A program made the translations under genes and the position numbers. A stretch of 64,000 bases of DNA. Origin: Flavobacteriaceae bacterium (GTDB lineage: Bacteria > Bacteroidota > Bacteroidia > Flavobacteriales > Flavobacteriaceae). Below, piece after piece: positions 1 to 64,000 of this stretch. The DNA lies in assembly GCA_027082925.1 (NCBI GenBank), contig JALWTD010000011.1, positions 1 to 64,000 on the forward strand, in the 5' to 3' direction. Under the pieces are notes generated by a model that was not told the DNA's origin, searched no databases, and saw only the letters and a list, made by a program, of their open reading frames with translations. Every line of letters starts with the position of its first letter. Position 1 is the first letter of the stretch.

Positions 1-332
1 GATCATCAACAGAGCCATCAAGAAACGTAACAGTTCAAATTACAGACGGAAATGTACCAAACGGATTGGTATTATCAGTAGTAGCATCACAAGACGCAGG
101 ACAAGGAGACGGAACAATGGGAGTAGCTGTAGCCAACGCAATTTCTTTAAGTACAACAAGTGCAGATGAAATCATCAGTGGAGTAGGAAGTGCTTACACA
201 GGAAACGGAGCAAACAAAGGACATAACTTAACGTATACACTAACTCAAAGTAACGAAGAAGGTTCTTATGCTCAAATAGATTTCGATCAATCACAAACAT
301 TATCAATCACTTATACACTTTCTGACGACTAG
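1..332 (+). CDS. C-terminal fragment of a probable secreted protein (5' truncated)
   Basis: The reading frame is open from the window edge (first full codon at position 3) to a stop at 330-332, giving 109 visible residues, so the true start lies upstream. An internal TTG near 66 is not needed as a start. The visible part is rich in Ser, Thr, Gly, Asn and Asp, has alternating beta-type stretches and no cysteine, and ends ITYTLSDD. It reads like the last beta-sandwich of an exported surface or fibre protein. It has no obvious T9SS sorting signature (no PNP motif or terminal Lys/Arg-rich strand). Family not recognised. A bidirectional terminator follows 25 bp after the stop. Confidence 0.7.
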   Translation, partial: SSTEPSRNVTVQITDGNVPNGLVLSVVASQDAGQGDGTMGVAVANAISLSTTSADEIISGVGSAYTGNGANKGHNLTYTLTQSNEEGSYAQIDFDQSQTLSITYTLSDD

Positions 333-356
333 TAGTTAGTCTAACTAAAACAAATC

Positions 357-390
357 AAAAAAAACCGCTCCAAAAATGGAGCGGTTTTTA
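357..390. terminator. Bidirectional intrinsic terminator
   Basis: An 11-bp GC-containing stem (361-371 with 378-388) has a 6-nt loop. It is preceded by a run of A and followed by a run of T, so it can serve both the plus-strand gene ending at 332 and the minus-strand kinase ending at 411. Confidence 0.85.
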
Positions 391-410
391 TATATAAGTG
401 CTATAAACTC

Positions 411-1466
411 TCATTGTATTTTTGGTAATGTAAAATAAAATGTGGTACCTACACCTTCCTTGCTATCTACCCATATTTCACCATTAAAATAAGTGATTAT
501 TTTTTTTACAATAGACAACCCTATACCGGTTGAATCTGTATCATTTGATAATTTCTTAAATACTTCAAAAATTTTATCGTGATATTTTTCAGAAATCCCA
601 ACACCTTCATCTTTTATAAAAAACTGCCAATAATTCCCTTTATCTTCAACTCCTAAAGAAATTTTTCCTCCTTCAGACTTAGAATACTTAATTGCATTTT
701 GAATTAAATTTTGAAACAACTGCTGAAATCTATATTTATCACCTTCAACCTTTGGAAATTCATTTAAAACTTCAATTTCAATATTTTTAGGAATTATTAC
801 AGAATCAATAGTTTGGTTTACCAAAAATTTTAAATCAACAACATACTTTTCGGTTTCTACTTTATCAATAGTTGAATATTCTAAAATTCCTGTGATTAGA
901 CCTTCCATTTTTTCAACATTCGACAAAATTAAATCAAGTGTTTCTTTTCCGTTTTTATCTATGCGGTCAGAATAGTCTGTAATCATCCAATTAGTAAGTG
1001 CATTTATATTTCTTAAAGGCGATTTAAGGTCATGAGAAACAATGTGTGCATAATCATTTAATTCCTGATTTCTCTTTTCTAAATTTTGTAATATCTGCTC
1101 TCTTTGATTGCTTATTTCTAGTATTTTATTTGTCTGGCTATCAATTAAATCGGTGAGTTTTTGTACATCTTCAATACTAATATCTTCATCATTTTTTTCA
1201 TCAGGAAATGCATGTTGCTTTAAGTTTTTAACAACATCTTTCAATGTTTTAATAATACGCTCTTGCTTTTGAGTTTCTCTCTTTAGCTTTTGGTTAGCCT
1301 CAAATAATTCATTGGAACTAATGTCGGTTGCTCTTTGAATCATTTTAAGTTGATCTTCATAATTGTTATACGACTTGTCAACTGCTTCTAAAAATTCTTC
1401 AAGCAATGAGAGATCTTCAATTCCCTTTAAATGTTTCTTGATTTGACGCTGAAGTAAAGCTTTCAT
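411..1466 (-). CDS. Sensor histidine kinase, soluble, partner of the upstream FIST protein
   Basis: A 351-aa cytoplasmic two-component kinase. Residues 1-135 are charged and largely helical (probable coiled coil), with no transmembrane segment and no clear PAS domain. The HisKA phosphoacceptor is His145 in VSHDLKSP. The HATPase has an N box (LIQNAIKYS), a G1 box (DEGVGIS), an F-box region (IFEVFKKL) and a G2 box (GIGLSIVKK). Its ATG shares one base with the TAA of the FIST gene, so the two are probably translationally coupled and the sensor input is probably supplied by the FIST protein. The receiver gene at 2847-3260 is a plausible phosphate acceptor. Kinase assignment is firm; ligand and partner are inferred. 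Confidence 0.93.
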   Translation of the reverse strand: MKALLQRQIKKHLKGIEDLSLLEEFLEAVDKSYNNYEDQLKMIQRATDISSNELFEANQKLKRETQKQERIIKTLKDVVKNLKQHAFPDEKNDEDISIEDVQKLTDLIDSQTNKILEISNQREQILQNLEKRNQELNDYAHIVSHDLKSPLRNINALTNWMITDYSDRIDKNGKETLDLILSNVEKMEGLITGILEYSTIDKVETEKYVVDLKFLVNQTIDSVIIPKNIEIEVLNEFPKVEGDKYRFQQLFQNLIQNAIKYSKSEGGKISLGVEDKGNYWQFFIKDEGVGISEKYHDKIFEVFKKLSNDTDSTGIGLSIVKKIITYFNGEIWVDSKEGVGTTFYFTLPKIQ

Positions 1467-2599
1467 TATTCACTTATTAGTGTTAATGTCATGGTTTGGT
1501 TATGCAGTTGACTACAAACTCCTTTTTGACAAGGAGATATTTCTCCATAAGAATAAAACCCTGTGGCAATAGTTTCTCCGTCAATTGCATTAAAAACCTC
1601 TTCTATTTCATCTTCTACTCGTTGATCTAGCACTAGTTTTCTGCCCACACAACTAACAATTAACACCAATTCTGGTTTTTTCATCCGGTCTTCCATAGCC
1701 TGATGAGCTGCAATTTCGGCTGCACTCGCTAAATTGTCTACCGTTGTCATCATTAACTGTACTTTAGAGCCTTCCGGAACATTTCCTGCAAGTATCATTG
1801 CATTTTTATCTTCATCTATATTTAGTATTGTTCTTACAATAGGAAATTTTGAGTCTGGAGCTTTTACGCTTATAGGGTACAACAATGCTGAAGCTGGTAG
1901 TTCTGCTGCTTTATCACCCAAGTACTTTTTGTATAAATCCAATGCTGGAAGATAATCAACTTCGTATAATATATTTGAATCTGATTTTGTAATAATTCTT
2001 TCTGGTCCAAAAGAAGACCAACCTCCATTAATAGAGTATGTAATATCTAAGGTGTCTCCGTACAATCCAATAGCTATTACCTCTCCTTCTTTTGGATTTT
2101 CATTGTATGAAGCTAAGGTTTTTTCAAACCTAGCATCATCGCCACATAAACCACCTGTAACAACTATATTTTCAACCTCATTAAACGTCAATCCTTCAGT
2201 TAAGTAGCTCCCATTTACAAAGCTACCTTCTGATATCACAAAAACATGCTTTAAATTTTTTTGAGGGAGTTGGCTTATTAAACTTTTTCCTACTTTTTTG
2301 CTATCTAGATTGTTTTCAATTATATTGTCTCGTTTGATAATAAAAGTGCTTTTTTCAAATTCAATAGCCGTTACAACTATTGAATCTGTATAAACTTCTG
2401 ATCCTAAAATTTCTCCTGAAGTAGAACCAAAAACAATTTCTCCATTTGGGAAAATATCTTTTATATCTTTAAAAAGTGTTGGGTTTTCTAATAAAAAACG
2501 ATTTCCAAAAACCAATACCAACGGATTATTTAGACGAATTTTAGGGCTACAGTACGTCCAATTACTTATTTTTGATTTTTTTAGTTGTACTATTTTCAT
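1466..2599 (-). CDS. FIST N + C domain sensor protein
   Basis: A 377-aa protein with the FIST_N/FIST_C architecture. The N-terminal half (about 30-215) has the GSTSGEI and VTGGLCGDDARF patterns. The C-terminal half ends in GFYSYGEISP and LHNQTMTLT, which is highly typical of FIST_C. There is no signal peptide or membrane segment. FIST proteins are ligand-sensing modules. Some proteobacterial members (NosP) bind haem and nitric oxide and control a histidine kinase encoded in the same operon. The same gene pairing is seen here, because the stop overlaps the start of the kinase. Whether this protein binds haem or another small molecule cannot be told from sequence. Confidence 0.9.
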   Translation of the reverse strand: MKIVQLKKSKISNWTYCSPKIRLNNPLVLVFGNRFLLENPTLFKDIKDIFPNGEIVFGSTSGEILGSEVYTDSIVVTAIEFEKSTFIIKRDNIIENNLDSKKVGKSLISQLPQKNLKHVFVISEGSFVNGSYLTEGLTFNEVENIVVTGGLCGDDARFEKTLASYNENPKEGEVIAIGLYGDTLDITYSINGGWSSFGPERIITKSDSNILYEVDYLPALDLYKKYLGDKAAELPASALLYPISVKAPDSKFPIVRTILNIDEDKNAMILAGNVPEGSKVQLMMTTVDNLASAAEIAAHQAMEDRMKKPELVLIVSCVGRKLVLDQRVEDEIEEVFNAIDGETIATGFYSYGEISPCQKGVCSQLHNQTMTLTLISE

Positions 2600-2846
2600 T
2601 TATCTTGAATTTAGTACTAACCTCTTTTTATATGTTTAATAACGAATAGTAAAACAATTTTTATAAGAGTGCCTGTGGCACCAAGGGGTTAGTTTTAATA
2701 TTTAAGGCTGTTGCCAAAACAAACAATACCATACGTAAATATATGAATATTTTTTATTCTCTCACAATTACAAATAAGGAAAGCCTTCTGTAAAATTATT
2801 TGAAATAAATTAAGTAAGTGTGTGGGTAAAAGAAAAAAAGGGTTTT
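2600..2846. other. Intergenic region upstream of the FIST-kinase operon
   Basis: This 247-bp AT-rich gap lies between the receiver gene stop and the FIST start. It contains two short hairpins, GTGCC-TGT-GGCAC at 2669-2681 and GGC-TGTT-GCC at 2706-2715, with a GGGG run at 2685-2688 (CCCC on the operon's sense strand). I find no exact TAnnTTTG box on the minus strand, so I cannot say whether the operon has its own promoter. Confidence 0.4.
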
Positions 2847-3260
2847 TTATACTGAAATTAACTCAGATTCTGACCAATACGATAATGTTTTTGTGATTTT
2901 TGAAATATAATCTTCATATTTCAATGGCTTTGTCATATAGCCGGCTATACCTAACTTATAGCACTCTAACATATCTTTATGACTACTAGAGGTTGTTAAA
3001 ATAACAGTAGGAATATATTTTAAAACACTGTCTTCCTTAATAATTTTTAAAAACTCTAAACCACTTATTTTAGGCATGTTAAGATCTAACAAAATAATGT
3101 CTGGCAACTGATCTCTTTTAGATAATAATGTCAATGCTTCTTCACCGTTTTTGGCTTCTGTTACATTGCAGTCTATATCTAATGTAGAGATGGTTCTGTT
3201 GAATTTCATAATTTCAATTAAATCATCTTCAATTAACAATATTGAAAGTGGTCTTGTCAT
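2847..3260 (-). CDS. Single-domain response regulator (CheY/Rcp-like receiver)
   Basis: A 137-aa stand-alone receiver. The acidic pocket is E11-D12-D13, the phosphoacceptor is Asp59 (IILLD59LNMP), the switch Thr lies in VILTTS, and Lys111 is in the conserved TKP motif. There is no output domain. It most resembles Rcp-type receivers that work with phytochrome-like or soluble kinases. The FIST-kinase operon lies 247 bp downstream on the same strand, making that kinase the obvious candidate donor. Pairing is inferred from position only. Confidence 0.92.
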   Translation of the reverse strand: MTRPLSILLIEDDLIEIMKFNRTISTLDIDCNVTEAKNGEEALTLLSKRDQLPDIILLDLNMPKISGLEFLKIIKEDSVLKYIPTVILTTSSSHKDMLECYKLGIAGYMTKPLKYEDYISKITKTLSYWSESELISV

Positions 3261-3346
3261 AATTAGTTATACATTTTTATATGTTTCTTTTAATTTTAAT
3301 GTAAAAGTCCTGAATTTAACACATATAAAATCTTATTATCGGTTAA

Positions 3347-3363
3347 TCGATAGTTACTATCGA
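3347..3363. repeat. Inverted repeat TCGATAG-TTA-CTATCGA upstream of receiver gene
   Basis: This perfect 7-bp inverted repeat with a 3-nt centre lies about 90 bp upstream of the receiver start. It is embedded in a stretch with further ATCG/CGAT words between 3335 and 3385. It could be an operator for a DNA-binding regulator. No regulator is identified. Confidence 0.45.
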
Positions 3364-3490
3364 CGAATGAACGGTAAGTGTCGATGAAAGAATTGTTGTT
3401 TTTACAATACTTAGTGTATTTCGCTATGCAGCCCCATTGTAAGTGCAGAAATTAAATTATTTTTTAGTTGTTTTATTTCTAAAAAACAAA

Positions 3491-3516
3491 AACACCTGTT
3501 AAATTTAACAAGTGTT
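3491..3516. terminator. Intrinsic terminator after tRNA-Leu (bidirectional)
   Basis: Self-complementary arms around TGTTAAATTTAACA pair over about 11-13 bp with one G-U pair. An A-rich run on the left is a T tract on the minus strand, directly downstream of the tRNA. A T run on the right could serve plus-strand transcripts too. Confidence 0.75.
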
Positions 3517-3521
3517 TTTTG

Positions 3522-3603
3522 TACCTCGAGTGGGAATCGAACCCACACTCCCGAAAGAACTGGATTTTGAATCCAGCGCGTCTACCAATTCCGCCATCGA
3601 GGC
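3522..3603 (-). tRNA. tRNA-Leu (anticodon CAA)
   Basis: The reverse strand folds as a class II tRNA of 82 nt. The acceptor arm GCCTCGA pairs with TCGAGGT (G1-U72 pair), the D-arm contains GGTAGACGC, the anticodon stem CTGGA/TCCAG encloses loop TTCAAAA (anticodon CAA, reads UUG), the variable arm is long, and the T-loop is GGTTCGATTCC. The 3' CCA is not encoded. A TAnnTTTG box lies just upstream and a terminator just downstream, so it is a single-gene unit. Confidence 0.97.
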
Positions 3604-3613
3604 AATTCAGGTG

Positions 3614-3621
3614 CAAATTTA
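3614..3621 (-). promoter_or_regulatory. -7 box TAAATTTG of tRNA-Leu
   Basis: An exact match to the Bacteroidetes -7 consensus TAnnTTTG, ending 11 bp before the mature tRNA 5' end. A TTG lies 14 bp further upstream, short of the usual 17-23 bp spacing. Confidence 0.7.
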
Positions 3622-3684
3622 AAAATATTTTTTATCAAAGACATAAAAACTTGTATAAGTTATGCCTACCTACTTAAATAATTT

Positions 3685-3692
3685 TAAATTTG
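3685..3692 (+). promoter_or_regulatory. -7 box TAAATTTG of prs
   Basis: An exact TAnnTTTG match 54 bp before the prs ATG. The box contains the TTG at 3690 that would otherwise extend the prs frame, which argues against that upstream start. No -33 TTG at the usual spacing. Confidence 0.65.
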
Positions 3693-3746
3693 CATGCTAT
3701 AACATTACAACACAACACTATTACAAAAACAATCACAACTAAAAAA

Positions 3747-4688
3747 ATGGGAAGTAATCAACTAGAACCTAAAATTTTTGCTTGTACACAAAGCAAAGAA
3801 CTAGCCTTAAATATAGCCAAACATTACGGTATTGAACTTGGAAAAGTAGAAATCTCTAAATTTAGTGACGGTGAATTTCAACCTGCCTTTGAAGAATCTG
3901 TTAGAGGTAGAAGAATTTTTATTGTCGGATCTACATTTCCTACTGCAGACAACCTTATGGAAATGCTTTTAATGTTAGATGCCGCAAAAAGAGCCTCGGC
4001 TCGTCATATCACAGCTGTTATTCCTTACTTTGGATGGGCTCGACAAGATCGAAAAGATAAACCTAGGGTTGCTATTGGAGCAAAACTGGTTGCCAACTTA
4101 TTGCAAACAGCCGGTGCCACTAGAATTATGACAATGGACTTACATGCTGATCAAATTCAAGGATTTTTCGAAAAACCAGTTGATCACTTATATGCTTCTA
4201 CTTTTTTCTTACCATATATCAATCAATTAAATCTAAAAAATATTACAATTGCATCTCCTGATATGGGGGGCTCTAAACGTGCCTATGCCTATTCTAAATT
4301 TTTAGAAAGTGAGGTTGTAATTTGTTACAAACAACGCCTAAAAGCAAATGTAGTTTCTACTATGGAGCTTATTGGCGAGGTGAAAGATAGGAATGTAATT
4401 CTTGTTGACGACATGATTGATACCGGAGGAACACTTGCTAAAGCTGCAGATCTTATGATTGAAAAAGGAGCTTTAAGCGTACGGGCTATTTGTACACACC
4501 CTATTTTATCCGGAAATGCTTACGACTCTATAGAAAACTCAAAACTTGAAGAACTTATAGTTTCTGATACAATTCCGTTAAAAAGAGAAAGTTCTAAAAT
4601 AAAAGTTGTATCTTGCGCCGCCTTATTCGCTGATGTAATGCACAAAGTGCAAGAAAACACATCAATTAGTGGGCAATTTTTAATGTAA
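3747..4688 (+). CDS. prs: Ribose-phosphate pyrophosphokinase (PRPP synthase)
   Basis: Makes 5-phosphoribosyl 1-diphosphate from ribose 5-phosphate and ATP, the entry compound for purine, pyrimidine, His, Trp and NAD synthesis. From the ATG at 3747 the protein is 313 aa, the normal family length. Visible family motifs are KFSDGEFQP, the PRPP-synthase region IPYFGWARQDRK, the flexible/regulatory loop with MDLHADQIQGFF, and the PRPP-binding loop VILVDDMIDTGGTL. An in-frame TTG at 3690 lies inside the predicted -7 box and is rejected as start. rplY follows after 25 bp on the same strand. PRPP also feeds purD, which lies elsewhere in this window. Confidence 0.97.
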   Translation: MGSNQLEPKIFACTQSKELALNIAKHYGIELGKVEISKFSDGEFQPAFEESVRGRRIFIVGSTFPTADNLMEMLLMLDAAKRASARHITAVIPYFGWARQDRKDKPRVAIGAKLVANLLQTAGATRIMTMDLHADQIQGFFEKPVDHLYASTFFLPYINQLNLKNITIASPDMGGSKRAYAYSKFLESEVVICYKQRLKANVVSTMELIGEVKDRNVILVDDMIDTGGTLAKAADLMIEKGALSVRAICTHPILSGNAYDSIENSKLEELIVSDTIPLKRESSKIKVVSCAALFADVMHKVQENTSISGQFLM

Positions 4689-4713
4689 ACAATTAATTAA
4701 TATTTAGAAAAAA

Positions 4714-5331
4714 ATGAAATCAATTACAATCAAAGGATCTCAAAGAGAAAGCGTGGGCAAAGCAGCGACTAAAGCCTTACGTAATGCTGGAAAGGTACCT
4801 TGCGTATTATACGGAGGGGATAAACCAATACACTTTTCAGCTGATGAAATTTCGTTCAAAAAATTAGTGTATACTCCAAACGTTTATACGGCTAAGATTG
4901 AATTGGATGGAAATACATACAATGCTATTTTACAAGACATTCAGTTTCACCCGGTAAGTGATAAAATTTTACACGTTGATTTTTATCAACTGTTTGACGA
5001 TAAAATGGTAACTATGAATATCCCTGTTAAATTAACAGGAAATTCTCCTGGTGTTATTAAAGGTGGATCTTTACGTTTTGCAATGCGTAAATTAAGCGTA
5101 AGAGCTTTACCTGGAGACTTACCAGATTTTATTACTGCTGACATTTCTGAACTTGAAATTGGAAGTAAACTATATGTTACAGCGTTGGAGAATGAAAAAT
5201 ATAAAATTTTACACCCAGACAATACTGTTGTTGTTCAAGTAAGAACTTCTCGTAATGTAGCTGATGTTGAAGAAGAAACTACTACTGATGAAGCTGCTAC
5301 AGATGAAGCTGCTGCACCAGCTGCTGAATAA
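4714..5331 (+). CDS. rplY: 50S ribosomal protein L25 / general stress protein Ctc
   Basis: A 205-aa long-form L25 (CTC type), which binds 5S rRNA in the large subunit. The N-terminal L25 domain (about 1-90) has the typical opening with [24 protein letters not shown] and HVDFYQ. The C-terminal TL5-type beta domain (about 95-185) contains GVIKGGSLR. It ends in an acidic Glu/Thr/Ala tail common in Bacteroidetes L25. It lies directly downstream of prs and upstream of a terminator, so prs-rplY form one unit, an arrangement also familiar from other bacteria (prs, ctc, pth). Confidence 0.96.
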
Positions 5332-5359
5332 AAACAGCTTATTAAAGTATTCTAATCTA

Positions 5360-5392
5360 AAAGCGTTGTTTTTATTAACAGCGCTTTTTTAT
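5360..5392 (+). terminator. Intrinsic terminator after prs-rplY
   Basis: An 11-bp stem (AAAGCGTTGTT with AACAGCGCTTT, one G-U) with a short AT loop, followed by a run of T. Confidence 0.85.
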
Positions 5393-5416
5393 TTTTTCTA
5401 AAGCTTTTTCTTTTAC

Positions 5417-5424
5417 TACATTTG
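5417..5424 (+). promoter_or_regulatory. -7 box TACATTTG of pth
   Basis: An exact TAnnTTTG match. The predicted transcript start falls at about 5428-5431, on the ATG at 5429, so that ATG is unlikely to be the main start. This supports the start at 5495. Confidence 0.6.
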
Positions 5425-5494
5425 TTACATGCAAGTTAGTTGGCTAAAAAAATTATTTCTAAAAAAAGAGAAAGACATTACAAACACCCGTATT

Positions 5495-6061
5495 ATGAAA
5501 AAATTCTTAATTGTTGGATTGGGAAATGTTGGAGAAAAATACCATAATACTCGCCACAATATCGGATTCAAAATATTAGATGAATTTGCAAAAAAAGAAG
5601 AATTGTCTTTTGAAGTTCAAAAACTTGGCGACATTGCAAAATATAAATTTAAAGGCCGAACTTTTATCTTTTTAAAACCTTCTACTTATATGAATTTAAG
5701 TGGTAAAGCTGTAAAATATTGGCTTACCAAAGAAAAAATACCCCTAGAAAACTTATTGGTTATTTGCGATGATTTAAACCTTTCTTTTGGAAGTATTAGA
5801 GTTAAAGCTAAGGGAAGCGACGGTGGCCACAACGGTTTAAAAGATATTAATGCGGTACTACAAACTCAAAAATACGCACGTTTTAGATTTGGTGTTGGTG
5901 CTAATTTTTCAAAAGGACGTCAGTCTGACTATGTACTTGGTACTTGGAGCGATGAGGAAATGAAGTTGCTTCCGGAAAGAATAGAAAAAGCTATTTTACT
6001 CATTAAATCATTTGGTACTGCTGGTCTTAACAATACTATGAATGCCTTCAACGGAAAGTAA
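5495..6061 (+). CDS. pth: Peptidyl-tRNA hydrolase
   Basis: Recycles tRNA by cleaving the ester bond of peptidyl-tRNA released from stalled ribosomes. From the ATG at 5495 the protein is 188 aa, the family norm, and begins directly with the core MKKFLIVGLGN. Family motifs are NTRHNIGF (catalytic His), KPSTYMNLSG, DDLNLSFGSIRVK and GSDGGHNGLKDI. An in-frame ATG at 5429 would add 22 basic residues, but it overlaps the predicted transcription start of the TACATTTG promoter. That longer form cannot be fully excluded. Confidence 0.95.
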   Translation: MKKFLIVGLGNVGEKYHNTRHNIGFKILDEFAKKEELSFEVQKLGDIAKYKFKGRTFIFLKPSTYMNLSGKAVKYWLTKEKIPLENLLVICDDLNLSFGSIRVKAKGSDGGHNGLKDINAVLQTQKYARFRFGVGANFSKGRQSDYVLGTWSDEEMKLLPERIEKAILLIKSFGTAGLNNTMNAFNGK

Positions 6062-6072
6062 ATCTAGTCTTG

Positions 6073-6525
6073 TTATTTTTGATCATCGGCAAACCACTCT
6101 GCATAAGAGGTTCCTGTTTCTTGTAGCTTTAATGAATGAAGTTTAATGTTTTTAGGTAGTCTACTTCTAATTTTTTCTGCAAAATCTATTAACATCATCT
6201 CACTCGTAGGCTGATAATCAACCAAAATCACAGTATGCCCTCTTTTCTCTAGCTCGTTTGCCAGTTCTATATGAGGTGTGTTTTTATTAAAAACGGTAGC
6301 GTGATCAAATTTATTTACAATTTCTGAGTTTACAATTTTTTTTAAATCTCCAAAATCTATAACCATTCCATACTTCACATTTTTGGTATCTTTTATTGGG
6401 TTTCCTATTACTGTAACTGCAAGTTTGTAGCTATGTCCATGAACATTTTTACATTTTCCGTCGTAGCCATATAAAGCATGCCCCGTTTCAAAGTCAAATT
6501 GTTTTGTTATTCTAATAGTTCCCAT
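6073..6525 (-). CDS. queD: 6-carboxytetrahydropterin synthase (QueD/PTPS family)
   Basis: A 150-aa member of the 6-pyruvoyl-tetrahydropterin synthase family, converting dihydroneopterin triphosphate to 6-carboxytetrahydropterin on the way to queuosine. Zinc ligands are His16 (ETGHALYG) and His29/His31 (NVHGHSY). The catalytic Cys25 is in DGKCKNVHGH, consistent with QueD. Further motifs are MVIDFGDLK, FDHATV, PTSEMM and a C-terminal Glu in LQETGTSYAEW. It is last in a minus-strand run and 3 bp from the preceding small membrane-protein gene. Other que genes are not in the window. Confidence 0.93.
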   Translation of the reverse strand: MGTIRITKQFDFETGHALYGYDGKCKNVHGHSYKLAVTVIGNPIKDTKNVKYGMVIDFGDLKKIVNSEIVNKFDHATVFNKNTPHIELANELEKRGHTVILVDYQPTSEMMLIDFAEKIRSRLPKNIKLHSLKLQETGTSYAEWFADDQK

Positions 6526-6528
6526 AAA

Positions 6529-6711
6529 TTAATCGTTTAAATCTTTTCTGTTTTTAGCCTTATAAAAAATGTAATACGCTACTAATACTAAAAAAATAAA
6601 AGGTAAATACGTTCCAATTACAACCCCAATTTCATAACTACTATTAGGGGCGTTTTTTAATTTATCTTCAATAGTTACATCTTGAAGTACCGCTGTAAGT
6701 GTTGCTAACAT
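6529..6711 (-). CDS. Small single-span membrane protein, unknown
   Basis: A 60-aa protein with a short polar N-terminus, one hydrophobic segment (about 27-50, VVIGTYLPFIFLVLVAYYIF) and a basic tail. Its ATG shares one base with the stop of the enoyl-CoA hydratase gene and its stop is 3 bp from queD, so it is expressed within this run. I do not recognise a family. The tight overlap on both sides argues that it is real. Confidence 0.7.
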   Translation of the reverse strand: MLATLTAVLQDVTIEDKLKNAPNSSYEIGVVIGTYLPFIFLVLVAYYIFYKAKNRKDLND

Positions 6712-7472
6712 TATTTAAATTTTTGAAGTGCGTTTTTAGTAAATTCAGATAAAACCAATTCGCCACTAATACGTGCACGTTCTTCAAGCAATTGATTCCA
6801 GTTTTCTGTATTTTCCCAAAGTATTTTTTTTAACGATTTTAATGCCGAAGGATTGTATTTCGCTAACTTTTGAGCTAAGTAATCTACTTCTAAATCAAGT
6901 TCCTTTATTGTTTCAAAAACATGTGTAAATAATCCTTTTTCTTTAGCCCAATAAGCATTTTTCCAAGTTGTAGCATCAATAGCCAACTCACTAAAAGCAG
7001 CCATCCCTATTTTTCTGGTAACCGCCGGTTCTATTACAAAAGGGCCTATTCCTATAGTTAACTCTGAAAGTTTTACAGATGCTTGTTCTGTGGCTAAACA
7101 ATAATCACATGCCGAGATTAAACCTACGCCTCCTCCTACTGCTTTACCTTGTACCCGACCTATAATAAGTTTGGTGCAATTACGCATAGCATTTATGACG
7201 TTTGCAAACCCTAAAAAAAATTGCGTTCCTTCTTCAAAAGTTGAAATTGAGATGAGCTCATTAAAAGAGGCTCCGGCACAAAAAGTTTTTTCTCCTTCAC
7301 TTTTAAGAATTATAACCTGCACTTGTTCATTATCGCTAAGTGTATTAAACTCACTTGTTAACCGATGAAGTAGCTCACTAGGAAATGAATTACTTGCCGG
7401 GTGAGAAAACTCGATAGTTGCAATATTATTTTGAATATTTGTATATAAACTTCCGTTACTCATAGTCTTCAA
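6711..7472 (-). CDS. Enoyl-CoA hydratase/isomerase family protein
   Basis: A 253-aa crotonase-fold protein. Seen are the oxyanion-hole regions CAGASFNEL and GRVQGKAVGGGVGL and the segment SACDYCLATEQASVKLSELTIG, where crotonases carry an active-site Glu. The usual second catalytic Glu position reads IGPFVIEPAV. Exact substrate (hydratase, methylglutaconyl-CoA hydratase or isomerase) cannot be assigned. Its stop overlaps the start of the 60-aa membrane protein, and its ATG is 3 bp after the MATE stop. Confidence 0.88.
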   Translation of the reverse strand: MKTMSNGSLYTNIQNNIATIEFSHPASNSFPSELLHRLTSEFNTLSDNEQVQVIILKSEGEKTFCAGASFNELISISTFEEGTQFFLGFANVINAMRNCTKLIIGRVQGKAVGGGVGLISACDYCLATEQASVKLSELTIGIGPFVIEPAVTRKIGMAAFSELAIDATTWKNAYWAKEKGLFTHVFETIKELDLEVDYLAQKLAKYNPSALKSLKKILWENTENWNQLLEERARISGELVLSEFTKNALQKFK

Positions 7473-7474
7473 AG

Positions 7475-8809
7475 TTACGGGTTTTTATGTAAATATTTTT
7501 GTTTAAATTTTACAACCAAAATCCCTGCTCTTAGTAGCATCCACACAAAAAAAGCTATCCAAATTCCATACAACTTTAAATCGTAATAATCTCCTATCAA
7601 AAGTACCGGTGTAAAACCTAAAAATGTAGCAAATATTAGTAAGTTTCTAAGCGTTACTGCTTCTGATAGTCCTTTAAAAATTCCATCAAACACAAATGCT
7701 ATTGCATTAATAGGCTGCATTAAAAGAACAATCCAAAATACGCTATAAAACAACTGCAGCACCTGCTCATCTTGCGAAAACAAATGTCCAATTGCTGTGT
7801 AGAAAGCAAGACAACAAAGAGATAAAATTAGCGATATTACCAAAGAGTATCTGCTTAATTTTACACTAAGCTTCCATAATTTTTTATAGTTTTTCTCTCC
7901 TAATAATTTTCCTGACACAATGTTTCCAACACTCGAGTATCCATCAATAAAAAAGGCGAAAAACAACCAAATTTGAAACGCAATTGTTTGTGCTGCTATA
8001 TAACTCTCTCCATATTTTGTAGCATATGAGTTTGCTAAGTACAAAGCAACATTTAAGGCTACGGCTCTTATTATTAAATTAAAACTTATTGCTAATAAAT
8101 TTTTAATTTCTTTATTAAACGGAAATCTTATTCTAAGGCTAAATGGTGTTTTTTGTAAAATTAAAAAAAGTGTAATAACAGCCATTACTGTTTGGGAAAT
8201 AACACTTGCCCAAGCAGCACCCTCAATATGCATAGGAGATACAACCCCATCTATTCCGTAAACTAAAATAATATCTAAACCTACATTTAAAGCCGCACCA
8301 ATAATACTAATTACCATGGGCCAAAAAGTGTTTTGTAAACCTCTAAAAATGCCAAATGCCGAAAACACAAAAAGCGTTAAAGGAAATCCTAAAGCTCTTA
8401 TTTTATAATACGAAACTGAATAATCTAAAATAAGTCCGTGAGCATTATAACTTTTAAAAATTGATTCAGCAAAAAAAACGGTAACCGTGTAAATTAAAAC
8501 ACTTAGCGCTATATTTATGGTAATTATTTGAGCCGGTAATGTGGCTATTTCGTCTAACCTCTTTGCACCTAAATATTTAGATATTGTAGCAGATATTGCT
8601 GACCTTGTTTGGGCTAAAATCCAAACTAAAGCTGAAATAAATGAGCCTGCAATACCCACTGCTGCCAAAGCTTCAGTAGGGTTTGTTTGTATATTTCCAA
8701 CTATCGCTGTATCTGTAATAGATAGTAAAGGTTCTGCTATGCCTGCAATTATAGCCGGTATGGCCAACTTGTTTATTCCTTTAAATGTTATGTTAGATTC
8801 TTTATACAT
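7475..8809 (-). CDS. MATE family efflux transporter (DinF-like)
   Basis: A 444-aa inner-membrane protein with about 12 hydrophobic segments. The start region KLAIPAIIAGIAEPLLSITDTAIVG is the classical MATE motif, with an internal second half beginning around residue 230. MATE proteins export drugs or metabolites by Na+ or H+ antiport. The first-half motif and placement resemble DinF-type members of Bacteroidetes. It lies 3 bp upstream of the enoyl-CoA hydratase gene and overlaps the GNAT stop by 8 nt, so GNAT-MATE-ECH-membrane protein-queD may be one transcript. Substrate unknown. Confidence 0.93.
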   Translation of the reverse strand: MYKESNITFKGINKLAIPAIIAGIAEPLLSITDTAIVGNIQTNPTEALAAVGIAGSFISALVWILAQTRSAISATISKYLGAKRLDEIATLPAQIITINIALSVLIYTVTVFFAESIFKSYNAHGLILDYSVSYYKIRALGFPLTLFVFSAFGIFRGLQNTFWPMVISIIGAALNVGLDIILVYGIDGVVSPMHIEGAAWASVISQTVMAVITLFLILQKTPFSLRIRFPFNKEIKNLLAISFNLIIRAVALNVALYLANSYATKYGESYIAAQTIAFQIWLFFAFFIDGYSSVGNIVSGKLLGEKNYKKLWKLSVKLSRYSLVISLILSLCCLAFYTAIGHLFSQDEQVLQLFYSVFWIVLLMQPINAIAFVFDGIFKGLSEAVTLRNLLIFATFLGFTPVLLIGDYYDLKLYGIWIAFFVWMLLRAGILVVKFKQKYLHKNP

Positions 8810-9311
8810 TTAGTTGTTTTTCGTAACAATAAAATGGCGCTTTACTTTGATTGGGAAAATACACTTTTGATAGTTTTTTATACCCTCGATGTTCATAAAA
8901 CTTTTGATTTCTTTCATTTTCACTAAAAGTGTCCAGCCGTATAGAAACATATTTATTTTTCTTGGCATACGCTTCAGCAAAATCCATTAGTTTTTGTCCA
9001 TATCCCATCGCTTGAAATGTTGGATGAACTGCCAAGCGATGTACATACAAATTCTTTCCTTTTTTAGTCAACCATTTTACAGAAGCATATGCGAGATCTT
9101 CTTCCTCAGTTAAAACAATAATGCCTATAATTTTTCCTGCTTCTTCTAACTTCCACAATTGGTTTAAAACAATATCATTCTTTAATATTTTTATTGACGG
9201 GTAGTTACTACTCCACTGAATAATACCGTTTTTAATCAAATGATTTGCACAATTTTTAGTAATTGAGTATACTTGTTCTAAATCTTTTATAAAAGCCTTT
9301 TTAATTTGCAT
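8802..9311 (-). CDS. GNAT family N-acetyltransferase
   Basis: A 169-aa acetyltransferase. The acetyl-CoA binding motif A is VHRLAVHPTFQAMGYGQKLMDFAE (Q/RxxGxG/A type), preceded by a YASVKW strand, and the motif B region is SIRLDTFSENERNQKFYEHRGYKK. The frame stays open upstream to 9629, but that extension would overlap the divergent stress-protein gene and its promoter. The ATG at 9311, a few bases after a TACATTTG box, starts the family homology (MQIKKA). The 3' end overlaps the MATE start by 8 nt. Acetyl acceptor unknown. Confidence 0.92.
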   Translation of the reverse strand: MQIKKAFIKDLEQVYSITKNCANHLIKNGIIQWSSNYPSIKILKNDIVLNQLWKLEEAGKIIGIIVLTEEEDLAYASVKWLTKKGKNLYVHRLAVHPTFQAMGYGQKLMDFAEAYAKKNKYVSIRLDTFSENERNQKFYEHRGYKKLSKVYFPNQSKAPFYCYEKQLNV

Positions 9312-9318
9312 CGCGATA

Positions 9319-9326
9319 CAAATGTA
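9319..9326 (-). promoter_or_regulatory. -7 box TACATTTG of GNAT gene
   Basis: An exact TAnnTTTG match whose last base is 8 nt from the ATG, giving a leader of only a few nucleotides. It lies back to back with the -7 box of the stress-protein gene. Confidence 0.65.
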
Positions 9327-9337
9327 GTATAAAAGGT

Positions 9338-9345
9338 TATATTTG
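9338..9345 (+). promoter_or_regulatory. -7 box TATATTTG of universal stress protein gene
   Basis: An exact TAnnTTTG match 18 bp before the ATG at 9364. Only 11 bp separate it from the opposing GNAT -7 box, so the two promoters share -33 DNA. Confidence 0.65.
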
Positions 9346-9363
9346 TGAATCAAAATTAAATTT

Positions 9364-10158
9364 ATGAAAACAATTTTAGTACCCGTTGGCTCTCTTGAAA
9401 AAGGAATAAATACATTGCAATACGCTATAGATTTTGCTAAACACATATCGGCAAAAGTGTATGTCATAAAGGTGTATGGTGTAAACAAAGTTGCCGGATC
9501 TATTAAAACTGTTGGAAATATTTTAGCTGAAAACTGTAAAAAAGAATTAAAACAACTCCTTGAAGCGGTTGACCAAAAAAACGTTGATATTACAGCCTCT
9601 ACCATGCACGGAGGTTTAGTAGATAACATTCAATTATTTATAAAAAATATTGATATAGATTTAATTATATCGGCCTCAAATAGAATTGCTAAAGACGAAA
9701 CTGTTTTTATAGGAAATTTAACCGGTAGTATTATAAATAATGTTGATTGCCCTATTATAGTAGTTCCTCCAACATATAAATTTAAGCCTATTAAAACAAT
9801 TTTAATGGCTATAAAATCGGGTGTAATAAAAAGAGATCATATTCTTGACCCACTTTCTTTACTGCTTAAATCTTTTAATGCTAAATTAAATCTATTACAA
9901 GTAATAACACCTAATTTACAAGATGAAGATTTAGTGATTAACGAATCTTTAAACGCTTTAAAATCGACGTTTACAACAAGTGAAAATGCCACAATATTCC
10001 AAGGTGTTTTAGAGCACCTTAATCAAAACAACCCAGATATGCTTTGTGTTATTAGACGAAGAAAAGGGTTTTTTATGAAACTTTGGCAACAGAATATTGT
10101 TAAAAAAGTTGATTTTGAAAGTAGAATTCCGCTACTGGTATTAAGAGGTGCTATTTAA
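9364..10158 (+). CDS. Universal stress protein, tandem UspA domains
   Basis: A 264-aa cytoplasmic protein with two UspA-type halves. The first (1-138) begins MKTILVPVGSLEKG and ends in the nucleotide-loop-like region GNLTGSIINNVDCPIIVVPP, close to the G-2x-G-9x-G(S/T) ATP-binding pattern. The second half (about 143-264) begins KTILMAIKSG and lacks the clear loop. Tandem Usp proteins of this size are common in Flavobacteria; their role is general stress survival. Its 3' end overlaps that of the convergent hydrolase gene by 8 nt. Confidence 0.9.
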   Translation: MKTILVPVGSLEKGINTLQYAIDFAKHISAKVYVIKVYGVNKVAGSIKTVGNILAENCKKELKQLLEAVDQKNVDITASTMHGGLVDNIQLFIKNIDIDLIISASNRIAKDETVFIGNLTGSIINNVDCPIIVVPPTYKFKPIKTILMAIKSGVIKRDHILDPLSLLLKSFNAKLNLLQVITPNLQDEDLVINESLNALKSTFTTSENATIFQGVLEHLNQNNPDMLCVIRRRKGFFMKLWQQNIVKKVDFESRIPLLVLRGAI

Positions 10159-10993
10159 TAAACTGAATACTCTTTTGTACCACGGCTTTTAAATCTTTTG
10201 GCAACTCTTTAGCTATCCAAGGGTGTGCGCTTCCTAGAGTATGATTCATATCTTTAACAACAAACAATTCACTGTTAGGATTCCATTTATGCATATTCTC
10301 TGCCTCTGCAACGGTAACTACAGAATCTCCTGTGCCGGCTACAATTAAATATGGTATTTTTAAACTCTCAACAGCTCGTTGTATGGTTAACCTATCCTCA
10401 TTGGTTTTAAAATTTTCATAGAATTGGTACAAATGAGGCATTTTTTGATTTGTTCGTGAGTTTAATACATAAAACACATTTTTCTTTTTCCACTGCTCTA
10501 ACTCTTCTCCTTTAGGAAATCGAGATGCATAATCAGATACTCCATTCCAGGAAATTACATTGGCTATTTTATTGTTTTCTGAAGCTTTAATAGTTACAAT
10601 ACCTCCACCTCTAGAATGTCCTATTAGAGTTATGTTGTTTTTGTCTATTTCATCACTAAAAGTTTCTTCTTGTAGTAACCACTGAATTACATCTTCTAAA
10701 TCGTCTAATTCTATTGTAAAATTATTTTTACCAAAAGCCCCCAAATCTGGGAAATCTATGGGGTTTTCTAGTGTACCTCCATTATGAGAAAAATTAAACT
10801 TTACAAAAAACACATTATTTTCAGCAAATGTTTCTGCCATGTTATTCCAAGCACCCCAATCTTTAAATCCTTTGTATCCGTGACAAAATATTACCACCGG
10901 TTTTTGTTGTCCGTTATTTTTAAATAAAACATCGGTTAAAATAGGTTTGCTATGTTGTGTGCTTTTAATTACTAGGTTACTTAATTTTTTCAT
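10151..10993 (-). CDS. Alpha/beta hydrolase
   Basis: A 280-aa serine hydrolase of the dienelactone hydrolase/esterase type. The nucleophile elbow is GHSRGG (Ser127), the oxyanion strand is VVIFCHGYKGFKDWG, a probable acid Asp lies in VAGTGDSVV (about 219), and the catalytic His is in DMNHTLGS (about 251). There is no signal peptide, so it is cytoplasmic. Its start is 8 bp after the AddB-like gene stop, suggesting co-transcription. Substrate not predictable. Confidence 0.9.
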   Translation of the reverse strand: MKKLSNLVIKSTQHSKPILTDVLFKNNGQQKPVVIFCHGYKGFKDWGAWNNMAETFAENNVFFVKFNFSHNGGTLENPIDFPDLGAFGKNNFTIELDDLEDVIQWLLQEETFSDEIDKNNITLIGHSRGGGIVTIKASENNKIANVISWNGVSDYASRFPKGEELEQWKKKNVFYVLNSRTNQKMPHLYQFYENFKTNEDRLTIQRAVESLKIPYLIVAGTGDSVVTVAEAENMHKWNPNSELFVVKDMNHTLGSAHPWIAKELPKDLKAVVQKSIQFIK

Positions 10994-11001
10994 TTTATCT
11001 A

Positions 11002-13743
11002 TTAAAATGGTTTATTTTTATTTTGAATGAATGGTTGTTTTGGGTTTAAGATGTCTAAAATAAATAGCTTCATTTCATCCATAAAATTGTTTATTCGCTC
11101 TTCGGTTATTATACAATCTACTGTAGAAGATTTTTCTGAAAAATTCATTTTTAAAAACCCCGATTTTAAATTTTTAAAAGAAACTATACCTGCTTGAAGC
11201 ATTTTAGGGTGCTTTTTTAGATTTGAAGTATATAAAAATGAATACAACATTACTTGCATCGCTTTTGCATACTTATAATCTGTAGGAATAACGCTAAAAT
11301 CGTTTATTTTTAAATTTCTTGCTTCTACCTTTCCTGTTTTGTAATCAATAATTCGGGTTTCTCCATCTAGCTCATCTATTCTGTCTACAAACCCTCTTAT
11401 TGCAATAGGATAATCTACCCCCTCAACTTGAATTTGAGCTGTTAGCGGCTCTTCTAAGGCTATTATTTTTAACTGTTTGTTTTGCTTAACCGATTCAAGT
11501 TCCTGATTTAAAAATTTCTTTATATAATCTTTAGAAACTTCAACTATCAATTTATTTTTACCGGTACTCACATCTCCTTTCTTATAATATTTTTCAAAAG
11601 CCCTAACAAGTAGTTCTTCTATTTTCCCTAACATGTGTTTAATATCCTCTTCCTGTACAAATTTGCCCACAAACGGCTTATACATTTCTTCAAGGACACT
11701 GTGAATTACTGTACCCATTGTATTTGTAGCAACCGTTTCTTCAACATCATCAACTTCACTTATTTTTAATATTTTACGTTCATAAAATTCAATTGGGTCG
11801 TACAAATACGAAGATAGTGCCGAAGGTGAAATTCCTTTTGTAAACAATTCCTCCAATCTTTTTAAAACTTCAGGTGTTTTTTCCACACTTAAATCTGGCA
11901 AATCTGTTTTTTGAAGTTTTGGAGCTACTACTGTTTTTATAATAGAAGGGTTTTCCATTTCTAAACGAGTTAAAAACCTACTTTTTTCTCCAGATCCGTA
12001 ACCATCTGTTTCTGTATTGTACAAAAGGTATGTTTTTTTTGCTCGGAGTAATAAGCGTTGAAAATGATATGAGAAAATTGCATCTTTTTCTTGATATGTT
12101 GGTAATTCAAAATGCTTTTTTACATCAAACGGAATAAATGAAAATTCTTTTTTCCCTCCCGGTAAAATACCTTCATTTACAGATGTGATTATTAGTGTTT
12201 CAAAATCTAACACTCGTGTTTCAAGCATCCCCATTAATTGTAGTCCTTGCAAAGGTTCTCCTTGAAAAGAGAGTTTTTCATTTTTTAAAACCTGCCTGTA
12301 AAATAGGAGTAGCGTTTTTATATCTTTAATATGCTTGTACTTTAAGTTTAAAACTTCTAACTGTTTAAACACTTTGTAAAACCTAAATAGCTGTTCTTTT
12401 TCTATTCCTGAAACTGTTTGTTTTAACGCTAAAATAAGTGTAATGCATTTATCTATTAATTTATCTACATCATCAAAAAAACCAAATATAGAAAACAGTA
12501 ATGACACTTTTTCTTCTTCTTGTGAAGAAAGAGGTTTTGTTAAGTCTTCAATAGCTAAGAATATCCTGTTTTCACTTTTAATGTGGGCATTTATTTTTTG
12601 TAATTCTTTATACGCTAATTTGTGTAAATATGGCTCGCTTATAATGTTTAAAATGTCTTTATAATAGAACTGTTGTGAGGCTGATTTATTAAATTTTTCC
12701 TGATTTATATGTAATTGAAATAGTTTTTCAAATAACGAAGCTATAGGCATATCGCATAATGGATAACCCATAGTAATATTAATCTCACCTACTGTTTCTG
12801 GCAGCGAACTTAAAACAATTGATAATAAATTTTCATCGGCTAAAACAAAAGCAGTTTTACTAAAATTAACCGTTTTAGCTAATAATTCTCCTGCATATTT
12901 AATTTGAGTTATGTTTTTAGGAGCTCCTATTATTTGAATATCTTTATTGTTTAAATCAAAATCGTTCTCCCACAAAAATGGGTTGTTGTTGTAGTAGGTC
13001 CATTCGTTTTTGTATTTCCTAAAAAAAGTGCCTGCTTCATTAGCCGGTTCCATAAAAGATTTATGAGTGTCCCAATAAATAGTAGCTATATTATTGTTTA
13101 ATAATTCTTGAATGATGTATTCCTCTGCTTTATTTAATGCATTAAATCCTACAAAAACCACTTTCTTATCAAGGTTACTATCTATATAAAACTCTAGATT
13201 ATTAGTTGCTTCTCTATATATGAGCCCTTGATATCCATATTTATTTTCTTTTAACCTATGGTATAAATTATTGTACAGCAACTCTAAATCTGAAAAAAAA
13301 GAAAGGTGTTTTTTAGATAGTTCACTAGGGTTTTCATTTTGAAACCACCTTTTTAGTTTTTCAATATCTTTAAGATTTGAAAACAATTTATGCTGATCTA
13401 CTAAATAACTGTCTATTTCGTTAAAATCGTGTAGGGCTATTGTTGCCCATTGAGAAAAGGTGTCAAAAGAATCTATTTTTTCTTGTGACATGCTTTGTTT
13501 ATAAATAGCATAAAACTCAAATAATAGTTGCGTTGTATCTATTAATTTTATGTCTGCTAATATTTGAATGTAATTTTCAATGCTTATGATTTGAGGTAAA
13601 AACGAAGTTTTGTTTACTTTTTTTATAAACTCATCTTTCAAAAAAACACAAGCACGTTGGCTGGGTAGTACAATGGTTAAATTGGAGAAATTGGTGTGCT
13701 CTGCAATAATTACGTTTACAACTTTTGAAATAAATGATTTCAT
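11002..13743 (-). CDS. AddB-like PD-(D/E)XK nuclease/helicase-family protein
   Basis: A 913-aa protein of the AddB/RexB type, the second subunit of the Bacteroidetes AddAB-like recombination nuclease that processes double-strand breaks. The N-terminal part starts with the degenerate helicase-like motif LTIVLPSQRACVFLKDEF and lacks a normal Walker A (no GKS/T). The C-terminal nuclease has the RecB-family signature [11 protein letters not shown] with upstream GTVIHSVLEEMY and GFVDRID. The AddA-like partner lies at 18034-21168 on the same strand, separated by two OmpA genes and kbl. Confidence 0.9.
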   Translation of the reverse strand: MKSFISKVVNVIIAEHTNFSNLTIVLPSQRACVFLKDEFIKKVNKTSFLPQIISIENYIQILADIKLIDTTQLLFEFYAIYKQSMSQEKIDSFDTFSQWATIALHDFNEIDSYLVDQHKLFSNLKDIEKLKRWFQNENPSELSKKHLSFFSDLELLYNNLYHRLKENKYGYQGLIYREATNNLEFYIDSNLDKKVVFVGFNALNKAEEYIIQELLNNNIATIYWDTHKSFMEPANEAGTFFRKYKNEWTYYNNNPFLWENDFDLNNKDIQIIGAPKNITQIKYAGELLAKTVNFSKTAFVLADENLLSIVLSSLPETVGEINITMGYPLCDMPIASLFEKLFQLHINQEKFNKSASQQFYYKDILNIISEPYLHKLAYKELQKINAHIKSENRIFLAIEDLTKPLSSQEEEKVSLLFSIFGFFDDVDKLIDKCITLILALKQTVSGIEKEQLFRFYKVFKQLEVLNLKYKHIKDIKTLLLFYRQVLKNEKLSFQGEPLQGLQLMGMLETRVLDFETLIITSVNEGILPGGKKEFSFIPFDVKKHFELPTYQEKDAIFSYHFQRLLLRAKKTYLLYNTETDGYGSGEKSRFLTRLEMENPSIIKTVVAPKLQKTDLPDLSVEKTPEVLKRLEELFTKGISPSALSSYLYDPIEFYERKILKISEVDDVEETVATNTMGTVIHSVLEEMYKPFVGKFVQEEDIKHMLGKIEELLVRAFEKYYKKGDVSTGKNKLIVEVSKDYIKKFLNQELESVKQNKQLKIIALEEPLTAQIQVEGVDYPIAIRGFVDRIDELDGETRIIDYKTGKVEARNLKINDFSVIPTDYKYAKAMQVMLYSFLYTSNLKKHPKMLQAGIVSFKNLKSGFLKMNFSEKSSTVDCIITEERINNFMDEMKLFILDILNPKQPFIQNKNKPF

Positions 13744-13769
13744 ATAATTTTTTTACATCCCTTAAAAAT

Positions 13770-13803
13770 AAAAAAGCCATTTCAAATGAGATGGCTTTTT
13801 TTA
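13770..13803. terminator. Intrinsic terminator between AddB-like gene and ompA-1
   Basis: The stem AAAAAAGCCATTTC/GAGATGGCTTTTTT has a short loop and A and T tracts on both sides. On the minus strand it ends the OmpA-family gene at 13822. Confidence 0.85.
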
Positions 13804-13821
13804 AAATATTTTTTTAGAATC

Positions 13822-15213
13822 TTAGTTTACAATTTTAATTTCAACACGCCTATTCTTAGCACGTCCTTCTTTTGTGTCATTTGAAGCGATAGGTTTTGTT
13901 TCTCCAAAACTTTTAATTGTAAAGTTTTCTTTGTTTACGCCTCTTGAAACCAAGTAGTTTACTATTTTATTAGCTCTCCTTAACGAAAGTTCTAGGTTAG
14001 ATTCTTCCGTGCCAATTCTATCAGTATGACCTTCTATTAAAAATTTTAAATGGTTATACGTTCTCATTAACTCGGCTATTTGATTTAGGTTGTTTTCGTA
14101 TTTAGCATAAAATATATCTGTTCCCGGTAAAAATAGGATGTCACTTGCTAAAACAGCGAGTTTAACTTCGAGTTCTTTTTTGTTATCCGGACAACCATTA
14201 TTTGATATTGGGCCGGGCTTTAATTTACATTTATCAAGTTTATCTATAACGCCATCTAAATCTGTATCTACTTCAGGACAACCATTGTTTGATATTGGAC
14301 CTGGTATTTTAGGGCATGCGTCCTTCATATCTATAATTCCATCTCTATCAAAATCAGGACAACCATTCAGTTTAGGGCTTCCTTTTACGAGTGGACATTT
14401 ATCGTACTTATCTCTTACACCATCATTATCTGTGTCTGGACAACCTTTTAAGGCTTTTGTTCCATAAACTGTTGGGCAAAGATCATCTGCATCTGGAATA
14501 CCATCTTGATCTGCATCTGGACAGCCTCCTAATTCTTTTAGCCCAGCTATTTCAGGACAGTTATCTTCATTGTCTTTAACTCCATCTCCATCTTTATCAT
14601 GACTTCCTAACTTGTACACAATGCTAAATGAGTGCTGGAAATGTCTGTACTTATCATTATCAAATAAATGCTTATACTCTGTCTGAATGTTAACACCCCA
14701 GTTTTTATAAACCCATAATTTAGTTCCTAAACCACCATTAAATGCCGGTGAGCTTTTAGAACCGATAATATTAACACCTCCTCCAATTATAACATATGGG
14801 TCAAACCAAGATGTTTCTCCAATTACATTATTTAAATCGTAGTTAAAATTAATGTCTGTTTGAAAGTAAGAAAGGCTATTATTAAGCTTAACATTTCCCC
14901 ATTGGGTGATTTTATTAATACTTGCTGAAAGAACTACATTAAAATTTTTATTGATATACCTTCCTATTGTTAATTTTGTTGGAGCAGTAACGTAATTATA
15001 ATGATTATTTAAATTAAAAAATTGATCAAACCAAACCGTTTCCAATCCAATATCTGTTTTCATTCCGCTGATATTTACAGAATAAAAATCAACAGCATTA
15101 ATTCCAAAACCTATTAGCCAAGGGTTTTCTTTATCTTGACTTCTTACGCTGGTTGAAGTAATTATAATAACGAAAAAAAGTATTGTTTTTTTTAGTAATG
15201 TATTCATTTTCAT
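13822..15213 (-). CDS. OmpA family protein with TSP type-3 repeats (copy 1)
   Basis: A 463-aa outer-membrane protein. It has a signal peptide (about 1-25, ending SVRSQ) and an N-terminal 8-strand-type barrel (about 26-205) opening NPWLIGFGINAVDFY. A run of Asp-rich calcium-binding thrombospondin type-3 repeats follows (about 208-345, DxDxDGxxDxxDxCP pattern with GCPD). The C-terminal OmpA peptidoglycan-binding domain (about 355-463) contains IEGHTDRIGTEESNLELSLRRA and [11 protein letters not shown]. It anchors the outer membrane to peptidoglycan. It is a close paralogue of 15328-16698, and its barrel matches that of 21207-21821. Terminators lie on both sides, so it is probably a single-gene unit. 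Confidence 0.94.
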   Translation of the reverse strand: MKMNTLLKKTILFFVIIITSTSVRSQDKENPWLIGFGINAVDFYSVNISGMKTDIGLETVWFDQFFNLNNHYNYVTAPTKLTIGRYINKNFNVVLSASINKITQWGNVKLNNSLSYFQTDINFNYDLNNVIGETSWFDPYVIIGGGVNIIGSKSSPAFNGGLGTKLWVYKNWGVNIQTEYKHLFDNDKYRHFQHSFSIVYKLGSHDKDGDGVKDNEDNCPEIAGLKELGGCPDADQDGIPDADDLCPTVYGTKALKGCPDTDNDGVRDKYDKCPLVKGSPKLNGCPDFDRDGIIDMKDACPKIPGPISNNGCPEVDTDLDGVIDKLDKCKLKPGPISNNGCPDNKKELEVKLAVLASDILFLPGTDIFYAKYENNLNQIAELMRTYNHLKFLIEGHTDRIGTEESNLELSLRRANKIVNYLVSRGVNKENFTIKSFGETKPIASNDTKEGRAKNRRVEIKIVN

Positions 15214-15270
15214 ATGATTATTTTCTACTAAGTTAAGTTGGAAAGGTTAAATCACAAAGTTTTTGATAAC

Positions 15271-15304
15271 AAAAAAAGCCATTCGTTAACGAATGGCTTT
15301 TTTT
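15271..15304. terminator. Intrinsic terminator between the two ompA genes
   Basis: A perfect stem AAAAAAAGCCATTCG/CGAATGGCTTTTTTT around a short centre TTAA, with A and T tracts on both sides. It ends the ompA gene at 15328. Confidence 0.88.
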
Positions 15305-15327
15305 ATGTATTAAAAGGTTAAATTTTG

Positions 15328-16698
15328 TTAGTCAACTAACTTTACTTCAACTCTTCTGTTTTTAGCTCTACCAGCTCTTGTTTTGTTAGAAGCTATTGGC
15401 ATTTCTTCACCATAACCTTTAGCAGTTAAGTTGCTTGAAGATACTCCTTTAGAAATTAAGTAATCTCTTACAGCGTTAGCTCTATCATCAGATAGTTCTA
15501 AGTTACGTTTTTTGCTTCCTGTACTATCTGCGTGTCCAGAAATACTAAATTTAGCTGTTGGATATTTTACCATAATTTGAGCAACCTCATCTAATTTTGC
15601 AAGAGTTTCGTCTTTAAAACTTGCTTTTCCTGTTTCAAAGTAAACAGTTTTAAATAACTCTTCTAATTTAGCTACTTCTTCTTTTGTAATTTCAGGACAA
15701 CCGTTATTAGATGCAGGTCCTGCTTCATTAACACAGTCATCATCTTTATCTAATACACCGTCACCATCTGTATCTGGCCAAGGACATCCTTTGTTTTCTT
15801 TTGGTCCAGCTACTTCAGGACAAGCGTCATTTTTGTCGATTAAGCCGTCACCATCTGTATCAGGACAACCGTTGTTTGCTTTTGTTCCTTTAACGTTTGG
15901 ACAAGCATCGTCTTTATCTGCAATACCATCTTCATCAGCATCAGGACAACCATTTAAAGTTGCTAAACCAGCAACGTTTGGACAAGCGTCTTTAGAATCA
16001 ATAATTCCATCGTTATCAGAATCAGGACAACCGTTAAATTCAGCTAATCCAAATACTTCAGGACAAGCATCAAATTTGTCATATACACCATCTCCATCAG
16101 TATCAGTTCCTCCAAATTTGAAAACAATTCCTGCTGAGTGTTGGAAATGTTGAACGATTTGGCTATCAAAAGTGTGTTTGTATTTTGTTTCGATATTAAA
16201 TCCGAAGTTATCACTAAACCAAATGTTTAAACCTAAACCTCCGTTAAATGTAGCAGTTCCTAACTTGTCTAACCAAGTATAACCACCACCAACAGATACA
16301 TAAGGATCAAATTTAGCACTTTCACCAAAAACTCTGTTTAAATCATACTTAAGTGCTCCATCTAAACCGAAGTAAGATAAATCACTTGTTACATTGTCAC
16401 CAATTTTGGTTATTCTGTTAAATGTTCCTGCTGCTTGGAAGCTAAATCCATCATTGATATACATCCCTGCAGATAATTTAGTTGCTGCAGCCACAATATT
16501 GTAGTGATCACCTACATTAGAGAACTCATTAAACCAAGATCCATGACCTGTAAGACCCGGGTTTGTTGGGTAAAAATCTACTGCATTAAAACCAATGCCT
16601 AACGTAAAAGGATTATTTTCATCCTGTGCATTTACATTGCTGAAACCAGTAATTAATAATAAAGCCAATATGGCTACTTTTAAATGTTTCATTTTCAA
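15328..16698 (-). CDS. OmpA family protein with TSP type-3 repeats (copy 2)
   Basis: A 456-aa outer-membrane protein with the same domain order as its downstream neighbour. A signal peptide (about 1-24, ending NVNAQ) is followed by a barrel beginning [16 protein letters not shown]. About five to six Asp-rich TSP3 repeats (205-335) follow, then an OmpA domain (about 340-456, [22 protein letters not shown] and [13 protein letters not shown]). Codon choice is more GC-rich and regular than in neighbours, which may reflect high expression. It has its own TATTTTTG promoter and its own terminator, fitting an abundant structural envelope protein. Confidence 0.95.
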
Positions 16699-16758
16699 AA
16701 ATTTAAATTTAATGTTCTTTATTTATAAAAATAAACTACAATAGCTTATTTACAAGGG

Positions 16759-16766
16759 CAAAAATA
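16759..16766 (-). promoter_or_regulatory. -7 box TATTTTTG of ompA copy 2
   Basis: An exact TAnnTTTG match 61 bp before the ATG, in the gap after kbl. It predicts a leader of about 55 nt. No TTG at 17-23 bp upstream. Confidence 0.6.
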
Positions 16767-16804
16767 CAAAATTATATTAAAAATAATGTTGTTTTATCAA
16801 TTTT

Positions 16805-17998
16805 CTATAATACACCGAGGTTTTTTCCTACCTTAGTAAATGCTGAGATTGCTTTATCTAAATGCTCTTTTGTGTGAGAAGCTGATAATTGCACTCTAAT
16901 TCTGGCTTTCTTTTTTGGTACTACAGGATAGAAAAAACCTATAACGTAAATACCTTCTTCTAAAAGCTTTTGAGCCATATTTTGAGCTAATTTGGCATCG
17001 TACAACATTACCGGAACGATGGCTGAATCTCCTTTTACAATATCAAATCCCGCTCGAATCATTCCCGCTTTAAAATAGCTTGTATTCCACTCTAATTTAT
17101 CTCGCAAAGAGGTGTCTTTTGATAACATCTCAAAAACTTTTAACGATGCTCCTACAATTGCCGGAGCTAAAGAGTTTGAAAATAAGTATGGTCTTGAGCG
17201 TTGACGCAATATTTCTATTATTTCTTTTTTACCTGTTGTATATCCTCCCATAGCTCCTCCTAAAGCTTTACCTAATGTTCCTGTAATAATATCTACTCTT
17301 CCCATTACATTTTTTAACTCAAGAGTTCCTCTTCCTGTTTTTCCAATAAAACCAGCAGCATGGCATTCGTCAACCATTACCATGGCATCGTACTTTTCTG
17401 CTAAATCGCAAATTTTATCTAGGCTTGCAACAACTCCATCCATAGAAAAAACACCATCTGTTACAATTATTTTAAACCTATGGCTGTTTTTGTTGGCTTC
17501 TATAAGTTGTGCTTCTAATGAATTCATATCATTATTATCATACCTGTACCGTGCTGCTTTACACAAACGAACACCATCTATTATTGAAGCGTGGTTTAAT
17601 GAATCGGAAATAATAGCATCTTCTTTAGAAAGCAAAGGCTCAAAGACTCCTCCATTTGCGTCAAATGCTGCCGCGTACAAAATAGTATCTTCTGTTTCGT
17701 AAAAATCAGCTATTTTTTGTTCTAATTTTTTGTGAATATCTTGAGTGCCACAAATAAACCGAACCGAAGACATTCCGTAGCCATAAGTATCCATTGCGTC
17801 TTTTGCCGCTTGAATAACTTCTGGGTTATTAGATAAACCTAAATAATTATTAGCACAAAAATTGATAACTTCTTCTCCTGAACTTATTTTTATTACAGCG
17901 TCTTGTGAAGAAGTTATAATACGTTCCGACTTGTATAAGCCAGATTCTTTAATCTCCTCTAGTTCTTTTTGTAAATATTGTTTAATTGTTGTGTACAT
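16805..17998 (-). CDS. kbl: Glycine C-acetyltransferase (2-amino-3-ketobutyrate CoA ligase)
   Basis: A 397-aa PLP enzyme of the alpha-oxoamine synthase family, cleaving 2-amino-3-oxobutyrate with CoA to glycine and acetyl-CoA in threonine catabolism. The PLP lysine is Lys244 in [14 protein letters not shown]. Other hallmarks are [32 protein letters not shown] and [11 protein letters not shown]. Length and motif positions match Kbl more closely than KBL-like serine palmitoyltransferases. No threonine dehydrogenase is adjacent. It has its own TACTTTTG promoter in the short gap after the AddA-like gene. Confidence 0.95.
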
Positions 17999-18018
17999 TA
18001 TTTTACTGTTTTTGTTTA

Positions 18019-18026
18019 CAAAAGTA
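18019..18026 (-). promoter_or_regulatory. -7 box TACTTTTG of kbl
   Basis: An exact TAnnTTTG match 20 bp before the kbl ATG, just downstream of the AddA-like stop. Confidence 0.6.
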
Positions 18027-18033
18027 TAGCAAT

Positions 18034-21000
18034 TTATATTTCTTTAACTAAAATTTGAGTATTTATGTATACCAATATTTTTTTTTCGACAACATATCCC
18101 ATTTTTTCTAAAACCATTGCATAATTTTCAAGCTGTTGGTGATGTTTACTATCGGGTTTTCCTGTTTTATAGTCAATTATTACAGCGTTATTTTGGTTAA
18201 TTACCAATCTGTCTGGAATAATAATATGTTTTTCTTCCGTAACTATTTTTTGTTCATTAAATACTTTATGATTTTGAGAAAAATACATTTCTAAATCTTT
18301 ATTATTTACAATATTTTCTACAATATATACAATGTTTTTTTTCTCACTTTCATTTATAAGTCCTCCAAAAGCATACTGATTTATAACGTCTGGCACATCG
18401 TCTTTTGTATAAATTTTAGAGAGTATTTCATGAATTAAATTTCCGTACTCAATAGAATCACCTTTCGTTGTGTCCCACAATAAAGAAGAACTTGTAGTAA
18501 TGGTTATTTTTTGATTTTTCCAAGAGTCTGATATTATTTTTTCTTGAATAAGCACATGCTGCTTTCCTTTTTTTGGCTCGCTATATCTTATTTTTTTTCC
18601 GAAAGAATAACTATCTATATTTTCGTTCCACCTCCCTATATTTTTTAGGTAGTTTATAAATAGCCCTGCATAATAATTTTGATTTTCTTCTCCTTTGGTG
18701 TTGATTCTTTTTTCTGAAACCACGTATAGTTGCTCCACTGCTCTAGTTAAAGCAACATACAATAAGTTAATATTATCCAACTCTAACTCTTCTCTTTTTT
18801 TTCTGAAGAGAGCCTCTCCTTGGTCTCCTATGTGACTCAACTTCTTATTGTAATTTATCAATATTGATTTGATAGTGCTGGATTGATTATACGAGTACCA
18901 AACTTTGGTATTCATTTGTTTATAAATATCTAAATCGTACGGAAAAATAACAACTGGAAACTCTAACCCTTTTGCTTTATGAATTGTCATAATTCTTACA
19001 GCATCCTCAACTTCTGGAGCTACAATGCTTAAATTTTCTTTTTTTATCTCCCAAAAATCTAAAAACTCGTTTATAGATACTCTATTTTCTTGTTGAAATT
19101 CAAATACAAAATCTAGAAAAAACTGAATACTAGAGTCTGATGATGTTGCCAACTTAAAACTTCTTACTATATATTCGATGCTTTCATAAAAGGTGTTTTG
19201 TAAAAATGTTTCGTAATTAAAGTAAATTCCAAAATGGCGTAAATTATTAAAAAACATTTCATTTGGCAGATGCACAAAATCGTTATAAAATGAGTGTTTT
19301 GCTTCTGTTATTTCTAAGTATTCGTATAAAAAATGTAAAATTTTTATTTTATGTTCTTTATTGCCAGCATCTTGCAATACGCATAATAAATTAATAATAA
19401 ATTTTATCTTTTCATTGTTTTTAAGCAGCAGTGTTTCTGACGAAATAATTTCAATATTATGTTTCAATAAATGGGTTGCAACTGCAACTCCCTGCGATTT
19501 TTTACGAACTAAAACACATATTTCGTTTTTTTGAAAAGTGCCCTCTAAATCTTGTATTATTTGAAGCACCTTATCTGAATATGCAACATCTCTTTCTTCT
19601 TTATCTTTTAAACTCTCTATAAAAGATAGTTCTACATATCCTCCTTGTTTGTTATTTACCTTTTGGTTATTTCCTAGTAGGTATAAACTTTCATACGTTT
19701 CATTTTTAAAAATTTTGGAAGTATTTTTAAAAAAATTGTTGTTAAATGTTATTACCTCAGAGTAGCTTCTAAAATTAGTTTCTAAATTTTTCAATGTTAT
19801 TGAGACATGAAACGGATTTACCTCTTTTGTAGCCAACGAAATAAACTGCTCTGCTTTACCTCCTCTCCAACGGTAAATAGACTGCTTTGCATCTCCTACC
19901 AATACCAACTTTCCTTGTTCTCCAAATTCATTTTCTGACGAAATAGCATTGTCTATTAAAGGAATTAAATTTTCCCATTGTAATACTGAGGTGTCTTGCA
20001 TTTCATCAATAAAATAATAGTTAATTTTTTCGCCTATTCTTTCATAAATAAATGGAGCAGGTTCATCTTTTATAGAGTCGTTTATTATTTTATTGAACTC
20101 TGCATTTAGCAAAACACTATTTTCTTCTTTAATTGTTTGCAGTGCTTTGTTTATATGGTTTAAAACTGCTAACGGTATTAAACTATTTAAAATTAGATCG
20201 TTAAGTGTTTTTTGCTGATACAATTTTTCAGACTGAAGATACAGTGCAATAAGTTCGGGAATAATACCGTCTATTGTTTTTTTTACAAAATCTGATTTAG
20301 ATAACGGATAAAATTTTCCTTCTTCTATGGATTTTTTTAACGAAGTTTCTTCAAAAAAGGATGTTTTTATTTTTGAATCAATTAGCGATTTGAAATGCTT
20401 TGGAATTCCAGATCTCAAAAAATCTGTTTCAGCAACTCCTGCGTTTTCAATAATAGCAATTCCTGTTTGTCCTATTTTAGTAAATTCACTCTTAATTTTT
20501 TTGTTTTCTAAGATTAACTTATCTCTTAAAATCTTAAAATCTTTAGGGGTCTTATTTTTTAGTTTTTTTAAATGTATTAGGTCATTTTCATTTAGCGTAA
20601 TTCTAGAAAACGACCGTAATTCTTTTACAATGTCCCAAGATTTATTGTTATCTATTTTTTGCAATGTATAATTAACCAGCAGTTCTGTTAATTCTTCATC
20701 TTCACCTATTTGTGATATAATAACGTCAACAGCCTCATCTAGCAACCTGTCGGCATTCATTTCTACACCAAACCCAAGAGAAAGTCCTAAATCATGAGCA
20801 AATGTTTTTATTAACTTGTGTGTAAAACTATCTATAGTGGTAATATTTAATCCTGAATAGTTTTGTAAAATAGCTTCTAAAATAGATTTTGACCTTTTAT
20901 AAATAAGCTGTTTATCTACATTTAAATCGTTACAAATCTGCAAAAGCATTTCATTTTCTACATTCATAGAAAAATCGTGTAAGTTTTTAATTACACGCTC

Positions 21001-21168
21001 TTTCATTTCTCCTGCCGCTTTATTTGTAAACGTTACTGCTAGTATTTCTTGGTATTTAAAAACATTCGCTGTTGCTAAAATAATTTTTAGGTATTCTTTT
21101 ACCAAAGAGAATGTTTTACCACTTCCGGCAGAAGCATTATAAACTTGAAAAGGTGACGATTTTAGCAT
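18034..21168 (-). CDS. AddA/RecB-like UvrD-family helicase-nuclease
   Basis: A 1044-aa superfamily 1A helicase with a C-terminal nuclease, the motor subunit of the AddAB-like break-processing complex. The Walker A is ASAGSGKTF (11-19). Motif Ia has [16 protein letters not shown], motif II is DEMQDTS, motif III is [13 protein letters not shown], motif V is [13 protein letters not shown] and motif VI is [12 protein letters not shown]. The RecB-type nuclease signature [10 protein letters not shown] lies near residue 1005. The last ATG-proximal residues [19 protein letters not shown] are typical of Bacteroidetes orthologues. Its partner is the AddB-like gene 4.3 kb downstream on the same strand. 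Confidence 0.94.
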
Positions 21169-21206
21169 TATAAGAGATTATAATGCAAGTTATATAAATT
21201 TTGAAA

Positions 21207-21821
21207 TTAATTACAGTTTTTACCAGCCCAACTTGTTTTTTTTCTGCTATTTAATTTAAAAACAACACTTAAAGAGTAGTAGATATGAGACATTAAAGCA
21301 TAATCTGGTGAATTGTATTTTAATCCGGCCTGCACATTTGCGCCTATCATATCTGTAAACCAATAGTTTGTACCAATCCCTGCATTTACAGTACCTGCAC
21401 CATGCCATTCAACCCAAGTATAACCACCGCCTCCATACACGAAAGGGGCTAATTTTCTTCCGTTTTCCAAAAGGCGATATTGTATGTTTCCATCTAAAGC
21501 AAAATACAGTAAGTTATTGGCAGGTAGTTCACCTATCTTGGTAATATTATTCACAGACATTGATGCTTCTATAGAAAATCTATTTTTAAGATGACGTGTT
21601 GCGCTTACTTTTGGACCGTAAATATTCCAATGGTCTCGTGCATTTGTTATTTGGTCAAACCATCCGCCCATTCCCGGCTCATTTGTAGGGTAGTAGTCAA
21701 CAGCATTAATACCTATACCTAGCACCCATTTATTATATTCATCTTGAGAATACAACTTGTAAGACATTACAAATAGTACTAAAAAAAATAAAGCAGCATT
21801 TTTACGAAATAAGGCACTCAT
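21207..21821 (-). CDS. Outer-membrane beta-barrel protein (barrel-only OmpA paralogue)
   Basis: A 204-aa protein with a signal peptide (about 1-25) and a barrel that begins KWVLGIGINAVDYYPTN, then GGWFDQITNARDHWNIYG. This is the same pattern as the N-terminal barrels of the two OmpA/TSP3 proteins at 13822 and 15328. TSP3 repeats and the OmpA domain are absent; the frame ends shortly after the last strand (SLSVVFKLNSRKKT) with no downstream remnant, so it is a compact paralogue or an old truncation. The leader just before the ATG contains AAAACCCCTAG, complementary to a loop of the small RNA predicted at 62.6-62.7 kb. Confidence 0.88.
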   Translation of the reverse strand: MSALFRKNAALFFLVLFVMSYKLYSQDEYNKWVLGIGINAVDYYPTNEPGMGGWFDQITNARDHWNIYGPKVSATRHLKNRFSIEASMSVNNITKIGELPANNLLYFALDGNIQYRLLENGRKLAPFVYGGGGYTWVEWHGAGTVNAGIGTNYWFTDMIGANVQAGLKYNSPDYALMSHIYYSLSVVFKLNSRKKTSWAGKNCN

Positions 21822-21893
21822 AACTAGGGGTTTTATATCTCCGTTTAACTAAGCTAAACGAAAAAAGGGGTTAAAAATTATATTTTAAATAGA
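21822..21893. other. CCCC-containing leader of the barrel-only gene
   Basis: On the sense (minus) strand this gap holds two CCCC words: one in AAAACCCCTAG directly before the ATG (21826-21834), one about 35 bp upstream in AACCCCTTTTTT. An inverted repeat CGTTTA/TAAACG lies at 21842-21860. No exact TAnnTTTG box is visible, so the gene may be transcribed from the TerB-like promoter upstream. Confidence 0.45.
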
Positions 21894-22328
21894 TTAAATT
21901 CTATTTACTTTTTTTATAGCTTCTGAAAAACATTCTAAATCACAGTCTTTTTCAAATAAATCTATCGCTTTATTAACAATTTTTTCTACATTTTTAATAG
22001 GAAAACCAAGGCCTATTGAAACCTTCTTTAAAACATTTACCTCTTCATTTGCAACTTTTCCATCTACAAACATCATTTTAGTTAAATCAAATAAATGTTC
22101 TATACGTTCATCATAACTCTGAGGGGCATCTACCGGATAATCAGTTGGGTTTTTTAAAATTTCATTGTATTTGTCTTCCAATATATGAAGTCTTTTTGCA
22201 ATTCTTCTTAGCAAATCTTTTTCTTCTTCGGCAATTACATTATCCGACAAGGCTAACCTAACAATACTTGCAAAGTGATCTAAGTTTCTCTTTTGTGCTC
22301 CACTTAAGTTGTAATCTGAAATACTCAT
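21894..22328 (-). CDS. TerB-like (tellurite resistance family) protein
   Basis: A 144-aa all-helical cytoplasmic protein. The two helical repeats with the acidic pattern ALSDNVIAEEEKDLLRRIA and MMFVDGKVANEEVNVLKKV are characteristic of the TerB/DjlA-N fold, which binds metal through Asp/Glu clusters. An upstream in-frame TTG at 22346 lies inside the TATATTTG promoter box, so the ATG at 22328 is used. No other ter genes are nearby, so a role in tellurite resistance should not be assumed. The barrel-only outer-membrane gene follows after about 70 bp on the same strand. Confidence 0.85.
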   Translation of the reverse strand: MSISDYNLSGAQKRNLDHFASIVRLALSDNVIAEEEKDLLRRIAKRLHILEDKYNEILKNPTDYPVDAPQSYDERIEHLFDLTKMMFVDGKVANEEVNVLKKVSIGLGFPIKNVEKIVNKAIDLFEKDCDLECFSEAIKKVNRI

Positions 22329-22343
22329 GTTTTTATTTTTTGA

Positions 22344-22372
22344 CAAATATAATCAAACTGATAAATTATCAA
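22344..22372 (-). promoter_or_regulatory. Promoter of TerB-like gene (TTG-N18-TATATTTG)
   Basis: A complete Bacteroidetes-type promoter: -33 TTG at 22370-22372, 18-bp spacer, -7 TATATTTG at 22344-22351, 16 bp before the ATG. Confidence 0.75.
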
Positions 22373-22421
22373 ATCAAAAAATAGACCAGTTTTTTAGCTT
22401 TTTACAAGCTTATTTAAATTG

Positions 22422-22451
22422 TTGTGTTTTTTGTGTAAAACAGTACCTTTG
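22422..22451 (+). promoter_or_regulatory. Promoter of mfd (TTG-N19-TACCTTTG)
   Basis: -33 TTG at 22422-22424, 19-bp spacer, -7 TACCTTTG at 22444-22451. The transcript would start near 22456, which excludes any mfd start upstream of it and favours the TTG codon at 22470. Confidence 0.78.
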
Positions 22452-22469
22452 CCAAAAAATATCTATTTT

Positions 22470-25400
22470 TTGAGCAAACAAAATATTATAAAAATTTACA
22501 AAAATATTGTTGTTAAAAAGCAATTAGTTTCTTTACTATCTCAAGAAATTGGTTTTTCACAACTTACAAACCTAGTTGGTTCTTCCCTTTCTTTTATTAT
22601 TTCTGAAAGTTTTAAAAAAGTTGAAAGACCTTTTTTATTGATTTTTAATGATAAAGAAGAAGCCGCATATTACTTAAACGATTTAGAACAATTACTCAAT
22701 AATAAAGAGGTGCTTTTTTATCCGGGTTCATACCGCAGGCCATATCAAATTGAAGAAACCGATAACGCAAATATTTTACTACGGTCTGAGGTGTTAAACA
22801 GAATTAACTCTCGAAAAAAACCAGCAATCATTGTCACTTACGCTAGTGCTTTATTTGAACAGGTTGTTACTAAAACCGAACTTAATAAGAACACGCTAAA
22901 AATAAGTGTAAACAACCTATTAAATCTTGATTTTGTAAATGAAGTCCTTTTTGAATACAATTTTAACAGAGTTGATTTTGTAACTGAGCCTGGAGAATTT
23001 TCGGTTAGAGGAGGTATTATTGATGTGTTCTCTTTTTCTCATGACCAACCTTTTAGAATAGAATTTTTTGGAGACGAAGTAGAAAGTATTAGAGCTTTTG
23101 ATGTTGAAACACAACTATCTACCGATAAACTAAAAAAAATAAGCATTATGCCCAATATTGAAAACAAAACGTTGGGCGAAAAACGAGAAAGTTTCTTAAA
23201 ATACATTCCTTCTAAAACTGTTGTTTTTACAAAAGATATAGGATTGCTTTCAAACAAATTAGACACTCTTTTTAAAAAAGCAGAAACTGCATTTGAGCAG
23301 CTATCTTCAGAAACAAATAGAGCGAAACCTTCTGAGCTTTTTTGCGATGGAACACTTATCAAAAAACAGCTTCAGGCGTTTAATTTAATTGAAATTACAA
23401 ATAGTAAACAGCATCCTAAAAATATAGCAATTGCTGTTTCTAACAGTATTTCTTTTAACACTAAACCTCAACCTGCCTTTAATAAACAGTTTAATTTATT
23501 AATTGAAAATCTACAAGAAAATACAGCTAAAGGAATTGCAAACTATTTGTTTTGTGATTCGCAAAAACAAGCCAACAGGTTTCACGATATTTTTAACGAC
23601 CTTGAAAAAAACCTTAACTACAAAACAATTGTTTTTCCTCTTTATCAAGGGTTTATAGATTTTGAACACCAAATTGCTTGTTATACCGACCATCAAATTT
23701 TTGAACGCTACCATAAGTTTAAGTTAAAAAATAGTTTTTCTAAAAAACAATCTATAACCTTAAAAGAGCTTACCAATTTAGAAATAGGAGATTATGTTAC
23801 GCATATAGACCACGGAATTGGGAAGTTTGGCGGACTCCAAAAAATTGAAGTGGAAGGTAAAACTCAAGAAGCCATCAAACTTGTATACGGAGACCGAGAT
23901 ATTTTATACATCAGTATCCATTCTCTTCATAAAATTTCTAAATATAACGGGAAAGATGGCAAGCCTCCTAAACTATATAAATTAGGCTCAGGCGCTTGGA
24001 AAAAATTAAAACAAAAAACCAAATCACGCATTAAACAAATAGCATATGATTTAATTGAGTTATATGCAAAACGAAAAATGCAAAAGGGACATCAATTTCA
24101 TCCTGATAGCTACTTACAACACGAATTAGAAGCTAGTTTTATGTATGAAGATACTCCCGACCAATATACCGCTACGCAAGATGTAAAAAAAGACATGGAA
24201 AGTGAATATCCAATGGACCGGTTGGTTTGTGGTGATGTTGGGTTTGGAAAAACCGAAATAGCAATTAGAGCTGCTTTTAAGGCTGTTGATAATGGTAAAC
24301 AAGTAGCTGTTCTGGTTCCAACAACCATATTGTCTTTTCAACATTTTAAAACATTTAGTGAACGTCTAAAAGATTTTCCTGTGAGCATTGATTATTTAAA
24401 CAGATTTAGAACTGTCAAGCAGCGAAGAAGTGTATTGGAAGGACTAGAAAACGGTAGTATAGATATTGTTATTGGCACACACCAACTTACAAATGCTTCT
24501 ATTAAATATAAAGATTTAGGTTTGCTTATTGTTGATGAAGAACAAAAATTTGGAGTAGCCGTTAAAGACAAGCTCAAAACAATTAAATCAAATGTTGACA
24601 CCCTTACTTTAACCGCTACACCTATACCTAGAACATTACAGTTTTCTCTAATGGCCGCCCGCGATTTATCTGTTATTAACACTCCTCCTCCCAACAGGCA
24701 CCCAATAGAAAGCAATGTAATTAGATTTAGTGAAGAAATTATACGAGATGCTATTCGATACGAAATACAACGAGGAGGACAAGTGTTTTTTATCCATAAC
24801 AGAATTGAAAATATTAAAGAAGTAGCCGGTCTTTTACAGCGTTTACTTCCCGATGCTAAAATAGGTATTGGTCACGGTCAAATGGAAGGAAAAAAACTAG
24901 AACAGTTAATGCTTTCTTTTATTAATAATGAATTTGACGTATTGGTGTCTACCACTATTGTTGAAAGTGGTTTAGATGTGCCTAATGCCAATACTATTTT
25001 TATAAACAACGCTAATAACTTTGGGTTATCAGATTTACATCAAATGCGAGGTCGAGTTGGAAGGTCTAACAAAAAAGCTTTTTGTTATTTTATTACTCCT
25101 CCGTACCACATGATGACCGATGATGCCCGAAGACGTATAAATGCCATAGAACTTTTTACCGATTTAGGAAGTGGTATTAACATAGCGATGAAAGATTTAG
25201 AAATTCGCGGAGCAGGAGACTTATTGGGTGGTGAACAAAGTGGATTTATAAACGATATTGGATTTGACACCTATCAAAAGATTTTAAATGAAACTATTGA
25301 AGAACTAAAAGAAAAAGAATTTAAAGATTTATATAAAAACGACGAAAATAAACCTAAGGAGTACGTAAAAGAAATTCAAATTGATACCGACTTTGAATTG

Positions 25401-25826
25401 CTTTTCCCTGATGATTATGTCAATGTTATTTCCGAACGTTTAAATTTATATCGAAAATTAGGAGAACTTAAAACCGAAGACGAACTTGAACAGTTTGAAC
25501 AAGAATTGACCGATCGTTTTGGAACCATTCCAACTCAAGTTGAAGACCTACTAGATAGTGTTAGAATTAAATGGATAGCAAAAACGTTAGGTATAGAACG
25601 TTTAATTTTGAAACAACAAAAAATGATTGGTTATTTTATTTCAAATCAACAAAGTTCATATTATCAAACACCTATTTTTTCAAATATCCTACAATTCGTT
25701 CAACAAAACGTAAACAACTGTACCTTAAAAGAAAAACAAACAAAAAACGGACTGCGTTTATTACTTACTTTTAACCATATAACATCAATTAATAACGCGT
25801 TAACAACACTAAAAAAAATAGTATAA
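22470..25826 (+). CDS. mfd: Transcription-repair coupling factor
   Basis: A 1118-aa Mfd, which removes RNA polymerase stalled at DNA damage and recruits UvrA. In order: UvrB-homology region (FLLIFNDKEEAAYYLNDLE, FYPGSYRRPYQIEE), FSVRGGIIDVFSF, the RNA-polymerase-interacting domain (LEIGDYVTHIDHGIGKF), Walker A GDVGFGKTEIA, DEEQKFG, helicase motifs LTATPIPRTLQFS and STTIVESGLDVPNAN, the QMRGRVGRS motif and the C-terminal TRCF domain (GDLLGGEQSGF, then DTDFELLFPDDYV). The start is a TTG; no in-frame ATG lies between the promoter and conserved sequence. Its TAA overlaps the ATG of the next gene. Confidence 0.96.
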   Translation: MSKQNIIKIYKNIVVKKQLVSLLSQEIGFSQLTNLVGSSLSFIISESFKKVERPFLLIFNDKEEAAYYLNDLEQLLNNKEVLFYPGSYRRPYQIEETDNANILLRSEVLNRINSRKKPAIIVTYASALFEQVVTKTELNKNTLKISVNNLLNLDFVNEVLFEYNFNRVDFVTEPGEFSVRGGIIDVFSFSHDQPFRIEFFGDEVESIRAFDVETQLSTDKLKKISIMPNIENKTLGEKRESFLKYIPSKTVVFTKDIGLLSNKLDTLFKKAETAFEQLSSETNRAKPSELFCDGTLIKKQLQAFNLIEITNSKQHPKNIAIAVSNSISFNTKPQPAFNKQFNLLIENLQENTAKGIANYLFCDSQKQANRFHDIFNDLEKNLNYKTIVFPLYQGFIDFEHQIACYTDHQIFERYHKFKLKNSFSKKQSITLKELTNLEIGDYVTHIDHGIGKFGGLQKIEVEGKTQEAIKLVYGDRDILYISIHSLHKISKYNGKDGKPPKLYKLGSGAWKKLKQKTKSRIKQIAYDLIELYAKRKMQKGHQFHPDSYLQHELEASFMYEDTPDQYTATQDVKKDMESEYPMDRLVCGDVGFGKTEIAIRAAFKAVDNGKQVAVLVPTTILSFQHFKTFSERLKDFPVSIDYLNRFRTVKQRRSVLEGLENGSIDIVIGTHQLTNASIKYKDLGLLIVDEEQKFGVAVKDKLKTIKSNVDTLTLTATPIPRTLQFSLMAARDLSVINTPPPNRHPIESNVIRFSEEIIRDAIRYEIQRGGQVFFIHNRIENIKEVAGLLQRLLPDAKIGIGHGQMEGKKLEQLMLSFINNEFDVLVSTTIVESGLDVPNANTIFINNANNFGLSDLHQMRGRVGRSNKKAFCYFITPPYHMMTDDARRRINAIELFTDLGSGINIAMKDLEIRGAGDLLGGEQSGFINDIGFDTYQKILNETIEELKEKEFKDLYKNDENKPKEYVKEIQIDTDFELLFPDDYVNVISERLNLYRKLGELKTEDELEQFEQELTDRFGTIPTQVEDLLDSVRIKWIAKTLGIERLILKQQKMIGYFISNQQSSYYQTPIFSNILQFVQQNVNNCTLKEKQTKNGLRLLLTFNHITSINNALTTLKKIV

Positions 25827-26194
25827 TGGAATTTTTTAAAATTATAGATAAACAAATTACCGAAGAAATTATACAACATAAAATTACCCCTAAAACAATG
25901 GATTTATTTGCTGAATCTATGTTTTTTATAAAGGGGAACGATTGTAATTTTAATGGATCAACTCTTTGGGGTGAATTTAATATGAGCTTTCATAAAATTA
26001 AAGGAGGCGTTCGGTTTATGCTTCTAGATTGTCCTAATGCCTTAACTTGGACAATTACTACAGGCTATCCTCCTGAAAGAACAAAAGTTGTACTTCATTG
26101 CACCATAAACCGAACTCAAAAACCCGATGAGTTTATTGAAGAAATAAACGAATTTTTAGAAGAGTGGGAAAAAGGGTTATTAGAGAACCTTTAA
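25826..26194 (+). CDS. Conserved-looking small protein coupled to mfd, unknown function
   Basis: A 122-aa protein with no signal peptide or membrane span. It is predicted alpha/beta with an amphipathic acidic C-terminal helix (EFIEEINEFLEEWEKGLLENL region) and two Cys (LLDCPNALTW, VLHCTINR). Its ATG shares one base with the mfd stop, so it is probably translated by coupling. The 3' end overlaps that of the convergent dprA by 4 nt. No family recognised. The overlap with mfd suggests, but does not prove, a connection with DNA repair. Confidence 0.78.
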   Translation: MEFFKIIDKQITEEIIQHKITPKTMDLFAESMFFIKGNDCNFNGSTLWGEFNMSFHKIKGGVRFMLLDCPNALTWTITTGYPPERTKVVLHCTINRTQKPDEFIEEINEFLEEWEKGLLENL

Positions 26195-27306
26195 ATCGCT
26201 TCAAAAAGTTTTCCCGGCAACGGCCTAACAACTCCTTTCATTTCTAGCTGAAATAAAAGTGTGGTTGTTTTATGTATTGGAAATTTACAGTTTAACGATA
26301 TAATATCTAGTAATTCTTTTCCGTGAGCTAGTAAGTAATCATAAACTTGTTGTTCTTCATCTTGAAGCTCTATAAAAAGTTGTTTTTGAACTACCTTTTG
26401 TGTTTCTGCTGTTGAATTAGAGCTCAAACTCCAATTAAGCATCTTAATTAAGTCTTCTGCCGATGTTAAAATAGCTGCTTCATTGCGTTTTATTAAGTTA
26501 TTACAACCTTTACTATAGGTGTCTGTTACTCTTCCCGGTACAGCAAACACATCTCTACTATATGAATTTGCAATATCTGCCGTTACCAACGAACCTCCTT
26601 TTGCTGCAGACTCTATAATAATTGTCGCTTCAGAAATACCGGCAATAATTCTATTCCGTTTTAAAAAATGCTCTCGTTGAGGTTCATCGGTATGCCAAAA
26701 ATCGGTTATAAAGCCTCCATTTTCAAGCATTTCTTCTACGTATTTATTGTGTGACTTTGGATAAATTTGATTAAATCCGTGGGCTAAAACACCTATTGTT
26801 TGAAGCTGATGCTTAATGGCATTTTTATGAGCGCAAATATCTACTCCGTAAGCAAATCCACTAATAATAACTGGATTGTAATCTTTTATTTCTGCGAGTA
26901 ATTTTTCGCAAAAACTATTTCCGTAACTGGTAATTTTTCGAGTACCAACAATACTAATAATAGGGTTATTCGCTAATTTAATATTCCCTTTTGAAAAAAG
27001 TAAAATAGGTGCATCTATACAATGTTTTAATTTTTGAGGATAGCTGTCTTCTTCAAAATACATTGCTTTAATATTGTTGTTTTGAAGGTAGAACAGCTCT
27101 TTTTCAGCTTCAATAATATTTTGCTTGTCGTACAAATGCTTTAGTGCAGAAATACCAATTCCATGAATTTTTTTTAAACTGTTTTTCTTCTCAAAAAAAA
27201 CTTTTTTTGCACTCCCGCAATGAGCTATTAGCTTTTTAGCGCCTATATCTCCAATACCTTTAGCGCGTTGTAACGCTAAAACGTACAATAATTCTTCTTC
27301 ATTCAT
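26191..27306 (-). CDS. dprA: DNA-processing protein DprA
   Basis: A 371-aa DprA/Smf, which loads RecA on incoming single-stranded DNA in natural transformation. An N-terminal helix-hairpin-helix-like segment (about 10-60, KGIGDIGAKKLIAHCG, KIHGIGISALKHL) precedes the Rossmann-like core with ISIVGTRKITSYG, ISGFAYGVDICAHKNAI, TIGVLAHGFNQIYP, LKRNRIIAGISEATIIIESAAKGGSL and DVFAVPGR. A C-terminal winged-helix region (DLLAHGKELLDIISL to the end) follows. This is the standard three-part architecture. The presence of dprA is consistent with competence but other com genes are not in the window. Confidence 0.95.
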   Translation of the reverse strand: MNEEELLYVLALQRAKGIGDIGAKKLIAHCGSAKKVFFEKKNSLKKIHGIGISALKHLYDKQNIIEAEKELFYLQNNNIKAMYFEEDSYPQKLKHCIDAPILLFSKGNIKLANNPIISIVGTRKITSYGNSFCEKLLAEIKDYNPVIISGFAYGVDICAHKNAIKHQLQTIGVLAHGFNQIYPKSHNKYVEEMLENGGFITDFWHTDEPQREHFLKRNRIIAGISEATIIIESAAKGGSLVTADIANSYSRDVFAVPGRVTDTYSKGCNNLIKRNEAAILTSAEDLIKMLNWSLSSNSTAETQKVVQKQLFIELQDEEQQVYDYLLAHGKELLDIISLNCKFPIHKTTTLLFQLEMKGVVRPLPGKLFEAI

Positions 27307-27388
27307 AGCATAATAAATTGACTCTCAATTTAAAAAAAATTTGTTAATAAAAAATATAACCAAGTGTCATTTTAAAAGCGGTTTTTTC

Positions 27389-27396
27389 TATATTTG
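27389..27396 (+). promoter_or_regulatory. -7 box TATATTTG of HU-CCDC81/SPOR gene
   Basis: An exact TAnnTTTG match ending 6 nt before the ATG at 27402, predicting a leader of 0-2 nt. No TTG at the usual upstream spacing. Confidence 0.62.
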
Positions 27397-27401
27397 TTTT
27401 G

Positions 27402-28325
27402 ATGTCAATAGTAAAATACATAAGCGACTTATTATACCGATACGAATGTGTAATTGTTCCTGGTTTTGGAGGATTTATTACACACAAAATTTCAGCAGAA
27501 GTAAATCATTTTACACATACTTTTAATCCTCCTTCAAAACAATTAAGTTTTAATTCACATCTCAAAAACAACGACGGATTATTAGCAAACTACATTGCAA
27601 CAGCACAAAATATTTCATATTACAATGCTGTTAAAACTATCGAAAACAATGTTGCTTTGTGGTTAGAGGATTTAAAAAACGGGGAAATAGAGCTTGAAAA
27701 TATAGGCTCATTTTCTTTAAATAAAGAAGGAAAACTCGTTTTTGAACCTACAAATACTGTAAACTACTTAACATCGTCTTTTGGTCTTAATACATATGTT
27801 TCTCCTGCTGTTAAAAGGTTAACAAATAAAGAAACAAAAATAGATGTTCCTGTTTACACTATTACCAAAGAAAATAAACATAAAACTCCTGCTTTTATTA
27901 AATATGCTGCAACAGCGGCAATTCTTTTAGCTTTGGGAACTGTTGGTTGGAATCAATATCAAAATTCACAATACAACCGTTTAGTTGCAAAAGCTAAAGA
28001 AAGTCAAAATAAAGTTGAAAAAAGCATACAAGAAGCTACGTTTATTATAGATAATCCGTTACCAACAATTACTCTAAACGTAGCAAAAAAAACACTTAAC
28101 TACCACATTATTGCAGGCGCTTTTAGAGAACCTAAAAATGCTACAAAAAAATTAAATGAGCTTTTAAATAAAGGGTATAACGCTAGAATTTTAGGTGTAA
28201 ACAAATGGAATTTAACTCAGGTTGCTTTTGAAAGTTTTAACAGTAGAACCGAAGCTGTTAACAGACTAAATGAAATAAAAAAATTAGAATCAAAAGACGC
28301 TTGGTTGTTAGTAAAAAAATACTAA
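27402..28325 (+). CDS. HU-CCDC81-type and SPOR domain protein
   Basis: A 307-aa protein. The N-terminal part is the Bacteroidetes HU-CCDC81 region (about 1-60, DLLYRYECVIVPGFGGFITH, then DGLLANYIA) with a second HU-like half to about 125 (ENIGSFSLNKEGKLVFEP). A single membrane span lies at about 168-185 (AATAAILLALGTVGW). The C-terminal SPOR domain (about 230-305, YHIIAGAFREPKNATKKLNELLNKGY) binds denuded peptidoglycan at division sites. The HU-like domains are therefore cytoplasmic and the SPOR domain periplasmic. The start ATG follows the -7 box almost directly. A link between DNA and the division site is inferred from domains only. Confidence 0.9.
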   Translation: MSIVKYISDLLYRYECVIVPGFGGFITHKISAEVNHFTHTFNPPSKQLSFNSHLKNNDGLLANYIATAQNISYYNAVKTIENNVALWLEDLKNGEIELENIGSFSLNKEGKLVFEPTNTVNYLTSSFGLNTYVSPAVKRLTNKETKIDVPVYTITKENKHKTPAFIKYAATAAILLALGTVGWNQYQNSQYNRLVAKAKESQNKVEKSIQEATFIIDNPLPTITLNVAKKTLNYHIIAGAFREPKNATKKLNELLNKGYNARILGVNKWNLTQVAFESFNSRTEAVNRLNEIKKLESKDAWLLVKKY

Positions 28326-28386
28326 ATTTTTTAAACGCATTTCGCTTTTTTATTACATAACTTTTTATCAAAATTATTACACTGTC

Positions 28387-28896
28387 ATGGTAAAAACACC
28401 TAAAGAATCGCTTACAATTTTAACCGATATTGTTTTACCCGGAGAAACCAATCCGTTAGGAAACTTATTTGGAGGTGAACTATTAGCTAGAATGGATAGG
28501 GCTTGTAGTATTGCCGCTCGAAGACACTCTCGTAGAATTGTAGTTACCGCATCTGTAAATCATGTGGCTTTTAACAAAGCTGTTCCGGTAGGAAGTGTTG
28601 TTACTATTGAGGCTAAAGTTTCAAGAGCCTTTAAATCTTCTATGGAAATTTATGTTGATGTTTGGAGTGAAGATAGAGAATCGCAAGAACGAACAAAAGT
28701 AAACGAAGGTATCTACACTTTTGTAGCTGTTGATAGAACAGGAACTCCTGTTACCATACCGCAAATAAAGCCTGAAACTGAACTAGAAAAAGAACGTTAT
28801 GACGGTGCTTTAAGAAGAAAACAGCTAAGTTTAATACTGTCGGGAAAAATGAAGCCTGAAGATGCATCTGCTCTAAAAGCACTATTTACAAGCTAA
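28387..28896 (+). CDS. Acyl-CoA thioesterase (YciA-type hotdog)
   Basis: A 169-aa hotdog-fold thioesterase that hydrolyses acyl-CoA. The helix-strand signature is NPLGNLFGGELLARMDRACSI with the catalytic Asp in RMDRA, followed by TASVNHVAFNKAVPVGSVV and YTFVAVDRTG. It has the length of a single-hotdog subunit with a C-terminal helical tail. It starts 61 bp after the SPOR gene and has no exact TAnnTTTG box, so it may be co-transcribed. Chain-length preference not predictable. Confidence 0.92.
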   Translation: MVKTPKESLTILTDIVLPGETNPLGNLFGGELLARMDRACSIAARRHSRRIVVTASVNHVAFNKAVPVGSVVTIEAKVSRAFKSSMEIYVDVWSEDRESQERTKVNEGIYTFVAVDRTGTPVTIPQIKPETELEKERYDGALRRKQLSLILSGKMKPEDASALKALFTS

Positions 28897-28901
28897 GCAC
28901 T

Positions 28902-30119
28902 TTATTTTCTAGATATCCAATTATATGGATTCTCTGTTTTTGTATTTTTAGTTAACACAAAACCCAGTATGGTTTTCCCTGTTATTCTATCGGTAAAAAT
29001 GGTTCCTATTTCTTGTTTTGTGGTAACTTTATCTCCTTTTTTAACCAATACATGTGCTAAATTTTTATATATAGAAATATAGTTTCCGTGCTGAATAAGA
29101 ACGGCCTTTTTATTTCCAGACATAATTTGTACCGCTAGCACTGTACCATTAAATACCGCTCTGGCTTTGCTCCCTTTTTCTGTAGTAATCCTTAATCCGT
29201 TACTTTGTATGGTTGCTGTTTTTAATATAGGATGAGGTTGTTTTCCGTAGTAAGTAGAAATATATCCTTTTTTTACCGGCCAAGGAAGTTTCCCTTTGTT
29301 AGATACAAATTCTGAAGCTAGAGCTTTAGCTTCCGGAGTTAATGAAAATCCTGAACCTGATTTGTTGCCCGATTTTTTATTAGATGCCACAATAGCAGCT
29401 CTAATTATTTTGTCAATTTGAGCAGCAATACGATCCTGTTCTTTTTGAAATTTTCGAATCTGGCGTTTATATTTACTCTCTTTTTTCTTTACTTGAGTTA
29501 ATAAACTTTTGTACTTTTGCCGTTCTTCTTCAATGGTAAGTTGCTCTTTTTTTCGTTCAGCTAAAAGAAGTTCTTTTTTATTCTTTTTAACGAGTAAAGA
29601 ATCTGTTAGCGCTTGAAGTTCTTCTGTTTTTAAAAGAATTTTTTCTCCTTGCTTTTTTCTAAAAGAAGCATATTGCTTCATGTACTGAAAGCGTTTGTAA
29701 GCTTGGTAAAAGTTTTCTGAAGAAAGTAAAAACATAGTTCTACTATTTTGAGACCTGCTTTTATACGATTTAAAAATCATATCGGCATAATCTTTTTTTA
29801 ATGCGTTTAAATCTCTCTTTAGTTTATTTATTTCAAGTTGATTTAAATAAATTTCGTTACCTAATTCTTTTGATTCATTCTCTATTGCAGTAATTAATTC
29901 TTCGCTAATCTTTATCTTAGAATTTAAATCACTTAAATCATTTAATAAATTTTTTTCTTTGCGTTTTGTGTTAGATAACAGCGCGTTTATGTAAATTTTA
30001 TCTTTTTGAAGTTGAGTTCTTCTAGCTTCTAAGCGCTGTCTTTTTGTTTTTTGAGCAACCGCATGAACGCTTATTAAAAGAAACAATACAAGTATTATAT
30101 GATTTATTTTTACACGCAT
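28902..30119 (-). CDS. EnvC-like murein hydrolase activator (degenerate LytM)
   Basis: A 405-aa periplasmic protein: signal peptide (1-22, SVHAVAQ), long coiled coil (about 25-245, with Lys/Glu-rich heptads) and a C-terminal M23/LytM domain (about 285-400). The zinc ligands of active M23 enzymes are missing: the HxxxD position reads NGLRI and the HxH position reads YKNL, though IQHGNYISIY remains. This matches EnvC-type activators of cell-wall amidases rather than an active endopeptidase. Its ATG overlaps the stop of the DUF4292 gene (shared base at 30119), making it the last gene of a three-gene envelope operon. Confidence 0.9.
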   Translation of the reverse strand: MRVKINHIILVLFLLISVHAVAQKTKRQRLEARRTQLQKDKIYINALLSNTKRKEKNLLNDLSDLNSKIKISEELITAIENESKELGNEIYLNQLEINKLKRDLNALKKDYADMIFKSYKSRSQNSRTMFLLSSENFYQAYKRFQYMKQYASFRKKQGEKILLKTEELQALTDSLLVKKNKKELLLAERKKEQLTIEEERQKYKSLLTQVKKKESKYKRQIRKFQKEQDRIAAQIDKIIRAAIVASNKKSGNKSGSGFSLTPEAKALASEFVSNKGKLPWPVKKGYISTYYGKQPHPILKTATIQSNGLRITTEKGSKARAVFNGTVLAVQIMSGNKKAVLIQHGNYISIYKNLAHVLVKKGDKVTTKQEIGTIFTDRITGKTILGFVLTKNTKTENPYNWISRK

Positions 30120-30895
30120 TAATTTAAATTTATTTCTTTATACCCCCGAGGAATAGTAAAGGGAAAAGTAAGCTCTTTATTAAAAAACACCAACTTAAAA
30201 TCTAAGTGTAGTGTTGTTGTTTTCTTAGAATCAATTACTTTTAAAATCATGTTTTTAGGGAAATAAGTCTCTTCAATATTTTTATAGCTCAAATAAGTTA
30301 CAGATAGTTTTTGATTGTTATCTAAACGTTGTATTTCTTGTTTTTTTAATTTATAATTTTCAGGATTTATTAAAAATAAAATCGTGTACAACGAAGATGC
30401 TTCTTTTGGCGTTAAAAAGTACAAGTCGTTTTTTAATCCCGATTTATATTTCCCTTTTTTTAAGTTTAAAACAGCTTGTCCTAATAACAAGTTTTGAACT
30501 TCTGTAAACGTTAAATCTGTGCCTAAAAAATTACTTAAAAGAGAGAAATCTCCTTCAAAATAGGTCTTTTTTATTTTTTCGTAATACCGTACTTTTGTTG
30601 GTGTTATCATAATTTTAGCAATTGGAATTCCTAGCTTAGTAGCACTCATCCAAATTACCCTGTCCTTTTCCATTCTCAACTTAATACTTAACGCTACTGA
30701 AGTTTTATCGTCTTTGTATTTTGCTTTAATTTTTGCATACACCGTATTTTCATTAAAAAATGCTTTGTAGTGTTTATTTATGATTTTTTTTGTGCTCGAA
30801 GCCTTTACATTAGCTGCTTTTGTTGTAGGTTTTGTTGTTTTACAAGAAACAGATAACAAACCTATTAGCACTATTACTTTAAAATAATTCTTCAT
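30119..30895 (-). CDS. DUF4292 family lipoprotein
   Basis: A 258-aa lipoprotein. The lipobox is LLSVSC with lipidated Cys18, followed by a Lys/Thr-rich linker. The body is beta-rich with the family features KIKAKYKDDKTSVALSIKLRM, RVIWMSATKLGIPIAK and a C-terminal FTIPRGYKEINLN. The fold resembles LolA/LolB-like barrels used for lipid or lipoprotein handling, but function is not established. It sits tightly between the TPR gene (adjacent) and the EnvC-like gene (1-nt overlap), an arrangement typical of Flavobacteria. Confidence 0.88.
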   Translation of the reverse strand: MKNYFKVIVLIGLLSVSCKTTKPTTKAANVKASSTKKIINKHYKAFFNENTVYAKIKAKYKDDKTSVALSIKLRMEKDRVIWMSATKLGIPIAKIMITPTKVRYYEKIKKTYFEGDFSLLSNFLGTDLTFTEVQNLLLGQAVLNLKKGKYKSGLKNDLYFLTPKEASSLYTILFLINPENYKLKKQEIQRLDNNQKLSVTYLSYKNIEETYFPKNMILKVIDSKKTTTLHLDFKLVFFNKELTFPFTIPRGYKEINLN

Positions 30896-31846
30896 TTAAA
30901 TTTTTTTTCTTAATTGCAATGCCTTTTGTTTATAACTAAGAGCTTTATCGCTTTTATTAAGCCCTTTATAGCTGATAGCGAGTTCTTCATAAAAAATAGC
31001 TTTTAATGTATCATCATCAAAAACAAAATCAATGCCATTTAGTAAAACGTTTACTGCTTCTTTATATTTTCCTAATCTATTTAATGCTATTCCTCCCATT
31101 TTATACAAAAATGGTTGATAGGGGAATAATTCTAAAGCTTCTTTAGTGTCAAGCAACAATTCTTTAAATAAACGTGCTTCTTTTTCTTCCGTCAATAATT
31201 GTTTTAATACCTTATAATCTGTTGTTTCTTTATATTTCTTTTTTAAAAAAACTATTGTATTTTCTCTTTTTGATGGCTGCTTTTTACTATTTAAGGTTAC
31301 TAACCGTTCTATTATATAGTTTTTATAAGATATCGTTTTTGTAGTTACTAACGCTTTTTTTTCTATTTCTAAAACCTGTTTTTGAGCTTCTTTTAGGTTA
31401 TTACTTTTAATATAAAGTAACACCAAATCATCGTAATACTTAGGATGAATGTTTACTAGCTTTTTTTGAATAAAAATAGCATCTTTATACCTATTTTGAA
31501 CCTTTAAAATAGCCACTTTCTTTTTTAAAAAATATTCGTTCATTGGTTCTTTAACCAAAGCTTTATCAATAAACAATTGAGCTTCAAAGTATTTATTTAA
31601 TGCTGCATAATTTTTTGAAAATTCAAATGCTACGGCTGCATTTACAGAATCTATTTCATAGCTTTTTTCTAGGTTTTCTATAGCCTTATCGTAGTTTTTA
31701 ATAGCGCGTTGCTTTAAAGCTTCAAAAAAGTATGTTTGAAAATTGAGCCTACTTTCCTCATCAATAGAAACTTCTTGAGCTTTTAAAGTACTCGAAATTA
31801 ACAAAATAGAAATTGTTAATAAATTATATAAATAATTGCGTTTCAT
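30896..31846 (-). CDS. Exported tetratricopeptide-repeat protein
   Basis: A 316-aa protein with a signal peptide (about 1-24, SSTLKAQ) and TPR-type helical pairs throughout, e.g. AIENLEKSYEIDSVNAAVAFEF, EAQLFIDKALVKEP and a last repeat GKYKEAVNVLLNGI. It is probably a periplasmic or outer-membrane-associated scaffold. The ATG at 31846 is used; an in-frame TTG 12 bp upstream is less likely. It is the first gene of the TPR-DUF4292-EnvC-like operon, so a role in envelope assembly is the natural guess. Confidence 0.87.
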   Translation of the reverse strand: MKRNYLYNLLTISILLISSTLKAQEVSIDEESRLNFQTYFFEALKQRAIKNYDKAIENLEKSYEIDSVNAAVAFEFSKNYAALNKYFEAQLFIDKALVKEPMNEYFLKKKVAILKVQNRYKDAIFIQKKLVNIHPKYYDDLVLLYIKSNNLKEAQKQVLEIEKKALVTTKTISYKNYIIERLVTLNSKKQPSKRENTIVFLKKKYKETTDYKVLKQLLTEEKEARLFKELLLDTKEALELFPYQPFLYKMGGIALNRLGKYKEAVNVLLNGIDFVFDDDTLKAIFYEELAISYKGLNKSDKALSYKQKALQLRKKI

Positions 31847-31972
31847 ACCAAATCGCAATATACAATTAATTGCGTTTATTTATCTTTCAAAAATAAACAT
31901 TTCTCCTTAAGACAAGAGATTGTAAATGGTTGCCGTGTTTTCTATTTTAATTTTTTTTGGGAAAATCCCGTT

Positions 31973-32024
31973 TTGTTAATAAAATGATAGTTATTAACAA
32001 TGGTCGGTTAAGTTTTGTTAATAA
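31973..32024. repeat. Three TTGTTAATAA words, two inverted and one direct
   Basis: TTGTTAATAA at 31973-31982, its exact inverted copy TTATTAACAA at 31991-32000 (8-bp gap), and a second direct copy at 32015-32024. The direct copies start exactly 42 bp apart, about four helical turns. They lie 70-120 bp upstream of the M4 protease ATG. They probably form an operator for the protease gene, though the TPR operon diverges from the same region. The binding protein is unknown. Confidence 0.6.
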
Positions 32025-32091
32025 ACGGTTAGTTAATTTATTTTTTTTATATTCGGGGCTGATTTATTAATTCTTAAAAACTTATTCAAGT

Positions 32092-35000
32092 ATGAAACAA
32101 AATTATTCTCGAAAAAAATTGCTGTTTCTTTTTATTGGTTTGCTCTTTTTTATAGGGCAAATTAATGCACAAAAAAAGCAGTCGACCCCAACCGCTAAAC
32201 CCAGCCAACTACGAGTTAAACTCGGCAAGGTTTACACAGCTAACCAAAAAGATCTTCTATTTAAAGAACATTTAAACACCCGAAATGAAGATAAAATTGT
32301 TTTTGTAAAAAGCGAAACAGATAGATTAGGTTTTACCCATGAGAGATATCAACAGTATTATAAAAATATTAAAGTTGATTTTGCAACCCCTATCGTTCAT
32401 GTAAAAAATGGTGAAATTAAATCTCTTTCAGGAGAATTTTACCAAATTGAAAACCTAAATACTACACCTCAAATTTCAAAAGAGGCGGCATTCCAAAGAG
32501 CTGTTTCTAGTATTGGCGCATCTTCTTATATGTGGCAAGACACAAGAAATGCCAGACTTATAAACTATACAAAACCAGAAGGTGAACTTGTAATACTACC
32601 TGGATATCTTATTGGTAAAAAAGAAGATAAGTTGGCCTTTAAATTTGATATTTATGCTACACAACCTATTAGTAGAGGTTTTGTATATGTTGATGCTAAA
32701 AATGGTGAAGTTTTATTTTACAATGCCATTATCAAACACATTGATAAATTTAGCAGTAAGCATAAAAAATCAGGTTCAAAAGAAAAAACAACAAATATTG
32801 CTGATAAAATTTTAGTTGCCGGAAGTGCTGCTACAAGATATAGTGGTACTAGAAGTATTGAAACATCAACTGCTACCGGTGGTTATATTTTAAGTGATAA
32901 CACTAGAGGTAACGGAATACATACTTACGACTTAAACGAAAGTACTAATTACACCTCTGCTGTTGATTTTACAGATAATGATAATAACTGGACTGCTGCA
33001 GAATGGGACAATACTGCGAAAGATAATGGTGCGTTAGACGCGCATTGGGGAGCAGAAATGACTTATGATTATTGGTCTACAAAGCACAACAGAAATAGCT
33101 TTGATGGAGCTGGTGCCGCTATTAATAGTTATGTGCACTACAATGTGGCATATGACAACGCATTTTGGGATGGATCTAGAATGACTTACGGAGATGGTAG
33201 TTCTGATGGAACTGTAGGTAACGGATATTTTGATATTTTAACTTCTTTAGATGTTGCTGCTCACGAAATTGGGCATGCGGTGTGCACAAACACTGCAAAC
33301 TTAGCTTACCAAAAAGAATCTGGAGCTATGAATGAAGCTTTTTCTGATATTTGGGCGGCAGCTGTTGAGTCTTTTGCTGCTCCAGAAAAATCTGTTTGGT
33401 TAATTGGTGAAGACATAGAAAGAAGAACAACAAGTGCTTCTTTACGTTCTATGAGCGACCCTAAAGCTGAAGGGCAGCCTGATACTTATGGAGGTACTAA
33501 TTGGATAGATCCAAACTGTACGCCTTCTTCTACAAATGATTATTGTGGCGTTCATACCAATTCTGGTGTATTAAACCACTGGTTTTACATTTTATCTGTT
33601 GGAAAATCTGGAACAAACGATATAGGAAGTGCTTATAGTGTTACAGGTATTGGTATAGATAAAGCGGCACAAATAGCTTTCAGAATAGAAAGCGTATATA
33701 TGTCTGCAAACTCTACATATGCCGATGCTAGAACTTTTGGTATTCAATCTGCTGAAGATTTATACGGAGTAGGTTCTCCTGAAGTAATTGCAACTACAAA
33801 TGCTTTTTATGCTGTTGGTATTGGACTAGAATATGGTAACAACTCTCTAGTATACTGTGCTTCAAAAGGAACTACAGTAACTGACGAATATATTGGAAAT
33901 GTACAAATAGGAACAATAAACAACGCTTCAGGAAGTGGAAACGGATATAGCGATTTTACAGCTATTTCAACAGACTTAAATAAAGGTGCTTCTGTAACTA
34001 TTACAATAACTCCTACTTGGACAGCTACTGTATATAGTGAAGGTTATAGCGTATGGATTGACTACAATCAAGATGGTGATTTTGCTGATGCAGGAGAGCA
34101 AGTATGGTCTAAAGCTGCGTCTCAAACAACACCGGTAAGTGGTACATTTACCATTCCTACAACTGCAACTGCAGGAAGTACAAGAATGCGTGTTTCTATG
34201 AAATACAATGGTATTCCAACTGAATGTGAAACTTTTTCTTATGGGGAAGTAGAAGATTATACTGTTAACTTGATTGATGCTACAGCTGATACTCAAGCGC
34301 CAACAGCACCAACATTAACTGCTAGTAACGTTACTATATCTACTGTAGATTTATCTTGGTCTGGCGCTACTGATAATGTAGGTGTAACTGGTTACGATGT
34401 ATACAAAAATGGAACACTTTTAGCTTCTGTTACAGGTACTACATACCAAGCTACAGGATTAACTTTAGGAACTACTTACAGTTTTACAGTAAGAGCTAAA
34501 GATGCTGCCGGAAATGTTTCGGCTGATAGTAATGCTGCTTCAGTAACTCCTACTGATACCACAGCACCAACAGCACCAACATTAACTGCTAGTAACGCAA
34601 CTACTACTACCGTAGATTTATCTTGGTCTGGCGCTACTGATAATGTAGCAGTAACTGGTTATGATATATACAAAAACGGAACACTTTTAGCTTCTGTTAC
34701 AGGTACTACATACCAAGCTACCGGATTAACATCTGGTACAACTTATAGTTTTACAGTGAGAGCTAAAGATGCCGCTGGTAACATTTCTGTTGATAGTAAT
34801 ACAGCTACTGCTACTACTACGACTGTAGATACCACAGCACCAACGGCACCAACATTAACGGCAAGCAATGCAACTACTACTACTGTAGATTTATCTTGGT
34901 CTGGTGCTACTGATAACGTAGCTGTAACTGGTTACGATGTGTATAAAGATGGTGTTTTCTTAATCTCAACAACAGCTAATACATATCAAGCAACCGGATT

Positions 35001-36777
35001 AACATCTGGTACAACTTATAGTTTTACAGTGAGAGCTAAAGATGCTGCCGGAAATGTTTCGGTTGATAGTAATACCGCTACTGTTACAACTACAACTGTA
35101 GATACCACAGCACCAACAGCACCAACGTTAACTGCAAACAATGCTACTACCACTACTGTAGATTTATCTTGGTCTGGCGCTACTGATAATGTAGCAGTAA
35201 CTGGTTATGATGTATATAAAAACGGAACGCTTTTAGCTTCTGTTACAGGTACTGCATACCAAGCTACAGGATTAACTCCTGCTACTTCATATAGTTTTAC
35301 AGTGAGAGCTAAAGATGCCGCTGGTAACATTTCTGTTGATAGTAATACAGCTACTATTACCACTTTAAATCAAACAGTTACTTACTGTGCTTCAAAAGGA
35401 ACTACGGTAACCGATGAATATATTGGAAATGTACAAATTGGAACAATAAACAACGCTTCAGGAAGTGGAAACGGGTATAGCGATTTTACAGCTATTTCAA
35501 CAAGCTTAAATAAAGGTGCTTCTGTAACTATTACAGTAACTCCTACTTGGACAGCTACTGTGTATAGTGAAGGTTATAGCGTATGGATTGACTACAACCA
35601 AGATGGTGATTTTGCTGATGCAGGAGAGCAAGTATGGTCTAAAGCTGCGTCTCAAACAACACCGGTAAGTGGTACATTTACCATTCCTACAACTGCAACT
35701 GCAGGAAGTACAAGAATGCGTGTTTCTATGAAATACAACGGTATTCCAACTGAATGTGAAACATTTACATACGGTGAAGTGGAAGACTATACTGTTGTTT
35801 TAGTTGATCCGGTTCCGGACAATCAAGCACCAACAGCTCCAACATTAACGGCTAGTAATGCTACAGCAACTACAGCAGATTTATCATGGTCTGGTGCTAC
35901 CGATAATGTAGGTGTAACTGGTTACGATGTATTTAAAAACGGAACGCTTTTAGCTTCTGTTACAGGAACTACATACCAAGCTACAGGATTAACTCCTGCT
36001 ACTTCGTATAGCTTTACTGTTACAGCAAAAGATGCTGCCGGAAATAGTTCTGTAAGTAGTAATACTGCAACTATCACCACTTTAAATCAAACATTAACCT
36101 ATTGTGCTTCTAAAGGAAATGTTGTGACCGACGAATACATTGGTAGAGTACAAATAGGAACTATTGATAATGCTTCTGGAAACGGAAATGGTTATAGTGA
36201 CTTTACGGCTCTTTCAACCAACATTTCAGGAACAGTAACTATTACCGTAACTCCTACTTGGACGGCTACTGTATATAGTGAAGGTTACAGCGTGTGGATT
36301 GACTACAACCAAGATGGTGACTTTGCTGATGCAGGAGAACAAGTGTGGTCTAAAGCCGCTTCAAAAACAACTCCTGTAAGTGGTACATTTACCGTTCCGG
36401 CAACTGCAACTGCAGGAGCTACAAGAATGCGTGTTTCTATGAAATACAATGGCATTCCAACCGAATGTGAAACATTTACATATGGTGAAGTGGAAGATTA
36501 TACAGTTGTAATTGGTGCTGCTCCGGTTAACTTTGCAGCTACTACAATTGATTCAACAATTTCATTATACCCTAACCCTGTAAAAGGAAACTTCTTAACA
36601 GTTAGAATGGCTGATAGTACAAAGGCAACTTATACTATTGCTAACATTTTAGGTCAAACTGTAAAATCTGGAAGTGTTAGAGGTGCAATTGATGTAAGCG
36701 GACTTAAAGCTGGTGTTTACATAATTAACATTAATGACGGTGTTAACGTAACTACCAAAAAGTTTGTGAAACAATAA
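32092..36777 (+). CDS. T9SS-secreted M4 (thermolysin-type) metalloprotease with GEVED and FnIII modules
   Basis: A 1561-aa secreted protease. The signal peptide is 1-26 (GQINAQ). An FTP/PepSY-type propeptide follows to about 235. The M4 catalytic domain (about 265-575) has zinc site H391-E-x-x-H395, third ligand E415 in MNEAFSDIW (20 residues on, as in thermolysin) and catalytic His488 in GVHTNSGVLNHW. Then come GEVED 1 (about 587-727), four FnIII domains (about 733-1095), GEVED 2 (1098-1238), FnIII 5 (1243-1335), GEVED 3 (1336-1475) and a T9SS sorting domain (1482-1561, SLYPNPVKGN, then GVYIININDG). The repeated modules are nearly identical in DNA. The start is an ATG; a terminator follows. 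Confidence 0.96.
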   Translation: MKQNYSRKKLLFLFIGLLFFIGQINAQKKQSTPTAKPSQLRVKLGKVYTANQKDLLFKEHLNTRNEDKIVFVKSETDRLGFTHERYQQYYKNIKVDFATPIVHVKNGEIKSLSGEFYQIENLNTTPQISKEAAFQRAVSSIGASSYMWQDTRNARLINYTKPEGELVILPGYLIGKKEDKLAFKFDIYATQPISRGFVYVDAKNGEVLFYNAIIKHIDKFSSKHKKSGSKEKTTNIADKILVAGSAATRYSGTRSIETSTATGGYILSDNTRGNGIHTYDLNESTNYTSAVDFTDNDNNWTAAEWDNTAKDNGALDAHWGAEMTYDYWSTKHNRNSFDGAGAAINSYVHYNVAYDNAFWDGSRMTYGDGSSDGTVGNGYFDILTSLDVAAHEIGHAVCTNTANLAYQKESGAMNEAFSDIWAAAVESFAAPEKSVWLIGEDIERRTTSASLRSMSDPKAEGQPDTYGGTNWIDPNCTPSSTNDYCGVHTNSGVLNHWFYILSVGKSGTNDIGSAYSVTGIGIDKAAQIAFRIESVYMSANSTYADARTFGIQSAEDLYGVGSPEVIATTNAFYAVGIGLEYGNNSLVYCASKGTTVTDEYIGNVQIGTINNASGSGNGYSDFTAISTDLNKGASVTITITPTWTATVYSEGYSVWIDYNQDGDFADAGEQVWSKAASQTTPVSGTFTIPTTATAGSTRMRVSMKYNGIPTECETFSYGEVEDYTVNLIDATADTQAPTAPTLTASNVTISTVDLSWSGATDNVGVTGYDVYKNGTLLASVTGTTYQATGLTLGTTYSFTVRAKDAAGNVSADSNAASVTPTDTTAPTAPTLTASNATTTTVDLSWSGATDNVAVTGYDIYKNGTLLASVTGTTYQATGLTSGTTYSFTVRAKDAAGNISVDSNTATATTTTVDTTAPTAPTLTASNATTTTVDLSWSGATDNVAVTGYDVYKDGVFLISTTANTYQATGLTSGTTYSFTVRAKDAAGNVSVDSNTATVTTTTVDTTAPTAPTLTANNATTTTVDLSWSGATDNVAVTGYDVYKNGTLLASVTGTAYQATGLTPATSYSFTVRAKDAAGNISVDSNTATITTLNQTVTYCASKGTTVTDEYIGNVQIGTINNASGSGNGYSDFTAISTSLNKGASVTITVTPTWTATVYSEGYSVWIDYNQDGDFADAGEQVWSKAASQTTPVSGTFTIPTTATAGSTRMRVSMKYNGIPTECETFTYGEVEDYTVVLVDPVPDNQAPTAPTLTASNATATTADLSWSGATDNVGVTGYDVFKNGTLLASVTGTTYQATGLTPATSYSFTVTAKDAAGNSSVSSNTATITTLNQTLTYCASKGNVVTDEYIGRVQIGTIDNASGNGNGYSDFTALSTNISGTVTITVTPTWTATVYSEGYSVWIDYNQDGDFADAGEQVWSKAASKTTPVSGTFTVPATATAGATRMRVSMKYNGIPTECETFTYGEVEDYTVVIGAAPVNFAATTIDSTISLYPNPVKGNFLTVRMADSTKATYTIANILGQTVKSGSVRGAIDVSGLKAGVYIININDGVNVTTKKFVKQ
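33850..34270 (+). repeat. GEVED-domain repeat unit, copy 1
   Basis: Encodes the first GEVED module of the M4 protease. It is nearly identical to 35382-35800: the two proteins differ at only about five of 140 residues. The DNA also matches over long runs, while 36095-36510 is a more diverged third copy. Confidence 0.8.
34290..35365 (+). repeat. Four tandem FnIII repeat units of about 270 bp
   Basis: Direct repeats start near 34290, 34556, 34826 and 35096. Each begins with an ACAGCACCAACAGCACC-type linker and contains GATTTATCTTGGTCTGG. A fifth, separate unit lies at 35818-36085. They are coding and in frame with the M4 protease. Such an array is prone to recombination and length variation. 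Confidence 0.85.
35382..35800 (+). repeat. GEVED-domain repeat unit, copy 2
   Basis: The second GEVED module of the M4 protease, near-identical to copy 1 at 33850-34270. A third, more diverged copy follows at 36095-36510. Confidence 0.8.
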
Positions 36778-36800
36778 TTAAACATTTTTAAATTGATTAA

Positions 36801-36829
36801 AAACCCGAGGATATCCTCGGGTTTTTTTA
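36801..36829 (+). terminator. Intrinsic terminator of M4 protease gene
   Basis: A perfect stem AAACCCGAGGAT/ATCCTCGGGTTT followed by a T run, 23 bp after the stop codon. Confidence 0.92.
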
Positions 36830-36831
36830 TG

Positions 36832-36839
36832 TAGATTTG
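36832..36839 (+). promoter_or_regulatory. -7 box TAGATTTG of ABC-F gene
   Basis: An exact TAnnTTTG match just after the protease terminator and 17 bp before the ABC-F ATG. Confidence 0.6.
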
Positions 36840-36856
36840 TCTAAAATTTAGATTAG

Positions 36857-38716
36857 ATGAATTACCTTTCTGTAGAAAACATCTCTAAATCGTATGGCGA
36901 AGTAGAACTGTTTAGAAATATTTCTTTTGGAATAAATAAAGATCAAAAAATTGCATTTATTGCAAAAAACGGAACAGGAAAAACTTCTATTTTAAATATA
37001 ATTGCCGGTTTAGATACTCCTGATACCGGTCAAGTTATTTCAAGAAAAGAAATAAAAATCGCATACTTATCACAAAAAGACGCGTTAAATCATAACCTAA
37101 CCATAGAAGAAACTATTTTTGAGTCTGACAATGAAACACTCAAAATCATTCAACAATACGAGCAAGCTCTTCAAAATCCTAATAATGAAAAAGCCTATCA
37201 AAAAGCTTTTGAACTTATGGAACAACACAATGCTTGGGATTTTGAAACACAATACAAGCAAATACTTTTTAAGCTAAAACTAGAAAATTTAAATCAAAAA
37301 GTAAGTTCTTTATCTGGAGGACAATTAAAACGATTAAATCTTGCGGTTATTTTAATACACAAGCCTGATTTACTTATTTTAGACGAGCCTACAAACCATT
37401 TAGACTTAGAAATGATTGAGTGGCTTGAAAGCTTCTTTAAAAAAGAAAAAATCACCTTATTTATGGTTACGCATGACCGTTACTTTTTAGAAAGGGTTTG
37501 CGATGAGATTATTGAATTAGATCAAGGTCAATTATATACTTATAAAGGAAATTATTCTTATTTTTTACAAAAGAAAGAAGAGCGCATTGCGCAAGAGCAA
37601 TCTAGTTTAGAAAAAGCTAAAAACTTGTTTAAAAAAGAATTGGATTGGATGCGTAGACAACCTAAAGCGCGAACTACCAAATCTAAATCTAGAATTGATG
37701 ATTTTTTTAAGATTAAAGAATTAGCGCATAAGCGAAGAGACAATCATAAGGTACAACTTGAAATTAATATGGAGCGAATGGGTTCTAAAATTTTAGAACT
37801 CCACAGTATTTCAAAATCTTATGGAGACATCAAAATACTAGACAACTTCGAGTACGTATTTAAACGAGGTGAGCGTATTGGTATTATTGGCAAAAATGGA
37901 TCTGGAAAATCATCATTTTTAAATATTATTACTCAAAAAGAGCCTGTAGATAAAGGAAAAGTTATTGTGGGTGAAACCATTAAATTTGGATACTATACTC
38001 AAGATGGTATAAACCCAAAACCGGGTCAAAAAGTTATTGAGGTTATTAAAGAATTTGGAGAATATATTCCGCTGACAAAAGGTCGAAAAATCTCTGCAGG
38101 ACAACTATTGGAACGATTTTTATTTAGCCGAAAAAGACAATACGATTTTGTAGAAAAATTGAGTGGTGGTGAGCAAAAAAGACTTTATTTATGCACCGTT
38201 TTAATTCAAAATCCTAATTTTTTAATTTTAGATGAGCCAACAAACGATTTAGATATTATAACCTTAAATGTTTTAGAAAATTTTTTGTTAGATTTTCCCG
38301 GTTGTTTACTAGTTGTCTCGCACGATCGATATTTTATGGATAAAATTGTCGATCACTTATTCGTTTTTAGAGGCGATGGTGTGATTGAAGATTTTCCCGG
38401 AAATTACACCGATTTTAGATACTATGAAGATTCTAAACCTAAAGAGACTTCTAATAATATCAAAAAAACAACTACAAAGGTTAAACCTTCTACAAAAGCA
38501 AAGTTATCTTACAACGAAAAAAAGGAGTTTTCTACCATAGAGCACGATATTGAGGTTTTAGAAAAAGAAAAGCTGGAAATTGAAGCACTTTTCACAAATG
38601 AAACCTTATCTGCTGAAGAAATTAACGACTTGTCTTCTAAACTTCAAAAAGTTATTAAAGAATTAGAAGAAAAAGAAGAACGATGGTTTGAACTATCTTC
38701 TAAACTAGAAGACTAA
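36857..38716 (+). CDS. ABC-F family ATPase (Uup-like)
   Basis: A 619-aa soluble protein with two ABC cassettes and no membrane domain. The first has Walker A IAKNGTGKTS, signature LSGGQLKRL and Walker B LLILDEPTNHLDL. The second has IIGKNGSGKSS, LSGGEQKRLYL and FLILDEPTNDLDI. The inter-domain linker (about 240-310) is basic (DWMRRQPKARTTKSKSRID). A C-terminal coiled coil (about 535-619) is typical of the Uup branch, which acts on ribosomes or branched DNA. It has its own promoter, and its 3' end overlaps the convergent exonuclease gene by 4 nt. Confidence 0.94.
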   Translation: MNYLSVENISKSYGEVELFRNISFGINKDQKIAFIAKNGTGKTSILNIIAGLDTPDTGQVISRKEIKIAYLSQKDALNHNLTIEETIFESDNETLKIIQQYEQALQNPNNEKAYQKAFELMEQHNAWDFETQYKQILFKLKLENLNQKVSSLSGGQLKRLNLAVILIHKPDLLILDEPTNHLDLEMIEWLESFFKKEKITLFMVTHDRYFLERVCDEIIELDQGQLYTYKGNYSYFLQKKEERIAQEQSSLEKAKNLFKKELDWMRRQPKARTTKSKSRIDDFFKIKELAHKRRDNHKVQLEINMERMGSKILELHSISKSYGDIKILDNFEYVFKRGERIGIIGKNGSGKSSFLNIITQKEPVDKGKVIVGETIKFGYYTQDGINPKPGQKVIEVIKEFGEYIPLTKGRKISAGQLLERFLFSRKRQYDFVEKLSGGEQKRLYLCTVLIQNPNFLILDEPTNDLDIITLNVLENFLLDFPGCLLVVSHDRYFMDKIVDHLFVFRGDGVIEDFPGNYTDFRYYEDSKPKETSNNIKKTTTKVKPSTKAKLSYNEKKEFSTIEHDIEVLEKEKLEIEALFTNETLSAEEINDLSSKLQKVIKELEEKEERWFELSSKLED

Positions 38717-39429
38717 ACAAAAATAATCTTTTCTTCGTTTATTAAATCGTAGCCAAAGAATCGCAATAACAACTGTGCAACAGCAATAGTATCTCTTTCG
38801 CAGTACTCAACAATTCTTTTTATGTTTTTTTCTTCATAATATACCTTTGCCACCATGCTACCATCTATATCTCCTTTTGGAGACGGAATACCTAAAATAG
38901 AGGTGAGTAATTTTAACGACGTAAAGTGTTTGTAATCTCCAAACTTCCACATTTCCATGGTGTCTAAATGTGGTATTTCCCATGGTTTTTTACCAAATAA
39001 GTTTAATTTGTTAGGAAGAACTATTTTGTTAATAATCATTCTTCGTGCTATATAAGGGAAATCAAACTCTTTTCCGTTATGCGCACATAAAACGTGAGGT
39101 GGTTTATTAAAGTATGTTTCTAAAAGGTTTTTAAACTCATTTAATAACGTTGTTTCTTCACCATAAAACGATTTTACCCTAAAAACCATTTCTTTGCTAT
39201 TAAAATTAGTAAAATAGCCTACTGATATGCAAATAATTTTTCCAAACTCTGCCCAAATTCCAGCTCTTTCATAAAATGCTTCAGGACTAAGTTCTTCTTT
39301 GCGTTGATATGCCGTTTTTAAAGCAAATAAGTCTTGCTTCTCTTCAGATAATTTTGAGAAATCAGCTTCTTCAGGAACCGTTTCTATGTCTAGAAAAAGA
39401 ATTTTTTCAAAATCTATTTTTGTGTTCAT
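38713..39429 (-). CDS. 3'-5' exonuclease of the DnaQ/PolB-like superfamily
   Basis: A 238-aa RNase H-fold exonuclease. The DEDD motifs are Exo I LFLDIETVPE (D14, E16), Exo II CAHNGKEFDFPYIARR and Exo III YCERDTIAVAQ (DEDDy-like, with Tyr before Cys-Glu-Arg-Asp). The length and layout match the stand-alone 'PolB-like predicted 3'-5' exonuclease' of Bacteroidetes. Role in DNA repair or RNA processing not established. Upstream there is only a near match to the -7 consensus (TAACTTTA). Confidence 0.88.
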   Translation of the reverse strand: MNTKIDFEKILFLDIETVPEEADFSKLSEEKQDLFALKTAYQRKEELSPEAFYERAGIWAEFGKIICISVGYFTNFNSKEMVFRVKSFYGEETTLLNEFKNLLETYFNKPPHVLCAHNGKEFDFPYIARRMIINKIVLPNKLNLFGKKPWEIPHLDTMEMWKFGDYKHFTSLKLLTSILGIPSPKGDIDGSMVAKVYYEEKNIKRIVEYCERDTIAVAQLLLRFFGYDLINEEKIIFV

Positions 39430-39473
39430 ACGGTTTGGTTTTATAGGTATCGCTCAATAATAATACGCTAAAG

Positions 39474-40280
39474 TTAGTCAATTATTAGTTTCTTAAAAGC
39501 AACTCTTCCCGCTTCTAAAATTTCTACCAAATAAATACCCGATGTAAGTGAAGAAATATCTACAGGTTTCACAAAAACACCTTGTTTGCTAAACACATCT
39601 TCTCCAAACATATTGTATATTTTAAGCGTCTTTTTTGTATTGGTTTTTGTATTAATGGTTAGCTTTCCTTCGGTAACCGGATTTGGATATAGTACAAATT
39701 TTTGAAGTTGATTACTTTCTACTGATAGCGTAACGCTGTTAACACTTCCGGGAGTCCCCAAATCTCCGGCACCGTATGCTGTTGTTGCTACAGCCCAGTT
39801 TGCTCCACTATCGTTAGAAACACTGTCGTATTTATTTGTAGATAGCTCCATGCTTGCTCCTGTTGGATTTGGAAACGTTGCTCCAGAATCGTAATCAACA
39901 CGATCAATTTCTATTCCTGAAAAGGTTAAAATAACCGAATCGGATGTGTTACTTAAAATAAAACTAGAGTATTGATAATTAATGTTAACACCACCGTTAA
40001 TAGCCGTATCTGCATTTCGTCCTAAAACAGCATATCCGTTTGAAGGAACAATAACAGCTGTGGCAATGGTATGAGCGCTTGTTCCCATATCAGAAATAAT
40101 CCACCCTTGTAAATTTATATCTGCATTGGTGGTATTGTACACCTCAAAATACTCTCCATAAGTATCACTAACAGCATTCGGGTTTTTCATTATTTCGGTA
40201 ATAATAATATCACCTACTCCTTGTGAAAAACTAAATATGGGAAACAACAAAACAAGAGATAACATGTGTAATCTTTTCAT
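39474..40280 (-). CDS. Lamin-tail-domain protein with T9SS sorting signal
   Basis: A 268-aa exported protein. The signal peptide is 1-19 (PIFSFSQ). The lamin tail domain (about 22-140) has DIIITEIMKNPNAVSDTYGEYFEVYNT and INLQGWIISD. A short linker precedes the C-terminal T9SS type A domain (about 190-268), with KFVLYPNPVTEGKL and GIYLVEILEAGRVAFKKLIID. It is a surface or secreted beta-sandwich protein of unknown ligand. It is transcribed from its own promoter, divergent from the PhoB-like gene. Confidence 0.92.
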   Translation of the reverse strand: MKRLHMLSLVLLFPIFSFSQGVGDIIITEIMKNPNAVSDTYGEYFEVYNTTNADINLQGWIISDMGTSAHTIATAVIVPSNGYAVLGRNADTAINGGVNINYQYSSFILSNTSDSVILTFSGIEIDRVDYDSGATFPNPTGASMELSTNKYDSVSNDSGANWAVATTAYGAGDLGTPGSVNSVTLSVESNQLQKFVLYPNPVTEGKLTINTKTNTKKTLKIYNMFGEDVFSKQGVFVKPVDISSLTSGIYLVEILEAGRVAFKKLIID

Positions 40281-40321
40281 AGCATTTAATTTTTAAATAG
40301 TTAATTTATAGCATTTAACAT

Positions 40322-40350
40322 CAAAATTAATAAAAAAATCATTTACTCAA
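40322..40350 (-). promoter_or_regulatory. Promoter of lamin-tail gene (TTG-N18-TAATTTTG)
   Basis: -33 TTG at 40348-40350, 18-bp spacer, -7 TAATTTTG at 40322-40329. The leader is about 36 nt. Confidence 0.7.
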
Positions 40351-40386
40351 TATTCTAATTTTAATTTTCTTAAAATTACATTACTG

Positions 40387-40411
40387 TAATGTTAATGTTA
40401 GCTTAATGTTA
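40387..40411 (+). promoter_or_regulatory. Triple TAATGTTA direct repeat, possible PhoB-type operator
   Basis: TAATGTTA occurs at 40387, 40393 (overlapping) and 40404. The last two are 11 bp apart, the spacing used by tandem-binding OmpR/PhoB-family regulators. The repeats lie about 50 bp upstream of the -7 box of the PhoB-like gene. Autoregulation is inferred, not shown. Confidence 0.45.
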
Positions 40412-40461
40412 TAATTTTAAACACTTTACAAGGTTATGTTACAGCAATAACAATTTATGCT

Positions 40462-40469
40462 TACTTTTG
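40462..40469 (+). promoter_or_regulatory. -7 box TACTTTTG of phoB-like gene
   Basis: An exact TAnnTTTG match lying downstream of the in-frame ATG at 40457, which therefore cannot be the start on this transcript. The ATG at 40493 is used, with a leader of about 20 nt. Confidence 0.68.
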
Positions 40470-40492
40470 AAAACGTATTAAATGCACTTATT

Positions 40493-41188
40493 ATGAATAA
40501 CAGTGATATTAAAATTTTGTTGGTTGATGATGAGCCGGATATCTTAGAAATTGTAGGCTATAATTTAAAAAACGAAGGTTACAAAATTTACACGGCAAAA
40601 AATGGTGTTGAAGCGGTAGAAATTGCCAAAGAAATTATACCTCATCTAATTATTTTAGATATTATGATGCCTGAAATGGATGGTATTGAGGCTTGTGAAA
40701 AAATTAGAGCTTCTAAAGGATTGGAAAATATACTTATTACCTTTTTTACCGCTCGAAATGAAGACTATTCAAAAGTAGCCGGATACGATATTGGTGCCGA
40801 TGATTACATTACAAAACCAATAAAACCAAAAGTATTGGTGAGTAAAATTAGGGCTCTTTTACGCAGAGTGAAAGAAAATAATAGCACCTCTGATGAAAAA
40901 GTAAGTGTTGGAGAAATTATTATTGATAGAGAAGAATATGTTATTATTAAAAAAGGAGAAAAACTGTCGCTCCCAAGAAAAGAATTTGAACTGTTTTCTC
41001 TTTTAGCATCTAAACCCGGAAAGGTTTTTAAACGCGATGATATTTTAGAAAAGGTTTGGGGAAACGAAGTTGTTGTTGGTGGAAGAACCATTGATGTTCA
41101 TATTAGAAAATTAAGAGAAAAAATAGGCGATAAAAATTTTAAAACAGTTAAAGGTGTTGGCTATAAGTTTGTAATTAATGAAGATTAA
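40493..41188 (+). CDS. Response regulator, OmpR/PhoB family
   Basis: A 231-aa DNA-binding regulator. The receiver (about 5-120) has acidic residues VDDEPD, phosphoacceptor Asp56 (LIILD56IMMPEMDG), Thr in FFTARNED and Lys in DDYITKPIK. The winged-helix output domain (about 135-230) has LPRKEFELFSLLASKPGKVF, then REDILEKVWG-type sequence and GGRTIDVHIRKLREKIG. It overlaps the kinase gene by 11 nt. The pair matches the PhoB/PhoR layout common in Flavobacteria, but no phosphate genes are adjacent, so the signal is not proven. The start is set by the -7 box at 40462. Confidence 0.93.
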   Translation: MNNSDIKILLVDDEPDILEIVGYNLKNEGYKIYTAKNGVEAVEIAKEIIPHLIILDIMMPEMDGIEACEKIRASKGLENILITFFTARNEDYSKVAGYDIGADDYITKPIKPKVLVSKIRALLRRVKENNSTSDEKVSVGEIIIDREEYVIIKKGEKLSLPRKEFELFSLLASKPGKVFKRDDILEKVWGNEVVVGGRTIDVHIRKLREKIGDKNFKTVKGVGYKFVINED

Positions 41189-42221
41189 AAAAACATATTC
41201 TTTTGCCTTTTGGACCTCATTGTATTTTACATTGTTTTCAATTATTATAATACTTTGTACTGTCTATCTTTTTTCAATTTTCTCAATTAAACTGCAATAT
41301 ATTTTTATTTATGCTGCTGCTATTTTTGCGTTTTCGTTTTTTATTATTCAATATCGTTTAGAAAAATTTATTTATCAACGGATTAAAAAAATATACGACA
41401 ATGTTTCTATTTTAGATTCTTCAGATTTAAACAAAACAGCAATTACTTCAGATATTGAAACACTGTCTAGAGAAGTACAAAAATTTGCAGAATACAAACA
41501 GCTTCAAATCAACGATTTAAACCAGAGAGAAAACTACAGACGTGAATTTTTAGGAAATATTTCTCACGAGCTAAAAACACCTCTTTTTACCGTTCAAGGA
41601 TATTTACTTACGCTTGCCGATGGGGCTATTGACGACAAATTAATTCGGTTAAAATACATAGATAGAGCCAATAAAGGGGTTGATAGACTTATTGCTATTG
41701 TTAAAGATTTAGATTTAATTTCAAAATTGGAATCGGCTGATTTAAATTTAAACAAACAACCCTTTAATGTTATAAAACTAATACAAGATGTCTTCGATTT
41801 ATTAGAAATGAAGGCTAAAAAAAGAGATGTATCTCTTTTATTTAATAAAATTTACGATTTTCCTATAATGGCAATTGGAGATATTGAGCGTATAGAACAA
41901 GTGCTTATAAATCTTGTGGTAAATTCTATTAAATACGGGAAAATAGGTGGCACTACCATTGTAAGTGTTGAATTGTACGGAGACCATAAGTTACTTATTA
42001 AGATAACTGATGATGGAGAAGGTATTAAAGAAAAACACCAAGCACGTTTATTTGAACGCTTTTACCGGGTAGATAAAAGTAGATCTAGAGAGCAAGGAGG
42101 CTCCGGATTAGGGCTATCTATTGTAAAACATATTATTGAAGCTCATGGTGAAACTATATTTGTAAAAAGTGAATACAAAAAAGGCTCTGAATTTTCATTT
42201 ACTCTTGAAAAAGTTAAATAG
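41178..42221 (+). CDS. Membrane sensor histidine kinase (PhoR-like)
   Basis: A 347-aa kinase with two N-terminal membrane spans (about 10-33 and 41-58) and almost no periplasmic loop, so it probably senses through the membrane or partner proteins, as PhoR does. The HisKA is GNISHELKTPL with His130. The N box is LVNSIKYG, G1 is DDGEGI, the F box region is LFERFYRVDKSRS and G2 is GSGLGLSIVKH. Its ATG lies inside the end of the regulator gene. The 3' end overlaps the convergent glycosyltransferase gene by 27 nt. Confidence 0.93.
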   Translation: MKIKKTYSFAFWTSLYFTLFSIIIILCTVYLFSIFSIKLQYIFIYAAAIFAFSFFIIQYRLEKFIYQRIKKIYDNVSILDSSDLNKTAITSDIETLSREVQKFAEYKQLQINDLNQRENYRREFLGNISHELKTPLFTVQGYLLTLADGAIDDKLIRLKYIDRANKGVDRLIAIVKDLDLISKLESADLNLNKQPFNVIKLIQDVFDLLEMKAKKRDVSLLFNKIYDFPIMAIGDIERIEQVLINLVVNSIKYGKIGGTTIVSVELYGDHKLLIKITDDGEGIKEKHQARLFERFYRVDKSRSREQGGSGLGLSIVKHIIEAHGETIFVKSEYKKGSEFSFTLEKVK

Positions 42222-43262
42222 CTTTTTGTTAAACACTTCTTTTTTATAAACAAATCCTTTATAGTATTTGATCTTATCTAATTCTTTTAAGGTAAATAAG
42301 TGTTGCTTACAATATGGAGCTATTTTCTCTAAATCAAATTTTTTAGCTAAATATTCTTGTTCTAATTGCCCTGGGGTAGGTATAAAAAACACCTTTTTGT
42401 TTAGTGCAGCCATATCCATAATTGTTGAATATCCCGAACGGCTTATTACAAGTTCGCTTTGATGTATTTTTTGCGCTAATTCTTCCGATAATAGGTAATC
42501 AACAACGTCTACATTTTCGGCTTGTATATCTAGCGCATTTTTACGGTTAACAACACCTCGAACAATGAGTGTTTTTTTATCGTAATTTTTTAACTCGGTA
42601 ACTAACTTTGTTTCTAACAATGTTCGTTGAGGTTCCGGACCCGACAGCAAAATCATTAACGAGTATTTGTGTTTTTTAAGCGTCTTACACGGTTTAAACC
42701 TACTTAAACCTCCAATATACTTTATACGTATATTAGAGAGCCTTAAATGGCTTAATTTTCCTGATAAAGTTGGGTTTTTGTTTACATCGGGTACCCAGCA
42801 TTCATCAAATTTTTTAATAATATATTGGTGCAGTACCGATGTTATAATTGTTGTTAATCCTGAAAGTACTTTTAGTTGATGCGTGATATATACGGAAGGA
42901 ATTTTATCGCTAAAAACACCAAACCTATTGTCTGAAATAATTCCAGAAATAGCTTCTTTTTTAATAATTTGTGCTACTTTTTCTCGTTCCTTTTTAACAG
43001 CTTTATATACTGAAGGTATTTTTTGTAAAAGTTTAAATTTTAGAAAAAAACCACGTTTTGTATAGGAAATATTATACGAAGGAAGTGTGTATGTTTTTAA
43101 TGAAGGAAATTCTTTTTGAAGTAATGTTAACGCCTCACCATCACTAGCTATAATTGGTTCAAAATTGGCTTCTAACAGTGCTTTAATTATAGGAATACAC
43201 CTAGAAGCATGCCCTAATCCCCAGTTTAACGGAGCAATTAAAATTTTTTTTTTACAAATCAA
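42195..43262 (-). CDS. Glycosyltransferase (GT28/MurG-like fold)
   Basis: A 355-aa GT-B fold transferase. The N-terminal half has ILIAPLNWGLGHASRCIPIIKALLE, the Gly-rich loop of GT28/MGT-type enzymes. The C-terminal half has VISRSGYSTIMDMAALNKKVFFIPTPGQLEQEYLA, the nucleotide-sugar binding region. No signal peptide. Orthologues occur in many Bacteroidetes, but donor and acceptor are unknown to me. Its start overlaps the end of purD by 11 nt, so the two are probably co-transcribed. Confidence 0.88.
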   Translation of the reverse strand: MICKKKILIAPLNWGLGHASRCIPIIKALLEANFEPIIASDGEALTLLQKEFPSLKTYTLPSYNISYTKRGFFLKFKLLQKIPSVYKAVKKEREKVAQIIKKEAISGIISDNRFGVFSDKIPSVYITHQLKVLSGLTTIITSVLHQYIIKKFDECWVPDVNKNPTLSGKLSHLRLSNIRIKYIGGLSRFKPCKTLKKHKYSLMILLSGPEPQRTLLETKLVTELKNYDKKTLIVRGVVNRKNALDIQAENVDVVDYLLSEELAQKIHQSELVISRSGYSTIMDMAALNKKVFFIPTPGQLEQEYLAKKFDLEKIAPYCKQHLFTLKELDKIKYYKGFVYKKEVFNKKLFNFFKSK

Positions 43263-44523
43263 AACCTATATCCTTTCGATAATTCATCCCATCAAAACTT
43301 ATTTTAGTAATATTTTGATACGATTTTTGTAAAGCTTCTTTAAAATTACGTCCATAAGAAGTAATGGCTATTACACGACCTCCATTTGTGAGTAATTGGT
43401 TGTTTTGAGTGATTGTTCCCGCATGAAAAGGAATTGAAGAAGTTACTTCGGGTAATCCAAAAATTTGTTTTCCCTTGTCATATGCTTCAGGATAACCTCC
43501 TGATACAAGCATTACCGTACAAGCACTTTCTTCTTTAAATTTTATTGTTTTTTTTGAAAGTTCTGAGTTTCCTGTAGCTATTAACAATTCTAAAAAATCT
43601 GTTTCTATTCTCGGAATAACCACTTCTGTTTCAGGGTCGCCCATTCTACAGTTATACTCTATAACTTTAGGCTGATTTCCTACTTTTATAAGTCCGAAGA
43701 AAATAAATCCTTTATACGGTATTTTATCTTTTTTCAAACCTTCTATGGTAGGTTTTATAACTTTATTTTCTACTTTATCTAAAAATGCTTTATCTACAAA
43801 TGGTACTGGCGAAACAGCTCCCATACCTCCTGTATTTAGGCCTGTATCTCCTTCTCCTATACGCTTGTAATCTTTTGCGTTGGGCAATTTAATATAAGAG
43901 TCTCCATCGGTAAGTACAAAACAACTCAGTTCTATTCCGTCCAAAAATTCTTCAATAACAACTTTTGCGCTTGCTGCACCAAATTTTTGCTTTGTTAGCA
44001 TTTCTTTGAGTTCGTATTTTGCTTCTTCTAAATCTTCAATAATTAAAACACCTTTACCTGCTGCCAATCCATCTGCTTTAAGTACATAAGGCGGATTTAA
44101 AGATTCTAAAAAAGAATAACCGGCTTCTAAGTTGTTTTTAGTAAAACTTTGGTAGGCTGCAGTAGGTATTTTATGACGATACATAAATTCTTTAGCAAAC
44201 TCTTTACTCCCTTCTAACTGAGCGGCATATTTTTGAGGTCCAATTACAATGGTGTTTTCTAATTCCTTTGTGTGTTTAAAAAAATCGTGAATACCTCTTA
44301 CCAAAGGATCTTCGGGACCAACAACTACAAGTTTAATATTGTGGTTAATTACAGCCTCTTTTAGTGCTTCAAAATTGGTAGGATTAAGATTTAAATTGAC
44401 TCCAAGTTGTGCTGTTCCTGCGTTACCCGGAGCAATAAATAACTTATTTAGTAGGTTACTTTGCTTTATTTTCCAAGCAAAAGCATGTTCTCTACCTCCT
44501 GACCCTAAAATTAAAACATTCAT
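43252..44523 (-). CDS. purD: Phosphoribosylamine-glycine ligase
   Basis: Second step of purine synthesis, ligating glycine to phosphoribosylamine with ATP. It is 423 aa, the normal length. It starts MNVLILGSGGREHAFAWK, followed by VVVGPEDPLVRGI, the ATP-grasp region YVLKADGLAAGKGVLI, the family signature RMGDPETE and a C-terminal ATP-grasp-associated domain. A near -7 match (TATTTTG, one T short) lies upstream. The glycosyltransferase gene overlaps its 3' end. Confidence 0.96.
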   Translation of the reverse strand: MNVLILGSGGREHAFAWKIKQSNLLNKLFIAPGNAGTAQLGVNLNLNPTNFEALKEAVINHNIKLVVVGPEDPLVRGIHDFFKHTKELENTIVIGPQKYAAQLEGSKEFAKEFMYRHKIPTAAYQSFTKNNLEAGYSFLESLNPPYVLKADGLAAGKGVLIIEDLEEAKYELKEMLTKQKFGAASAKVVIEEFLDGIELSCFVLTDGDSYIKLPNAKDYKRIGEGDTGLNTGGMGAVSPVPFVDKAFLDKVENKVIKPTIEGLKKDKIPYKGFIFFGLIKVGNQPKVIEYNCRMGDPETEVVIPRIETDFLELLIATGNSELSKKTIKFKEESACTVMLVSGGYPEAYDKGKQIFGLPEVTSSIPFHAGTITQNNQLLTNGGRVIAITSYGRNFKEALQKSYQNITKISFDGMNYRKDIGFDL

Positions 44524-44592
44524 AATTGTTTAAGCATTATTTCTTAATAATTACTCAAAATACACCATCAAGCATTGTTTTAAATATCCTTT

Positions 44593-46281
44593 TTAGAATA
44601 TTTGCTCTAGTATTTTTTGAGTTATTACATATGTTGGCAATACACCTGTTGTTCCTAATCCTCCTGAAGCTAAAGTACTTCCTGTTTCTAAAGGATTATC
44701 TGATGCATAATACGCATAACGTACTTTTACATCACTAGATATATTTCCTCTAATTTTAGAAGCTGCCTGAATGGCTTTTTGGTAATGTGCACCTTCCATT
44801 TCAAGACCTGTAACCTGCCAAGTAGAATCGTAAAAGAATTTCAAAATATCTTTATTTTGAAGCGATGTGCCTAATACCGTAACCATAGCTCCGGTATACA
44901 CATCTACTCCACAACCTTCAAACATTTCTTTAGTAAGTTCATTTTTAAATGGGTAATTGTCTGCGGTACCTTCAAAAATATGAGAAAGCGGTATCATAAT
45001 ATCTCCTTTTCCTCCTTCTAATATACCTGCTTTACCCATTATAGAAACAGACTCTACGTTTAAATGGTATCTTTTACCTTTTTCACAACTATAAGGTTTT
45101 AAAAGCTCATCCATAGTTTCGTATGCTTGTTCTCCAAAAGCATAATCCATTACTATTAACACAGGCTTTTCTGCACTTGAAAGGCTGTTTTTTGGTATAT
45201 ATCTTGTTTTACTAAAATCTATTTTTTCGGTATCTATTACCTGTACATTAATATTTGTTCCTGAAGTATCTTTTATATAAATTAAACCATTTTCTTTAGC
45301 ATATTCTTCAACTTTATCACGTAAATCACCGTTTTCACTATTGCTTAATGTTTCAAATAGAGAAATGGTATAATCGCCTTCTACTTTTTCAGGGAGTACT
45401 ACCGGTGCGTAAATAGAGTTCATAACACTGTGCATGTTGGCACTAATTATATGAATTGGACGCTTTAACAAGTTGTTTTCGCTTAATACTTTTTTAATGT
45501 TATTTGCCCAAATTTCTCCGTAAATATGATGCCCAATTCGCTCTCTTAAGACAGGGCTAAAAGTTATTGCTCTTTTTTGATTATCTACCTTTTCGTTAAT
45601 TGCTAAATGACCTAACCAGTAAATTATTTGAAAAAATCTATCCGGATTCTTTTCTTCACCCAAAGCTTGATGCACGTGAAGCGTTTCTTCAAAAGTTCTT
45701 CCTAAAATACTTGCTGCATGAGCCAACATTATATCTCTTTCATCTCGGTCAATTTTTTTATTAAACAGCACTACTTCTTCTAGCTTCTTCCACTCACGTA
45801 TTGTATCTTTTCCTTCGTTAATAAGTACTCTGTTTGCTATTTTATGCGATTCTATAAATAAAAAGGTAAGGTGGGTAAGTATATCATAAATTTCTGATCG
45901 TCCTCTTGTTACCTCAATATTCATTTGGTCTTTATCTATACGAAAACAATTTCTTCTTCTTTTAGGAGGTACAATTGGTTTAAAATGTGATTTTGAATAT
46001 CCTTCATCAGCAGTTAAATTAATAAACCTACATTCTTCAATACCTATTGGTAGTCTTTCTATGATATAAATAAGTCCGTTGAGTTCTACTTTTTCTTCTG
46101 CTATAGAACCGTAAATTTCGGGACGTAATAATAGTAATGATTGTCGTAAAGACTCTCCGGAAACACCCATTGGTTTATAAAACCCTCTGCTAAACAAGTG
46201 ACGCATTGAAATATAGAGTCTTTCAATTGCTTTTGATGATTCTTGTGCGCGTGTTCTTCCTTTTATTTTTGATTGTTCCAT
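44593..46281 (-). CDS. Uncharacterised conserved protein with nucleoside-phosphorylase-like C-terminal half
   Basis: A 562-aa soluble protein resembling a Bacteroidetes family of unknown function (possibly DUF6909; not verified). The N-terminal half (1-320) is mostly helical, with RGFYKPMGVSGESLRQSLLL and KRRRNCFRID. The C-terminal part shows a motif series like PNP/MTA/AMP nucleosidases: a strand-Gly region VLIVMDYAFGEQAYETM, then VSIMGKAGILEGGKGDIMIP (compare tGsAGGL..GD.v), VYTGAMVTVLGTS, LEMEGAHYQKA (compare vdMEgaa) and RYAYYASDNPLE (compare ra.SD.p). A nucleotide-ribosyl-cleaving or -binding role is inferred. The start is ATG 46281; an upstream TTG overlaps the TATCTTTG box. Confidence 0.85.
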   Translation of the reverse strand: MEQSKIKGRTRAQESSKAIERLYISMRHLFSRGFYKPMGVSGESLRQSLLLLRPEIYGSIAEEKVELNGLIYIIERLPIGIEECRFINLTADEGYSKSHFKPIVPPKRRRNCFRIDKDQMNIEVTRGRSEIYDILTHLTFLFIESHKIANRVLINEGKDTIREWKKLEEVVLFNKKIDRDERDIMLAHAASILGRTFEETLHVHQALGEEKNPDRFFQIIYWLGHLAINEKVDNQKRAITFSPVLRERIGHHIYGEIWANNIKKVLSENNLLKRPIHIISANMHSVMNSIYAPVVLPEKVEGDYTISLFETLSNSENGDLRDKVEEYAKENGLIYIKDTSGTNINVQVIDTEKIDFSKTRYIPKNSLSSAEKPVLIVMDYAFGEQAYETMDELLKPYSCEKGKRYHLNVESVSIMGKAGILEGGKGDIMIPLSHIFEGTADNYPFKNELTKEMFEGCGVDVYTGAMVTVLGTSLQNKDILKFFYDSTWQVTGLEMEGAHYQKAIQAASKIRGNISSDVKVRYAYYASDNPLETGSTLASGGLGTTGVLPTYVITQKILEQIF

Positions 46282-46299
46282 ACGTGTATTTTTGGGATG

Positions 46300-46307
46300 C
46301 AAAGATA
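46300..46307 (-). promoter_or_regulatory. -7 box TATCTTTG of the nucleosidase-like gene
   Basis: An exact TAnnTTTG match whose last two bases lie in the upstream in-frame TTG. It sets the start at the ATG 46281 with a leader of about 13-15 nt. Confidence 0.62.
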
Positions 46308-46354
46308 CAATATATCTATTTAGTGTTAATACTCTTTATTTATAAACTCATAAA

Positions 46355-47998
46355 TCAATTTAAAACTTTTTGGTACTCTTCTGGGTTTGACAAAAGCGTT
46401 ATTGCTGTTTTAATTTTGGTATCAAAGTTCGCTTTGTGCTGGTAGACCCCTTCATTGTAATAGTATCTTTTTATGATTTCTTGAGTTAATTTTTCTAAAA
46501 TTTTTGATTTATCTGATGCCAATACACTTAGCTTTGCTGAATGAATTTCAGCTAGTAAACTTTGGTAAGCACGCTGTATATTTTCTTCTAAATTTTCCTC
46601 ATTTGCCGTTTTTATAGCGTTTTTAAATTCCTTTTCGGTAGCTGTTTCAAACTCTTTTTGATGTGTTTTTACATAGTTATTTAATACCTCAAACTCGGCT
46701 TTCGAAAGCGAAAATTTAGCGGGTTTATCAATACTGCTGTGTGTATAAAAATAAGTTGTTGCATAATTAAAAAACGCATCAGATTTAAAAAATGCTTCTG
46801 TAATTTTTGACACTTTAGCATCTTGAATTTTTATATCAGGTTCAATACCTCCTCCTCCATAAACAATGCGTCCGTTCACAGTTTTAAATGCTTTTCTACC
46901 TGCATCAGAAAACCTAGGAACATTTCCTTTTTCATCTCTATTTGCATAATCTAACTCTTGAATACATCTACCACTTGGTGTGTAATACTTTGCTATTGTA
47001 AGTTTCATTTGTGTTCCGTAAGAAAGCTCTCTAAATCGCTGTACCAATCCTTTTCCAAAAGAACGCTCACCTATAACAACAGCTCTGTCGTAATCTTGTA
47101 ACGAGCCTGCTAATATTTCTGAAGCAGATGCCGACTTTTTATTTATTAAAATTGTTATTGGTATTTCGGTATCTAATGGCTCTTTTCTTGTTTTAAAAGT
47201 GTTGCTCCATTTTTTTACTTTGGCTTTTGTGGTAACTACAATTTTATCTTTCGGAATAAAAAAGTTTGTTATTTTAACAGCTTCGTTAAGTAGTCCTCCT
47301 GGATTTCCTCTAACATCAATAATCAATTTTTTCATTCCTTGATCTTTTAGCGTCAAAAATGCTTTTTTAAATTCTTTAGAAGCTTTGTTGTTAAACTGTG
47401 TAAATGAAATGTAGCCTATTTCACTTGTAATCATCGCGAAATAAGGAATTGGGTTGATTTCTATTTTTTCTCTAATAAGCTCTAAATTAATTGTTTTATT
47501 TTGGCGTAAAACCTGAAGTTTCACTTTTGTTTTAGGAGCTCCTTTAATAAGTGTTGCAACCGTATTTTTATCAAAATCACTCACCGGAGTATTGTCTATT
47601 TTAAGGATAATATCTCCCGTCTTAACACCGTATTTTTCTGCAGGAAAGCCTTTTAAAACTTCCCTTACTACTAATTTTTTATTTTTATACTTTGATACTA
47701 TTCCTACACCTCCATATTCTCCAGTTGTACTAATTCTGGCATCTTCTACTCCTTGCTCATCGTAATATTTGGTGTAAGGGTCAAGATTTTTAAGCATATT
47801 GTCAATAGCATTATTCGTAAGTTTTGCCGGATTTACCTCATCTATATAATACATGTTTAACTCTTTAAACAATGTGGTATAAATGTCTATTTGCTTTGCG
47901 ATTTCGAAAAAATCGGATTGAAATCCTAGCGAAATCAAAATTGTTATTACAAGTAGTAATTTTGCAATTTTACTTTTTACTATCTTCTTTACTTTCAT
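46355..47998 (-). CDS. C-terminal processing peptidase, S41 family
   Basis: A 547-aa periplasmic protease with an N-terminal signal/anchor (about 11-27). The PDZ domain (about 95-175) has GVGIVSKYKNKKLVVREVLKGFPAEK and TGDIILKID. The S41 core has LIIDVRGNPGGLL, catalytic Ser291 in SASASEILAG and Lys316 in ERSFGKGLVQ (25 residues apart, as in Prc). A C-terminal tail of about 140 residues follows. It degrades or trims exported proteins. Its start lies within the last 29 nt of rnpA on the same strand, so the two are co-transcribed. Confidence 0.95.
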   Translation of the reverse strand: MKVKKIVKSKIAKLLLVITILISLGFQSDFFEIAKQIDIYTTLFKELNMYYIDEVNPAKLTNNAIDNMLKNLDPYTKYYDEQGVEDARISTTGEYGGVGIVSKYKNKKLVVREVLKGFPAEKYGVKTGDIILKIDNTPVSDFDKNTVATLIKGAPKTKVKLQVLRQNKTINLELIREKIEINPIPYFAMITSEIGYISFTQFNNKASKEFKKAFLTLKDQGMKKLIIDVRGNPGGLLNEAVKITNFFIPKDKIVVTTKAKVKKWSNTFKTRKEPLDTEIPITILINKKSASASEILAGSLQDYDRAVVIGERSFGKGLVQRFRELSYGTQMKLTIAKYYTPSGRCIQELDYANRDEKGNVPRFSDAGRKAFKTVNGRIVYGGGGIEPDIKIQDAKVSKITEAFFKSDAFFNYATTYFYTHSSIDKPAKFSLSKAEFEVLNNYVKTHQKEFETATEKEFKNAIKTANEENLEENIQRAYQSLLAEIHSAKLSVLASDKSKILEKLTQEIIKRYYYNEGVYQHKANFDTKIKTAITLLSNPEEYQKVLN

Positions 47999-48365
47999 TT
48001 ATTTTATTTAAAAATTTACTACTTATTTTTTTAAGAGCCTCTTCAATGGTTTTGTAATCTAACTCACTATTTGCCATATAAATAAACATAAAAACATATG
48101 TGTTATTTAGGTTTTCAGAATAAAGATATTTATTTTTTCTATACACTTCTCTCATTAATCTTTTAATTCTATTTCTGTGAACCGCTAGCTTTATTTGACG
48201 TTTAGGAACTGAAAATCCTACTTTTATAGGAAAATCTGATTGTAAATCTTTTTGTAAATAGATAAGTTGAATCGGAAATTTTTTAATCCGATTTCCCTCT
48301 TCAAACAACAGTTCTATTTGTTTTTTGCTTTTTAATTTTTCGTATTTTCCTAGTGTGTATCTCAT
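47970..48365 (-). CDS. rnpA: Ribonuclease P protein component
   Basis: A 131-aa basic protein, cofactor of RNase P in 5' maturation of tRNA. The RNR signature is in VHRNRIKRLMREVYRKNK, with upstream FSVPKRQIKLA. It starts at the ATG 48365 (MRYTLGKYEKLKSKKQIELL); an in-frame GTG two codons upstream abuts the -7 box. The leader is essentially absent. It overlaps the S41 protease by 29 nt. rpmH is not adjacent, as is usual in Flavobacteria. Confidence 0.95.
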   Translation of the reverse strand: MRYTLGKYEKLKSKKQIELLFEEGNRIKKFPIQLIYLQKDLQSDFPIKVGFSVPKRQIKLAVHRNRIKRLMREVYRKNKYLYSENLNNTYVFMFIYMANSELDYKTIEEALKKISSKFLNKINESKEDSKK

Positions 48366-48370
48366 TATCA

Positions 48371-48378
48371 CAAATGTA
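48371..48378 (-). promoter_or_regulatory. -7 box TACATTTG of rnpA
   Basis: An exact TAnnTTTG match whose last base is 6 nt from the rnpA ATG, predicting a leader of 0-2 nt. Confidence 0.66.
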
Positions 48379-48405
48379 AGGAATAAAAGATTTTAAAAAA
48401 TCAAA

Positions 48406-48433
48406 TTGTAAAAGACTTTAATTACTAAATTTG
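48406..48433 (+). promoter_or_regulatory. Promoter of acyl-CoA dehydrogenase gene (TTG-N17-TAAATTTG)
   Basis: -33 TTG at 48406-48408, 17-bp spacer, -7 TAAATTTG at 48426-48433, 24 bp before the ATG. Confidence 0.72.
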
Positions 48434-48457
48434 CAGTCTAAATTAAATAATTAAGCA

Positions 48458-49636
48458 ATGTCAAAAGATTTATTTCAAGCTCCTGATTACTATCAACTTG
48501 ATGATTTATTATCAGAAGAACATATTTTAGTGCGTGATGCTGCCCGTGAATGGGTAAAAAGAGAAGTGTCTCCAATTATAGAAAAAGCTGCACAAGATGC
48601 TACGTTTCCAACTTCAATTATTTCAGGATTAGCTGAAATAGGTGCTTTTGGACCTTATATTCCTGAAGAATATGGTGGTGCCGGATTAGATCAAATTTCG
48701 TATGGATTAATTATGCAAGAGATTGAGCGTGGTGATTCTGGTGTACGTTCAACAGCATCTGTACAATCTTCTTTGGTAATGTATCCTATTTGGAAATATG
48801 GTAATGAAGCTCAAAGACAAAAATACTTACCAAAATTAGCAAGTGGTGAATTTTTAGGTTGTTTTGGTTTAACTGAGCCTGATCACGGATCTAATCCGGG
48901 AGGCATGGTTACCAATATTAAAGATATGGGTGATCATTATTTACTTAATGGTGCAAAAATGTGGATTTCAAATGCGCCTTTTGCTGATGTTGCTGTTGTT
49001 TGGGCTAAAAATGAAGAAGGAAGAATTAAAGGACTGATTGTGGAAAGAGGAATGGAAGGATTTTCAACTCCGGAAACTCACAATAAATGGTCATTAAGAG
49101 CTTCTGCTACCGGAGAATTAATTTTTGATAATGTTAAAATTCCAAAAGAAAACATACTTCCTAATAAAGATGGTTTAGGAGCCCCTTTAGGTTGTTTAGA
49201 TTCTGCTAGATACGGAATTGCTTGGGGTGCTATTGGAGCTGCAATGGATTGTTATGATACGGCTTTAAGATATGCTAAAGAGCGTATTCAGTTTGGTAAA
49301 CCTATTGCTAGTTTTCAACTTCAACAAAAAAAGCTTGCTGAAATGATTACAGAAATAACAAAAGCACAATTGTTAACTTGGAGATTAGGGGTATTAAGAA
49401 ATGAAGGAAGAGCCACTTCGGCACAAATATCTATGGCAAAACGAAATAATGTAGCTATGGCTTTAGATATTGCTAGAGAAGCAAGACAAGTGTTAGGGGC
49501 AATGGGAATTACCGGAGAATACTCTATCATGAGGCATATGATGAACTTAGAAAGTGTGGTAACTTATGAAGGTACGCATGATATTCACCTGCTTATTACA
49601 GGGTTGGATATTACCGGTATTCCGGCTTTTAAATAA
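48458..49636 (+). CDS. Acyl-CoA dehydrogenase, glutaryl-CoA dehydrogenase type
   Basis: A 392-aa FAD flavoprotein. The acyl-CoA dehydrogenase signature is FGLTEPDHGSNPGGM. The flavin-binding region is KMWISNAPFADVAVVWA. The catalytic Glu371 is in TYEGTHDIH, at the position used by glutaryl-CoA dehydrogenases (YEGT). The N-terminal part has EYGGAGLDQISYGLIMQEIERGDSG, also typical of that clade. It probably oxidises and decarboxylates glutaryl-CoA to crotonyl-CoA in lysine or tryptophan breakdown; another short-branched substrate is possible. It is a single gene with its own promoter and terminator. Confidence 0.93.
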   Translation: MSKDLFQAPDYYQLDDLLSEEHILVRDAAREWVKREVSPIIEKAAQDATFPTSIISGLAEIGAFGPYIPEEYGGAGLDQISYGLIMQEIERGDSGVRSTASVQSSLVMYPIWKYGNEAQRQKYLPKLASGEFLGCFGLTEPDHGSNPGGMVTNIKDMGDHYLLNGAKMWISNAPFADVAVVWAKNEEGRIKGLIVERGMEGFSTPETHNKWSLRASATGELIFDNVKIPKENILPNKDGLGAPLGCLDSARYGIAWGAIGAAMDCYDTALRYAKERIQFGKPIASFQLQQKKLAEMITEITKAQLLTWRLGVLRNEGRATSAQISMAKRNNVAMALDIAREARQVLGAMGITGEYSIMRHMMNLESVVTYEGTHDIHLLITGLDITGIPAFK

Positions 49637-49650
49637 ATAGTTGTATTAAA

Positions 49651-49689
49651 AACAAAAAAGGGTTTCTAAATGAAACCCTTTTTTGTTTT
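49651..49689. terminator. Bidirectional terminator between convergent genes
   Basis: A 13-bp stem AAAAAAGGGTTTC/GAAACCCTTTTTT with a 5-nt loop and A/T tracts on both sides. It ends the acyl-CoA dehydrogenase gene (plus) and the M14 gene (minus). Confidence 0.92.
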
Positions 49690-49695
49690 ATCATA

Positions 49696-52317
49696 TTATC
49701 GAATTATAATTTTTTTGGTAGCTTTTCCTAAATCTGTACTAATTGTAACAAAATAAATTCCGGAAATAAAATCATTCACCCCTATTTTGTAAGTATTATC
49801 TGCACTTCGTTTAAATCTCTTATTAAAAACCTCTTGCCCTAGAACTGTTGAAATAGAAATTTTAAATTCATCTATCGTATTTGGTGTTTTTATATAAATA
49901 TCTTCAGTTGTTGGGTTTGGATACATTTGAAATGTACTTAGTATTTCGTCTTCAATTCCTAATGTTACATTTACAGAAACCGGAATGGTAATAATATCAT
50001 CGCCACAATTTGCATTTGTACTTGTTAACTGTACATTATAAGTTCCTGAAGAATTGTACGTATAAATTGGACTTATGTTTGTAGATGTTCCTAAGGCATC
50101 TCCAAAATCCCAAGTGTATGATGTAGCGTTGGTAGAAGTATTTGTGAAAGTTACTTCACCATTATTTAATGCATTTACAACATATGTAAAGTTAGCCACA
50201 GGAGATGGGTTTACAATAGCTTTAACCGCTTTTCTCGCGCTTTTGTAATCTTCTATAACCCAATCGTAAAAGAAGTAATAATATGCGGTTCCTGCATTGC
50301 TACTTGTAATAGAAATACTTCCGTTACTATACGGATAAGTTGTACCTGTACTATTTCTATAAAGTGTTAATCCGGTAGAAAGTTCTTTTGCTGTCAATCT
50401 TAGATTTGTTCCTACAGGTATCATAAAATCTAAATTAATGGTTTGTATCCCCGAATTGTTTATTAGCACAATTCTAGAATCTAACATATTCCCTGAACTA
50501 TCTTGCAGTTGTACTTCCATTTCACCGGCTTGACTTGTATTAATTGTAACCTGTTTTAGTAAAACCGATTCTGTACAATCAAAAACTAAATATTTGGAGC
50601 CACTTAAAAATCCTCCTCCGGAGTTAGATCTTGTATCTCCTACATTTGGTTTTGTAACAACATCTTCTACATAATATGTTGTGGTTGTATTTATGATTGG
50701 TGTATTGTATGTGTTTCCGGTAGAAATAGGTGTGGTTCCGTTAATAGTTGTATACCAGTTTAACGTTCCGGTTCCTGAGGCTGTTAATGTTGCTGATCCA
50801 GAATCGCAAATAGAAACGTCATTTGCTGTTGGAGTAGCTGTTTTAGCTACCATTGTAACGTTTTGAATTGTTTTTGCATTATCTGTAACCGTAACATTTA
50901 TAGTTTGTGTTATATAACCAGATGCTTCATATGTTACACTGTAAGTACCGGCTTTAATTAATCTATAATAGTCACCTAATTCTTTTGAAGAAGTTACCCA
51001 GCTATTTAAACTATCGTGTCCTGAAATTGATATTTTTGCCACTACAGGGTTTCCTGATTCATCGGTAATAATACCTTGAAATCCATAATTTGCCTGTTTC
51101 ATATAATCTAAAAAAGCCTGTTTGTTGTATGTCCAATGATTTGGTAATAGAGATGGATTTAACCATTTTACACTTGACAATTCAATAGTGACTTCTTTAG
51201 AATGTCTATAAAAATTCATATAGTCTTGTCTTCCTCCATAAACAACATACCAAATAGCTCCATTGGTTACTCCCGGACTTGGGTATGTTGCTGCATCATA
51301 ATCAACAGTCATATATGTTGTGTTTCCTAAAGCATCGCTATCGGTTTGTGCATTTGTAGCATATTCAACTGAGATATATTCATAATATGGTTGGTCTGCA
51401 TGTGGTGTTAGTGTGTTATCGTAAGGATAATTAACCAACTCTACACCTCCATGAAAATTAGCAGACAAAACAAAGTGTCTTGAAGCTTCAAAATTCATAA
51501 AAGCTTTTGTTTCCGGTTCATATACACCTCCAGTGCTACTATAGTGAATTCCTTGTTGGTTGTCCGGATAATTTCTGTTAAGGTCTTGCCCATTTGCATT
51601 GGCTCTTGTTGGTGCCGTAATTGTATTATTTCCTGATGCACCGTAAGATCCGTCCGGATTTGCTAAAGGATTGATAAAAATTTCGGTACTATTAACTAAG
51701 TCGGTAACTTCTGTATTTGAGCCGTAATTTGTAAGTAAATAATCTATTAATCGTATCATTAATGGATATCCGGCCAACTCATCACCGTGCATTGTTGAAG
51801 TGTAGAAAAACTCCGGTTCAGCTTCATTTATGGTTACGTTATCAGATATTTTTAATACAATAAGTTCTCTTCCGTTTACCGTTGTTCCAATAGTTTGTAA
51901 CGAGCATAGTGTTGGATATGTAGTAGCATAATAATTCATTTTAGCTACATACTCACTGTATGTAGGGTATGCATCCCAGGTAGTATCCCAAGCATTTGTT
52001 CTAGAAGTAACGTTTTGAGCCCAAGAAATCTCATTTTCTTCCTTTTTCACCTCATAAGGCAATCCGTATTCTAAAAAGGTTTTAAATTGATTCTTGTTTG
52101 CATAAGCATACACTTTTAAAGTGGTAGTATCCGGTCTTTTGTGATCATCGAAATTTACAATGCGTGAAAGCGCTGTTATTTGAGACTTACTGGTAGCTTT
52201 GAACGAAAAAAACACTTCTCCTTTTTCTTTTAAATACTTATTTGCTAAGTCATTTGTTTGAGCATTTAAAAAACACCAGTTAAGCACAGAAACAAGTACA
52301 ATTAATTTTATTCTCAT
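49696..52317 (-). CDS. T9SS-secreted M14 zinc carboxypeptidase
   Basis: An 873-aa secreted enzyme. The signal peptide is 1-19 (CFLNAQ). The M14 domain (about 115-400) has zinc ligands H177 and E180 (TMHGDE) and H289 (NFHGG), Arg in LNRNYPD and catalytic Glu379 (VTIELSS). Then come a carboxypeptidase regulatory-type beta domain (about 415-490, GIITDESGNPV), an Ig-like segment (about 500-560), a galactose-binding-type region, a PKD domain (about 705-785, YTWDFGD) and a C-terminal T9SS sorting domain (about 795-873, FQMYPNPTTED). It removes C-terminal residues from peptides outside the cell. It is 24 bp downstream of the LamG giant, so probably co-transcribed. Confidence 0.95.
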   Translation of the reverse strand: MRIKLIVLVSVLNWCFLNAQTNDLANKYLKEKGEVFFSFKATSKSQITALSRIVNFDDHKRPDTTTLKVYAYANKNQFKTFLEYGLPYEVKKEENEISWAQNVTSRTNAWDTTWDAYPTYSEYVAKMNYYATTYPTLCSLQTIGTTVNGRELIVLKISDNVTINEAEPEFFYTSTMHGDELAGYPLMIRLIDYLLTNYGSNTEVTDLVNSTEIFINPLANPDGSYGASGNNTITAPTRANANGQDLNRNYPDNQQGIHYSSTGGVYEPETKAFMNFEASRHFVLSANFHGGVELVNYPYDNTLTPHADQPYYEYISVEYATNAQTDSDALGNTTYMTVDYDAATYPSPGVTNGAIWYVVYGGRQDYMNFYRHSKEVTIELSSVKWLNPSLLPNHWTYNKQAFLDYMKQANYGFQGIITDESGNPVVAKISISGHDSLNSWVTSSKELGDYYRLIKAGTYSVTYEASGYITQTINVTVTDNAKTIQNVTMVAKTATPTANDVSICDSGSATLTASGTGTLNWYTTINGTTPISTGNTYNTPIINTTTTYYVEDVVTKPNVGDTRSNSGGGFLSGSKYLVFDCTESVLLKQVTINTSQAGEMEVQLQDSSGNMLDSRIVLINNSGIQTINLDFMIPVGTNLRLTAKELSTGLTLYRNSTGTTYPYSNGSISITSSNAGTAYYYFFYDWVIEDYKSARKAVKAIVNPSPVANFTYVVNALNNGEVTFTNTSTNATSYTWDFGDALGTSTNISPIYTYNSSGTYNVQLTSTNANCGDDIITIPVSVNVTLGIEDEILSTFQMYPNPTTEDIYIKTPNTIDEFKISISTVLGQEVFNKRFKRSADNTYKIGVNDFISGIYFVTISTDLGKATKKIIIR

Positions 52318-52341
52318 AATACACCAACCATCTATTGATTA

Positions 52342-55300
52342 TTAATTAACCAATATTTTTTCTGATATCCTTTCTTTTTGAGTTAAAATTTCTACCATAT
52401 ACATTCCTGGTATTTTATCAAAAGGAAATGATAAAATACTCTCATTTGGTATATTTCCCCAACTTTTAACCGGTTGGCCTAAATAATTGTAAACGCTTAT
52501 AGATTGTATACGCTCTCCAAGTGTATTATTTATTTGCAGTTGAGAAGTATTATTATTCATAAAAACAATTACTTTTTTTAATGGCACTTCTACTTCACCT
52601 TCTGAAATACTCTCTTTTGCCTTGAAAACAACAAAAAATCTATTATCATACTCTCCTTCATCTAAATTAATTTCAAAATTCTGTTTTGTTAAATCAACTA
52701 TTTCTCCTGTTGACTTGTCTTCGATATAAATATAAAACTCATCTTTATTATTTTCGATTTCATCTAGGTTTATAGTTATTAATCCTTCTTCTTCCATTTT
52801 AATTCCGAGAGGAATTTCTTTATCTACCTGTATTGATGGTATTGCTTGAATTACATACTCATCATCATTAATAACCCAGTATATATCTTGTGGTAACGAT
52901 TCGTATAGCTTTCCGTCAAAGCCCCAATCTGCATCTTCTGTAGTTCGTTCATCAACTGTTAATAAAATTTGTCTATGACTGTCATGTGTTGATTCAAAAC
53001 CTAGTCTAATTTTAAACCTTTCATCTACTTCTACTTGTCCTGTATTGGTTCTCATAAATATAGAGTTTCCTGAAGCTTCAGTAACAAAAATACGCTGTCC
53101 GTTATTAAATACAATAGCCCCTCCATCAGCATCTCCAACTACAAAAAATCCTTGAGCTACAGGTATGTATCTATCTGGTGTTTTTGTTCCTGATCCTGTT
53201 TGATTAACGTCTGGATCTGGAGTTGCAGGTCCAGTACCAACACCTCCGGCTAAAGTATATGTTGCATAACCTCCTTCATAATCTCCTAAATTATGTGAGT
53301 CGCCTCCATAATGCTCCCAGAAATATAATGTTCCTGTAATAGAGCTGATATTATCTTGAATAAACTGATCTGCATCAATTGCAGAAGGATATGGATTTCC
53401 TACCAAATAATCATTTGTTCCTGATACGGTTAATGATATATCTCCATTATTAGGTTTACCAACAAATACATAATTTTGATCTGGTGATCCAGGCGCACCC
53501 GTTCCTTTCATTGTAAATCCTTCTCCTGCTAATATATTCCCTGTGCTTCCTATATACTGCCACGCCGAGTAATCATCATCTGTTAAATTTGCGAACTTAT
53601 ACATCCAATATGTACTTAGCGTAATTGGGGTTGTTTGGGATCCATCTAATCCTGATGTAAATGTAATTGATGCCGGAGACAAAGGATTTGTACCGTCTTT
53701 TAATACTCCTGCTATGGTAAGCGGTGTGCTTGAAGTATTTCCTGATCCTTGTAATAATACCGGTGAAGACCAATAATTGTATCTATACCTGTTTCCTTCT
53801 CCTTGTTGGTCGCGTTCTAAATATCCTGTACTTGAAACGTCTAAATCGCTCCCTGTAGTTTGTATTAATTGAGATTCTCCATCTAAATCTATAACTCCGT
53901 TTAACAACAAATAATGAGTAACTGTTAAAGAGTTGTCTGAGCTTATTGAAAGTTCATTTGAATTGGTTTTTAAACCTAGCAGCTTTATATCTCTATTGGC
54001 TACAACATTGTTATTTGTTTCTACAATATTCCAATCTACCTTAATACCGTTTATAGTGGTATTTGGTAAATATTGTACCGTATTATTTAACCAGGTAGAA
54101 GCTGTATCCCAATTACCATCTGAAGTTGATTGATAAGGTAATGGAGCTGTTTGTGTCTCTACAACTTGTTTGTCTTTAGTTAGGTATTTTATTCGTGCCC
54201 AATTTTTGTTTGATGAATTGTCTTCAACGGTTGAACCGTAAAACGAATTCATATTATAATAGGCTTGTAAATTACTCCATGAACGAGAGGCTATATCATT
54301 TTTAGTAATGCTTTGAGGTAAAACAACACCATCTACCATTGTGCTAAACTCTTGAATTTCTTGATTCATTATATAGCGAATTTCTGCAATACTTAGTGCA
54401 GCATCCCAAATTCTAACCTCATCTACAGAACCATCAAATGATGAAACTGTATTTTTATCTGTATACAAAGCACCTATGGTAAATTTAGTTGTATTATTTG
54501 CAACAGGTGTTGGTAATGAAAATGCTGAAGCACTAAAAGTACCATCAACGTATAAGTTTGCTGTTCCTCCACTAAAAGTTAGTGCAATATGATGCCATTT
54601 TGCATCTATTGAATTGGTAGATGTTATTTGAACGCTTCCGTTCCATGATACCTCTATTCTATTACTTGCATTTACTTTAAAATTATAAGCTGTTCCTTTT
54701 GATATAAAACTTCCGCCATTTGCATTGTTCTGTATCCAAGCAGATACTGTAAAGTTAGCCGGTAAATCTAGAGTATTACCTCCTAATAAAAATTCACCCG
54801 GTGCAAATGAAACTCGTCTATTTTCTACGACTCTGGTAGCTTTTCCTATGGTGAAGTATTTTGTGCCATCAAAATCGTACCATACTTCTGAGTTAGCACC
54901 ATTTACCGTTAAAGGAATTACATCAATTATATCCGTTGCGTTAAAACCTGAACCACTAGATACAATTAACACATGCTCTTCATTTGAAGATAACGGAATG
55001 TTTGTTGTTAAATCGGTTGTAGGAATTGATAAAACAACTTCGGGAACATCGTTCTGACTTTCTATAATTTTCCACTTTCTAGAAACAGGAGTAAATGTAG
55101 TTGTTGAACTGCTTAATGTTATGCTTCTTTGGGTTTCTGAAGAAGTATTAAATGCGCCATTATTATTTCCCCAAACCAAATAATCTCTATCGGTACTAAA
55201 ACTATTTGGGTTTGCTGAGTTGGTAGCCGAAATCTCTCCTAAACCTATTGTTACTAGGCTTCCTGTATTGACACTTTTTGATTGTTTTTGATTGAGCTCT

Positions 55301-56811
55301 GAGCTATCATCTCTACCTATTCCTGCGATATCGTAATTAAATCCTGAATTGGCTGAAACATCCCAAATAATACTTCCGTTACTGTCAACATAATTTTGAC
55401 TTGTCCCGTTTGTTCCTAGTGTAATACCATATTTTATTGCCAAATAACTCTCTATTTTTCTACGCTCTGTAGCATCGTCTTTTCTTGATGAATACGATAT
55501 TACCTCAACTACTCTGGCATTTAAACTTGCCTCCCAACCTTCACTTCTTCCAATCCAAAAACGAGTATCATCGGTATTCATATACTCAATAACATCGTTT
55601 TGAGTGGTTTCAATATCATTTGCGTTATAAAAGAGCTCTTGTTGTGTGTTTGCGGTGTTGTTTCGAGTGTTTATAATACCTATGTTGTCATAACTAGAAC
55701 CTGTTCCTATCTCAGCAACAGCATATCCGTCTCCCGGATCAGTATTATCAAATGTGCTGTGGGCGTAACAAATAATTTCTCCGTTAATTCGTGCGGTATA
55801 ATATCCAAAACCTATTCCTGTTGCATCTTCGGCGTTTGTTTTTAAATCTGAATCTCCACAATACACATCCATAAATCCAAATGAACTTGTTATTGGTGTA
55901 TCATTGGTAACCAATACAATAAACAATTCTTCTGTAAAATATCCGTAATCTCCTGTCAAAAATTGGCTAGAGGTGTTATCGTGAGAGTAATCTGTATCTT
56001 GTGTGTATGTATTGTACGAGTTTGAAAATTCGACTACAGGATTAAAATTTACGTTTTTTGTAGCGTTGTCTCTATAAATAGGTTCTTGACCCGAAAAGTG
56101 TGTTTTGGCATCGCTTCCTAATCCTTTATTTTTCCAAGTAGATACACTGTTTCCATCGGTATGCAAACCGTCATCTGCTTTAAACCACAAGGATAAATTA
56201 TTTGTTATACCTCCAGGTCCTAAGGTAGGATTAGTTTTATCTATTAACGTAATGTTATCAACAGCCATATCACTTCTGTAGTCTCCTGAAGTTTTTCCTT
56301 CTATTTTAATTTTAATAGTTTGTCCTATATAAGATCTTAAATCAACACTAACAGGTATCCAAGATGAAACATCTTGCTGTTGTACCCATCCTGATTTAGT
56401 CCATAATGTTGTAGGATATGAAGCTCCTCCGTCTGTACTTAAACTAACGGTAAGTGTACCCATATAATTATTAGAAGTATCTCCTCCATGCATATGAAAG
56501 AAAAATGTGAATCTTGGGTTTATCGTACCTGTAAGATCAAAATCTGGGCTTTCTAAAATGGCTTTTTTGTTAGAATTTCCTGAAGCTTCTGTATATATAT
56601 AATAGCTTCCGGAGTAAGCTACAGATGGTCCCGTACTACTTGAGGGTGTTCCTCCTGAATTTCTAGTCCAATCAATATCATCACTAGAACTCTGAGTCCA
56701 ACCATCAAATCCTGATTCGAAATCAGCTTGATGAAGTACTGTTGTTGTTTGGGCAAACAACATTAAAGAGGTACAACTTAACAGAATTGTAAATAATTTT
56801 ATTTTTCTCAT
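52342..56811 (-). CDS. Giant T9SS-secreted protein with MAM and LamG domains
   Basis: A 1489-aa exported protein. The signal peptide is 1-20 (LMLFAQ). A MAM-type domain (about 25-195) has ADFESGFDGWTQ and AVDNITLID. The region from about 205 begins LSLWFKADDGLHTDGNSVSTWKNKG, seen in many Bacteroidetes surface proteins, and runs with beta-rich sequence to about 670. A LamG/concanavalin-like domain (about 690-850) has FTVSAWIQNN, KWHHIALTF and GSVDEVRIWDAAL. Further beta domains reach about 1400, then a T9SS sorting region to 1489. It is probably an adhesin or glycan-binding surface protein. The leader has AAACCCCAAG just before the ATG. First gene of a pair with the M14 enzyme. Confidence 0.9.
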   Translation of the reverse strand: MRKIKLFTILLSCTSLMLFAQTTTVLHQADFESGFDGWTQSSSDDIDWTRNSGGTPSSSTGPSVAYSGSYYIYTEASGNSNKKAILESPDFDLTGTINPRFTFFFHMHGGDTSNNYMGTLTVSLSTDGGASYPTTLWTKSGWVQQQDVSSWIPVSVDLRSYIGQTIKIKIEGKTSGDYRSDMAVDNITLIDKTNPTLGPGGITNNLSLWFKADDGLHTDGNSVSTWKNKGLGSDAKTHFSGQEPIYRDNATKNVNFNPVVEFSNSYNTYTQDTDYSHDNTSSQFLTGDYGYFTEELFIVLVTNDTPITSSFGFMDVYCGDSDLKTNAEDATGIGFGYYTARINGEIICYAHSTFDNTDPGDGYAVAEIGTGSSYDNIGIINTRNNTANTQQELFYNANDIETTQNDVIEYMNTDDTRFWIGRSEGWEASLNARVVEVISYSSRKDDATERRKIESYLAIKYGITLGTNGTSQNYVDSNGSIIWDVSANSGFNYDIAGIGRDDSSELNQKQSKSVNTGSLVTIGLGEISATNSANPNSFSTDRDYLVWGNNNGAFNTSSETQRSITLSSSTTTFTPVSRKWKIIESQNDVPEVVLSIPTTDLTTNIPLSSNEEHVLIVSSGSGFNATDIIDVIPLTVNGANSEVWYDFDGTKYFTIGKATRVVENRRVSFAPGEFLLGGNTLDLPANFTVSAWIQNNANGGSFISKGTAYNFKVNASNRIEVSWNGSVQITSTNSIDAKWHHIALTFSGGTANLYVDGTFSASAFSLPTPVANNTTKFTIGALYTDKNTVSSFDGSVDEVRIWDAALSIAEIRYIMNQEIQEFSTMVDGVVLPQSITKNDIASRSWSNLQAYYNMNSFYGSTVEDNSSNKNWARIKYLTKDKQVVETQTAPLPYQSTSDGNWDTASTWLNNTVQYLPNTTINGIKVDWNIVETNNNVVANRDIKLLGLKTNSNELSISSDNSLTVTHYLLLNGVIDLDGESQLIQTTGSDLDVSSTGYLERDQQGEGNRYRYNYWSSPVLLQGSGNTSSTPLTIAGVLKDGTNPLSPASITFTSGLDGSQTTPITLSTYWMYKFANLTDDDYSAWQYIGSTGNILAGEGFTMKGTGAPGSPDQNYVFVGKPNNGDISLTVSGTNDYLVGNPYPSAIDADQFIQDNISSITGTLYFWEHYGGDSHNLGDYEGGYATYTLAGGVGTGPATPDPDVNQTGSGTKTPDRYIPVAQGFFVVGDADGGAIVFNNGQRIFVTEASGNSIFMRTNTGQVEVDERFKIRLGFESTHDSHRQILLTVDERTTEDADWGFDGKLYESLPQDIYWVINDDEYVIQAIPSIQVDKEIPLGIKMEEEGLITINLDEIENNKDEFYIYIEDKSTGEIVDLTKQNFEINLDEGEYDNRFFVVFKAKESISEGEVEVPLKKVIVFMNNNTSQLQINNTLGERIQSISVYNYLGQPVKSWGNIPNESILSFPFDKIPGMYMVEILTQKERISEKILVN

Positions 56812-57048
56812 AACTTGGGGTTTATATTTCTACAAGAAACATATAGTTATAACTATAAATAAATCAGTCTAAATTTAACTTCAACAACTTTTATGTTGTC
56901 TGTTAAACTAACTTCTTAGTAGCCTAAATCTCAAGTAAATGAAATGATAAAATAAAATTGAGTGTAATTGTATTTTCATAATGTTCGGGGTTTTGGAACC
57001 TCTAAGTTAAATAAAAAAGGTGTAACTTCCTAATTTTTAACATTTAAG
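56812..57048. other. Leader and promoter region of the LamG-M14 pair
   Basis: This 237-bp gap, read on the minus strand, holds AAACCCCAAG immediately before the ATG (56814-56823), a 16-bp perfect palindrome at 56842-56857, and another AAAACCCC word about 180 bp upstream of the ATG near 56987-56994. Only near matches to TAnnTTTG are found (TATGTTTC beside the palindrome), so the promoter is not assigned. Confidence 0.45.
56842..56857. repeat. 16-bp perfect palindrome TATAGTTATAACTATA
   Basis: Fully self-complementary, 31-46 bp upstream of the LamG gene ATG and next to a near -7 box. It may be an operator, or a chance AT-rich palindrome. Confidence 0.5.
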
Positions 57049-59505
57049 TTAAATAACTAGTAAAAAAGAGAGTGAAAAATTACGTCCCGGACTGCTAATT
57101 GATGAAGCAAACTCTTTGTAGTGTAAATCAAAAATATTGTCCACATTCATAAAAAAAGTGAGGTTTTTATTAACCTCGTAATTGGCTTTTAAATTAAGAA
57201 TATTCCACCCTGGAGTTCCGTAATAAGTATTTGTTATTTCGTTAAATGGTGTTTGATTTACATTGTCAATTCCTTCAATTAAATTGTAGTCTTTTAATGA
57301 TTTTTTTGCGTTAAATCTCCAGTTTAAACTTACCTCAAAATACTTTTTAAAAAACCCTATTTCAAAATCGCCAAAAATAGGTGGTATAGACGATAAAGAT
57401 CGGTTTGTATCATAGGCTTTCCCTTTTGTATATGTGATAGACCCTTTTGTTAGCCAATTACTATTTAAATTTCCACTTAAACTAAAAGTACTTCCGTAAA
57501 TATAAGCTGTCCCTTTATTTACATTTGCAATTGTATTTACTATTTCTCCATCGTATATAATAGTTGGTGAATTGTTGAGTTGAAAATGGTCTCTTGCAAT
57601 ATAATTATCTAAAAGTGTGTAATATACATTTAGTCCTAATTGCAATTTTTTATTGTTAAAATACTTTAAAGCACTTGTTTCTAAATTGTAAGCATACTCT
57701 GGTTTTAAATGAATATTAGGAACCGTTACAAACCCTGATTTTTCTCTAATTTTACCCACATCATCTATATTTGGAGATCTAAATCCTGATGATAATACCG
57801 TGTTTAACTGCCAATCTTCTGTTGGTTTATAAGCAATACCAAATGTTGCTGTAACTGCGGCATTTGTTAATGAAATATCGGAATCTGGAAGTGTAATAAA
57901 TGTATTGTCAATCCATTTTGCATTTAAAAATGTATTAACAAATCTTAAGCCTGTATTTAAGGTTGTTTTTTTATTTATATCTTGTCTATAATTAACGTAA
58001 GAAGCAATACTTGTGTAATCGCTTCCTCCGTCGGGATATCTAGATTGTACTTTAAACGTATCGGTAAATCCTACAATCGCATTTCCTACAACGTCTAGTG
58101 TTTTTCCATATGCATTAGAATTCACGATGTTGTGAGTGATTTCAAATCCGTAGGACATTATTCTGTTATTTTGTTTGGTAATGGGAATATAAAAATCTCC
58201 GTTTAAACTTAAAACATCAACACTTTCGAACCTGTAAGAACGGTCTAAACTTGTGAATTTTCTCTGAATTCTTGACTCGTTGATTTTTTGATAGGCTGCT
58301 GTTAGTATTCCATTTTGAACCCACTTTGTTTTAGGTCTTATTTTAAGTTGTGAAGAAATTAGCAGTCTTTTTTGCGGACCGTAATACCATTCTGCATATT
58401 TAAGTGCTCCATCAGAATATTCTGTCAACTTATCAAACCTGTTAATATTTGAAGATTCTGAATATTGAAAATTAAAAATTAAATCGCTTTTATGAGAAAT
58501 AGGTATGGCTATTTTTTGCAATACGTCTGTTTGGTTATACCCTGTGTTTTTTTGAATGTTTGGGTTATTATTTATCATCGGGTTTGCATTGTAAAAGGTA
58601 TTTGTATTGTTTGAATATTCAAAAACTTTACCCCAATCTTCAAATCCGTGATTTCTATTTTCTCCCATTTTCAAATCACCAAATTTACTGTATGAAACAC
58701 TTGTAAAAGATGCCCATTTTTTATTTCTAAACTCTACGCTTCCTTCTGTATTAAATTCATTATTAACAGAGCTTACTCTAGAATATATTGTAGAACTAAC
58801 CTCACTCTTATTACTTACTTTTGGTGTTTTTGTGTAAAAATGAATAACACCTCCAAGTGCATCGGAGCCATAAATGACTGATGAAGGTCCAAAAACAACC
58901 TCTGTTCTTTCAATCATATTAGGAGAAATTGTTATTGAGTTTTGTAAATGGCCCATTCTATAAATAGCATTGTTCATTCTAACTCCATCAACAACAAGTA
59001 AAACTCTATTAGCTTCCATACCTCTAAGAACAGGACTACCTCCTCCAAATTGAGATTTTTGAACTTTAACACCCGGTAAGTTAGCCAGCAAATCAGCAGT
59101 GGTTTGAGGAGCTAATTCGTTAATTTCTTCTTTAGATGCTACAACTACTTGTTCTGCAATTCTACTTCTTAATTCTTTTCCTTTTGATGTGGATAAAACA
59201 ACTTCATCTAACCATTCTGCCTTTTTGTTTAACCGAACTACATAGTTTACAATAGTTAGTTCTTTTTTTAAAATTTCGTATTCTGTATAGGAGAGGTGAT
59301 TGAAAGAAATAATGGCTGTTTTTTTAAACAGCGATAAGTCTGCTATTCCTTTTTTATTAGTATAAACAACAATTTCTTTATACTCATCGTAAATGGTCAC
59401 ATTTTCTATTGGGGCATTCGTTTCTCTATCTATTACTTTAACAAGTTGTGCGTTAATTTTAATAAATACCACAAAAAAAATAATACTTAAATAACGTTTT
59501 TTCAT
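57049..59505 (-). CDS. TonB-dependent outer-membrane receptor
   Basis: An 818-aa receptor with a signal peptide (1-19, IKINAQ). The carboxypeptidase-regulatory-like N-terminal domain (about 20-95, VIDRETNAPIENVTIYD) is followed by a plug (about 115-225, with GVKVQKSQFGGGSPVLRGMEANRVLLVVDGVRMN and VFGPSSVIYGSDALGG) and a beta barrel with the usual YDVRNL-like C-terminal region ending in GRNFSLSFLLVI. The plug resembles haem/cobalamin-type receptors more than SusC, and no SusD gene is adjacent. Its ATG shares a base with the recO stop, so it is the third gene of porZ-recO-receptor. Substrate unknown. Confidence 0.93.
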   Translation of the reverse strand: MKKRYLSIIFFVVFIKINAQLVKVIDRETNAPIENVTIYDEYKEIVVYTNKKGIADLSLFKKTAIISFNHLSYTEYEILKKELTIVNYVVRLNKKAEWLDEVVLSTSKGKELRSRIAEQVVVASKEEINELAPQTTADLLANLPGVKVQKSQFGGGSPVLRGMEANRVLLVVDGVRMNNAIYRMGHLQNSITISPNMIERTEVVFGPSSVIYGSDALGGVIHFYTKTPKVSNKSEVSSTIYSRVSSVNNEFNTEGSVEFRNKKWASFTSVSYSKFGDLKMGENRNHGFEDWGKVFEYSNNTNTFYNANPMINNNPNIQKNTGYNQTDVLQKIAIPISHKSDLIFNFQYSESSNINRFDKLTEYSDGALKYAEWYYGPQKRLLISSQLKIRPKTKWVQNGILTAAYQKINESRIQRKFTSLDRSYRFESVDVLSLNGDFYIPITKQNNRIMSYGFEITHNIVNSNAYGKTLDVVGNAIVGFTDTFKVQSRYPDGGSDYTSIASYVNYRQDINKKTTLNTGLRFVNTFLNAKWIDNTFITLPDSDISLTNAAVTATFGIAYKPTEDWQLNTVLSSGFRSPNIDDVGKIREKSGFVTVPNIHLKPEYAYNLETSALKYFNNKKLQLGLNVYYTLLDNYIARDHFQLNNSPTIIYDGEIVNTIANVNKGTAYIYGSTFSLSGNLNSNWLTKGSITYTKGKAYDTNRSLSSIPPIFGDFEIGFFKKYFEVSLNWRFNAKKSLKDYNLIEGIDNVNQTPFNEITNTYYGTPGWNILNLKANYEVNKNLTFFMNVDNIFDLHYKEFASSISSPGRNFSLSFLLVI

Positions 59506-60221
59506 TAGTTAAAAATAGATTTTAAAACTTGTAAAGATTTTGGTTTTTTAAAACCGTGCAAATGTAATTCAAAATAATTTACCAATATAGCCAAAACACT
59601 TTGTCTGTTAACAGCATTGTAATTAATCTCATGTAGCACATCAAAATTTATGCCTAAAAGCTTTTTAAATTGCATTAAATTATTGCCATATACTGTATTT
59701 ATTTCTTTTTTATCTGTAAACCTTCCTTCTAATAAATTAAAGTATGTGTAATGCGTTTGATTAACCTCCGGATAAAAGCCTAAAAATTTGGTTAAATTCA
59801 GTAAAAAAAGAAGGTGAAAGTTAGCCACATTATCATGAGTATCTAACCATAAAAAAGAGGTTTCTAGGTATTTATACAACGAACTATTTCGTTCTTCTTC
59901 TTTTATTGAGCTGTATAGTATTTCTGCTAAAAATAAGGCTATTGTTTGTTTTTTTATATCGATATATATTGTCGTGTAAAAATTTAAAACCTCTACTTCT
60001 CGTATGGTATTTAAATTCCCCTTATTATTGTGATTTACCGTTAAGGTTAATTGCATTAACGGTTGGAAATAGGCTTTTTTTAATTTTCCTTTTTTCGCTT
60101 TTAAAATTCCTCGTAGTATATATGCTTTAATGCCAAAATCTTCGGTATAACACGTTGCTATAAGACTTGCATCTCCATACTTTATAGTGCTAATTACGAT
60201 GGCTTTAGTTGTTTGTATCAT
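59505..60221 (-). CDS. recO: DNA repair protein RecO
   Basis: A 238-aa RecO, which helps RecR load RecA on SSB-coated DNA. The N-terminal OB fold has TKAIVISTIKYGDASLIATCYTEDFG and GILKAKKGKLKKAYFQPLM. The helical C-terminal domain contains LFLLNLTKFLGFYP. The zinc cysteines of some RecO proteins are absent, as is common in Bacteroidetes. It lies between porZ (2-bp gap) and the TonB receptor (1-nt overlap). Confidence 0.94.
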   Translation of the reverse strand: MIQTTKAIVISTIKYGDASLIATCYTEDFGIKAYILRGILKAKKGKLKKAYFQPLMQLTLTVNHNNKGNLNTIREVEVLNFYTTIYIDIKKQTIALFLAEILYSSIKEEERNSSLYKYLETSFLWLDTHDNVANFHLLFLLNLTKFLGFYPEVNQTHYTYFNLLEGRFTDKKEINTVYGNNLMQFKKLLGINFDVLHEINYNAVNRQSVLAILVNYFELHLHGFKKPKSLQVLKSIFN

Positions 60222-60223
60222 TT

Positions 60224-62530
60224 TTAATTAATGATGGCAATTTTTGTAAAAGTTGTTTCTGTACTATCGTTTACTGTTAAAAGGACAATGTACACACCTG
60301 AAGCAACTTTATGCCCTGCTAAATTAGTTTTATCCCAAATAACTTTTCCTCCAAAAAGTTCTTGGCCTTCTCTAACATTTGTTTCGTACACTAAATTACC
60401 TGCCGTATCTAATATTTTTACATTCGTATTGTTTGGTAAATGTGCTCCATTTCTACCATCAATTGTAATATACTCATTTGTTTTTGTAGAAGGGTTTGGA
60501 TAAGCGTATACTTCGGGTAACTGATCTCCGTAAAAAGATACATTGCTATCAAAAGCTACAATACCCTTATCTGTGGCAAAAAATACTTTTCCGGAATCAT
60601 TATCAATGGCTATTTTTAAAATATTGTTAGACGGTAAAGGAGAATTGTTTTTATTAAAATTTTGAAGTACTTCTGTTCCATTCGGATTTGTTTTTAAAAC
60701 ACCTCCAGATTCGGTTCCAAACCATTTATTATCTGCTCCATCAATAGCTATGGTGTTTATTGGTTGGTCTCCTAATAATTTTTTAGGAATGCCATCATCT
60801 AAAATAATTACGGGTTCAGCATCAACAATATTTTCATTAAAAATATCGGCTGCATTATAGATTACTACCAAGCCTTTTTTTGTACCTATCCAAACTCTAT
60901 TTTTATTATCTGATTTTACAGTTCTAACATTTAAATCGGGAAGTGAGCCTTTTGTTTGCTCAGTTGTAAGTGCTTTTTTGTTGTTTCCTGTTTCGTTAAA
61001 AACCAATACTCCATTTCTTCTAGATCCAATCCAAATATTGGTTGTTTTATCAACTATAAGCTCATTTAACCCTAAAGCTGGGTTCGTTATAACGGTACTC
61101 ATATCAAAACTACTCCAATTACCGCCAGGGGTGTATTTCTTAATTCTATTGTCAACCCAGGCGTTTGCTACCCATAAATTACCTTGTCTGTCAAAAGCAG
61201 ATCCATTAATTCTAATACTTATATAATTTGGGTTTGGATAATCTAGCTTTTCTAAGCCACTATTTAAGTGATTCCAGCGGGTTGTAATCTCATCATCTTC
61301 AACAATTAACATTCCTCCACCCCAAGAGCTTAAATATACCTTATTTTCAATATTTGGGTCAAAAGTGATGTTTACTAAATCTCGAACGCCGTATGTTGTA
61401 TCGTATGGTGTATTTTTCCATACTTCTCCATTATAATGGCTGTACCCAAACTGTTTCCCTAAAGGAGTGTACGCTGTATTATAACCTCCGTAAACAATCC
61501 ATAAATTATTGTTTTTAACCGCTATTGAAAAAGGTAAGTTAGAAACAGGGCCTTCTGGATGAATTTCATTAAAGGCTAAACTATTTTGAAAGTTTGCTTC
61601 TAAAATTCCATATTCTTGCGTAGCTAAGTAAAGTGTATTACTTTCTGCTAAAGCGGTATTCAAATTGTAATAATATGGTTCAGTTGCTGTTGTTGTATAG
61701 TTAAAAATTTCAACATCATTTACATTGTTAATAAAAACACCTCTTTGTGTGGCTATCGTTAATAAGTCTGATGAAGATTTTAGGCTTTTGATTGGTTGAG
61801 AAAACGTTTTTAGTAATAATAAATTATTGTTTTCTATCTTATAAAGATTGTTACCTTTTGAAGTGTATAGCGTATTATTGAAAATTTCAATCGATGAAAA
61901 ATCACCTGTAAATAGTTGAGTCCAATTATTATAATCAATTAAATTAGGGTTTGTTATATCTGCTTTTAAAATTCCTATTTCTGTAGCAGCATAAATGGTG
62001 TTTTGATAAATTTTGATTTGATGAATATTTACTTCGGTAGATAAATTTCCTATAAAATAGGTGTCTCCAAATTGCATTTGTTCAATATCGTACACAACTA
62101 TCGCAAAAGAAGTTGACAGGTATAACTTATTCTCATAGGCTGTAATATTATTTATTTTTTTATTCCCTGAATAATTAAAATTAACAATGTCTCTTGCTAT
62201 GGTAATATTGTTATTTTCATCAATAATTTCAAGCAAGCCTGTTTCGTAACCAACTACAAGCTTATTAAATGCTTCACTATAGTGAATACTAGCTGTTTGT
62301 TCTCCCGACAATCCATTTACAGATGATAATTTTTTAATAGCACCGGTACTTGTATTGTAGTTAAATATAGCGTTGTCTACTATAGCGTATATTGTGCTAT
62401 TGGTTTTTGTGAAGTTTTTTACATTGTTGTATGAGTAGAAGTCTTCCCAGTTATTTGAATAATCTTCCTGACTCCAAGATAAGTTAAGGTTAATAACTAT
62501 TAATATAAATATTTGAATTGCTTTTTTCAT
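60224..62530 (-). CDS. porZ: PorZ-like type IX secretion component
   Basis: A 768-aa exported protein. The signal peptide is 1-20 (LNLSWSQ). Repeated two-component-regulator-propeller blades form two beta-propellers (about 30-660, e.g. NLWIVYGGY, NIWIGSRRNGVLVF, NKWFGTESGGVLKTN). The C-terminal T9SS-type domain (about 675-768) has VYAYPNPSTKTNEY and GVYIVLLTVND. This is the PorZ architecture, a surface part of the T9SS attachment complex that delivers A-LPS-type anchors to the sortase PorU. It starts at the ATG 62530; an upstream TTG abuts the TATATTTG box. Gene order with recO is conserved in Flavobacteria. Confidence 0.9.
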   Translation of the reverse strand: MKKAIQIFILIVINLNLSWSQEDYSNNWEDFYSYNNVKNFTKTNSTIYAIVDNAIFNYNTSTGAIKKLSSVNGLSGEQTASIHYSEAFNKLVVGYETGLLEIIDENNNITIARDIVNFNYSGNKKINNITAYENKLYLSTSFAIVVYDIEQMQFGDTYFIGNLSTEVNIHQIKIYQNTIYAATEIGILKADITNPNLIDYNNWTQLFTGDFSSIEIFNNTLYTSKGNNLYKIENNNLLLLKTFSQPIKSLKSSSDLLTIATQRGVFINNVNDVEIFNYTTTATEPYYYNLNTALAESNTLYLATQEYGILEANFQNSLAFNEIHPEGPVSNLPFSIAVKNNNLWIVYGGYNTAYTPLGKQFGYSHYNGEVWKNTPYDTTYGVRDLVNITFDPNIENKVYLSSWGGGMLIVEDDEITTRWNHLNSGLEKLDYPNPNYISIRINGSAFDRQGNLWVANAWVDNRIKKYTPGGNWSSFDMSTVITNPALGLNELIVDKTTNIWIGSRRNGVLVFNETGNNKKALTTEQTKGSLPDLNVRTVKSDNKNRVWIGTKKGLVVIYNAADIFNENIVDAEPVIILDDGIPKKLLGDQPINTIAIDGADNKWFGTESGGVLKTNPNGTEVLQNFNKNNSPLPSNNILKIAIDNDSGKVFFATDKGIVAFDSNVSFYGDQLPEVYAYPNPSTKTNEYITIDGRNGAHLPNNTNVKILDTAGNLVYETNVREGQELFGGKVIWDKTNLAGHKVASGVYIVLLTVNDSTETTFTKIAIIN

Positions 62531-62539
62531 AAAATGAAT

Positions 62540-62547
62540 CAAATATA
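62540..62547 (-). promoter_or_regulatory. -7 box TATATTTG of porZ-recO-receptor operon
   Basis: An exact TAnnTTTG match with 9 bp between the box and the porZ ATG, giving a very short leader. It places the start at 62530. Confidence 0.65.
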
Positions 62548-62601
62548 TCTATTAAATATGGATTAATAAAAGAGTATTTAGAGGTATCTTAAGTTTAGTC
62601 C

Positions 62602-62647
62602 AAAAAAAAACCTCGAACATCGTAATACGTTCTTACAATGTTCAAGG
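62602..62647 (-). terminator. Strong intrinsic terminator on the minus strand
   Basis: A 15-bp stem (62633-62647 with 62611-62625, 7-nt loop) is followed by nine U at 62602-62610. The two non-Watson-Crick positions are G-U pairs on the minus strand but C-A mismatches on the plus strand, so the structure is selected for minus-strand RNA. Confidence 0.9.
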
Positions 62648-62723
62648 AATAAATAAATCAACCCCAAAGACTTATTTAATGTTTTTATGTATTGTGCCAA
62701 AACCCCTCTTGACATTAATACAT
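62602..62723 (-). ncRNA. Candidate small RNA with two GGGGUU loops
   Basis: A free-standing unit of about 120 nt between a TATATTTG box and a strong terminator, with no supported gene inside. Hairpin 1: outer stem AUGUAUU/AAUACAU (62717-62723 with 62687-62693), inner stem GUCAA/UUGGC, loop GAGGGGUU. Hairpin 2: 10-bp stem (62669-62678 with 62650-62659, one G-U), loop UUUGGGGUU. The third hairpin is the terminator. Both apical loops expose GGGGUU. A 45-codon frame (62715-62578) runs through the terminator and is unlikely to be the product. It could be a new family or an existing Bacteroidetes RNA motif (e.g. Flavo-1) that I cannot check here. Confidence 0.68.
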
Positions 62724-62752
62724 TACAAATATACTATAGTATGTAATACATT
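62717..62752. repeat. Palindrome and direct repeats over the small-RNA promoter
   Basis: A perfect 12-bp palindrome ATACTATAGTAT (62731-62742) overlaps the -7 box. It is flanked by ATTAC/GTAAT and by direct copies of AATACATT at 62717-62724 and 62745-62752. This is a likely operator. Confidence 0.5.
62726..62733 (-). promoter_or_regulatory. -7 box TATATTTG of the candidate small RNA
   Basis: An exact TAnnTTTG match. The nearest -33 TTG (62759-62761) has a 25-bp spacer, slightly long. The transcript would start at about 62720-62723. Confidence 0.6.
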
Positions 62753-62844
62753 TTTTTGCAAATAAACAAAATAAGTTAAAAAATATATAAATGGTTTGTT
62801 TTTTGGAATAAACGGTTTTTATATAGCGTTTAAACTTAACTAAT

Positions 62845-63075
62845 CTAGAAATTAGCAACCTCAACAGACTTGAATCCCCAAGTAATTCCCTTTCTTTTGT
62901 ATATTACTTTTTTAATTATATCTTCATTATTAAACTTAATCATTCTAATGTAGATTGTTTCCTTTATATTCTCACAAACACTACCTGAACCAATGAATTT
63001 AATAGAATTACTTGTGTTTTTTATATCCTTCAATATTTTCACATCCGAAGGTGTGTAGAAATTAAGTATTGACAT
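62845..63075 (-). CDS. Small hypothetical protein
   Basis: A 76-aa protein starting at the ATG 63075 (MSILNFYTPSDV). An in-frame TTG at 63111 would add 12 residues. It is mixed alpha/beta and basic (KKVIYKRKG), with one Cys, no signal peptide and no membrane span. A near -7 match (TATATTGG) lies about 40 bp upstream. The stop is followed by about 110 bp to the small-RNA promoter. No family recognised. The size and AT-rich context leave some doubt that it is real. Confidence 0.55.
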   Translation of the reverse strand: MSILNFYTPSDVKILKDIKNTSNSIKFIGSGSVCENIKETIYIRMIKFNNEDIIKKVIYKRKGITWGFKSVEVANF

Positions 63076-63205
63076 AATTTTTAATTTATTGGGAAATTTT
63101 AAGAACACCAATATAGTTAACTTTTAGAATATTTTTTTTATGAATATACTAATAAACGAAAAATACACACGAATGGTATATATAAGTTAATAAATGGGGT
63201 TTTAT

Positions 63206-64000
63206 TTACTTTAACGGAAAGCTAATTAGTACTTTAGTACCTGTTTCTGTTTCTGAAGAAATATCTTTAGTCTCTATGTGAACACCTTGATTTTGATACA
63301 AAATTCTTATGCGGTTTTCTGTGGCTTTTGCTCCAAAAAACTTACGTTTTTCAGACATCACATGTGTTTGTGCTTTAACCTTATCAATACCTACACCGTT
63401 ATCTTTAATAATAAACAACACTTTACCGTTTTCCTCTTTAATGGTTAGCTCTATTATTTTTTCACCTTCTTTCTTCATAATGCCATGCCATATTGCATTT
63501 TCAATAAAAGGTTGTAAAAACAGTGGTGGTACTTTTATATTTTCCAAGTTTAATTTCGGGTCAATATTTACAATATAGTCAAAACCTCCGTTAACACGCA
63601 TCTGCTCAAGTTTTACATAAAGCGAAAGTATCCCCAATTCTTCTGAAAGTGTTGAAGTTGGGCTTGAGGAACTATTTAAAATAACCCTTATTAGTTTAGA
63701 GAATTTTGTAATATAGTCTGAAGCTTTTTCTATTTCGTTTTTTAATACAAAATTATTAATTGAGTTTAGTGAATTGAATAAAAAGTGAGGATTCATTTGA
63801 CTTTGAAGAGCTGTCATTTTAAGTTCCTCCATCTCTTTTAACTTTACCGCTAATCTAATTTCTGCATTTTTACTTTTTTGCTCTATTCTCTTTATAATAA
63901 ATCCTATTATTACAGAAAAAATAACACACTGAAGTATTGTTCCTAGATAAACAAAAAACATAGGCTGCACTCCTAAATCTGTAAAAAAGGCCTTTCCTGT
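63206..64000 (-). CDS. LytS/YehU-type sensor histidine kinase (5' truncated at window edge)
   Basis: The frame is open to the right edge; 264 residues are visible and the N-terminus lies outside. A membrane span is seen near the cut (FVYLGTILQCVIFSVIIGFIIKRI), followed by a coiled coil and the His_kinase (LytS) domain with LQSQMNPHFLFNSLNSINNFV (phosphoacceptor His). The HATPase part has PLFLQPFIENAIWHGI, IKDNGVGID and ENRIRILY. Such kinases act with LytTR-type response regulators; the partner would be expected just outside the window or elsewhere. An internal GTG at 63970 is not the true start. Confidence 0.9.
   Translation of the reverse strand, partial: TGKAFFTDLGVQPMFFVYLGTILQCVIFSVIIGFIIKRIEQKSKNAEIRLAVKLKEMEELKMTALQSQMNPHFLFNSLNSINNFVLKNEIEKASDYITKFSKLIRVILNSSSSPTSTLSEELGILSLYVKLEQMRVNGGFDYIVNIDPKLNLENIKVPPLFLQPFIENAIWHGIMKKEGEKIIELTIKEENGKVLFIIKDNGVGIDKVKAQTHVMSEKRKFFGAKATENRIRILYQNQGVHIETKDISSETETGTKVLISFPLK

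Follow-up and report, generated by a model that had tools for sequence, protein, structure and literature searches.

A predicted two-loop small RNA beside a LytTR-type kinase gene in Lutibacter, with CAP-domain lipoprotein leaders as its probable targets

What, if anything, is encoded in the gap between a sensor histidine kinase gene and porZ near the end of a 64,000-nucleotide stretch of DNA (the window) from a member of the Flavobacteriaceae? An initial annotation, made from the letters alone, had found no convincing protein gene there and proposed a novel small RNA (sRNA) on the minus strand, whose repeated loops might either titrate a protein, as Rsm RNAs do, or seed pairing to mRNAs. The features at issue are as follows.

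63206 to 63970, minus strand: sensor histidine kinase gene (PF06580, by Pfam), open at the window end; 5' neighbor of the sRNA
62726 to 62733, minus strand: promoter -7 box TATATTTG (TAnnTTTG), from the sequence and the flavobacterial sigma-A consensus as excerpted from PMC9723704
62602 to 62721, minus strand: predicted sRNA gene of about 120 nt, its start placed from the position of the box
62687 to 62723, minus strand: hairpin 1, with the GGGG loop at 62703 to 62706 and the pairing stretch GAGGGGUUUUGGC at 62696 to 62708
62650 to 62678, minus strand: hairpin 2, with the loop UUUGGGGUU at 62660 to 62668 and a pairing stretch of loop plus 3' arm at about 62646 to 62669
62602 to 62647, minus strand: intrinsic terminator, a 15-bp stem plus nine U residues ending at 62602
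60224 to 62530, minus strand: porZ (PF21544, by Pfam), the downstream (3') neighbor, with the sRNA terminator lying in between

Read 5' to 3' on the minus strand from 62733 to 62602, the order is TATATTTG, hairpin 1, hairpin 2, terminator, and nine U residues, so that the -7 box (62733 to 62726) and the 15-bp terminator are present as annotated. Because the sigma-A consensus TAnnTTTG is placed at -12 to -5 in the excerpted text of PMC9723704, transcription would be expected to start near 62721 and not at 62725, where the feature had been made to end. The box is kept, with small variants, in aligned upstream sequences of relatives. The predicted energy of the 124-nt fold is -38.6 kcal/mol, whereas shuffled sequences average -18.2 (z of -7.07), and none of 200 shuffles was equally stable. 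Two stable hairpins are predicted, as claimed, but the claim that GGGGUU is displayed in both apical loops fails for hairpin 1, whose predicted unpaired loop is GGGG alone, the next UU being paired; the loop of hairpin 2 comprises nine unpaired nucleotides, UUUGGGGUU.

The fold is accompanied by conservation. A DNA search of 38 Lutibacter genomes matched 36 and gave a full-length copy in 35 (82 to 94% identical, the window's own copy apart), with two copies each in G024 and G036, only short target-type matches in G028 (62% complete), and no match in G017 and G035. In an alignment of 30 of the 37 full-length copies, each from a different genome, both GGGGUU motifs are invariant in all 30 species, nucleotides 41 to 81 around hairpin 2 contain one variable position, hairpin 1 shows one-sided changes with pairing kept, and the terminator shows compensatory changes at five pairs. 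Since hairpin 2 is invariant inside the genus, it shows no covariation there. An ATG or TTG near nucleotide 11 is common among the 30 copies, which is what a small protein would predict; yet the closed reading frames differ in length between species (the commonest, 14 aa, occurs in 8 of 30) and the linker between the hairpins varies by 1 to 2 nt, which shifts the frame. No small protein is conserved, therefore, and the segment almost certainly does not encode one.

The RNA is uncatalogued, as no Rfam family matches it. Between 61000 and 64000, with E values up to 10, Rfam returned only two chance-level snoRNA matches and no Flavo-1 (RF01705), a family to which the annotation had pointed and which is alike only as a Bacteroidetes RNA motif (PMC2864571, PMC9723704; both in excerpt). 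The whole window at the gathering score gave tRNA-Leu only, and the loci of eight relatives gave one sub-threshold match. A description of this sRNA was not found in the open-licence papers searched. The best explanation of these features is a stand-alone gene, presumably transcribed, for an sRNA of about 120 nt on the minus strand.

The proposal of a novel sRNA gains further support from a constant neighborhood. A LytTR-type sensor kinase adjoins the sRNA in all 30 Lutibacter loci tested, and a kinase of the same family lies near the RNA in all 10 non-Lutibacter loci tested, on the same (5') side in 9. The exception is G217 (L060), with the kinase at the 3' side and an identity of only 44%, which makes its orthology less sure. 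In a relative, the partner regulator of the kinase has Response_reg and LytTR domains by Pfam. This position suggests that expression of the sRNA may be under the control of the LytTR two-component system. Feedback on the response-regulator gene was considered as well; AACCCC, the motif discussed below, occurs in 2 of its 23 leaders. Separately, many LytTR response-regulator leaders (L076 to L114) read GTCAACCCAT, and upstream of this gene in the same loci there is a promoter-like TATCTTGC, which fits the TAnnTTGY motif SM5 in the excerpted part of PMC9723704.

How far does the RNA extend beyond Lutibacter? Of 299 family genomes, a model of the 30 copies matched 10 (E values of 0.01 or less): three Lutibacter genomes already in the model, two genomes of g4, two of g34, and one each of g113, g181, and g3. 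Both loops are present in the two g4 genomes; the others outside Lutibacter have hairpin-2-type RNAs, and G149 (g113) carries two tandem copies, each consisting of hairpin 2 and the terminator alone. A second model, of hairpin 2 plus terminator, was run on 40 chosen genomes and gave E values below 1e-5 in seven (G000, G149, G040, G070, G217, G273, and the g3 genome G039), of which all except G039 had helped to build it. Some match at E values of 1 or less, mostly weak, occurred in 23 of the 40; the weak matches L421 to L429 and L434 were left out of inspection. Across genera (15 sequences), hairpin 2 shows one-sided changes only, with pairing kept (98.0% paired, three cells unpaired), and 16 of the 17 one-sided change cells are in the 5' arm, opposite U.

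Weak matches of the second model beside menA-like genes (E values of 0.04 to 0.17) were rejected as homologs and belong to another RNA. That other conserved sRNA candidate lies near position 1500 on the minus strand of L415, L418, and L420, from three other genera, reads GUAGGUC...UUUGGGGCUUU followed by a terminator, and has no Rfam match; its neighbor is a gene that we take to be menA-like. Genus g3 (L412, L413, L431, L432, and L435) has several RNAs per genome with a GGGG-loop hairpin and terminator, of the form UAAAUCUUA-GGGG-UAGGAUUUA, with four matches at E values below 0.002 in G273 and two below 1e-4 in G039. Three Lutibacter species (L048, L049, and L050) also carry a hairpin-2-like string, GTCTTTGGGG..GAT..ATTT, next to a palindrome that resembles a terminator.

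A first view of what the loops might bind came from the genus DNA search itself, which also gave short perfect matches to hairpin 2 that, on the opposite strand, are leaders of the type AATAAATAAATCAACCCCAAA. The 12-mer ATCAACCCCAAA occurs 112 times in the 38 genomes, compared with 20 for the reversed pattern, and 37 of the 112 are the sRNA itself. The other 75 sites comprise 47 in long open reading frames, which are probably chance, 1 in a short one, and 27 between genes, and for 20 of these 27 the locus contains MarR and/or CAP genes. Pfam on the target loci identified MarR (5.6e-10) and the CAP domain (PF00188; 2.6e-13); an earlier reading of the repeated sites as integron-like cassettes was dropped, as they are MarR/small ORF/CAP loci. 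Other patterns were not clearly enriched at the level of whole genomes: AACCCCAAA gave 33 sites in the window's own genome versus 33 for the control, AACCCCAAAN{0,9}ATG gave 316 versus 280, and the hairpin 1 11-mer CAAAACCCCTC gave 57 (36 of them the sRNA) versus 49. Among the 30 classifiable AACCCCAAA sites of the own genome, only two are within 15 nt of a plausible ATG, and both precede the two CAP genes.

CAP homologs are present in 35 of the 38 Lutibacter genomes, several of which are incomplete, and start codons were chosen by rule. Of 68 distinct CAP leaders, 56 (55 before start correction) have AACCCC no more than 60 nt from the start, 38 have two or more, and 12 lack it. By comparison, it occurs in 9 of 322 control leaders; 325 had been drawn, of which three were CAP genes with a wrong start and were moved out. 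Many of the control loci had been retrieved because they contain AACCCC, which biases the comparison against a difference. Leaders within one genus are not independent. Across 26 loci that contain MarR or CAP genes, AACCCC is found 83 times on the sense strand versus 0 on the antisense strand; three loci repeat others, which leaves about 80 places, and the loci had been chosen for the site or a CAP gene, not for strand. By these counts, a conserved seed is complementary to the leaders of genes elsewhere in the genome. In G017 (88% complete), in which no sRNA was found, a CAP leader lacks AACCCC, a hint to which we give no weight.

Two side observations stand apart. Two non-CAP genes resembling those for secreted proteins or lipoproteins (L168 and L234) have CAP-style C-rich leaders and are possible further targets. 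In 16 of the 68 CAP loci, an imperfect hairpin of about 60 nt (CAGYCGYAA ... CCCACAACGGU ... UUGCGRCUG) lies 25 to 99 nt before the ATG (L002:1238-1322 on the minus strand, L036:3220-3304, L043:3486-3570, and 13 others). Two of its stem pairs show two-sided changes among 15 of the 16, and it looks like a separate RNA or a mobile palindromic element.

Does each loop recognize these leaders beyond its run of G? Median RNAduplex energies for hairpins 1 and 2 were -14.5 and -17.1 on CAP leaders, versus -9.4 and -9.9 on controls and -12.6 and -12.0 on shuffled CAP leaders. Decoy loops that keep the G core were then compared on 61 nonredundant CAP leaders. Over whole leaders, hairpin 2 was better than all 300 decoys, and hairpin 1, which 27 of 300 decoys equaled, was not special; on 61 control leaders, decoys were as good in 4 of 100 (hairpin 2) and 11 of 100 (hairpin 1), a slight preference for hairpin 2. 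By region, hairpin 1 stands out within 24 nt of the ATG (z of -3.2, 1 of 300 decoys as good) and not upstream (z of 0.0, 134 of 300), while hairpin 2 stands out upstream (z of -4.5, 0 of 300) and more weakly near the ATG (z of -1.9, 5 of 300). Hairpin 2 upstream and hairpin 1 near the ATG is the order that an antiparallel duplex needs. This order was seen in 23 of 30 leaders in which both sites were above threshold and apart, a figure without a control, and typical loop 1 sites lie between about 17 and 4 nt ahead of the start codon.

Among the cofolded leaders of the own genome, only that of a small ORF (C14) is ideal, with both sites side by side, a cofold gain of -24.7, 21 contiguous bp with hairpin 2 (-31.5), and 11 bp with hairpin 1 (-23.6). 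The CAP leaders of this genome show AACCCC pairs but in an unexpected order, with the hairpin 2 site nearer the ATG on C14 and the sites overlapping on C18, with only modest gains on whole-molecule cofolding (-6.7 and -7.1 kcal/mol). Gains for other leaders were -2.8 (porZ), 0.0 (the gene after porZ, which we take to be recO-like), and -1.1 (a TonB-dependent receptor).

Outside Lutibacter, a CAP homolog is present in 30 of 38 further family genomes (a chosen set). Among 35 CAP leaders from 27 genomes in which no sRNA was found, AACCCC occurs in none and CCCC in 6, and among five g4 CAP leaders the counts are 2 and 3, respectively. In G217, the sRNA reads AUCUUUUGGGGUGGUUU and one of two CAP leaders reads AAUCAUCCCAAAAGAU, directly before the ATG. 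The changed sRNA and changed leader form 16 contiguous bp (-21.6 kcal/mol), which beats all 322 control leaders, and the Lutibacter hairpin reaches -15.0 on the same leader. The second G217 CAP leader has no match (-9.0), and G217 is a single case. In g34, g113, and g3, where a hairpin-2-type RNA is present, no CAP match was seen, so that additional targets of the sRNA family must exist. A CCAAATCTAAATTTACCTACTT-type motif before the ATG is shared by CAP leaders from several other genera (L329 to L347). The idea that this motif is the target of an antisense sRNA was rejected: in nine genomes no antisense partner was seen, the two perfect matches being CAP leaders themselves and the remaining matches carrying three mismatches.

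Because the loops match C-rich sites in front of CAP lipoprotein genes, control is very probably exerted by base pairing. Our main reading, to which we give a probability of about 0.78, is that the sRNA is a two-loop, trans-acting, base-pairing repressor of CAP-domain lipoproteins. The GGGG loops would make the first contact with C-rich leaders. Hairpin 2 (UUUGGGGUU plus the 3' arm GAUUUAUUUAUU) would pair with AAUAAAUCAACCCC-type sites, opening so that its 3' arm zips along AAUAAAUAAAUC, and hairpin 1 (GAGGGGUUUUGG) would pair with (CC)AAAACCCC(U/A)C sites, covering the last nucleotides before the ATG. The predicted targets are the paralogous CAP-domain lipoprotein genes and the other cistrons of their MarR operon, and pairing over the initiation region would most likely keep ribosomes off and block translation. 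The location of sites close to the end of marR and ahead of the small ORF suggests that a single message is acted on at several points; this recalls, by analogy, the pairing of Rfp18 between fpp2 and fpp1 of Flavobacterium psychrophilum, reported in the excerpted text of PMC9723704 to uncouple the two.

The sign of regulation could be the reverse, with the sRNA pairing with CAP leaders and activating them by stabilizing the message or opening its structure. In F. psychrophilum, two metalloprotease mRNAs became less abundant when Rfp18 was lost (PMC9723704, in excerpt), but here the sites for loop 1 are concentrated no more than 17 nt from the start codon, and we regard activation as unlikely. 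Pairing within such a distance of the start codon usually blocks initiation. It is quite unlikely that the sRNA, though real, has its main targets elsewhere than in the CAP leaders, whose C-rich character would then be a trait of the Lutibacter lineage. The confinement of both sRNA and leaders largely to one clade, which makes the leaders nonindependent, and the g34, g113, and g3 sRNAs without a CAP match fit that reading; the decoy tests, the sense-only bias, G217, and AACCCC in two of five g4 leaders speak against it.

Protein-centered explanations fare worse. The suggestion of Rsm-like titration found no positive evidence. Complementarity extends past GGGGUU into the arm of hairpin 2 (in one own-genome leader, over 21 contiguous bp), which is more than a short protein-binding motif accounts for. 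Csr/Rsm titration RNAs share repeated identical loop motifs with this sRNA, but their motif is GGA, and the loops here are GGGG and UUUGGGGUU. A variant in which a translation factor or RNA-binding protein uses the AACCCC sites, and the sRNA acts as its sponge, would account for the GGGG cores being the most constant part and for the repetition of the loop motifs. It is nevertheless very improbable, as one protein would have to bind both GGGG loops and complementary CCCC leaders, the complementarity beyond the core is region specific for each loop, and the 16-bp match in G217 has altered letters. The suggestion that the loops seed mRNA pairing is the one supported, by the CAP leader counts, decoy tests, strand bias, and G217.

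Two published sRNAs are comparable on their descriptions. Rfp18, also from a flavobacterium, is likewise a strongly folded stand-alone sRNA, and for one of its stem-loops pairing is predicted with a set of related mRNAs whose products are secreted or lie at the surface, one of the sites being intercistronic; it differs in pairing by its third stem-loop and in having metalloproteases and an adhesin, not CAP lipoproteins, as predicted targets (PMC9723704, in excerpt). LhrC of Listeria monocytogenes also uses redundant short motifs to bind surface-protein mRNA and impede translation and is linked to a two-component system, but its motifs are CU rich, it is multicopy, and it belongs to another phylum (PMC4132741, in excerpt); nor did the Rfam searches give a match pointing to it.

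More tentatively, and at somewhat less than even odds, we propose that a LytTR-linked locus in Flavobacteriaceae encodes an sRNA with GGGG hairpins, the seed of which has changed in step with the target leaders from one genus to the next. The form in Lutibacter and g4 would act as a two-key lock, in which tandem loops read two ordered C-rich sites, one RNA is dedicated to the CAP lipoprotein family, and gain or loss of AACCCC repeats brings paralogs into the regulon or releases them from it. Few flavobacterial sRNAs seem to have been described that act by base pairing on a clear regulon, Rfp18 being the only one found in the open-licence papers searched. The code of the present candidate would be unusually legible: a pair of conserved loops, C-rich sites whose placement follows the region of the leader, and surface lipoproteins that form one dedicated family. 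Related hairpins from other genera would constitute a natural experiment on the joint change of an sRNA and its targets.
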